From the IMG/VR virus record IMGVR_UViG_3300032342_000049, positions 1 through 28,365 of that record: a stretch of 28,365 nucleotides of DNA, one strand, 5' to 3'. This document shows positions 1-28,365 of the stretch, one piece after another. The DNA comes from a virus. The number at the start of each line of letters is the position of its first letter. Position 1 is the first letter of the stretch. Below the pieces are notes generated by a model. That model saw nothing but the letters and a program-made list of their open reading frames with translations, made no database searches and was not told where the DNA came from. Position numbers and translations under genes: made by a program.

Positions 1-228
1 TTTGTTGAGGTAAATGTAATTAGAAGTTTTGTAGAACAATTTTTAGGAACAAAGCCAAATTATCAGAGATATAATGACATGACTGGGGCTTTAATAAGAT
101 GTTCTAAAGAAATTGAAAGAAGATTAAACTTACCAGCAATTGATTTATTATATTTAGTGGAAAGTTATGATGACCAAATAGCTAAATATGAAGATACTAA
201 AATTATTGAAAATGGAGACGTAGAATAA
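1..228 (+). CDS. C-terminal end of a small phage protein, 5' truncated
   Basis: Frame 1 is open from the first base to the TAA at 226-228, so the start lies outside the window and 75 residues are visible. The piece looks helical and charged and ends in KYEDTKIIENGDVE. I recall very similar YEDxKIxENGDV tails in short conserved proteins of unknown function from many tailed phages, but that is memory and not a search result. No catalytic motif, Cys cluster or membrane segment is visible. It is followed after one base by a possible membrane peptide and belongs to the same + strand operon. No function is assigned. Confidence 0.7.
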   Translation, partial: FVEVNVIRSFVEQFLGTKPNYQRYNDMTGALIRCSKEIERRLNLPAIDLLYLVESYDDQIAKYEDTKIIENGDVE

Positions 229-229
229 A

Positions 230-316
230 ATGATGACCTTAATTTGTGTAACAGATATTATTATTTTAGGAATAGTATGTATAGGATTATATTTAATAAT
301 TAAAAATTGGAATTAA
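230..316 (+). CDS. possible 28-residue membrane peptide
   Basis: This short ORF starts MMTLICVTD and is almost entirely one hydrophobic segment (about residues 4-24) ending in a KNWN tail. It fills the gap between two larger genes exactly, with one base free on each side, which supports it being a gene. The Shine-Dalgarno is poor: GGAG lies about 12 bases upstream. It could be one of the single-pass microproteins common in this window, or a chance open stretch. Function unknown. Confidence 0.45.
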   Translation: MMTLICVTDIIILGIVCIGLYLIIKNWN

Positions 317-317
317 A

Positions 318-602
318 ATGAAATCTGTAAATATTTCTCTGATGATTGATAGTATTTGTAAGGAATTAAATATTCCTTATGAAAGCAAAAATCCTCATTG
401 TCAGACTTTTGTGGATGATGCAATTAAATTGGGTGCAATTTATCAGGATTTAAAAATAATGATGGGAGAAATTCAAGATATAGAAATTAGACATGGATTA
501 AATGGATTGGAAGAGAAATTTGATATTATTATTAAACATCTTGATGAAACCGACCATGATATTATTAGATTGGCTCGCCAACTAAAGGATACCAATGTAT
601 AA
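318..602 (+). CDS. hypothetical protein, 94 aa, helical
   Basis: An acidic, apparently all-helical protein with no signal peptide, membrane segment or Cys pair. The middle contains a run of heptad-like hydrophobics (residues about 36-85), so a helical bundle or dimer is plausible. The arrangement of acidic and hydrophobic residues vaguely recalls MazG-like all-alpha NTP pyrophosphatases, but I do not see their paired ExxE motifs clearly and do not assign that function. It is packed tightly between neighbouring small ORFs and likely co-transcribed with them. Confidence 0.75.
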   Translation: MKSVNISLMIDSICKELNIPYESKNPHCQTFVDDAIKLGAIYQDLKIMMGEIQDIEIRHGLNGLEEKFDIIIKHLDETDHDIIRLARQLKDTNV

Positions 603-678
603 ATTAGGTTGTTATTTCTTTGCGATAATATGGATAATAGTTACAGTAGTATCATTACTACCTAAAAAATATGATTAA
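595..678 (+). CDS. possible 27-residue membrane peptide
   Basis: The start MYKLGCYFF is followed by one hydrophobic helix (about residues 5-21) and a basic LPKKYD end. The ATG lies inside the last codons of the upstream gene and the TAA at 676-678 overlaps the ATG of the next gene (671), a chained arrangement typical of translational coupling. AAGGA lies about 6 bases upstream of the start. It is probably an inner-membrane microprotein of unknown role. Confidence 0.5.
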   Translation: MYKLGCYFFAIIWIIVTVVSLLPKKYD

Positions 679-919
679 AATAATATTAATATTTTTAATT
701 GGTTTTATTGAACAACTTCTTTATACTGCTTATTTACTTAGTGTAAATAAGAAACAGGTAAAGGCATCTACAGTTTTGATGGTAGCTTACATGGCAATTT
801 ATTTATTCATTATAAGTTATGCTATTAAAGATGGTAATACCATTCCTTTATTAGTTGCTTATGCATTAGCTTGTGGGGCTGGAAATTATGTAATAATGTT
901 ATGGGAGAATAGAAAATGA
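671..919 (+). CDS. small multi-pass membrane protein, 82 aa
   Basis: Three hydrophobic segments are visible, at about residues 2-22, 33-52 and 60-76, with short basic loops (NKKQVK). The first helix carries a Gly-Phe-Ile-Glu-Gln patch and is followed by a tyrosine-rich stretch. This resembles small integral membrane proteins seen in many tailed phages, and I have a weak memory of a DUF5698-type family. The start lacks its own ribosome binding site and overlaps the previous ORF, so translation is probably coupled. The stop overlaps the ATG of the downstream peptidase gene. Function unknown. Confidence 0.75.
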   Translation: MIKIILIFLIGFIEQLLYTAYLLSVNKKQVKASTVLMVAYMAIYLFIISYAIKDGNTIPLLVAYALACGAGNYVIMLWENRK

Positions 920-1653
920 AAACCATAAGGTCATATAATAAAATAGTAACAGAATTGATTAATTTAAATCTCCCTTATAAGATAGAACTTATAGGATACT
1001 TAAATTATGACAAAATCTATCCTATGTTAAGTTTGAAATATATTTCTAAAATGAATAATAAAACAGTTATTATTACTAGTGGGCATCATGGAGAAGAATT
1101 TTATGCTGTAAATGTATTACTTAAATGGCTTAAACAACCTATTATGTTTCCAGAGTTTAATTATTATGTATTTCCATGTGTTAATCCATTTGGTTATGAA
1201 AAGAATTTTAGAAATAATTCGAATAATCAAGAAACAAATAACGATACCCATTTTATTAAAGATTCGAAAGTACCCGAATTAGCAATATTATTTGAAGAAT
1301 TTCCTAGAACCGCAGATTTAATATTAGATTTGCATGGAGATATAAGTAAAAAAGGAGTATATTGCTACGAACATAAATCAGAAAACTTAGAATCAATAGT
1401 TACTAAAGCATTAAGTGATAATGATAGTATTATTCCTTATTTAAGAACGAAAACGATTTATGGTACCCCTTTAAAAGAAGGAGTTATCATTCCTCCGAAA
1501 TATGATATTGGAGTTGAAGGATTTTTAGAAAAATTAGGAATACAATATAGTTTAGCTCTTGAATTACCAGGTATTTTTGATGGGCAGAAGAGAGCAGAAG
1601 GTGGAGTAAATATTATAAATTCTATTCTAAAAAATTTCAAGGAGATAAAATGA
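916..1653 (+). CDS. M14-family zinc carboxypeptidase-like hydrolase
   Basis: The 245 residues carry the zinc carboxypeptidase signature. GHHGEE at 56-61 supplies the HxxE zinc pair (H58, E61). CVNPFGYEKNFR at 88-99 matches the substrate-binding Asn/Arg region. LILDLH ending at H140 gives the third zinc ligand, and LALELPG with E216 is the catalytic glutamate strand. The compact length fits the short M14/aspartoacylase-type branch better than secreted carboxypeptidases. There is no signal peptide, so it should act in the cytoplasm. Related enzymes remove C-terminal amino acids, trim peptidoglycan peptides, or deacylate amino acids; the sequence alone does not decide between these. It overlaps both neighbours by 4 bases (ATGA-type coupling). 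Enzyme class confident, substrate unknown. Confidence 0.85.
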   Translation: MKTIRSYNKIVTELINLNLPYKIELIGYLNYDKIYPMLSLKYISKMNNKTVIITSGHHGEEFYAVNVLLKWLKQPIMFPEFNYYVFPCVNPFGYEKNFRNNSNNQETNNDTHFIKDSKVPELAILFEEFPRTADLILDLHGDISKKGVYCYEHKSENLESIVTKALSDNDSIIPYLRTKTIYGTPLKEGVIIPPKYDIGVEGFLEKLGIQYSLALELPGIFDGQKRAEGGVNIINSILKNFKEIK

Positions 1654-1763
1654 TTTACTGTGTATTAGAAGATAAGTATGTTGACCAAAATGATAGATGT
1701 GTCGGATGTGAATATTATAAAAAAGAAGAAGATACTTGTACAGCAGAGGAGACTAAATGTTAA
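1650..1763 (+). CDS. 37-residue Cys-rich (zinc-ribbon-like) microprotein
   Basis: The start MIYCVLED is preceded by a good ribosome binding site (AAGGAGATAAAATG), and the ATG overlaps the stop of the carboxypeptidase gene. The peptide has Cys at residues 4, 17, 20, 30 and 37, including a CVGC knuckle, which suggests a small metal-binding fold. The TAA overlaps the next ATG (1757). One of a family of tiny Cys-pair proteins spread through this window; role unknown. Confidence 0.6.
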   Translation: MIYCVLEDKYVDQNDRCVGCEYYKKEEDTCTAEETKC

Positions 1764-1900
1764 TTATAACTGAAATAGAATGTTTAGGAATATTATTAGT
1801 AGTTTGCTATTTATGTTTGTGCTATATTATAATGAAATTAGGTTATATAGAACAAAAAATAGATAAATTACCTCAGATTACAGAAAAGGAGACTAAATGA
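1757..1900 (+). CDS. 47-residue single-pass membrane protein
   Basis: The start MLIITEIEC has a strong upstream site (GAGGAGACTAAATG). The same AGGAGACTAAATG string precedes the next gene at 1897. Residues about 8-27 form one hydrophobic helix with several Cys, followed by a polar, charged tail. The gene starts inside the stop of the Cys-rich microprotein and its TGA overlaps the ATG of the serine protease gene. This tight coupling to a membrane-anchored protease makes a small partner or regulator of that protease conceivable, but nothing in the sequence proves it. Confidence 0.6.
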   Translation: MLIITEIECLGILLVVCYLCLCYIIMKLGYIEQKIDKLPQITEKETK

Positions 1901-2823
1901 TTAATTTAAAGAGAGATTTAATTGAGAGTATCGTTCTTGGATTAATTATTGGTATCATTGGTATTTTAGTTATTGTTCAATTTCAACAAACTAAAGCAAT
2001 TGATACTCAAAACATAGAAACAATTACTTCTCTTAAAAATGATATAAATACTCTTCAAGATGAAATAATTTATGCCGAAAACTATAATAATTTTATGTTT
2101 ACTGTAATGAATTCAACTGATAACATTATATTAGGTACTCAACAAGGATTAATTAAAGCAGTAGAAAATCTTCCTAATAAGATTAAATATGATAAATTTC
2201 AATTAGAACAAAAACTGAAACAAGTAAATGTAGAAATTGAAAATGCAACATTAGGAGTATTGGGTAGTGGAGTTTCAATTAAATATAAAGGAGAATATTA
2301 TATCTTATCAGCAGGACACATGGCAACTGTAGGTGCAAAAGAAATAATATTATTAAAGGAGAATGGTAATACTATTTGTGAACTTGAGATAGTTAAACAT
2401 TCTTATATTACACCTGAAGAAGATAGCGAAACTGGAGATGCAACAAAAGGAGAAGATTTATTACTTTTAAAACCTAAAGATTGGGATATACAACCTCGCT
2501 TTTATATTGAATTAGCAGATGTTGAACCAGTAACAGGAACTGAAGTTTATGTAGTAGGAAATCCATTAGGAATAGAAGATGTAATTAGTAATGGAAGAAA
2601 CATAGTTTATCATAATAATTTTATGTATTACATAGACCATACATATTATGGTAATTCAGGTGGTGGAGTATATAGTCAAGATGGTAAATTAATAGGAATA
2701 GTATCACACATGTTACCTTTACAACCGAATAGATTTGTGCCTCCATACATGATTTATGGTGCAGTAAGATTATCAGTTATTTATGATTTTCTTGCTGAAA
2801 TACCTTTACAAGTAGGAGAATAA
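1897..2823 (+). CDS. membrane-anchored trypsin-like (chymotrypsin-fold) serine protease
   Basis: 308 residues. An N-terminal helix at about 11-28 with a preceding basic RD should anchor the protein in the membrane. A coiled linker (about 35-115) rich in Glu, Lys and Leu follows. The C-terminal half is a chymotrypsin-fold domain: ILSAGHMA gives catalytic H141, GEDLLLL gives D187, and YGNSGGG at 251-257 places nucleophile S254 in the GNSGG box. The substrate pocket strand IGIVSH follows. No PDZ domain is present, unlike DegP/HtrA. If the N-terminus is in the cytoplasm, the protease domain faces the periplasm or cell exterior. RBS AAAGGAGACTAAATG is strong. Likely roles are processing of phage or host envelope proteins, or superinfection control; target unknown. 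Confidence 0.85.
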   Translation: MINLKRDLIESIVLGLIIGIIGILVIVQFQQTKAIDTQNIETITSLKNDINTLQDEIIYAENYNNFMFTVMNSTDNIILGTQQGLIKAVENLPNKIKYDKFQLEQKLKQVNVEIENATLGVLGSGVSIKYKGEYYILSAGHMATVGAKEIILLKENGNTICELEIVKHSYITPEEDSETGDATKGEDLLLLKPKDWDIQPRFYIELADVEPVTGTEVYVVGNPLGIEDVISNGRNIVYHNNFMYYIDHTYYGNSGGGVYSQDGKLIGIVSHMLPLQPNRFVPPYMIYGAVRLSVIYDFLAEIPLQVGE

Positions 2824-2824
2824 G

Positions 2825-3457
2825 ATGGATGAAAATAAAGTTCCTAACATTCCAGATGAATTAGAGGAAGAATTTTACTATACTACTTATTTAATTGGTA
2901 GTATGGAAAAGACTGCCGAAAAAGACGACGGTTCTGAAAAAAGAGCTGGAGTTGAAAAGGAACTTTTGTTACGTGGAATCTATCCTATCAATCCAGTTAA
3001 ATTAGAAACAACAAAGACAGGAATGACAACTGATGAAGTAAAAGAAAAGATGATAGGTTGGGTTGCTTCTGGTAATTGGGATTTATTTAAACAAAGAGCA
3101 GCAGAAATTTGGAAAGGTAAAGATTTAGTAGATAAAGATAAAGGAATAACTCACATTCCTGGAGATATAGATTATTGTACAATGTCAGATTGGATTACAT
3201 TTACTTTTAATAAGGGAGATGCTCCTTGTGGGTCATTTGCAGAGTGTGGTATAGCAATGGAACATGATATACCGATTTTTTTAATTACAGACATGCCTAA
3301 AAAGGAGTTACCAAAATCATTATTGCAGATGGTATTGGTTACTGGTGGAGAAGTTTTTAATACTTTACCACAATATTTGGAACATATCGATAAAGTTTAC
3401 AAACTAAAAAGAAAAGAACCAAAAATAGACCCTAAAGTAGAAGAGGTTAAAAAGTAA
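2825..3457 (+). CDS. nucleoside 2-deoxyribosyltransferase-like protein
   Basis: 210 residues. YLIGSME near residues 22-28 resembles the first beta strand and nucleotide-binding loop of the family. The block CGSFAECGIA (135-144), followed by a strand IPIFLIT, matches the GTxxExGxA active-site motif whose Glu (E140 here) is the nucleophile. The middle (about 60-110) is longer than in the smallest members, and the C-terminus is a charged Lys-rich tail. Family members swap the base on deoxyribonucleosides or hydrolyse N-glycosidic bonds. The adjacent dNMP kinase, joined by a one-base overlap, supports a role in nucleotide salvage or modified-nucleotide supply. Fold assignment good, exact reaction not determined. 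Confidence 0.65.
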   Translation: MDENKVPNIPDELEEEFYYTTYLIGSMEKTAEKDDGSEKRAGVEKELLLRGIYPINPVKLETTKTGMTTDEVKEKMIGWVASGNWDLFKQRAAEIWKGKDLVDKDKGITHIPGDIDYCTMSDWITFTFNKGDAPCGSFAECGIAMEHDIPIFLITDMPKKELPKSLLQMVLVTGGEVFNTLPQYLEHIDKVYKLKRKEPKIDPKVEEVKK

Positions 3458-4014
3458 TGAAAAATATTTATTTTGTAGGTAAGGCCGGAGCAGGTAAAAC
3501 ATATTGTGGAAACTATTTAAGGGATACCTATGGTTATCAAACTGCTAAATTTGCATATCCAGTATATAACATTGGATATGATTACTTTAAAATGAACAGA
3601 AACTTAAAAGATAGAAAATTATTACAAATCATAGGAACAGAAGGTGGTAGAGCGATAGATAAAGATATTTGGGTAAATAGATTTTTACAGGATATGGAAA
3701 TAGTTAAATTTGTTATTAAAGAATTAAATTATAAAGATACACCATTTGTTTTAGACGATTGTAGATTTCCAAATGAACACGAAGCATTAGCAAAAGCTGG
3801 CTGGATAGGTATTTATTTAGATGTAGATGATGAAATAAGATTAAAAAGGTTAGGACATAGAGATGGCACAACCCAAAGTGAAACCTTACAACATTCTTCT
3901 GAAACTTCAATAGATTTATTTAAAGATAAATTAATTAAATGTAATTGTAATGGGTCTTTAGAAGAAACATATACTAATCTAGAAAAAATTATAATAACGG
4001 AAGGAGTTAAATAA
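3457..4014 (+). CDS. deoxynucleoside monophosphate kinase
   Basis: 185 residues beginning with a P-loop: VGKAGAGKT (Walker A at 8-15). Strand VLDDCRFPNE (about 105-114) carries the D-D-x-R-F-x-N-E block typical of phage dNMP kinases of the T4 gene 1 type. KRLGHRDGT (about 131-139) looks like the LID region, followed by a HSSE segment. It would phosphorylate dNMPs, including those released from degraded host DNA, for phage replication. It is coupled to the deoxyribosyltransferase-like gene upstream and to a small ORF downstream, both by TAATG/ATGA junctions. Length is shorter than T4 gp1 but normal for the compact branch. Confidence 0.85.
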   Translation: MKNIYFVGKAGAGKTYCGNYLRDTYGYQTAKFAYPVYNIGYDYFKMNRNLKDRKLLQIIGTEGGRAIDKDIWVNRFLQDMEIVKFVIKELNYKDTPFVLDDCRFPNEHEALAKAGWIGIYLDVDDEIRLKRLGHRDGTTQSETLQHSSETSIDLFKDKLIKCNCNGSLEETYTNLEKIIITEGVK

Positions 4015-4184
4015 TGAGTTACATTGTTATTTTTAAACCTAAATCATTAGAGAAAAAGAGACTTTGTTTAGCAAAAAGTTTTAAAACTCTTGACGAAGCT
4101 CAAATAGAAAAAAATCAGTTAGAAACAGAAGGATATAACGGAGAAAAAATTATCTATATAAATATTGAAGAGGGGAGAAAATAA
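4014..4184 (+). CDS. hypothetical protein, 56 aa
   Basis: The start MSYIVIFKP follows a good ribosome binding site (GGAAGGAGTTAAATAATG). The product is small, basic and looks like a beta-alpha-beta unit: a YIVIF strand, a Lys-rich loop, a SFKTLDEAQIEKNQLE helix, then a KIIYINI strand. The DEAQ helix with a following acidic segment is common in phage proteins of unknown function. No Cys pair or catalytic motif. It overlaps the dNMP kinase stop and the next ATG by one base each. Confidence 0.65.
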   Translation: MSYIVIFKPKSLEKKRLCLAKSFKTLDEAQIEKNQLETEGYNGEKIIYINIEEGRK

Positions 4185-4357
4185 TGGATAAATTGTTAGT
4201 TGCATTTTGCATTTTTGGAGTTATCGATTTAACATTGGTTGGTACTACATGTATTTGTGTAATGTTATTGGTAAGAAAAGTTATACTCGGTAAGGTCGAA
4301 ATAAAAATAGCAGATAGAAAAATTCGACTTGATAGAGATTTTATCGAGAAAGGATAA
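4184..4357 (+). CDS. 57-residue single-pass membrane protein
   Basis: The start MDKLLVAFC is preceded by GAGGGGAGAAAATAATG, a strong site. Residues about 4-32 are hydrophobic, long enough for one helix or a short hairpin, followed by a basic amphipathic region (KIADRKIRLDRDFIEKG) likely in the cytoplasm. The product has no enzymatic motif. It sits immediately upstream of the bS21 homologue. Confidence 0.6.
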   Translation: MDKLLVAFCIFGVIDLTLVGTTCICVMLLVRKVILGKVEIKIADRKIRLDRDFIEKG

Positions 4358-4360
4358 TCT

Positions 4361-4570
4361 ATGTCAGACCCTAAAGATATAAAAAAACAACCCATAGTAA
4401 ATTTACCAGAAAATGTTCCAGTAGATTATAGTTTTGAAAGATTACTTAAATCTTTTCTAAAACAAATAGATAGAGAAGGAACATTAAAAGAAGTTAAGGC
4501 TAGACGTTATTATATAAAACCTAGTGAAGTAAAGAGATTAGCAGCAAAATCTAAAAAAAGGAGACAATAA
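4361..4570 (+). CDS. rpsU: ribosomal protein bS21 homologue (phage-encoded)
   Basis: 69 residues with the bS21 pattern. ENVPVDYSFERLLKSF (17-32) aligns with bacterial VRENEPFDVALRRF. KQIDREGTLKEVKAR (34-48) aligns with KRSCEKAGVLAEVRR. RRYYIKPSE (48-56) aligns with the REFYEKPT block, and the end is a basic AAKSKKRRQ tail. bS21 sits on the platform of the 30S subunit near the anti-Shine-Dalgarno and helps choose mRNAs. Phage bS21 genes are known from some large phages and are thought to compete with the host protein. The roughly 16-residue N-terminal extension is unusual. RBS is AAGGA about 7 bases upstream. The identification rests on my reading of the alignment; no structural prediction was run. 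Confidence 0.8.
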   Translation: MSDPKDIKKQPIVNLPENVPVDYSFERLLKSFLKQIDREGTLKEVKARRYYIKPSEVKRLAAKSKKRRQ

Positions 4571-5013
4571 TGAAATCGGAATATTTTGTAGATACAGTAG
4601 GATTAGAAAAATTGTTAGTAGATTATAAAGATATATTTGATTTATTAGATGATATTTCTCAACAACTTTTGCAAGGGATTATAGCAACTGTTGACCAATA
4701 TAAAGAAATACTTAACCAAGCAACAGGGGCATACGGAACTTTAGAACCATTATATTCTTTAGCAATAGCTTATAAAGAAAATTCAGAATTACATTATTTT
4801 GTTGAGAAAAAAAGAGAATTAGAATCTAAAGGAGAAAAACTTACTGTAGCTGCGGTTGATAAAGAAGCAAGCGAGTCGGTAGGTCAGATTAGAAGAATAA
4901 GAAACATCTTGGAAGCCTATGTTTCTGTTTCAGAAAAAATAATTATTACTGCACAAACACAAATGAAACAGATGGCTCAAGATTATAAATTCAAACCACA
5001 GGAAGAAAGATAA
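4570..5013 (+). CDS. hypothetical all-helical protein, 147 aa
   Basis: Strong ribosome binding site (AAAAAGGAGACAATAATG) overlapping the bS21 stop by one base. The product is acidic and helical: one predicted bundle at about 8-60, then a charged segment HYFVEKKRELESKGEKLT, then a long helix SVGQIRRIRNILEAYVSVSEKIIITAQTQMK (written here in parts: SVGQIRRIRN, ILEAYVSVSE, KIIITAQTQMK). The order 'basic residue stretch, ExxG, then tyrosine-containing helix' is loosely like the UvsY/recombination-mediator layout, and the neighbours are replication genes. That resemblance is weak and I keep the gene as unknown. Confidence 0.75.
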   Translation: MKSEYFVDTVGLEKLLVDYKDIFDLLDDISQQLLQGIIATVDQYKEILNQATGAYGTLEPLYSLAIAYKENSELHYFVEKKRELESKGEKLTVAAVDKEASESVGQIRRIRNILEAYVSVSEKIIITAQTQMKQMAQDYKFKPQEER

Positions 5014-5097
5014 ATGAAAATCTGTCCCAAATGTGATGCATTAAATGAAGAAAATGAAACACTCTGTAAAGCATGTGGAGAGGTATTAAATGATTAG
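5014..5097 (+). CDS. 27-residue zinc-ribbon microprotein
   Basis: The whole peptide is one rubredoxin-type knuckle pair: CPKC at residues 4-7 and CKAC at 18-21, spaced by an acidic loop. This CxxC-x10-CxxC layout should bind one zinc. Start ATG follows GGAAGAAAGATAA and directly abuts the preceding gene. It ends by overlapping the next ORF (5090) by 8 bases. Possible adaptor or nucleic-acid or protein binder; no specific role can be read. Confidence 0.65.
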   Translation: MKICPKCDALNEENETLCKACGEVLND

Positions 5098-5245
5098 AAT
5101 TTATTTAGATATTTATATTTGGAAAATAAGAAAATTTGAGATAGGAATTTATCATACATTAAGCGATGCTATAGATATTAATTTAGGATTTTTAACTATA
5201 GTAATTTATTATAAACCAGAAGAAGAATCGGAAAGAATAGAATAA
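5090..5245 (+). CDS. hypothetical protein, 51 aa
   Basis: The ATG at 5090 has a good site (GGAGAGGTATTAAATG). The product starts MIRIYLDIYIWKIRKFEIG and is rich in aromatic and beta-branched residues, looking like a small all-beta or alpha-beta fold with an acidic EEESERIE tail. It is not hydrophobic enough throughout for a membrane helix. It overlaps the flap nuclease ATG by one base. Function unknown. Confidence 0.6.
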   Translation: MIRIYLDIYIWKIRKFEIGIYHTLSDAIDINLGFLTIVIYYKPEEESERIE

Positions 5246-5985
5246 TGACTAAAAAACTTGTAGTATTAGATTGGGGAAATATTATTCATAAAGCCATTTT
5301 TGCTTTTAGGAATGATTCAGCATGTCCAGCAAGTTATACGTCATTACGTATGATTATAGGATATTTGAAAAAAATTGGAGTAACCTTAGATGATAAAATA
5401 GTAGTTGCTGAAGATTATGGTAGTTGGAGAAAAGATATTGATAAAGAATATAAAGCTCAAAGAAAAGCGTTTAGAGAAGGTAAAGAAGATGCAGATTGGT
5501 GGGCTGAAATGTATAAAGAATTTAACGAATTTGCAATTAAATTAGAAGAATGTTTACCCTGGAATTTTGTTAAAATATATAAAATGGAAGCAGATGACAT
5601 AGCTTCATGTGCAATTCGTTTTATAGAAGCAGAAGAAAAAATAATGATTAGTTCAGATGAGGATTGGCAAATGTTATGTACAATACCAAATGTTAAAGTA
5701 TTTTCTCCATATACTAAAAAATTTAAAATAATAAAAAATCCAGAAAAAATACTCTTAAAGAAAATTAAAGGAGATGTTTCAGATAACTTACTTACAGTTC
5801 CAAAAACAGAGGCTGAATATGAAAAACGTCGTATGATAGTAGACCTAATTCATTTACCAATTCATATAGAACAATTAATTCGTCCAGTTATTGAAACACT
5901 TCCGATTAAAAATATTTATCTCAATAAAGTTCCATTTCGCACATGTCGTGTAGAATTAGAAAAATTATATAAATTGGAGGCTTAA
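5245..5985 (+). CDS. 5'-3' exonuclease / flap endonuclease (T4 RNase H type)
   Basis: 246 residues with the FEN/PIN metal-binding pattern. VVLDWGN provides D9. WRKDIDKEYKAQRK (61-74) is the basic helical-arch region. MEADDIA gives E115, D117 and D118. ISSDEDWQML gives D138 and D140, and KGDVSDN (175-181) gives the last pair of Asp residues. This is the arrangement in T4 RNase H and DNA polymerase I 5' nuclease domains, which remove RNA primers and 5' flaps in lagging-strand synthesis. No polymerase domain is attached. Acts in the cytoplasm at the replication fork with the polymerase and ligase found downstream. Confidence 0.87.
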   Translation: MTKKLVVLDWGNIIHKAIFAFRNDSACPASYTSLRMIIGYLKKIGVTLDDKIVVAEDYGSWRKDIDKEYKAQRKAFREGKEDADWWAEMYKEFNEFAIKLEECLPWNFVKIYKMEADDIASCAIRFIEAEEKIMISSDEDWQMLCTIPNVKVFSPYTKKFKIIKNPEKILLKKIKGDVSDNLLTVPKTEAEYEKRRMIVDLIHLPIHIEQLIRPVIETLPIKNIYLNKVPFRTCRVELEKLYKLEA

Positions 5986-6180
5986 ATGAATAAAATACTT
6001 AAAAATATTTTAGCTGGAATTTATACATTATTGGTTGTTCTAGGATTGATTACTATAGGTATTTATCACATGCACAATCCAATCTTTAGAACTATCTATT
6101 TTATTTTGTTAATTACTTTTACAGTTTGTTTTTGCTTTGTATTAAGAGAGGAAGAAGATGAAGAACTTAGAAATAATTAA
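5986..6180 (+). CDS. small two-helix membrane protein, 64 aa
   Basis: Two hydrophobic stretches are visible, about residues 6-26 and 35-54, separated by a short HMHNPIFR loop, with an acidic REEEDEELRNN tail. It follows the flap nuclease without a gap (stop, then ATG). The 3' end overlaps the next gene by 23 bases. Such small membrane proteins in phages may affect the host envelope or act in superinfection immunity, but no family is recognised here. Confidence 0.65.
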   Translation: MNKILKNILAGIYTLLVVLGLITIGIYHMHNPIFRTIYFILLITFTVCFCFVLREEEDEELRNN

Positions 6181-6358
6181 AAAAGAATTAAAATACCCCT
6201 GTTATTGTTGTAGGCAGAGCATTAGAGGTAAAACAGTTCCCAGAATACAATGCAAGGCATGTAATGGTACAGGATTTTTTAAAGACGAAGTATACTTCCA
6301 TATAGTAACTGATAAAAAAGGTAACAAATATTGTTTAGATGGAGATTCACTCAAATAG
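6158..6358 (+). CDS. small zinc-finger protein with DnaJ-like CxxCxGxG motif, 66 aa
   Basis: Four Cys knuckle residues are visible: CYCC at 15-18 and CKACNGTGFF at 32-41. The second is the CxxCxGxG element found in DnaJ-type zinc centres, with only one repeat pair here. The C-terminal half is beta-rich and ends KGNKYCLDGDSLK. The gene is translated from GAGAGGAAGAAGATG inside the end of the preceding membrane protein gene. DnaJ-type zinc modules bind unfolded protein or nucleic acid; the specific role is open. Confidence 0.7.
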   Translation: MKNLEIIKKELKYPCYCCRQSIRGKTVPRIQCKACNGTGFFKDEVYFHIVTDKKGNKYCLDGDSLK

Positions 6359-6368
6359 GAGAAATAAA

Positions 6369-6554
6369 ATGAAAAAGAATTACAATGCAGCGAGAATAGT
6401 AAGAGATAATAATTATGTTTATCTTAAAGTTACAGGTAAACCTTTAGATAGAGCAATTTATTTTAAGATTGAAGAATTTGTTACAAAACCAGAAAGAAAA
6501 ATAATAGAATTAAGTAAAGCATTTTTAATAGACTTAAACGCAAAGGAGGAATAA
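6369..6554 (+). CDS. hypothetical protein, 61 aa
   Basis: I place the start at 6369 because TAGGAGAAATAAAATG is a textbook ribosome binding site there. An upstream in-frame ATG at 6339 would overlap the previous gene by 20 bases and has no site. The product MKKNYNAARIVRDNNYVYLKVTGKP is basic, then mixed beta-alpha, and ends LIDLNAKEE. No motif or membrane segment is seen. It lies just before the zinc-ribbon/OB-like gene and may be part of the same DNA-binding set, which is inference from position only. Confidence 0.65.
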   Translation: MKKNYNAARIVRDNNYVYLKVTGKPLDRAIYFKIEEFVTKPERKIIELSKAFLIDLNAKEE

Positions 6555-6555
6555 A

Positions 6556-7095
6556 ATGAGTGAAATAAAAGGTAAAATTTTAGCAAAGAAAGGTGATAAT
6601 AAAGCATTTAAACTTGATGATTCTAATTGGTATAATCTTAATGATAATGTTATACCTTATTTAGAAAAAATGAATAAGGGCGATGAGGTTGTAGTTACTT
6701 TTGAAAAGAAAGGTGTATCTCGCTATGTATCAAAATTATCAGTAGCTGGAGCAATAGAAACATCAAAAACAGAAACAACTTCTACTACAGGATTTGCATG
6801 TGAAGTATGTGGTAAAGAACTTAAAGATGGAAAGTTTAAGAAATGTTTTATGTGCAATAAAACTAAAGCAGTAAAAACAGAAGACCCAAAAAGCAATCCA
6901 GCAGAACCAGAAAAACAAGAAAAACCTTATATTCCTTATAACAATCCTGAAAAGGTAGAATCAATAAAAAGAGGTAATGCTCTAAATGCAGCAGCAGCAG
7001 TTGCAAGTGGTCAGCAATTTGCAGACCCAGAAGTAGCAAAGCAATTTACATTATTACTAGCAGAAGATTTTTTAACTTGGTTAAAAGCAGAATAA
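6556..7095 (+). CDS. zinc-ribbon protein with possible OB-fold N-terminus, 179 aa
   Basis: The N-terminal 60 residues have the beta-rich rhythm of a small OB fold (GKILAKKGDNKAFKLDD, NWYNLNDNV, KGDEVVVTFEKKG). C82, C85, C97 and C100 form a CxxC-x11-CxxC zinc ribbon. A Pro/Lys/Glu-rich linker follows, and the last 45 residues (about 135-179) are helical with an Ala-rich stretch. Phages often encode similar OB-plus-ribbon proteins beside their primase-helicase, where they may bind single-stranded DNA, so an SSB-like role is a reasonable hypothesis. This is the last gene before the first real intergenic gap. RBS AAAGGAGGAATAAAATG is strong. Confidence 0.65.
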   Translation: MSEIKGKILAKKGDNKAFKLDDSNWYNLNDNVIPYLEKMNKGDEVVVTFEKKGVSRYVSKLSVAGAIETSKTETTSTTGFACEVCGKELKDGKFKKCFMCNKTKAVKTEDPKSNPAEPEKQEKPYIPYNNPEKVESIKRGNALNAAAAVASGQQFADPEVAKQFTLLLAEDFLTWLKAE

Positions 7096-7117
7096 TCGTT
7101 ACAATATATGATATACT
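7094..7117 (+). promoter_or_regulatory. promoter-like element, copy 1 (TGnTATACT core)
   Basis: A 24-base element that reads AATCGTTACA, then ATATATG, then ATATACT. It matches the copy at 22181-22204 at 22 of 24 positions. The 3' part contains an extended -10 (TG-A-TATACT at 7109-7117), and a perfect TATAAT also overlaps at 7117-7122. No ordinary -35 hexamer is at the expected place; instead the conserved AATCGTTACA block sits just upstream, as expected for a phage activator or an alternative sigma factor. It occupies one of only two gaps in the window and lies 15 bases before the primase-helicase ATG. Confidence 0.65.
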
Positions 7118-7132
7118 ATAATAGGAGAAATA

Positions 7133-8980
7133 ATGATAACAACTGAGCAATTATTTAGTTATCTTGAACAAAAGATACCAACATTTGTAAAGACAAGGAA
7201 GGCAAAGACAGGTGAATTGCTTTTTACTTGTCCTAACATCGCCAATCACAAATTTAAATCTTCTCCTTCTGCGACATTTATTCCAGGTACTACGAAGATT
7301 TCATGTCTTATTTGTAGTTGGAAAGGTACAATGTATGATGCTATTCGTATATTAGAAGAAGATAAACATAATAGAACGGATGCAGAAATTACAGATTACT
7401 TAATCGGTCTTTTACATTTGGATATGTATAAAGAATTAGAAGAATATCAAAAGTATGGATTTGCTATAATTCCTCTACTTCAAAATTCCAAAGCAGCGTT
7501 TGAAAAAGGCTGGACAGAATCTCAACATCGAGATAAGGTACAATGGATTAAATGGTTAAATAATAATTTAAATATTGGTATCAGAACTGGAGAAGTTAAT
7601 GGGATTACTGTTATAGATGCAGATTTTAAAGTAGTTCCAGTTGGTTTTGAAGAAATCTACAATGAATTAATTGCATTAGGAACATTAATGCAGGATACTC
7701 CTCATGGAAGACATTTTATTATTAAATATGATAAAGATATTCAACAAACTACTAAAATTGGAGGAGTACATTTAGATATTAGGAATGATGGTGGACAGAT
7801 TGTGGCTGCACCATCTCAAGTTGATGCCAATTCTTATAAATGGCAGAATTTAGGAGTAGAAATAAAAACAATTACTCCAGAATTAAAAATTAAATTATTA
7901 GAATTAATGAAAAAAGATAATACTAACTCTATTGAAGTTCCCGAAAAAGGAAAAGTAACCGAACTTCCCAAATTAAAAAATAATAATTTAGACGGATGTT
8001 GTAATGATACTTTTGTATCTATTGGAGGAATGTTAATAAAACAATTAACTCCAGAACATACAGAATTTGTTTTAAATATATTGAATAAACATCTTTTAGA
8101 AAGTCCAATGCCATCAAGTGCAATAAAGAGTATGTTAAATTCTTTAGCAGATTATAAAGGAGATGACGAAGGAACCTACGAACAGATTATTTACAATTAT
8201 ATGAAATTAATGCAAGCAGATGTTACTCCTAGAGATGTAATAGAAAATACAAAATTACCAAGAGCTATTGTTGATAAGTATCTTTCAAAATTTGTAAAAG
8301 ACGGTAAGGCAAGTAGATTAGGTAGAGGTAGATATCAATATAAGGAAAAGATAGAATGGTTAGATACTGCTCCAGAATTAGTAGAAGAATATAAATATAA
8401 AATACCTTTCTTCAACGATGTTGCTATTTTTCAGGATAAAGATGTTCTTTTATTAGGTGCAAAAACAAACGATGGTAAAACTACAATAGCATTAAATATG
8501 CTCAAAGAAATGATAGCACAAGGAATAAAACCCTATTACATTTATTCAGAAGCTGGTTCTCGTTTTCAAAAAACTAGCCAACTAATAGGTATTACAGGAA
8601 AGTATTATCATACTTATCATGAAAATCCGTTAGCTATTGAGTTGGAATATAATGCATTTAGTATTATAGATTGGTTACATTTGGAACATAAAGAGAATAC
8701 AGATACTACATTAAAACATTTAAATGATGAGTTACAAAGAAAAGGTGGTATTTTAGTTATTTTCACACAGTTAAAAACTACATCTGAATGGTTTGCTCCT
8801 AATTTGATAGACCATTATCCTACATTTGCAGCTAAATTAATGCAGACCAATGATAGCAAAACAGAAAGCCAATGGGATATTCAAAAAATCAAAGAGCCAA
8901 GAGGTAATTTCTGTACTTACATTCTTCCATGTGAATATAATCAAGAAACTCGTATATTTAAGAAAAAGGATATCATATAA
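7133..8980 (+). CDS. primase-helicase (CHC2-type zinc finger, PrimPol and RecA-like domains)
   Basis: 615 residues. A zinc module comes first (C33, H39, C58, C61, in TCPN...CLIC). A bifunctional primase-polymerase domain follows: GIRTGEVNG, then ITVIDAD with catalytic D162/D164, then TPHGRHF (189-195) and HLDIR...GGQIVAAPS (213-228). About 355-405 looks like a winged helix (DVTPRDVIENTKLP...LGRGRYQY). The C-terminal half is a RecA-type ATPase: LLGAKTNDGKTT (441-451) is Walker A and FSIIDWLHL fits Walker B. It should make primers and unwind DNA at the fork. It is the first gene after the promoter-like element, RBS TAGGAGAAATAATG. The ATPase is closer to RadA/DnaB-type than to AAA, on my reading. 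Confidence 0.85.
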   Translation: MITTEQLFSYLEQKIPTFVKTRKAKTGELLFTCPNIANHKFKSSPSATFIPGTTKISCLICSWKGTMYDAIRILEEDKHNRTDAEITDYLIGLLHLDMYKELEEYQKYGFAIIPLLQNSKAAFEKGWTESQHRDKVQWIKWLNNNLNIGIRTGEVNGITVIDADFKVVPVGFEEIYNELIALGTLMQDTPHGRHFIIKYDKDIQQTTKIGGVHLDIRNDGGQIVAAPSQVDANSYKWQNLGVEIKTITPELKIKLLELMKKDNTNSIEVPEKGKVTELPKLKNNNLDGCCNDTFVSIGGMLIKQLTPEHTEFVLNILNKHLLESPMPSSAIKSMLNSLADYKGDDEGTYEQIIYNYMKLMQADVTPRDVIENTKLPRAIVDKYLSKFVKDGKASRLGRGRYQYKEKIEWLDTAPELVEEYKYKIPFFNDVAIFQDKDVLLLGAKTNDGKTTIALNMLKEMIAQGIKPYYIYSEAGSRFQKTSQLIGITGKYYHTYHENPLAIELEYNAFSIIDWLHLEHKENTDTTLKHLNDELQRKGGILVIFTQLKTTSEWFAPNLIDHYPTFAAKLMQTNDSKTESQWDIQKIKEPRGNFCTYILPCEYNQETRIFKKKDII

Positions 8981-9216
8981 TGTCTTTAATTAAAAGTATT
9001 CAGAAACTTAATGAATTATATCATATCTTTAGAAAATCTTACGATTCTTTAATAAAAATTGTAAGAAATCACTCCACTATAAAACAGAAATTAATTTTAT
9101 CAGAGCAATTTTTAAATCAAGCTTATATGCTTATTAAAAATGAATTAGAAACAACTGAACAAAAGAGAGAGTTTAACAAGATTATAAAGGGGATAAAAAA
9201 TGATAAAAATAAATAG
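8980..9216 (+). CDS. hypothetical helical protein, 78 aa
   Basis: Overlaps the primase-helicase stop by one base (TAATG). The product is basic and helical, with amphipathic helices at about 2-28, 32-55 and 58-75, and no Cys pair, membrane segment or catalytic motif. By position it may be an accessory to the primase-helicase, but no loader-like motif is visible. The stop lies inside the start of the next gene. Confidence 0.65.
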   Translation: MSLIKSIQKLNELYHIFRKSYDSLIKIVRNHSTIKQKLILSEQFLNQAYMLIKNELETTEQKREFNKIIKGIKNDKNK

Positions 9217-9397
9217 CTTAATAGAGACAAATTTATTGGCATTAAATTTTAATCAAGTAGGTTCCTTTTTTGAAGAAATTGGAGGTTTTACAGATGATAA
9301 AACCGAATTTATTATTTATTATAAAGATGGCGGAATTTATTTAGCTCATATTTCAGAATTTGAACAAAAAGGTTTGTTAATTAGATTAAAAAAATAA
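9200..9397 (+). CDS. hypothetical protein, 65 aa
   Basis: Starts 17 bases before the end of the previous gene, with AAAGGGGATAAAAAATG as the binding site. The product has a short helix, then three apparent beta strands (TEFIIYYKDGG, IYLAHISEFE, LLIRLKK). No Cys, no membrane segment. The compact alpha-beta layout resembles small phage inhibitors or DNA-binding accessory proteins, but nothing diagnostic is present. Confidence 0.6.
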   Translation: MIKINSLIETNLLALNFNQVGSFFEEIGGFTDDKTEFIIYYKDGGIYLAHISEFEQKGLLIRLKK

Positions 9398-9679
9398 ATG
9401 AAAAGAATAATTATAGTATTATATTTAATATTATTTACGAGTACATGTTACGCAGGTACATTTAATGAGTATATTAATTCTACACCTAAAATTAAACAAA
9501 ATAATGAAGAAATAAAAAGAGAATGGAAAGAAACTGTAGGAATAGATATTTGGGAACCTTATTATAGAGTAGATAAATTTATTGCTAGAAAGACTGCTTT
9601 AAGAATTTGGAAGTTAAGGGGCAGATTAACAATAGAAGGAAAAAAGAAGTATAATTATACTTTTAGATATAATTTTTAA
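9398..9679 (+). CDS. small exported protein, 93 aa
   Basis: The N-terminus is a clear signal peptide: MKR, a hydrophobic core (about 4-14), then TSTCYA with a likely cleavage after A19 (CYA|GTF). The mature part of about 74 residues is basic and aromatic (KETVGIDIWEPYYRVD, RIWKLRGRL). A Cys at residue 17 raises a lipoprotein alternative, but the sequence after it (YAG) fits ordinary signal peptidase cleavage better. The product is likely periplasmic or secreted; no family recognised. It is one of two exported small proteins in the window. Confidence 0.65.
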   Translation: MKRIIIVLYLILFTSTCYAGTFNEYINSTPKIKQNNEEIKREWKETVGIDIWEPYYRVDKFIARKTALRIWKLRGRLTIEGKKKYNYTFRYNF

Positions 9680-9680
9680 A

Positions 9681-9827
9681 ATGATAAAAGAAGAACTTTG
9701 TAGTTGTAATAATCCTCAAGTATATTATGATAAATGTTTAAAATGTTCTAAACATGTTTCTTGGGAGACATGGATAACTTACTGGGAGCATAAAGTTAAA
9801 GATGAAAACCAAAAGAGAAATAGGTAA
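9681..9827 (+). CDS. 48-residue Cys-rich protein
   Basis: Begins one base after the previous stop and overlaps the nuclease gene by 26 bases. CSC at residues 7-9 and CLKC at 19-22 form a possible zinc knuckle, followed by a Trp-rich helix (SWETWITYWEHK). No strong Shine-Dalgarno is seen, so translation may be coupled to the previous gene. It may be a partner of the downstream nuclease, by position only. Confidence 0.5.
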   Translation: MIKEELCSCNNPQVYYDKCLKCSKHVSWETWITYWEHKVKDENQKRNR

Positions 9828-10155
9828 AAAATTAGAGTATGTAGTAGCTCAGATATTACAAGAAGCATTTAATGATACTACTATTAGACCTTCCAAAGCT
9901 TCTGGTGCGTCCACCGAATTAGGTGATATTAGAAATTCCTTTCTTTTAGTCGAATGTAAAAAAAGAAATACAGAATCAGTAACTATAAATAATAAGGTTT
10001 GGAATCATCTTATTGCCCAACTTCCCATTAATTCCAAAAGAGTACCTCTGTTAGTATTAGAAAATCAAGATAATAAAAGATGGGCAGTTATGGATTTAGA
10101 AGATTTAAAAAGATTACTAGCAAGAAGTTATAATGCTACAGGAGAAATACAATAA
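9802..10155 (+). CDS. PDDEXK-type nuclease, likely Holliday-junction resolvase
   Basis: 117 residues of the restriction-endonuclease fold. An early Glu (E12 in GKKLEYVV), then ELGDIRNSFLLVECKKR gives D42 and the ExK pair E51/K53, the canonical D-(x8)-ExK signature. SKASGASTELGD and VLENQDNKRWAVM look like beta strands flanking the active site. The small size fits Hjc-like resolvases or VRR-type nucleases. It would cut branched DNA before packaging or repair. It lies between the primase-helicase and UvsX, and a second, RuvC-like nuclease exists at 19618-20190, so the two may share or divide this job. Confidence 0.75.
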   Translation: MKTKREIGKKLEYVVAQILQEAFNDTTIRPSKASGASTELGDIRNSFLLVECKKRNTESVTINNKVWNHLIAQLPINSKRVPLLVLENQDNKRWAVMDLEDLKRLLARSYNATGEIQ

Positions 10156-10167
10156 AGGAGAATTATA

Positions 10168-10266
10168 ATGGATTATTGTCTTTATGATTTTTGTGATTAC
10201 GAATGTCAAGAATGTGAAGATATGTTATTTGATTTAGTAGAAGAACGTTTACAAACAGGATTATAA
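10168..10266 (+). CDS. 32-residue Cys-rich microprotein
   Basis: Starts MDYCLYDFCDYECQECEDM with Cys at 4, 9, 13 and 16, a compact metal-binding pattern, followed by an acidic helix. RBS AAAGGAGAATTATAATG is strong and the ATG opens with the same ATGGATTATTGT string as the microprotein at 10503, so the two may be related. Overlaps the next gene by one base. Role unknown. Confidence 0.6.
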   Translation: MDYCLYDFCDYECQECEDMLFDLVEERLQTGL

Positions 10267-10502
10267 TGAGAACTATCACCATAAGAACTCCAATTTGGAA
10301 ATATAAAGCAATCGGTATAAGAAAAGATAAAGTTACCGATGATTTTCAAATTAAAATTTCTTATAAAACAAAAGACGGAAACTTACTTTATCCAGATACA
10401 TATTTTATGACAAAAGAAGAAATTCAAAGTTTTCCATTACAATTTATGGGAAAGATGTTTGTTTATGTGATTCCAATTGATAAATTAAAAAGGAGAGAAT
10501 AA
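10266..10502 (+). CDS. conserved-looking phage protein, 78 aa
   Basis: Starts MRTITIRTPIWKYKAIGI and shows a beta-rich pattern ending in an FPLQFMGKMFVYVIPIDKL segment. The order 'two strands, Tyr-Pro-Asp-x-Tyr-Phe-Met, Lys-Glu-Glu-Ile' recalls short conserved proteins of unknown function in Firmicutes and other phages, from memory only. No Cys or membrane segment. Coupled by a one-base overlap to the upstream microprotein. Possibly part of the recombination block that begins downstream. Confidence 0.65.
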   Translation: MRTITIRTPIWKYKAIGIRKDKVTDDFQIKISYKTKDGNLLYPDTYFMTKEEIQSFPLQFMGKMFVYVIPIDKLKRRE

Positions 10503-10622
10503 ATGGATTATTGTGGAAGTTGTGATATTGCTTATGAAGGTAGAAATTGTCCTTTATGTGAAGCAATAGAGGAAATAGAAGAACTGAAAAAAGAAATTGA
10601 AAGAATAAATAATTTAGAATAG
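10503..10622 (+). CDS. 39-residue zinc-ribbon microprotein
   Basis: The start MDYCGSC and the later CPLC (residues 16-19) make a CxxC-x8-CxxC ribbon, followed by an acidic-basic coiled segment (EAIEEIEELKKEIERINNLE). RBS AAAAAGGAGAGAATAAATG. The first four codons match those of the microprotein at 10168. This could be a small adaptor or a metal-binding accessory of UvsX, which starts 8 bases later; position is the only evidence. Confidence 0.6.
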   Translation: MDYCGSCDIAYEGRNCPLCEAIEEIEELKKEIERINNLE

Positions 10623-10630
10623 GAGTAAAC

Positions 10631-11593
10631 ATGGGAAGAACTAAAGGTGGAAAGAATAAAAAATTAGTTCCTTTATCAGAAGAACTTACTAACTTAGTAG
10701 AAAAAAATAATAATCAAATCTCTCAAGAAAGACGTGATAAATTAAATGCTACATTAAGAGAGATTAATAAAATTACTCCCGATTCAGTTAAGTATGCTAA
10801 TACTATTGAAGTTAAGGAAAGACAATCTTTTGGATATAAATGTTTAGATAAATTAACAGGTGGTGGAATAATAAGAGGTAATTTTACGACTATTTGGGGG
10901 TCAAAAGCATGTGGAAAAAGTACAATTGCTTATAAAATGATTGCAACAGCCCAAAAAGAAGGTAAAATAGCAACTTATTTGGATATTGAAAGGTCTTATG
11001 ACCCCCTATGGGCTGCAAAATTTGGAGTAAATGTAAATGATTTAGTTATTGTGAATATAGAAACAGCAGAACAAGCATTAGATACAATTATAAAATTATG
11101 CCGAGAGGATGTTATTGATTTGATTGTTTTGGATAGTATTCAAGGTCTTACACCGAAACAAGAAAACTATGCTGGTAAAGGAGAAAAAGAAAGGTCTGTG
11201 GAAGACGATAGTATGGCATTACTTGCCCGTAAACTTTCACAATTTTTTAGAATGGCTGCTGCTCCAGTTTCTAAGGCTAAATGTGCAATATTATTGATTG
11301 GGCAAGCACGAATGGATTTATCATCATTTATTAAGTTAGAAACCTTATCAGGAGGTCATGCTTTGTTACACAATAGTAGGTTAATTTTAAGACTTCGTAG
11401 AGGGCAAAAAACCGATGCACCAATGGAAAAAAGACCCAATGGTAAATTAACAGAAAAGGGAAAAGAAGAAATGGAAAATGTTCCCATTGGATTTGATTTA
11501 GTTATAACTGTTCAGAAAAGTCAAATCTGGGGGTGTGTCGAAGGGGATAGTGTTCACGTTCCTTTTTATTCAGAGGATGGAATTCATGAGTAA
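10631..11593 (+). CDS. uvsX: RecA/UvsX-type recombinase
   Basis: 320 residues. After a basic N-terminus (MGRTKGGKNKK) the ATPase core shows Walker A GSKACGKST (90-98), Walker B LIVLDSI (164-170) and a QAR-containing strand (IGQARMDLSS), with a SGGHALLHNSR loop typical of phage recombinases. It should polymerise on single-stranded DNA and drive strand exchange for recombination-dependent replication. It is shorter than T4 UvsX (391 aa), as in many phage RecA homologues. RBS AGGAGTAAACATG. The last 8 bases overlap the HNH gene, a typical insertion point for homing endonucleases. Confidence 0.87.
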   Translation: MGRTKGGKNKKLVPLSEELTNLVEKNNNQISQERRDKLNATLREINKITPDSVKYANTIEVKERQSFGYKCLDKLTGGGIIRGNFTTIWGSKACGKSTIAYKMIATAQKEGKIATYLDIERSYDPLWAAKFGVNVNDLVIVNIETAEQALDTIIKLCREDVIDLIVLDSIQGLTPKQENYAGKGEKERSVEDDSMALLARKLSQFFRMAAAPVSKAKCAILLIGQARMDLSSFIKLETLSGGHALLHNSRLILRLRRGQKTDAPMEKRPNGKLTEKGKEEMENVPIGFDLVITVQKSQIWGCVEGDSVHVPFYSEDGIHE

Positions 11594-12104
11594 ATGTATT
11601 AATTGTGGTAAAAAATTAAGTAATTATCGAGCAAAAAGGTGTAAACCTTGTGCTGGAAAATATTATATTAAAATGCATCCAGAATTAAAAAAGAAAATAA
11701 AATATTGCTCTGAATGTAAAAAAGAATTAAAAGGACATGGAAATCCAAAATTATGTCATTCATGTAATTCTAAAATTACATCCAAAAAGGATGGATTTTT
11801 TATTCAGAAACATTATTGTGAATGTGGAGACGAAATTACAGGACATTCAAGAAATTCAAAATATTGTCAAAAATGTAAAGGTAAAGTAAGTGGAGAGAAA
11901 ATTAAAACAACATTATGTAAGCATCACATTGATACTCACCATTATAATGAACAAGAAGATAATATTATTTATTTAAGCCGAGGAGCACATAGTAAAGCTC
12001 ATGGAAGTTTAAATAAATTAATTGCTGAATTATTAGAAAGAAGAATAATACGATTTGACAGAAATGAATGTATTTATAAAATGCGGAGAATCGATGACCG
12101 ATAA
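11586..12104 (+). CDS. HNH homing endonuclease (zinc-ribbon type)
   Basis: 172 residues from the ATG at 11586; an in-frame ATG at 11535 lies within uvsX and lacks a site, whereas AGAGGA precedes 11586. Several Cys pairs occur (CINC, CKPC, CSEC, CHSC, CECG, CQKC), then CKHHIDTHHYNEQEDNI as the HNH core (HH at the start, N in DNI) and KAHG as the last His. The tail SLNKLIAELLERRIIRFD is a feature I associate with phage homing HNH proteins. It would nick or cut uvsX-related DNA to spread itself. The start is inside the uvsX stop (ATGAGTAA), and its stop overlaps the next ORF. Confidence 0.8.
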   Translation: MSKCINCGKKLSNYRAKRCKPCAGKYYIKMHPELKKKIKYCSECKKELKGHGNPKLCHSCNSKITSKKDGFFIQKHYCECGDEITGHSRNSKYCQKCKGKVSGEKIKTTLCKHHIDTHHYNEQEDNIIYLSRGAHSKAHGSLNKLIAELLERRIIRFDRNECIYKMRRIDDR

Positions 12105-12243
12105 GTTCACTTTAGATAAATGTTCAGTATGCGGTGAACATAAGGCATTAATGAACAATGTATGTGCCGAGTGTGCTGCGAAGAATGATTTACCTGATTT
12201 TATGAAAGATATATTTGGAGGATTTAAAAATGAAAAAATATAA
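12094..12243 (+). CDS. 49-residue zinc-ribbon protein
   Basis: I choose the ATG at 12094 (GCGGAGAATCGATG, good site); an earlier in-frame ATG at 12055 lies within the HNH gene. CSVC and CAEC (residues 10-13 and 23-26) form a treble-clef-like ribbon, and the C-terminus is a helix with FMKDIFGGF. Overlaps the HNH stop by 11 bases. Small ribbon proteins in this window are numerous; the specific role cannot be read. It may have been the original neighbour of uvsX before HNH entry, by inference. Confidence 0.65.
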   Translation: MTDKFTLDKCSVCGEHKALMNNVCAECAAKNDLPDFMKDIFGGFKNEKI

Positions 12244-12292
12244 AAGAACTTTATTAGATGAGATAAGATATTTTAACCATCTCTGGGATTAA
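12230..12292 (+). CDS. possible 20-residue peptide
   Basis: MKKYKRTLLDEIRYFNHLWD, preceded by GGAGGATTTAAAA, a strong site. It overlaps the previous gene by 14 bases and fills the space up to the receiver-like gene. Such a short basic-aromatic peptide is plausible in this phage, but length gives little support. Unknown. Confidence 0.4.
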   Translation: MKKYKRTLLDEIRYFNHLWD

Positions 12293-12294
12293 AA

Positions 12295-12666
12295 ATGCGT
12301 ATATTAGTATTAGAGGATAATCTAGAACGAATTGAATTCTTTAAAAGAGTATACAAGAATCATGAATTGTATATTACTCATGATATTAACGAAGCTTATC
12401 ACATTGTAGAAAATAAAGAATTAGATATTATGTTTTTAGACCACGATTTAGACCCTGATAATTTTAAAGCTATAAAAGAAGGTAAAACAGGGTATGATTT
12501 TTGTAAATCTTTAGTAGAAGGAAGATTACAAAAACATTCAATCATCTACGTTCATTCAATGAATCCCATCGGAGGTCAAGCAATGGTAAATTTATTAAAA
12601 GATAATGGTTATGAGGCACTGTGGGTGCCTTATCATTTATTAAAATTGGAGGATAGAGATGGATAA
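12295..12666 (+). CDS. receiver-like (cREC-type) protein, 123 aa
   Basis: The fold looks like a response-regulator receiver: MRILVLEDN (E7, D8), FLDHDL with D49 and D51 on the phospho-acceptor-type strand, and IIYVHSMNPIGG (83-94) in the place of the T/S switch strand. It lacks the usual KP lysine motif and any DNA-binding domain. The LDHDL and VHSMN blocks match, as I recall, a receiver-like family described as cyclic-phosphate-processing (cREC) in RNA repair and conflict systems. Its function is not established and this is family-level memory. It overlaps the next gene by 8 bases, and no sensor kinase is nearby. Confidence 0.6.
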   Translation: MRILVLEDNLERIEFFKRVYKNHELYITHDINEAYHIVENKELDIMFLDHDLDPDNFKAIKEGKTGYDFCKSLVEGRLQKHSIIYVHSMNPIGGQAMVNLLKDNGYEALWVPYHLLKLEDRDG

Positions 12667-13369
12667 AGATAAATTAATTCAAAAGTATAGAAATATGGTG
12701 CAATATAAAAATCTTTCTGATGAAGAATTAGAACAATTAGTTCAGAAGAAGATTGATGAAGAAGGATTATTAACAGCTTTTGTTGGATTAAGCGATACAG
12801 AAAAACAAAAAGCTATCCAACTTTATGACCAGTATGTTTCTGAACATTCATTCGAATCATTAGCCGAAAAAAGTACATTAATTAATTTAGTCTATCTAGA
12901 GATGTTAAATGATAGAGTTAAATTGTATATTGAAAAAGAAGGCAAAGATAAACAGGGAGCCATTCCTTTAAGAATGACTGAACAACTTGTTTTTAATAAT
13001 ACACAAATAATGCAATTTAAAGAAAAGTTAGGCATGATGAGAGATGCAGACTCTGAAAATGCTTTAGAATTAATGAATGAATTAAAAGAAAAAGCTCTTA
13101 CCTATTACAATGAACATGCTGGTTGTACAACGATTCGTTGTCCGTATTGTCAACAACTTTTTAATTTATTAATGGATGTAAGTAATCTAACACCAGAAAA
13201 ATGTTCATTTTTTAGGGGTACGATGTTATATAATTTACCATTACTCAATCTTTATCATAATAAAAAAATAACTAAAGAAGAAGTTGCTAATGTATTAGGA
13301 ACTCACATAAATTATGTGGATTTTATTTATAATAATCTTTATCTTAAAGAATTAAATAGCAATGAATAA
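12659..13369 (+). CDS. unknown protein in the usual terminase-small position, 236 aa
   Basis: Good site (TTGGAGGATAGAGATG). Mostly helical with an acidic first half and a CPYC-type pair (residues about 160-163, in TIRCPYCQQLF) plus a further Cys at about 182, so a zinc finger is possible. The last third (KITKEEVANVLGTHINYVDFIY) reads like a helix-turn-helix. It is upstream of TerL with an HNH gene between them. Terminase small subunits often combine a DNA-binding HTH with a helical oligomerisation region, so this is a candidate, but I see no sequence proof and call it unknown. Confidence 0.6.
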   Translation: MDKDKLIQKYRNMVQYKNLSDEELEQLVQKKIDEEGLLTAFVGLSDTEKQKAIQLYDQYVSEHSFESLAEKSTLINLVYLEMLNDRVKLYIEKEGKDKQGAIPLRMTEQLVFNNTQIMQFKEKLGMMRDADSENALELMNELKEKALTYYNEHAGCTTIRCPYCQQLFNLLMDVSNLTPEKCSFFRGTMLYNLPLLNLYHNKKITKEEVANVLGTHINYVDFIYNNLYLKELNSNE

Positions 13370-14036
13370 ATGCATAGATTGTAAAAAAGAATTATCAAAA
13401 GATAGTAACAGTAAAGCAAGGTGTAGAAAATGTCATTTCCAATATTTACATGATAATCCCCAAAGTTGTGCAAATTTTAAACATGGGAGAGCAATAAAAA
13501 AATATTTTAATTGTATAGATTGTGGTATAAAATTAAGTAGCAACCCTTTTGCAAAAAGATGTCATATTTGTGCTACAAAACATTTGCATAAAATTGGATT
13601 AATAAATTGTAAAGGAGAAAAAAATTCGAATTGGAACGGTGGAAAACCAAAATGTATCGATTGTGGTAAAAGAACAAAAGATTATAATAAAAAACGATGT
13701 TGGGAATGTTATATAAAGTGGACTCAAATACCAAAGAATAATGCTATGTATGGAATTCATAGGTTTGGTAAAAAAGCTCCTGGTTATATACATGGAATGG
13801 CATATTTACCATATCCCTTAGAATGGTGGAAAATAAGAATTGAAATTAGAAATAAATTCAATCATAAATGTATTATATGTAATAAAAAAGCCAAACATGT
13901 CCATCACATAGATTATAATAAAAAGAATTGTAAAGAAGATAACTTAATTTTATTATGTTTAAAACATCATGTACGAACAAATGGTAATCGTGATTATTGG
14001 TATGCTTATTTTAAATATTTAATGGAGAATAGATAA
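13362..14036 (+). CDS. HNH homing endonuclease
   Basis: 224 residues. Four Cys-pair ribbons (CIDC, CRKC, CIDCG, CHIC and later CIDCGK, CWEC) lead to the HNH core: CIICNKKAKHVHHIDYNKKNC, then NLILLCLKHH (C at the second knuckle, HH, N, then H). The C-terminus RDYWYAYFKYL is shared in style with the HNH in the frame at 21320. It sits between the candidate small subunit and TerL. The start ATG lies in the last codons of the upstream gene (ATGAATAA), and its stop overlaps TerL by one base. A mobile element by family, expected to target a neighbouring conserved sequence. Confidence 0.85.
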   Translation: MNKCIDCKKELSKDSNSKARCRKCHFQYLHDNPQSCANFKHGRAIKKYFNCIDCGIKLSSNPFAKRCHICATKHLHKIGLINCKGEKNSNWNGGKPKCIDCGKRTKDYNKKRCWECYIKWTQIPKNNAMYGIHRFGKKAPGYIHGMAYLPYPLEWWKIRIEIRNKFNHKCIICNKKAKHVHHIDYNKKNCKEDNLILLCLKHHVRTNGNRDYWYAYFKYLMENR

Positions 14037-15652
14037 TGATTGCTAAGATAAAAGAAAACGATTTAAAGATTTTTCAAGTCTTATCTCATCCGATTTCTTG
14101 TGCGGAAGTGATGTTCCACGATTTTGATGCATTAGGAATGTGGAACAAAGACAATTTCGGGTACGTCAGAATTTATCAATATCCCATGATGTCATTTGAT
14201 AGTTTATTTTTAGAAGATAAAAAAATATCTAAAGAAAAGAATTGGGAAATTAAAAATAATTTAGCAGAAAGTTATAACTTAGGTGGTCGTTTAACTGGTA
14301 AAACCAGAATTTCTATTATAATAGATTTTGTAATGGCTACTTTTAATAAAAGTTATAATTGGGCGGTAATTTCATCTTATGATAAATTACATGTGTTAGA
14401 AATATTTGAAAAATTAATAAATGGTTTTGAAAATCACAAAATACTTAAAATACTAAATTGTCATTCATTAAGGAGTCCTACATATAAATTAAATTTTGCT
14501 AATGGATGTTTATTAGAAAGTGTAAATATGAATATTGCTAGTAAAAATCCAGGCGGACAATTCTTTGGTAAGCACGTTGACCGTCATGCGATGGAAGAGG
14601 CTTCTTATTTGACAAAAGAAGTATCTGGTAAAATGTTAATGGCACAGGCTGAAAAAGGGTGTATTAATCGTTATAGTGGTATGACTATTTTTACAAAGAC
14701 ATCTCCTATGGGAGAAATCTTTTTCGATTTAAAAAATAAAAAGAAAATAATAAATATTCCTTCTTATTGTAACCCAACATGGAATGATAAAAAAGAAACA
14801 GATGCTATAAAAGAATTTGGTGGTAAAGATTCTCCTGGCTATCAAGTTCAAATAGAAGGTAAAGTTATTGAAGGAGCAGAAAGTGTTTTTGATATTCAAA
14901 GAATTAGACAGACTTATATTGTAGATAAAAAAGGAATTGGAATTGAGATTAAAGCATTTGAAATAAATAAAGATTCATTTTTTAGATATAAAGAAATTGT
15001 TATTGTTGAGAAACCAATCAATGCAGATTTTTTAGGTGTCTATGCAGATATTGGAGAAGGTGGTGCTCCTTCAGAATATATTATTATTTCCAAAACAAAT
15101 AAAATTTATAAATACATTTATAGAATTACTACATTCCAACTTTCTCCAGAAGAAGAAAAGGATTTTATAAAATATTTAATTAGTATTTTACAACCTAATA
15201 TTATAGGATTAGATAATACTTCTGGTGTAGGTAAGGCATTAATAAGTGCATTAATAAAAGATTATCCAGATAATATTATTCCAGTATCATTTAATGAAAA
15301 TATAGATATTGATTATGAAAAAGATAAGAATAATCAATATATTAGAGGTAAAGATGGAAGTTATGTATTCAAACAAGCCAATGTAGTAGATTGGTCCATG
15401 CAATGTTTAAAGGATATATTCTATAGTAAAAAGATACAAATGTATGAAGATATTAAATTTGATACACAGATTAATAATATAATTGTTGGAAAAACAAGAC
15501 AGGGAAAAGTTATGTATGATTGTAAAATTGGACAGAACCATTTGTTCCAGGCTTTTCAGGTATTTGCAATTTGTCATTTTTTAACTGAATTTAAAAATAT
15601 CAAACCCATACAGAAAAGAAAACCAGGTATGGGAAGTTTTGGGAGTGCATAA
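14036..15652 (+). CDS. terL: terminase large subunit
   Basis: 538 residues, the DNA-packaging ATPase-nuclease. GGRLTGKT (83-90) is a phage-type Walker A with Arg in place, and HAMEEASYL (184-192) is the Walker B-like acidic box. The nuclease half begins near FLGVYADIGEGG (D338), has IIGLDNTSG (D393) as the second metal site, and NHLFQAF (501-507) where other TerLs usually have an Asp. That third position is Asn/His here, so nuclease chemistry may be altered. It packs DNA into proheads with the portal. TAATG couples it to the HNH gene upstream and a one-base overlap to the polymerase downstream. Packaging genes next to replication genes are unusual in the T4 order but known in other large phages. 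Confidence 0.85.
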   Translation: MIAKIKENDLKIFQVLSHPISCAEVMFHDFDALGMWNKDNFGYVRIYQYPMMSFDSLFLEDKKISKEKNWEIKNNLAESYNLGGRLTGKTRISIIIDFVMATFNKSYNWAVISSYDKLHVLEIFEKLINGFENHKILKILNCHSLRSPTYKLNFANGCLLESVNMNIASKNPGGQFFGKHVDRHAMEEASYLTKEVSGKMLMAQAEKGCINRYSGMTIFTKTSPMGEIFFDLKNKKKIINIPSYCNPTWNDKKETDAIKEFGGKDSPGYQVQIEGKVIEGAESVFDIQRIRQTYIVDKKGIGIEIKAFEINKDSFFRYKEIVIVEKPINADFLGVYADIGEGGAPSEYIIISKTNKIYKYIYRITTFQLSPEEEKDFIKYLISILQPNIIGLDNTSGVGKALISALIKDYPDNIIPVSFNENIDIDYEKDKNNQYIRGKDGSYVFKQANVVDWSMQCLKDIFYSKKIQMYEDIKFDTQINNIIVGKTRQGKVMYDCKIGQNHLFQAFQVFAICHFLTEFKNIKPIQKRKPGMGSFGSA

Positions 15653-17913
15653 TGTTTAATCTAAACGTAACTAATATTGCCAGTATAGGAAGAGAAATCT
15701 ATTTATGGCATAGAACTGGTAAGACTCTTTCCTTATTTAAAGATAAAAATTTCTTTCCGTATTTCTATCAAATCTCTCCCACAGGAATTTATAAAACAAT
15801 AGATAATAAAAAAGTAGATAAGATAGTATGTGCCCGGCCTTCTGATTTATCAAGAAGAAAAGACGAAAATAGTTATGAAGCAGATGTATCTTTTACCAAA
15901 CGGTATGTTATAGATAAGATTACATCTTTTGGTAAGGCAGACTTAAAATATTCTTTTGTTGATATCGAAGTATTATGTAAAGAATTACCTAACTATCTTT
16001 ATCCAGAAGACCCAATTTCATGTATTTCGTGTTCTAATTCTTATAATAATAAAATTTATTGTTTCTTTTTGTCAGTTTATACAGGTACAATTGAAGAACA
16101 AGAAAAAGAATTATTAAATAATTTTGTTAAATTTATTAGAACAGAACAATTTGATTTGTTATTAGGATGGAATTTTATTGAATTTGATTGGCTTTATCTT
16201 TGTGCAAGATATAAGAAAGTATTTGGATGTGAATTAGCGGAAATATTAAGTCCAATAGCACAATCTAAATATTTGGGAAGTTCTCAAAAGGTAGAACCGA
16301 CATTAATTCCTGCTGGTATAAGTATATGCGATTATTTAGAAATGTACAAAAAAATCTATCGTACAGAACCTTCTTATGCTTTAGATGCTGTTTGCCAAAA
16401 AGAATTAAAAGAACAATCTTATAAAAAGGTAGATTTTAGTAGATTGTCCGATGATATTAAGGAAAAAAATATAAATGATGTCAAAAGAATGATAGATTTG
16501 GAGAAAAAACGTAAGATTATAGAATACTATGATGAACTTAGGCGTATGTCTATGTGTGAATGGAGTGATGTTACCTGGAATAGTAAGATGTTAGATGTAA
16601 TTCTTTTAAGAGAAGCCAAACAAAAAGGGATAATATTACCTTCTAAGCATTATGGAGAAGGAATTGAAGTAGAAGAAATTGGATTTGAAGGAGCTTATAG
16701 AAGATGCGATACAGGTTTGTATAAAGGTCTTTGGAAATTAGACCTTTCTTCGGCATACCCAATGGCTATAATTAATTTTTGTCTAGACATTTCAAATATT
16801 AAGAATGAAGGAATTACCATAAACAAGGTAAAGTTTTACCAGAACGAAAATGCTTTACTTCCTACAATTGCTAGAAAATTAATTAGTAAGAAAGATATTT
16901 TAAAAGCACAACTCAAATCAACCAATCCAGAATTAGAAGAATATAAAGATTTAGAAATTAAGTATAATGCTATTAAAGCAGTAGTTAATTCTCTTTTTGG
17001 TGTGTGCGGATTAAAGATTTTTAGATTATTTGATTATAGAATAGCTTCAAGTATTACATTTTTAATTAGAGATTTATTACACTACATTGAAGACGAATTA
17101 AAAAAACGTAGTGTAAATGTTATTTATATAGATACTGATTCTGTTTTTATAGAAGCAAAAGAAAATCCAAAGGATTTATGTAATGAGTTAATTAAACAAT
17201 GGGCAAAAGAAAAATACAATAAAGATAGAATAGATATTGCATTTGATTTAGAAGGTCAGTTTGAAAAACTTTTTGTTATTGCATTGTGTCATTATAAAGG
17301 ATATCTATCTACACCCAAAGGTATAAAAGAAGAAATAAAGGGTATCGAAGTTCGTAGAAAAGATAGTTCTAACTTTATTAGAGAATTTCAGAATACTTTA
17401 ATTAATAAAATTATGAATGAAGAACCAAAAGAAGAAATAATTAAATGGATAAATACAGAAAAAGAAAGAATTAAAACGCTACCTCTGATTGATGTAGGAT
17501 TTCCTTGCAGAATATCTAAAGAAGCAGAAACTTACAAATCAATTCCTATATTTTTAAGAGCTTTACAATATACTCAAGAATTAGTACCCTCTTTTCAGAA
17601 AAATACAGGAGATAGTTTCTATTGGATTCCTGTAAAATCATTTGGTACTGCTACAAGAAAATCTAGTAGAAATAAGACTGATAAAGAAACAGGAGAAAAA
17701 TCGGTGCAATCTTCCGAAAAAGAAGTTAATAAGGATGTTCTTTGTTATGATGAAGATACTAATACCCATATTAAAGAAGTTAATTATGATAAAGTAATTG
17801 ATAAATCTATTACAATGAAGTGCGAAGCAATCTTTTTAGCATTGAAATGGGATTTATCTTTAATAAAAGAAATTAAACCTAAAAAAGAGAGAAAGAAAAA
17901 ATGTACTACATAG
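15652..17913 (+). CDS. family B DNA polymerase with 3'-5' exonuclease
   Basis: 753 residues. Exo I is SFVDIEVL (D104, E106). Exo II is GWNFIEFDW (N174, D179). Exo III is not in its usual Y-x3-D form; the nearest candidate is the segment around 277-285 (VKRMIDLEK), so the proofreading site needs checking. Polymerase motif A is LDLSSAYP (363-370), motif B is KYNAIKAVVNSLFG (437-450), and motif C is YIDTDSVFI (492-500). It replicates the phage genome, partnering the primase-helicase. The start overlaps the TerL stop and the end overlaps the PP-loop gene by 13 bases. Smaller than T4 gp43 (898 aa) but complete. Confidence 0.92.
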   Translation: MFNLNVTNIASIGREIYLWHRTGKTLSLFKDKNFFPYFYQISPTGIYKTIDNKKVDKIVCARPSDLSRRKDENSYEADVSFTKRYVIDKITSFGKADLKYSFVDIEVLCKELPNYLYPEDPISCISCSNSYNNKIYCFFLSVYTGTIEEQEKELLNNFVKFIRTEQFDLLLGWNFIEFDWLYLCARYKKVFGCELAEILSPIAQSKYLGSSQKVEPTLIPAGISICDYLEMYKKIYRTEPSYALDAVCQKELKEQSYKKVDFSRLSDDIKEKNINDVKRMIDLEKKRKIIEYYDELRRMSMCEWSDVTWNSKMLDVILLREAKQKGIILPSKHYGEGIEVEEIGFEGAYRRCDTGLYKGLWKLDLSSAYPMAIINFCLDISNIKNEGITINKVKFYQNENALLPTIARKLISKKDILKAQLKSTNPELEEYKDLEIKYNAIKAVVNSLFGVCGLKIFRLFDYRIASSITFLIRDLLHYIEDELKKRSVNVIYIDTDSVFIEAKENPKDLCNELIKQWAKEKYNKDRIDIAFDLEGQFEKLFVIALCHYKGYLSTPKGIKEEIKGIEVRRKDSSNFIREFQNTLINKIMNEEPKEEIIKWINTEKERIKTLPLIDVGFPCRISKEAETYKSIPIFLRALQYTQELVPSFQKNTGDSFYWIPVKSFGTATRKSSRNKTDKETGEKSVQSSEKEVNKDVLCYDEDTNTHIKEVNYDKVIDKSITMKCEAIFLALKWDLSLIKEIKPKKERKKKCTT

Positions 17914-18644
17914 TTAGTTTTTCAGGGGGTAAGGATTCTACTGCGGTACTTCTAAGATTATTAGAAGAAAAGAAGCCCATAGATGAAATTGTGTTCTTTG
18001 ATACAGGCTGGGAATGGCCGGAAGTATATGCTCATGTTAAAAAAGTAGAAGCATATATAAAAAGACCTATTGTATGGCTTACTTCTGAAAAATCATTTGA
18101 TTGGTGGATGTTCGAAAAACCTTGTGCAATTGGTAAAGGAAAAGGATTCCCCCGATTTAATTTAAGATGGTGTACAGGATTAAAACAAGATACTATTCGT
18201 AAATATTTAGTTGATAAAAAACCTTATATTAATTATATCGGTTTTACAAAAGGCGAAGAATACAGAATGGAAAGATATACCAAAGATACAACAAAAAGAT
18301 TTCCTTTAATAGAATGGGGAATGACTGAACAGGATTGTTTAGATTATTGTAAGGCAAAAGGATTTAATTTTGAAAATTTATATAAGTATATGAATAGTAC
18401 TTCTTGTTGGTGTTGTCCTTTACAACCCCTTACAGCATTAAGGAATGTATATAAGTATTTTCCTGATTTGTGGAAAGAATTATTGAGGATGCAAAGTAAA
18501 ACTAAAACCCCATTTAAAATTGACCACAAGAAAGATAAACAAGGAAAAAATATTTGCCCAGGAATTTATGTTACTGATTTAGATACTCGTTTTAAGAAAG
18601 AAATTAAAGATGGAATTTTTGATAAAAAATTAGGGGGGAAATAA
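17901..18644 (+). CDS. PAPS-reductase-like PP-loop protein 1
   Basis: 247 residues. SFSGGKDSTAV (6-16) is the PP-loop of ATP-pyrophosphatase/PAPS reductase enzymes. The strand FFDTGWEWPEV follows, with Cys groups RWCTG and TSCWCCP, and further Cys in DCLDYC and NICPG; these could hold a metal or iron-sulfur centre. The family includes PAPS reductases, tRNA thiolases and DndC (DNA phosphorothioation). The phage context makes a nucleotide or nucleic-acid sulfur chemistry more likely than sulfate assimilation. Start ATGTACTACATAG lies inside the polymerase end. Paired in tandem with the next gene, with which it shares a 14-base string. Confidence 0.8.
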   Translation: MYYIVSFSGGKDSTAVLLRLLEEKKPIDEIVFFDTGWEWPEVYAHVKKVEAYIKRPIVWLTSEKSFDWWMFEKPCAIGKGKGFPRFNLRWCTGLKQDTIRKYLVDKKPYINYIGFTKGEEYRMERYTKDTTKRFPLIEWGMTEQDCLDYCKAKGFNFENLYKYMNSTSCWCCPLQPLTALRNVYKYFPDLWKELLRMQSKTKTPFKIDHKKDKQGKNICPGIYVTDLDTRFKKEIKDGIFDKKLGGK

Positions 18645-19615
18645 TGCCTAATAAAATTCAGATTTGGGAATTAAAACAAAGACAATCATTACCTTTAGAA
18701 CAAAAAATAATCTTAACAAAAGAAAGAATAAGAGCATTTCATGATAAATTACAGGGAGAAGTATGTATATCTTTTTCTGGTGGTAAGGATAGTACAGTTC
18801 TTTTGCATATAGTTAGAAGTATGTACCCTGATGTTAAGGCAGTCTTTGTTAATACAGGACTAGAATGGCCGGAAGTGGTACAATTTGTCAGAGAAACAGA
18901 TAATGTAGAGATTATTAGACCTGAAATGACCTTTAAACAGGTATTAGATACTTATGGATACCCAGTTACCAGTAAAAAGATTGCTAAAATGCTTGAGTGT
19001 GTGCGTAATCCAAGTGAGGGAAATGCTACTGTAAGAAATCTTTATTTAACAGGTATAAGAGGAGATGGAAAGAAAGCATCTGGAAGTTGGAAATTACCAG
19101 CAAAATGGAAATTTTTAATAAAAGCTCCTTTTAAAATTTCAGACCAATGCTGTAATGTAATGAAAAAACTCCCATTTAAAAATTATACAAAGAAAACAGG
19201 ATTACATCCTTATGTAGCTACAATGGCAAGTGAAAGTAGATTAAGAGAAATTACATATTTACAAAATGGATGTAATAGTTTTACAGGTAAAGTTCAATCA
19301 CGACCTATGAGTTTTTGGCTAGAAGAAGATATCTGGGCATATATTAAGAAGTATAATTTAAAGTATGCTACAATCTATGATAAAGGGCAACAAAGAACAG
19401 GATGTATGTTTTGTATGTTTGGAACTCATTTAGAAAAAGAACCTAATAAATTTCAATGCATGGCAAAGACACATCCGCAACTTTGGGATTATTGTATTAA
19501 TAAAATAGGAGTAGGTAAAGTATTAGATTATATTAAGGTACCATATAAATTATTAGAAAATAGTACAAATGATGGACAACCTGACCATGAATTACCAATT
19601 CATGAACTGGAGTAA
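18644..19615 (+). CDS. PAPS-reductase-like PP-loop protein 2
   Basis: 323 residues. SFSGGKDSTVLL (PP-loop, about 43-54) is followed by VFVNTGLEWPEVV, matching the first PP-loop protein. MASESRLRE recalls the Gxx-ESxxR strand, and TGCMFCMFG near the C-terminus and DQCCN upstream give a four-Cys cluster typical of phage PAPS-reductase-family proteins. This version is the longer, phage-common type. It overlaps the first copy by one base, so both are made from one transcript. Both activating and accessory partners may be needed for sulfur transfer to DNA or RNA, but no IscS-like desulfurase is in the window. Confidence 0.82.
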   Translation: MPNKIQIWELKQRQSLPLEQKIILTKERIRAFHDKLQGEVCISFSGGKDSTVLLHIVRSMYPDVKAVFVNTGLEWPEVVQFVRETDNVEIIRPEMTFKQVLDTYGYPVTSKKIAKMLECVRNPSEGNATVRNLYLTGIRGDGKKASGSWKLPAKWKFLIKAPFKISDQCCNVMKKLPFKNYTKKTGLHPYVATMASESRLREITYLQNGCNSFTGKVQSRPMSFWLEEDIWAYIKKYNLKYATIYDKGQQRTGCMFCMFGTHLEKEPNKFQCMAKTHPQLWDYCINKIGVGKVLDYIKVPYKLLENSTNDGQPDHELPIHELE

Positions 19616-19617
19616 AA

Positions 19618-20190
19618 ATGAATTTTAAAATTAAAGATATAGAAAAACGACTGGGGTTTAAATTAAGAATTAATACCTATGTCGTTGGCGTGGATACTGC
19701 TAGTATAACAGGATTAGCAATTCTTGAGACAGATAAAAAGAATCTTAAAGTAAAAACTTCTATTTTTAAATTACCTGTGGTTAAAAAGACTGATGAACTA
19801 TCTGATAAATTTGTGGAAAAGTTAGAATTTATGTTAAGGAGTATAAGAGATTTTAAGAAAAATGAATTCGGTCAGAAGAAAGCAAACAAAACTGTATTAG
19901 TATTAGAAAATTCTTTTCTTAGTTTTAACCCAGTAACATTTGGATTATTACGTATGTTAGCAGGAATAATTTTCGCAGAATTATTTGATAATTTTGAAGA
20001 GATAAAAATAATATTTCCTCTATCAGCAAGAAAAGGAATAGGATTTAAATCTCAATTAAAAAAAGGAAGTAAAAGAGAAGAAAAGAAAAAAGAATTAGTA
20101 GATTTTATAAATAATATTTTTGGAACACAAGAAACTTCAGATGATATTACAGATGCAATTATTTTAGCACTTAATGGATTAAAAGAATAA
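19618..20190 (+). CDS. RuvC-like Holliday-junction nuclease
   Basis: 190 residues with the RNase H-like fold of RuvC. VVGVDTASITG gives D26, LVLENSF gives E97, and SDDITDAIIL gives D175/D176 and D179, the acid set in the right order. It would resolve four-way junctions formed by UvsX before packaging. The middle (about 60-90) is Lys-rich, consistent with DNA contact. It begins two bases after the PP-loop gene and is followed two bases later by ligase, forming a repair cassette. A second resolvase-type nuclease of a different fold is at 9802-10155. Confidence 0.75.
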   Translation: MNFKIKDIEKRLGFKLRINTYVVGVDTASITGLAILETDKKNLKVKTSIFKLPVVKKTDELSDKFVEKLEFMLRSIRDFKKNEFGQKKANKTVLVLENSFLSFNPVTFGLLRMLAGIIFAELFDNFEEIKIIFPLSARKGIGFKSQLKKGSKREEKKKELVDFINNIFGTQETSDDITDAIILALNGLKE

Positions 20191-20191
20191 T

Positions 20192-21088
20192 ATGAAAAAC
20201 TTCAAACCAATGCTCGCACCTAATCAGGCAGTCGATATTAAAACATTACAGTATCCTTTACTTGTTAGTTATAAATTAGATGGGATTAGATGTATATTTA
20301 AAGATGGGAAAATGTATAGTAGAGCATTAAAACAATTTCCTAATGTACAATTAAGAAAGAGATTTGAACATATAGCCAAGTATACATTAGAAGTGGGATT
20401 AGTTTTTGATGGAGAATTACTTGCAAAATCAATTACATTTAATGAGTTATCTGGAATTACCAGACAACTTGATAAAGAACTCCCAGATGATTTATTCTTT
20501 TATTGTTTTGATTGTATTATAGATAATGATTTTAATGCTCCTTTTATAGATAGAATTAATTGGATTAAACGATTAGATATAACTAATTATGTTAAAATAG
20601 TGAGTCAACATGTAGTTGATTCACAAGAAGCAATTAACAATATTTACGATGGGGCAATTGGTTGGGGATGTGATGGATTAATTTTAAGAGACCCTAACGG
20701 TAGATATAAATTTGGAAGAGGAACTATTAAAGAAGGTTTAATTTATAAAATGAAACCATTTCACACTTTCGACTCTAAGATTATAGGAATTGTTCAAGCA
20801 ACAAAAGTAAGAGAAGATGCAGAAAAGAAAATTAATGAATTGGGAAGGTCAGTAACCAGTAAAAAGAAAGATGATAGAATACTAATTAAAAAAGCAGCAG
20901 CATTTGTGGTTATGTATAAAGGAAAAGAATTAAAGGTTACTATTGCTATGAATGATGAAGAAAAAGAAAATATTTGGAAGAATCCTAAAAATTTTATCGG
21001 AAAATATGTAGAATATAAGGGGATGCTTGTTGGGGCAAAAGACCTTCCAAGACATCCAACAACTATTAGAATGAGGTATGATAAATGA
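20192..21088 (+). CDS. ATP-dependent DNA ligase
   Basis: 298 residues. SYKLDGIR (26-33) contains the adenylated Lys (K28) of motif I. VFDGELL, then CDGLILRDP and LIYKMKP, fit motifs III/IIIa, IV and V, and a C-terminal OB domain (from about 195) includes KFGRGT and KYVEYKGM. This minimal nucleotidyltransferase-OB architecture matches phage and small bacterial ATP ligases, which seal nicks in phage DNA. The start follows the RuvC-like gene after one base (AATAATATG). The stop overlaps the secreted mini-protein gene by 4 bases. Confidence 0.88.
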   Translation: MKNFKPMLAPNQAVDIKTLQYPLLVSYKLDGIRCIFKDGKMYSRALKQFPNVQLRKRFEHIAKYTLEVGLVFDGELLAKSITFNELSGITRQLDKELPDDLFFYCFDCIIDNDFNAPFIDRINWIKRLDITNYVKIVSQHVVDSQEAINNIYDGAIGWGCDGLILRDPNGRYKFGRGTIKEGLIYKMKPFHTFDSKIIGIVQATKVREDAEKKINELGRSVTSKKKDDRILIKKAAAFVVMYKGKELKVTIAMNDEEKENIWKNPKNFIGKYVEYKGMLVGAKDLPRHPTTIRMRYDK

Positions 21089-21318
21089 AAAAACTAATTC
21101 CTATTTTAGTATTTATTAGTATTTTGTTAGTATTTACAATCTCATATGCTGCGGTACCTCAGTTTAAAGTACATATACTAAAGAATTTAGCTCCAGGAGT
21201 TAATTATTCTATCAACTATCCTGTAGTAATTGATTATGATGGAGATGGCGACCAAGATGTTCTAATCATTACCAAAGAAGGAATTCTATACTTTTTAGAA
21301 AATTTAACTATACAATAA
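21085..21318 (+). CDS. secreted mini-protein with FG-GAP/VCBS-like repeat, 77 aa
   Basis: Residues 1-22 are a signal peptide (MKK, hydrophobic core, SYAA cleavage region). The mature part contains YPVVIDYDGDGDQDVLIITKEG, written here in parts as YPVVID, DYDGDGDQD and VLIITKEG; the DxDGDGDxD loop is the calcium-binding FG-GAP/VCBS repeat motif. Only one repeat unit is present instead of the usual several, so it may be a degenerate fragment or a small exported binding domain. Coupled to ligase by an ATGA overlap. Confidence 0.65.
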   Translation: MKKLIPILVFISILLVFTISYAAVPQFKVHILKNLAPGVNYSINYPVVIDYDGDGDQDVLIITKEGILYFLENLTIQ

Positions 21319-21319
21319 A

Positions 21320-22141
21320 ATGAGCGACTGGAAAGAACAATTAGATAAAAAAGAAAAAGAACTTAACCTAACCAAAGGAGGAACAGATGGACAGATTGTT
21401 TCATCTAGTAGTGTTGTTAATAGGAATAGTAGTAGGAGCAGCAGGGATGTACATAGGATATCCGTATATAAAGAAGTAAAAATTGTACCAGAAAAAGGAG
21501 GGAACAGAAAAGAACATTACAATGTAGGAAATGATAATCCAAATCACAAACATGGAGAATGTATTAGAACAAATTTGAAATGTATCGATTGTGGAGAAGA
21601 AGTAAAAAGATATGATGCTGACCGTTGCGGAAAATGCCATGCTAAAAGACTTAAAACACCAGAGAATAATCCAAATTGGCAAGGTGGATTGAGTTTTGAA
21701 CCTTATTCTTTAGAATGGACTGAAACATTAAAAGAAGAAATCCGTAAACGTGATAATTACAGATGTGCTATTTGTTACAAATCTGGTAAAGATGTACATC
21801 ATATTGATTATAATAAACAAAATTGTTCTAAACATAACTTGATTACACTTTGTATTGGATGTAATTCTAAAGTTAATTTTAATCGTGATTATTGGAAGAA
21901 TTATTTAATCAATATTAAATACAAAATAGGAGGTGTTAAAGTGATAACGGTTGATGGAGCACTTAAAGATTTGGAAGCAATTGAAGTATCTACAGTTAGC
22001 GATGGTGTAAAGGTAGTCAGAGCATTAAAAGTAGTAGTAAAATTTTTAAGTACAATGAGAAGTAATCAGCTTTTAACCGAAGAAGAAAAAGTAAATATCC
22101 GTAAAGCAAAAGAAGCAAGAGCAGCAAAAGAAGTAAAGTAA
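21320..22141 (+). CDS. composite frame: HNH endonuclease fused to flanking sequence
   Basis: The 273-residue open frame holds an HNH domain in the middle: CIDCGE and CGKC ribbons, then CAICYKSGKDVHHIDYNKQNC and NLITLCIGC. Residues 1-60 contain a Ser-rich low-complexity stretch (about 28-43) of the kind produced when a reading frame crosses a gene in another frame, and such a gene exists at 21387-21479. The last 66 residues (from 208) look like a separate gene with its own GTG start. No start codon is in frame between 21480 and the HNH domain, so the HNH protein either uses 21320 or a non-standard start. The HNH body resembles that of the protein at 13362. Confidence 0.6.
   Translation: MSDWKEQLDKKEKELNLTKGGTDGQIVSSSSVVNRNSSRSSRDVHRISVYKEVKIVPEKGGNRKEHYNVGNDNPNHKHGECIRTNLKCIDCGEEVKRYDADRCGKCHAKRLKTPENNPNWQGGLSFEPYSLEWTETLKEEIRKRDNYRCAICYKSGKDVHHIDYNKQNCSKHNLITLCIGCNSKVNFNRDYWKNYLINIKYKIGGVKVITVDGALKDLEAIEVSTVSDGVKVVRALKVVVKFLSTMRSNQLLTEEEKVNIRKAKEARAAKEVK
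21375..21382 (+). promoter_or_regulatory. strong ribosome binding site for the embedded membrane peptide
   Basis: AAGGAGGA, followed four bases later by ATG at 21387. It lies inside the HNH-containing frame, where it has no use for that frame, so it supports the overlapping 30-residue ORF. Confidence 0.6.
21387..21479 (+). CDS. embedded 30-residue membrane peptide
   Basis: Starts MDRLFHLVVLLIG and is one hydrophobic helix (about residues 4-23) with a basic KK end. It is read in a different frame from the surrounding HNH-containing ORF, but has the strongest ribosome binding site of the region (AAGGAGGA at 21375-21382). The Ser-rich stretch of the large frame is the shadow of this gene, in my view. 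Probably a real single-pass microprotein. Confidence 0.6.
   Translation: MDRLFHLVVLLIGIVVGAAGMYIGYPYIKK
21928..21934 (+). promoter_or_regulatory. ribosome binding site selecting the GTG start at 21941
   Basis: AGGAGGT is a full-strength Shine-Dalgarno, six bases before GTG at 21941. It is inside the HNH-containing frame, which argues that the 3' 66 codons are also translated as a separate protein. Confidence 0.6.
21941..22141 (+). CDS. 66-residue protein from an internal GTG start
   Basis: MITVDGALKDLEAIEV starts at GTG after AGGAGGT. The product is helical, with heptad-like Val/Leu/Ala in the middle and a Lys/Glu/Ala-rich C-terminus (EEEKVNIRKAKEARAAKEVK, 20 residues). It is in frame with the upstream HNH, from which no stop separates it, so the HNH ORF seems to have lost its own stop or been fused. 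Likely the original gene of this place. Function unknown. Confidence 0.6.
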   Translation: MITVDGALKDLEAIEVSTVSDGVKVVRALKVVVKFLSTMRSNQLLTEEEKVNIRKAKEARAAKEVK

Positions 22142-22148
22142 CTTAGAT

Positions 22149-22174
22149 GGAGAGATGGAAACTTCCTTCTCTCC
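22149..22174 (+). terminator. hairpin upstream of the second promoter-like element
   Basis: GGAGAGA at 22149-22155 pairs with TCTCTCC at 22168-22174. Inside, across a T-T mismatch, GGAA (22157-22160) pairs with TTCC (22063+100 to 22166, i.e. 22163-22166), leaving a 2-base loop. The structure is strong, but no T run follows (CCAAAG), so it may stop ribosome- or RNase-driven events, or act as a factor-dependent terminator, rather than a classic intrinsic one. Confidence 0.55.
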
Positions 22175-22180
22175 CCAAAG

Positions 22181-22204
22181 AATCGTTACAAAATATGTTA
22201 TACT
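22181..22204 (+). promoter_or_regulatory. promoter-like element, copy 2
   Basis: Reads AATCGTTACA, then AAATATG, then TTATACT. It differs from copy 1 (7094-7117) at two positions only. The extended -10 here is TG-T-TATACT (22196-22204). It lies just after a strong hairpin and 19 bases before the ATG at 22224. The similarity continues downstream of the core (ATAG near the ribosome binding site), giving a very short leader in both cases. Confidence 0.65.
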
Positions 22205-22223
22205 TGTATAGAGGTAGAAAAAG

Positions 22224-22589
22224 ATGAATATGGCACTTAAAGAAATAGTAGGTGGATTATTAATTATAACATCTATTTTCGATGCTATAAAATATTCTTT
22301 GCAAGCAGCTAAAATTCGAAAAACTAAAACTGCTAAATCCCAAAGTAGAAAATTTATTAATTTTGCTATTTTAAATGACGTAGTAAAATTAGGATATGGA
22401 TATGTTATTATAGATTGGTTTATTATTATTTCTTCATTATTAGCTATAGGATGTATGTTAGATTTGTGGTATACTACTTATATTTATTATCCTTATAGAT
22501 GCAGAGGTCTAACGGGTTTTAAGAAACCGAATATATTATTTTATTTAATAAATAGTATCTTACCCAATTCAATTAGGAAAAGATTGTAA
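22224..22589 (+). CDS. membrane protein, possibly PQ-loop (SemiSWEET-like), 121 aa
   Basis: First gene after promoter-like copy 2 (RBS GAGG). Hydrophobic segments are seen at about 5-25, 43-58 and 62-85. SLQAAKIRKTKTAKSQSRKFINFAI is split here as SLQAAKIRKTKTAK and SQSRKFINFAI; the 'Gln-x-x-Lys-x-x-Lys-Thr-Lys-x-Ser' loop between helices 1 and 2 recalls PQ-loop transporters, which use a short three-helix bundle. There is no clear PQ pair, so this is a tentative reading. It may also be a small inner-membrane protein of unknown role. Confidence 0.55.
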   Translation: MNMALKEIVGGLLIITSIFDAIKYSLQAAKIRKTKTAKSQSRKFINFAILNDVVKLGYGYVIIDWFIIISSLLAIGCMLDLWYTTYIYYPYRCRGLTGFKKPNILFYLINSILPNSIRKRL

Positions 22590-22601
22590 CAAGGAGACCA
22601 A

Positions 22602-22898
22602 ATGCAAATAACTTACTGTGATTTTTGTATGGCACCATTAAAAGAGCATGATTATTACATGATGTATGTTACTACACCCGTAGGAGATTCTACTAGCGAA
22701 ATAAAAGATTATAACGATTATATGGAAAAGATATCACGTGAAGTAAAACAAATCTGTCCTGGTTGTAAAGATATTTTTGATAAAATGTTTGAATTAAAAT
22801 TAAAAAAACTATCTGAACTAGCAGAAGAAATTGATGGAATTTATAAGTTACCTTCTAAAAAGAATCCAAAAGAAAGAAAAAATGAAAAAGAAAAGTAA
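22602..22898 (+). CDS. zinc-finger protein, 98 aa
   Basis: CDFC at residues 6-9 and CPGC at 52-55 make one zinc site with a long inserted loop. The C-terminus is highly charged (KKLSELAEEIDGIYKLPSKK and then KERKNEKEK). RBS AAGGAGACCAAATG is strong. The long Lys tail is typical of nucleic-acid or ribosome-interacting proteins. Function unknown. Overlaps the next gene by 17 bases. Confidence 0.65.
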   Translation: MQITYCDFCMAPLKEHDYYMMYVTTPVGDSTSEIKDYNDYMEKISREVKQICPGCKDIFDKMFELKLKKLSELAEEIDGIYKLPSKKNPKERKNEKEK

Positions 22899-23130
22899 TT
22901 TAAAAAGTATCTGTTGTAATAAAGAAGTAAGAGTTGAAGGTATGAACGATTTTAATAAACAATGTACAATGTATCATGTTTGTACTTATTGTAACAAACC
23001 TTGTGATGTTACAGTTAAAGTAAGAAAAATATGGACAATCAATCCTTCTACTAAAGTTAAAGGAGACGAACGTGGCAAACAAAAAAGAAAAGAAATCGAA
23101 AAGGAAATTAGAGAAATTGGTAGTGCGTAA
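22882..23130 (+). CDS. small Cys-rich protein, 82 aa
   Basis: I place the start at 22882, within the end of the previous gene (AAGAAAGAAAAAATG); an upstream ATG at 22831 would overlap it by 68 bases. Residues MKKKSNLKSICCNKEVRVEGM are followed by HVCTYCNKPCDV, so CC at about 10-11 and CTYC at about 33-36 form a zinc ribbon. The C-terminus is charged (KQKRKEIEKEIREIG). The distal part overlaps a second ORF with a GTG start. Confidence 0.6.
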   Translation: MKKKSNLKSICCNKEVRVEGMNDFNKQCTMYHVCTYCNKPCDVTVKVRKIWTINPSTKVKGDERGKQKRKEIEKEIREIGSA

Positions 23131-23215
23131 AATTTTATGGGATAATACCTATGGCGAGATGCCCACAATGCATGCTCTCGGTTCCACAGGTCATCCTTCC
23201 GAAAGAGATTATTAA
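23072..23215 (+). CDS. possible 47-residue protein with GTG start
   Basis: GTG at 23072 follows AGGAGA (23061-23066). The product MANKKEKKSKRKLEKLV is basic and is followed by RKILWDNTYGEMPTM and HALGSTGHPSERDY, which reads like a real protein rather than a frame shadow. It fills the otherwise empty space 23131-23217 up to the SbcD gene. It overlaps the previous ORF by 59 bases. Function unknown. Confidence 0.5.
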   Translation: MANKKEKKSKRKLEKLVVRKILWDNTYGEMPTMHALGSTGHPSERDY

Positions 23216-23217
23216 AG

Positions 23218-23844
23218 ATGAATAATATTCTGTTATTTTCAGACCTTCATATTACACAATCCTCACTTAAAGAATGTGCCTTGATTCTTGAAGAAATCGG
23301 CATGTTGGCAAATAAGTATAATGTCGATACTTTAATTAATCTTGGAGACACCTTTGATTCTCTCAAACCTACATCCGCAGAATTAGATGTCTTTGCTACC
23401 TTTATTAGAAGACTCAATAAAAAAATTATAATACTGGCAGCAAATTCCCACGAATCTACTACTCAAGAAGAATCAATATTAAATCATTATGGTATACTTT
23501 CTAATAATGTACAAGTAGTCAAAGAATATAAAGATGGTAATCATCTTTATTGCGGACATTTTTCAATTAAAGAATCTAAAAGTAATTACGATGCCAAACT
23601 TTCTAAAGAAGAATTTAAAAATTATTTATATGTTTTTTTGGGACATATTCATAGTTATCAGTTAATTCCAAAAAATATTGTGCATTTGGGAAGTTGCAGG
23701 TATGTTAATTTTGATGAAGCCGAAGATAAGGCAAAAATCGTGGCTCTTATTACAGACTACGGAACCGAGACTGAAAAAGTGCATTTTATGAAACTCAAAA
23801 CACCAATAAAAATGATAGAGATAATATTAAAAAATGAAAACTAA
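23218..23844 (+). CDS. SbcD/Mre11-type nuclease, N-terminal phosphoesterase part
   Basis: 208 residues with the calcineurin-like metallophosphoesterase motifs: FSDLHI (D9, H11), NLGDTFDS (D44), AANSHES (N76, H78), CGHFSI (H114) and LGHIHSYQ (H143, H145). This is the nuclease that, with SbcC/gp46, processes DNA ends. Intact phage gp47 and SbcD proteins run about 330-400 residues and continue with a capping domain. Here the frame ends after TPIKMIEI, and an HNH gene follows; a cap-like segment occurs in the ORF at 24432. I read this as the N-terminal half of a split gene. Confidence 0.85.
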   Translation: MNNILLFSDLHITQSSLKECALILEEIGMLANKYNVDTLINLGDTFDSLKPTSAELDVFATFIRRLNKKIIILAANSHESTTQEESILNHYGILSNNVQVVKEYKDGNHLYCGHFSIKESKSNYDAKLSKEEFKNYLYVFLGHIHSYQLIPKNIVHLGSCRYVNFDEAEDKAKIVALITDYGTETEKVHFMKLKTPIKMIEIILKNEN

Positions 23845-24421
23845 AATTTGTAGTAGATGTAAAATAGAATTACCTATAACCGATTTTTGTAAAGGTAATG
23901 ATAAAGACGATTTAAATTACCACTGTAAAAATTGTCAAAATAAATATTATAAAATACATCATAAACCGATAATTAAAAAAAAGAAGATTTGTTTAATTTG
24001 TAAAAAAGATTTTATTCCACCTGGTAATCATCAAAAATTTTGTTCTAAAGAATGTGGATTAATTGGGAATAAAAAACAAAGAAAAAATCATAGATTGACT
24101 CCCAATGTAATTTTATCTATAATAAAACAAAATATAATCAGAAGGAATATCGAATTAAATATAACAAAAGAAGATTTTATTAATTGGTATAATTCTCAAG
24201 TCAAAACTTGTCATTATTGTAAAAGAACTTTAGAAGAAATAAATTGTGATATAAAAGAAAAAAGATGTAAAAATAGATTATCAATAGATAGAAAAAATAA
24301 TAACAAGGGATATGTATTAAATAATATAGTATTAGCTTGTTATAGGTGTAATACAATTAAGGGGGAATATTTTACGGAGCAAGAAATGTTACGAATAGGT
24401 AAAACAATTTATCAAAAATAG
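23834..24421 (+). CDS. HNH homing endonuclease within split sbcD
   Basis: 195 residues. CSRC, CKNC, CLICKKDF and CSKEC ribbons lead to the HNH core CHYCKRTLEEINCD, then SIDRKNNNKGY (D, N), and NNIVLACYRCNTIKGEYF. This is the HNH-type endonuclease common in phages as an intron- or free-standing mobile element. It starts inside the last 11 bases of the SbcD N-terminal gene (ATGAAAACTAA). It separates the SbcD nuclease from the putative cap domain. Confidence 0.85.
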   Translation: MKTKICSRCKIELPITDFCKGNDKDDLNYHCKNCQNKYYKIHHKPIIKKKKICLICKKDFIPPGNHQKFCSKECGLIGNKKQRKNHRLTPNVILSIIKQNIIRRNIELNITKEDFINWYNSQVKTCHYCKRTLEEINCDIKEKRCKNRLSIDRKNNNKGYVLNNIVLACYRCNTIKGEYFTEQEMLRIGKTIYQK

Positions 24422-24431
24422 AGGTAACTAA

Positions 24432-24833
24432 ATGCAAGACAACAACTTAGAACAAAATAGGCAAAATTCCAATAGTAAAGATGATACCCTATCTAAAGAT
24501 AATTGCTCTATGGGGCTAAAACAGGGCAAAAATGCCTTAAATTTAGGTCAATGTCAGACTTATTTAGACAAATTAGACCCAAATACTAAAGTAAAGGTTA
24601 AAATCTTGGATTTCGAATCCTTCAGACAGTTCCTTCCTCTGTGTCATAAATATAGTTCAAAATTCGAAGTATTTAAATATTCTACAGAGTTCAATGTGGT
24701 TTCGGATTTAGTACCGACAAGTGCGAAAACTGAAATGAATAGTTTTAAAGAATCTTTTACTAATTGGCTCAAGAATCAAAAAATAGATATAAAAATTATG
24801 GAGATACTAAAGAAAGAAATAGACAATGATTAA
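24432..24833 (+). CDS. probable C-terminal (cap) part of split SbcD
   Basis: 133 residues. From residue 37 on, LNLGQCQTYLDKLDPNTKV and KILDFESFRQFLPLCHKYS, then KFEVFKYSTEF and NWLKNQKID, read like the capping domain that follows the phosphoesterase in SbcD/gp47. The first 36 residues are rich in Asn, Gln, Ser and Lys and look like unrelated sequence. RBS AGAGGTAACTAAATG gives its own start. It lies directly after the HNH gene and before SbcC with one small gene between. A search or structure prediction would settle the assignment. Confidence 0.6.
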   Translation: MQDNNLEQNRQNSNSKDDTLSKDNCSMGLKQGKNALNLGQCQTYLDKLDPNTKVKVKILDFESFRQFLPLCHKYSSKFEVFKYSTEFNVVSDLVPTSAKTEMNSFKESFTNWLKNQKIDIKIMEILKKEIDND

Positions 24834-25101
24834 AATAAAATTCGTAAAAGATGTTTGGCAGAAAAATGATTTTATGGGAGTTTATGATTATTTAAATAAT
24901 ACTATTAGAATTCAAAATAAATTATCTTTAAAAGATAAAATAGATACCATTCTACATGAGTTTGGGCATTACTTTATTTATAAATTAAAATTAGATAAAA
25001 ATTGTAATTATGTATATGATATTATTTGTGGATTACTTGATAACAGATATAAAAATAAAAGAAAACACTTTAAATTCTTAACTAACTATTATTATAAATA
25101 A
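24826..25101 (+). CDS. mini HExxH zinc metallopeptidase, 91 aa
   Basis: IDTILHEFGHYFIY contains HEFGH at 44-48, the gluzincin HExxH zinc motif with the catalytic Glu. The third ligand is not obvious, but an acidic patch (YVYDIICG) follows about 20 residues later. The product is small, with basic C-terminal KNKRKHFKFLTNYYYK. It overlaps the upstream gene by 8 bases and is followed by SbcC after one base. It may be a small minigluzincin-type or ImmA-like peptidase; substrate unknown. Confidence 0.65.
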   Translation: MIKIKFVKDVWQKNDFMGVYDYLNNTIRIQNKLSLKDKIDTILHEFGHYFIYKLKLDKNCNYVYDIICGLLDNRYKNKRKHFKFLTNYYYK

Positions 25102-25102
25102 A

Positions 25103-26569
25103 ATGATAATTAAATCCTTAAAGATTACTAATCTACAACTTTTTAAATCGGTTGAAACTACTTTTGAGAAAATAAATATTATATCAGGAAGAAATTTAGA
25201 CAATCAAAACGAAAGTGGTAATGGTAGTGGGAAATCTACTTTAGTGTTAAGAGCAATTTTGTTTGCATTATATGGTTATTGTGAAGAAGGACTTACACTT
25301 AAAGATTTAATTAGAATAGGAGAAAAGGAAACGAGTATTACAGTTGTAATACAAAAAGGTAACGATACATTTAAAATAATAAGGAAGATACCCAGCGAGT
25401 TACAAGTTTTTCTAAATGATAAAGAAGTTCAAGCCAATACTGCAACTATTAAACAGCAATTTATTAATGAACATTTCGGAGATGTTAATTTCTTTAGGCA
25501 ATATAGATGTGTAGATTTAAAGAATGGGATAAATGTTCTAGATTTAGGTATTGTTTCTTTAAGAAAGACATTAATGGGATTTATAGAAGGTATTTTTACA
25601 AATATTAGAACTCAACTTTTAACTAAAAAGGTAGAAAGAGAAAGATATTCGGTAGATAAGAAATTATATAAGCATTATCTTTCTATAAAGCGATTAGACC
25701 TATTAAATGCTTCATTAGATGAGATAAAGAATGATTATGATAGATTTGAAAAAGATAAGAATACCCAGCAAGGAATTATAGGGCAGATTAAATCTGAAAT
25801 CTCAAGTAGAGAAAAGATTATTAATTACAAACAACAAGAAATGAAAAAGGTAGATGAAGGTATATGTCCAGTTTTAAAAACAAAATGTGAGAAAATTGCT
25901 CCTAAGAATAAACCCAATATTTTAGGATTAACTAAAGAAATAGACTTATTAAAAGAAGAGATAATTAACTATAAAAAACAGTTAGAATCCGAACAAGAAT
26001 CTATAGGATATTATGACGATACTCTGTCAGTTCTGCGGAATAAGGAGAACAAAGCAAGAGAAAAACTACTAAGATTGAAGGGTGCTTTCCAATTTAAGGA
26101 TTATAAATACACAAAATATGATATACTTATATATGATGAGGCTATAAAGGTCTTAGATTCGTTTGCTGGGGAATATATAAAGGAATGGCTATCTTCTTTG
26201 CAGATTATTATAAATAATCTTTTACAACCTATTAATATCTCTGTAGAATTTAGTGCTGATAAAGATTTTCTTAAAGTAAAGGATAATGAACAGATACTTA
26301 AATATGACCAATTATCAACCGGCCAAAGATGCTTTCTTTCGGTTATTTTTAAACTAGCAATTCTAATGCAGCAGAATAAGACAGGTATTGTTATTATGGA
26401 TGATTCTTTAAATAATTTAGATAGTATTAATTTTAAAAATTTAATAGAAATTTGTAAAACACTTCCTTTTCAAATTATAGCGGTATATCAATCAAGAGTT
26501 GAGCTTGAAGAAGTTAAACAGTTTATAGTTACTAGAGAGAAAGGCATTAGTAATGTTCAAGTGTCCTAG
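25103..26569 (+). CDS. SbcC/Rad50-type ATPase (gp46-like)
   Basis: 488 residues. SGNGSGKST (38-46) is Walker A. A coiled coil runs from about 175 to 330, interrupted by ICPVLKTKCEKI (C255 and C262), in place of the CPxC zinc hook. LSTGQR (404-409) is the ABC signature and IVIMDDSLNNLD (429-440) is Walker B plus D-loop. The protein works with SbcD/gp47 to open and resect DNA ends for UvsX. The short coiled coil suits phage versions. Its partner is split just upstream. A promoter-like half-site lies at 26111 within this gene. Confidence 0.87.
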   Translation: MIIKSLKITNLQLFKSVETTFEKINIISGRNLDNQNESGNGSGKSTLVLRAILFALYGYCEEGLTLKDLIRIGEKETSITVVIQKGNDTFKIIRKIPSELQVFLNDKEVQANTATIKQQFINEHFGDVNFFRQYRCVDLKNGINVLDLGIVSLRKTLMGFIEGIFTNIRTQLLTKKVERERYSVDKKLYKHYLSIKRLDLLNASLDEIKNDYDRFEKDKNTQQGIIGQIKSEISSREKIINYKQQEMKKVDEGICPVLKTKCEKIAPKNKPNILGLTKEIDLLKEEIINYKKQLESEQESIGYYDDTLSVLRNKENKAREKLLRLKGAFQFKDYKYTKYDILIYDEAIKVLDSFAGEYIKEWLSSLQIIINNLLQPINISVEFSADKDFLKVKDNEQILKYDQLSTGQRCFLSVIFKLAILMQQNKTGIVIMDDSLNNLDSINFKNLIEICKTLPFQIIAVYQSRVELEEVKQFIVTREKGISNVQVS

Positions 26570-26807
26570 AAAAAATAAAAATTGTAAACCTTGTTTAATA
26601 TATCAGTGTAAGGGTAGTAATTTTATTTGTTCTGGAGTAAATAAAAAACCTACAAAATATAAGAAAGATTATATTACTTTATGTTTAAAAGGACAATTAG
26701 CAAATAGGTCAATAGAAATGACTGTAGAGGAAGCTTGTTTTATTGCCTCTGCCATAATGGGTACCGCAGGTAATTTAGCACCTTCTATTATAAAGGAACC
26801 GAAATAA
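26553..26807 (+). CDS. Cys-rich small protein, 84 aa
   Basis: Starts inside the end of SbcC (frame shifted), MFKCPRKNKNCKPCLIYQC then SNFICSG: Cys at 4, 11, 14, 19 and 26, a possible treble-clef or zinc knob, followed by a helical part (MTVEEACFIASAIMGTAGNL). No clear family. It is chained by a one-base overlap to the next gene. Confidence 0.65.
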   Translation: MFKCPRKNKNCKPCLIYQCKGSNFICSGVNKKPTKYKKDYITLCLKGQLANRSIEMTVEEACFIASAIMGTAGNLAPSIIKEPK

Positions 26808-27034
26808 TGACTCATTCACATAGAACTCAGAAGTCGCAAGTTAAAAAAGTAAATACTCGTAAAACTGAAGAAAAAATTTTAACAGGAGTTAATGTTAGGG
26901 GTATAGCAGATGCGTTTATTTTATCTATAGAAGATAGATACATGACATACAGAGATTTCAAAAGAATACAAGAAATATTAGATAGAAAGTATTGGAAACC
27001 TGATTGGGTACCAGAGAAGAGGATAAATGCTTAA
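26807..27034 (+). CDS. hypothetical basic protein, 75 aa
   Basis: Begins MTHSHRTQKSQVKKVNTRKT, a basic unstructured start, followed by helices (NVRGIADAFILSIEDRY, MTYRDFKRIQEILDRKYW) and an aromatic PDWVPEKRINA end. Nothing catalytic or membrane-bound. The product could bind nucleic acid by charge. It overlaps the next gene by 8 bases. Confidence 0.6.
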   Translation: MTHSHRTQKSQVKKVNTRKTEEKILTGVNVRGIADAFILSIEDRYMTYRDFKRIQEILDRKYWKPDWVPEKRINA

Positions 27035-27458
27035 ATATTGTATTTTTACTGTAATTTTAGCTATTATAACAGCCCTGTGGGAAATTCAGGTAGAAGGAAA
27101 ATGGGGTTGGGCAAAACTTCTACCTACCTTTCGTATTAATGTTTTTTTTAGAAAATTATTAGGTGGAAAAGCATTGACTGGTTATCACATTTTTTTATTG
27201 TTATTATTTATAACTGTATTTCATGGTTTATTTATTAATGAATTGGGAACTTGGAAAATAGAAAGTACTATATTTGGAATGGTATCTTGGTTTTTTGTTA
27301 TTGAAGATGTATTGTGGTTTATTTTTAATCCTCACTATACTTGGAAAAGATTTCGGAAAAAAACAATAGAATGGCATAATAGATGGTTTTTAGGATTACC
27401 AATTACTTATTGGTGGGGAATGATTGTTGGTACAGTTTTATTATTAGGAGGAAAATAG
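27027..27458 (+). CDS. multi-pass membrane protein, 143 aa, Trp-rich
   Basis: Four hydrophobic segments are visible, at about 2-17, 50-70, 82-103 and 123-140. Conserved-looking blocks WEIQVEGKWGWAKLLPTFR, GGKALTGYH, IEDVLWFIFNPHY and WHNRWFLGLPITYWWG contain many Trp, His and Glu. I recall a broadly distributed bacterial and archaeal hypothetical family with WEIQ-EGK, TGYH, EDxLWF and NPHY blocks, but cannot verify it. The Glu/His pattern in the membrane suggests a metal or enzymatic site. RBS is weak and the ATG overlaps the preceding gene by 8 bases. Confidence 0.65.
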   Translation: MLKYCIFTVILAIITALWEIQVEGKWGWAKLLPTFRINVFFRKLLGGKALTGYHIFLLLLFITVFHGLFINELGTWKIESTIFGMVSWFFVIEDVLWFIFNPHYTWKRFRKKTIEWHNRWFLGLPITYWWGMIVGTVLLLGGK

Positions 27459-27460
27459 TA

Positions 27461-27568
27461 ATGTTAGTATATTTATTAATGATAATTTGTATAATAGGAC
27501 TTACAATAGTAGTTTTATGTCTATCAGAAGTTCTTTCTGAAGAATATAAAGGAGATAAGAATGATTAA
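27461..27568 (+). CDS. 35-residue membrane peptide
   Basis: Start at 27461, the codon with AGGAGGAAAATAGTAATG upstream. The product is one hydrophobic helix (about 2-23) followed by an acidic tail (SEEYKGDKND). It overlaps the deformylase gene by 8 bases. Could be a holin-like or regulatory microprotein, or a simple membrane anchor; unknown. Confidence 0.6.
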   Translation: MLVYLLMIICIIGLTIVVLCLSEVLSEEYKGDKND

Positions 27569-28031
27569 ACCGATTATAACTAATATAAAAGAACTTCGGA
27601 AACCCTGTCTGGAAGTTACTAAAGAAGATGATATTAAATCTATTGTTCAGGACTTAAAAGATACATTAGAATCAAAAAAGTGTGTTGGACTTACAGCAAA
27701 TCAAATAGGATTTAATAAAAAAATTTCTTACATAAAGATACCCAAAACTATTGATAAAAATAAACAGGTACAATACGGTGAATACGTTCTTATTAATGCT
27801 AAAATTATAGAAAAAGAAAGACTCATTAAAGTTAAAGGAGAATCCTGTATGAGTTTTCCTGGGATTGATGTTATTACTCGTAGATATGTTTTTTGTATTG
27901 TGCAGTATTATAATGAAAAAATGGAATTACAAACAGGAGCCTTTCAAGACCTAGAATCTATATGCGTACAGCATGAACTAGACCATCAAAACGGTATAAC
28001 TATCTTTCAAAGAAAGTGGGTGTCCAAATGA
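27561..28031 (+). CDS. def: peptide deformylase
   Basis: 156 residues with all three deformylase motifs: GLTANQIG (43-50, family GxGLAAxQ), ESCMSFPG (94-101, with metal ligand C96) and QHELDH (137-142, HExxH zinc or iron site). It removes the formyl group from nascent proteins at the ribosome exit. Phage deformylases are known from marine phages and cyanophages and are usually shorter than host ones, as here. With the bS21 homologue it suggests the phage supplies parts of host translation. RBS AAAGGAGATAAGAATG. Its TGA overlaps the M50 gene. Confidence 0.88.
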   Translation: MIKPIITNIKELRKPCLEVTKEDDIKSIVQDLKDTLESKKCVGLTANQIGFNKKISYIKIPKTIDKNKQVQYGEYVLINAKIIEKERLIKVKGESCMSFPGIDVITRRYVFCIVQYYNEKMELQTGAFQDLESICVQHELDHQNGITIFQRKWVSK

Positions 28032-28365
28032 TAATTTGTTTTATAGTCAGTTTAATTATTATTACAATTGTGCATGAAGCAGCTCATCTAATTGTAGCTA
28101 AGAAGTGTAAATGTGGTGTTATTAGATATAGTATAGGATTTGGTAAGCCTGTTTTATTAAGTAAAAAAATAGGAAATACAATATATCAATTAACTCCCTG
28201 GTTATTTGGAGGATATTGTGAATTAAAAGGAGAGTTAAAAGCAACAAAAATAAAAAATGCCTTTATAAATCTTCCTTATAGAAAGAAACTAGCAATTGCA
28301 ATAGCTGGATGTGCAGTAAATATGATTTCTGGAGCTATTATAATGTACATCGGATTAAGATTTCA
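28028..28365 (+). CDS. M50 site-2-type membrane protease, 3' truncated
   Basis: The window ends inside this gene; 112 codons are visible. ITIVHEAAHLIVAK carries HEAAH (16-20), the M50 zinc motif in the first transmembrane helix, and the start MIICFIVSLII is hydrophobic. GFGKPVL and GGYCELKGE match the strand and loop after the site in RseP/SpoIVFB-type proteases, and PYRKKLAIAIAGCAVNM recalls the segment before the third membrane helix. The NPDG ligand is expected further downstream, outside the window. It is translated through an ATGA overlap with deformylase. It would cut membrane proteins within the bilayer. Confidence 0.8.
   Translation, partial: MIICFIVSLIIITIVHEAAHLIVAKKCKCGVIRYSIGFGKPVLLSKKIGNTIYQLTPWLFGGYCELKGELKATKIKNAFINLPYRKKLAIAIAGCAVNMISGAIIMYIGLRF

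Follow-up and report, generated by a model that had tools for sequence, protein, structure and literature searches.

What does a virus gain from a trypsin-like protease that is held in a membrane? The question is raised by a linear viral record of 28,365 bases (the window, labelled G000 among the records compared here), in which an earlier note had read one gene as a phage protease with a membrane helix, a coiled linker and a complete H-D-S triad, and without PDZ domain. The gene consists of the following parts.

1897 to 2823, plus strand: membrane-anchored HtrA/DegS-type serine protease, 308 aa, without PDZ
1921 to 1977, plus strand: predicted membrane anchor, residues 9-27, N-in/C-out (from hydropathy and flank charge)
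1978 to 2226, plus strand: Gly/Pro-poor helical linker, about residues 28-110 (AlphaFold2 helices 2-90 and 95-110)
2317 to 2319, plus strand: codon of catalytic His141, invariant in 13/13 distinct proteins
2455 to 2457, plus strand: codon of catalytic Asp187, invariant in 13/13
2656 to 2658, plus strand: codon of catalytic Ser254, within GNSGG, invariant in 13/13

The reading frame starts with ATG behind a ribosome-binding site, AAAAGGAG, at 1884-1891. With the base composition of the window and independent bases, 308 sense codons in a row would arise by chance with a probability of about 3e-14, and G+C by codon position is 0.45/0.28/0.11. The product matches Pfam Trypsin_2 (PF13365) over residues 123-268 (E 4.9e-9, 37.5 bits vs a cut-off of 27.6), a Pfam scan finds no PDZ family in it at E<=1, and in the AlphaFold2 model the chain ends 8 residues beyond the final helix of the protease domain. 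The hydrophobic segment of residues 9-27 has a mean Kyte-Doolittle value of 2.87 and is flanked by a charge of +2 before it (N-terminus counted) vs -1 over the 15 residues after it, which by the positive-inside rule would put the N-terminus in and the C-terminus out; the catalytic domain is thus predicted to lie outside the cytoplasm, anchored in the cytoplasmic membrane. Helix, triad and missing PDZ domain are all as the earlier note had them, and of its coiled linker one half stands: the linker is modelled as helical, residues 2-90 forming one long helix at low to middling confidence, and a crude heptad test gives no support for a coiled coil in the window protein (p 0.67; p<0.02 in 3 of 13 members by the same crude test). 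Built on eight sequences, the model has a mean pLDDT of 70.7. Ten-residue means range from 67 to 92 in the protease part (111-300) except for dips at 171-180, 221-230 and 271-280; immediately ahead of D187 the window protein carries additional residues, and 173-184 are modelled at pLDDT below 50.

To which family does this protease belong? Fold prediction, which had been suggested as a check, points to an HtrA/DegS type: VIA-align ranks DegS-deltaPDZ first among PDB entries (2qf0_E, Z 20.6, rmsd 3.6 over 190 residues), and Foldseek has chain F of that entry in its first row (E 5.4e-10). Since other HtrA proteins lie within 1 Z of DegS-deltaPDZ in VIA-align and such rows count as tied, it is safest to speak of the 'HtrA family', with 'DegS' as the best choice if one name is to be given. 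Profile A1, made from eight proteins, matches DegQ and DegS at E of about 1e-16. At E<=0.001, 12 of 13 distinct proteins match the NCBIfam Do/HtrA model (TIGR02037) and 10 of 13 aligned proteins the DegS model (TIGR02038); the match of the protease L020 to the latter starts at model position 2, that is, at its N-terminal end. The window protein itself matches TIGR02037 weakly (E 1.4e-4, 21 bits vs a curated 416.2) and has no match to TIGR02038 at E<=0.01, and the curated HtrA/DegS cut-offs are far from reached by the two proteins for which scores are given. By fold and profile searches, then, the window protease appears nearest to HtrA/DegS; it works, as we read it, like DegS, and is not filed as DegS because the PDZ domain is missing and the curated score is not reached. 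An exfoliative-toxin-like protease was also considered and dropped, as its single-sequence search reached E 0.05 at best and the profile matches to DegS/DegQ are far stronger.

How far does the gene spread? A search with the polymerase brought 15 related viral records, an alignment search seven more, and a search with the M50 protease described below one more (G023). Trypsins are found in 17 of the 24 records, window included, so that the remark of the earlier note that phages rarely carry such proteins does not suit a lineage in which the gene recurs. Eight of the 15 polymerase-found records have a trypsin over the Pfam cut-off, and seven of these match the window protein itself, G005 being the one that is unmatched. 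The seven records without trypsin (G001-G004, G008, G010 and G014) are short fragments of 4 to 33 kb, in which no more than about 8.2 kb precede the polymerase. In six lineage-1 records with both genes on one contig in that order, 10.7 to 17.4 kb separate the trypsin from the polymerase downstream of it; because this distance exceeds the upstream stretch of the fragments, these seven do not show absence. In G015 (68.7 kb), a distant relative, the trypsin comes just after the polymerase. It is to be noted that G016, G018 and G023 are counted as lineage 1 by shared gene order, not by the polymerase search.

Residues H141, D187 and S254 were invariant in 8 of 8 aligned proteins and then in 13 of 13 distinct ones. 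All 13 have a hydrophobic N-terminal segment, with a higher net charge before than after it in 11 and an equal one in two. Loss of the anchor in relatives had been named as a finding that would speak against the original reading; anchor and long linker are kept in 10 of the 13, with 79-153 residues from the segment to the catalytic-His motif. In the trypsins of G005, G021 and G022 this distance is only 33-47 residues, and these may be secreted. The G005 protein is very divergent (19% identity to the window protein, GCSG instead of GNSG). Its neighbours are those of its lineage relatives, its N-terminus is hydrophobic and resembles a signal peptide, and its linker is short. Because such a protein sits at the same place, extracytoplasmic location looks more constant than the anchor, and this place in the lineage seems to keep an extracytoplasmic-looking trypsin even if the protein is replaced or remodelled. 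Outside the set, single-protein searches of viral contigs gave no close relatives of the window protein or of its neighbour F2, matched only its own record for L020, and only three already known records for the protease L048; two scans of genome contigs gave no relative of the protease alignment or of the polymerase. Trypsin-domain phage proteins are already known in databases: the window trypsin matches PHROG 9683 (E 2.2e-13), and among annotated phage records there are 12 remote matches to it, covering 22-53% of the query at 27-37% identity. L020 is matched by 28 such records; one of these covers more than 80% of the query, with an identity of 24.8%, and several appear to be bacterial DNA, judged by their degS/degQ/Do names.

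What surrounds the trypsin gene? Its nearest neighbours in the window are these.

671 to 919, plus strand: small membrane protein with DUF5698, conserved neighbour F14 (PF18955, E 2.2e-7)
916 to 1653, plus strand: AspA/AstE-like zinc deacylase, conserved neighbour F10 (PF24827, E 9e-6, just over the cut-off)
1757 to 1900, plus strand: predicted single-pass membrane ORF, 47 aa, overlapping the protease start in ATGA (from sequence)
2825 to 3457, plus strand: F2, a conserved neighbour without a match in Pfam or PHROG at E<=1

Across lineage 1 a gene order recurs with gains and losses: F9, DUF5698 membrane protein, (amidoligase), AspA/AstE-like deacylase, (Cys-rich small protein), trypsin, and then F2, F3, F5, 5'-3' exonuclease, F7 and a helicase-like protein of 610-630 aa (labelled by eye). 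The amidoligase, for example L035:7558-8241:+, lies near deacylase and trypsin in several relatives, and the F3 neighbour L035:11333-11782:+ has a weak, below-cut-off match to a dATP/dGTP diphosphohydrolase N-domain. In G013, inteins (Pfam Intein_splicing) interrupt the F2 protein (L032:5212-6816:-) and the DNA polymerase (L058:15658-18939:-), and two ORFs in L059, helicase and terminase by eye, are much longer than those of the window and perhaps also contain inteins. The earlier note had set the protease apart from capsid maturation and had advised looking for lysis or superinfection genes nearby. The first point is borne out by the surroundings, with genes for a dNMP kinase and a 5'-3' exonuclease near the window protease, and with the tape-measure gene of G006 far from the trypsin on the opposite strand (other virion genes of G006 were placed by position, not by match). 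The second found no counterpart, as none of the trypsin neighbours scanned was recognised as a lysis or superinfection gene; in G006, five endolysin sequence motifs gave no hit and Pfam gave no lysis family on ten chosen proteins.

Some further genes are recorded here for themselves. Two adjoining ORFs at 17901-19615 of the window resemble PAPS-reductase/ATP-pyrophosphatase proteins by eye. G006 has a run of sugar-nucleotide and glycosyltransferase-looking genes (L085:3663-13273, by eye) and elsewhere a weak, below-cut-off O-antigen-ligase match, together hinting at a change of surface glycans. It also has an integrase-family gene (L083:18182-18988:+, PF00589, E 2.3e-14), and lineage members may therefore not be strictly lytic.

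At the very end of the window stands a second protease gene, which the earlier note had missed.

27561 to 28031, plus strand: peptide deformylase, directly upstream of the M50 gene (PF01327, E 5e-35)
28028 to 28365, plus strand: first part of the gene for a site-2 (M50, RseP-type) intramembrane protease, truncated where the window stops (PF02163, E 6e-21)
28073 to 28087: HEAAH zinc motif of this M50 protease; the window copy ends before the D-G motif

The M50 match spans 28040-28354 (75.2 vs a cut-off of 27.2 bits), and its gene overlaps the end of the deformylase gene from 28028 on; a deformylase-like ORF is seen by eye upstream in 11 of 12 M50 loci. The protease is over the PF02163 cut-off in 12 of 23 records, window included, and in 13 of 24 with G023. 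HExxH and P-x-x-D-G are invariant in 9 of 9 aligned relatives, and profile A3 matches RseP (E 7.5e-28) and 'zinc metalloprotease aq_1964' (E 2.9e-35). Full-length relatives have only about 190-220 aa and therefore no room for the PDZ pair of RseP; that of L066 (192 aa) scores 101.3 bits, below the curated 147.55 of RseP. The one M50 protein scanned against PHROG had no match at E<=1, and of the annotated phage records 14 match, none covering 80%. Among the matches listed from open-licence PMC literature, none was recognised as dealing with a phage-encoded site-2 protease or a membrane-anchored phage trypsin. Two M16 (insulinase-type) peptidase genes were seen, in G006 (L084:15945-17096:+) and in G023 (L121:6570-7718:+), the latter directly after the M50 gene; a BT1/MFS transporter (L117:8368-9618:+) follows M50 in G006, and similar multi-pass ORFs are found by eye near M50 elsewhere.

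Both proteases occur together in ten records (G000, G005, G006, G007, G009, G011, G013, G016, G018 and G023), in all ten on one strand and non-adjacent. The trypsin lies 20-29 kb upstream of M50 in eight of them, and in G007 and G013 the contig order is reversed, as is expected of a circularly permuted map. M50 without trypsin is seen in G001, G002 and G014, all fragments. Trypsin without M50 is seen in G012, whose contig runs on for just 1.8 kb after the polymerase, and in G015, G017, G019, G020, G021 and G022, which are distant or of other lineages by gene content and may be fragments.

M50 has further company. ClpP is found in 12 of 23 records, with no match in G023; 10 of the 11 M50 records that reach more than 1 kb past M50 have it, the window and G001 stopping 11 and 437 bases past the M50 match. 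Its best PHROG matches are 'head maturation protease', and it matches NCBIfam models for both Clp and head maturation protease, none over cut-off. Read against E. coli ClpP, the third triad residue of lineage-1 ClpP is presumably Glu or Gln. Seven of the 24 records (G006, G007, G012, G013, G016, G018 and G023) carry F23, a protein of the sigma-70 family, which is unmatched in G005, G009 and G011, whose contigs stop soon after the trypsin; the L035 copy is over the TIGR02937 cut-off (44.4 vs 42.9 bits), 4 of 4 aligned members match that model, and in Pfam F23 does not reach the cut-off of Sigma70_r2. Eight of the 24 records have F26 (G006, G007, G012, G013, G016 and G023 of lineage 1, and G017 and G019), with no match in G018. 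Its predicted layout, which by eye resembles that of a membrane anti-sigma factor, puts the N-terminal part in the cytoplasm and an outer domain beyond a transmembrane segment that is oriented as in RseA; some copies have a second N-terminal transmembrane segment, and all five distinct copies end in [WI]-[RK]-F, resembling outer-membrane proteins. Its structure model is poor (pLDDT 54.7), with no viral structure match at E<=0.001 and a few weak matches named outer-membrane barrels, and it has no PDB sequence match at E<=1. Six lineage-1 records with both proteases span the F23 place and M50 (G006, G007, G013, G016, G018 and G023): F23 is present in 6/6, ClpP in 5/6 (missing in G023) and F26 in 5/6 (missing in G018). 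G017 and G019 represent a second lineage, whose genes run terminase, deformylase, ClpP, F26, a 105-aa protein, anchored trypsin and Cas4-like exonuclease, small ORFs between genes being omitted; G020 starts just before the trypsin. M50 was not found in these three records. A proteasome-like ORF of G018 was not confirmed by Pfam at E<=0.001, and no anti-sigma factor was recognised among the genes annotated.

How can these genes be put together? In type, trypsin and M50, which both lack PDZ, appear to correspond to the site-1 and site-2 proteases of regulated intramembrane proteolysis, and this correspondence speaks for a joint role. We tentatively propose that the extracytoplasmic site-1-type protease works alongside the phage-encoded site-2 protease. 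The trypsin, probably expressed early, would be fixed by its tether in the cytoplasmic membrane, the HtrA/DegS-type catalytic domain facing outward; lacking PDZ, it lacks the regulatory domain of DegS and is for this reason probably active without a peptide signal. Its cuts would fall close to the membrane, in the extracytoplasmic parts of membrane proteins, with the helical linker setting their height; the RseP-type protease would next cut the leftover transmembrane stump, and the cytoplasmic fragments would pass to phage or host ClpP. The likely purpose would be the clearing or re-signalling of envelope proteins in takeover, and candidate substrates are a host membrane protein or anti-sigma factor and, from the phage, a membrane protein such as F26. 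We are much more confident of the anchored extracytoplasmic HtrA-type protease itself than of its pairing with M50, to which we give a little less than an even chance, because the co-occurrence inside one lineage may be plain common descent, the two genes are 20-29 kb apart in eight of ten records and the second lineage has no M50 match. That second lineage, in which deformylase, ClpP, F26 and trypsin adjoin, seems to offer more independent support, though M50 was not found there.

Is a trypsin that acts on its own a better account? An anchored protease that shaves the envelope, degrading receptors or injection-channel proteins for superinfection exclusion and having nothing to do with M50 and ClpP, would suit a predicted extracytoplasmic enzyme whose gene lies near nucleotide and replication genes, which is retained without M50 in G015 and the second lineage and which looks secreted at the same place in G005. 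It would, however, leave the recurrent company of deformylase, ClpP and M50 unexplained, and no exclusion gene was recognised around the trypsin; we regard it as rather unlikely. Less probable still is envelope quality control, in which the trypsin would clear misfolded phage or host proteins of membrane and periplasm in the manner of DegP/DegQ, with M50 and ClpP as parallel clean-up. DegQ and DegP are among the nearest sequence relatives, and the lineage encodes several predicted membrane proteins besides the transporter near M50, but there is no PDZ for substrate capture, and a tether fits near-membrane targets better than general clean-up. A phage-borne defence or counter-defence effector with a trypsin domain is very improbable: PADLOC matches RT-Protease_XI (E 1.2e-4 for the window protein and 3.9e-11 for L020) and, for L020, also LmuA (6.1e-8) and Avs1b (7.3e-6), yet these matches lie in the trypsin part shared with larger models, the domain here is predicted outside the membrane, and what we take to be the other parts of such effectors are absent. 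Phage proteases often serve virion maturation and the ClpP of the lineage matches head maturation models, but a head or tail maturation role for the trypsin is least probable of all, made very unlikely by an N-terminal anchor in 10 of 13 proteins and by a gene position among nucleotide and replication genes, away from the tape-measure gene.

The paired site-1 and site-2 reading can be carried further, to a phage signalling line by intramembrane proteolysis in which an unregulated DegS-like site-1 protease, an RseP-like site-2 protease, ClpP and the sigma-70-family factor F23 would be joined, with F26 as the substrate in the membrane. This fuller cascade is a doubtful extension, which we hold to be improbable; ClpP could be the protease of head maturation and F23 an ordinary sigma for late genes, and both count against it. 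If it were true, cleavage would free a cytoplasmic signal and switch host or phage transcription upon envelope change. The pair of trypsin and M50, for its part, would be an example of a virus that carries its own proteolysis of the envelope, and may be its own form of the two-step system with which bacteria sense envelope damage. Both proteases being free of PDZ, they offer minimal enzymes for asking what PDZ domains do, and the rewiring of envelope stress signalling by phages becomes testable.

How does this compare with known systems? In bacteria, stress signalling and sporulation both make use of a trypsin-like protease paired with a site-2 protease. DegS is the site-1 protease of the sigma-E pathway in E. 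coli, and the phage protein is predicted to share its N-terminal anchor and extracytoplasmic HtrA-type domain; unlike DegS it has no PDZ, has a longer helical linker and is phage-encoded. The phage M50 relatives have the HExxH and D-G zinc motifs of RseP and other M50 site-2 proteases, but they are about 190-220 aa long, without the PDZ pair, and below the curated RseP score. The trypsins of PHROG 9683 and of Sulfitobacter, Rhizobium and Sinorhizobium phages are of the same domain family as that of the window and differ from it by being remote, with the partial coverage and identity given above. In Bacillus, the trypsin-like SpoIVB works with the M50 protease SpoIVFB, which profile A3 matches weakly (E 2.3e-4); unlike that couple, the phage pair has no PDZ, and no sporulation context was seen. 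A case from phage biology itself is the CII protein of phage 186, which is reported to be degraded by host FtsH and RseP (PMC7708051): there, too, an RseP-type protease is tied to phage regulation, but the protease is the host's.
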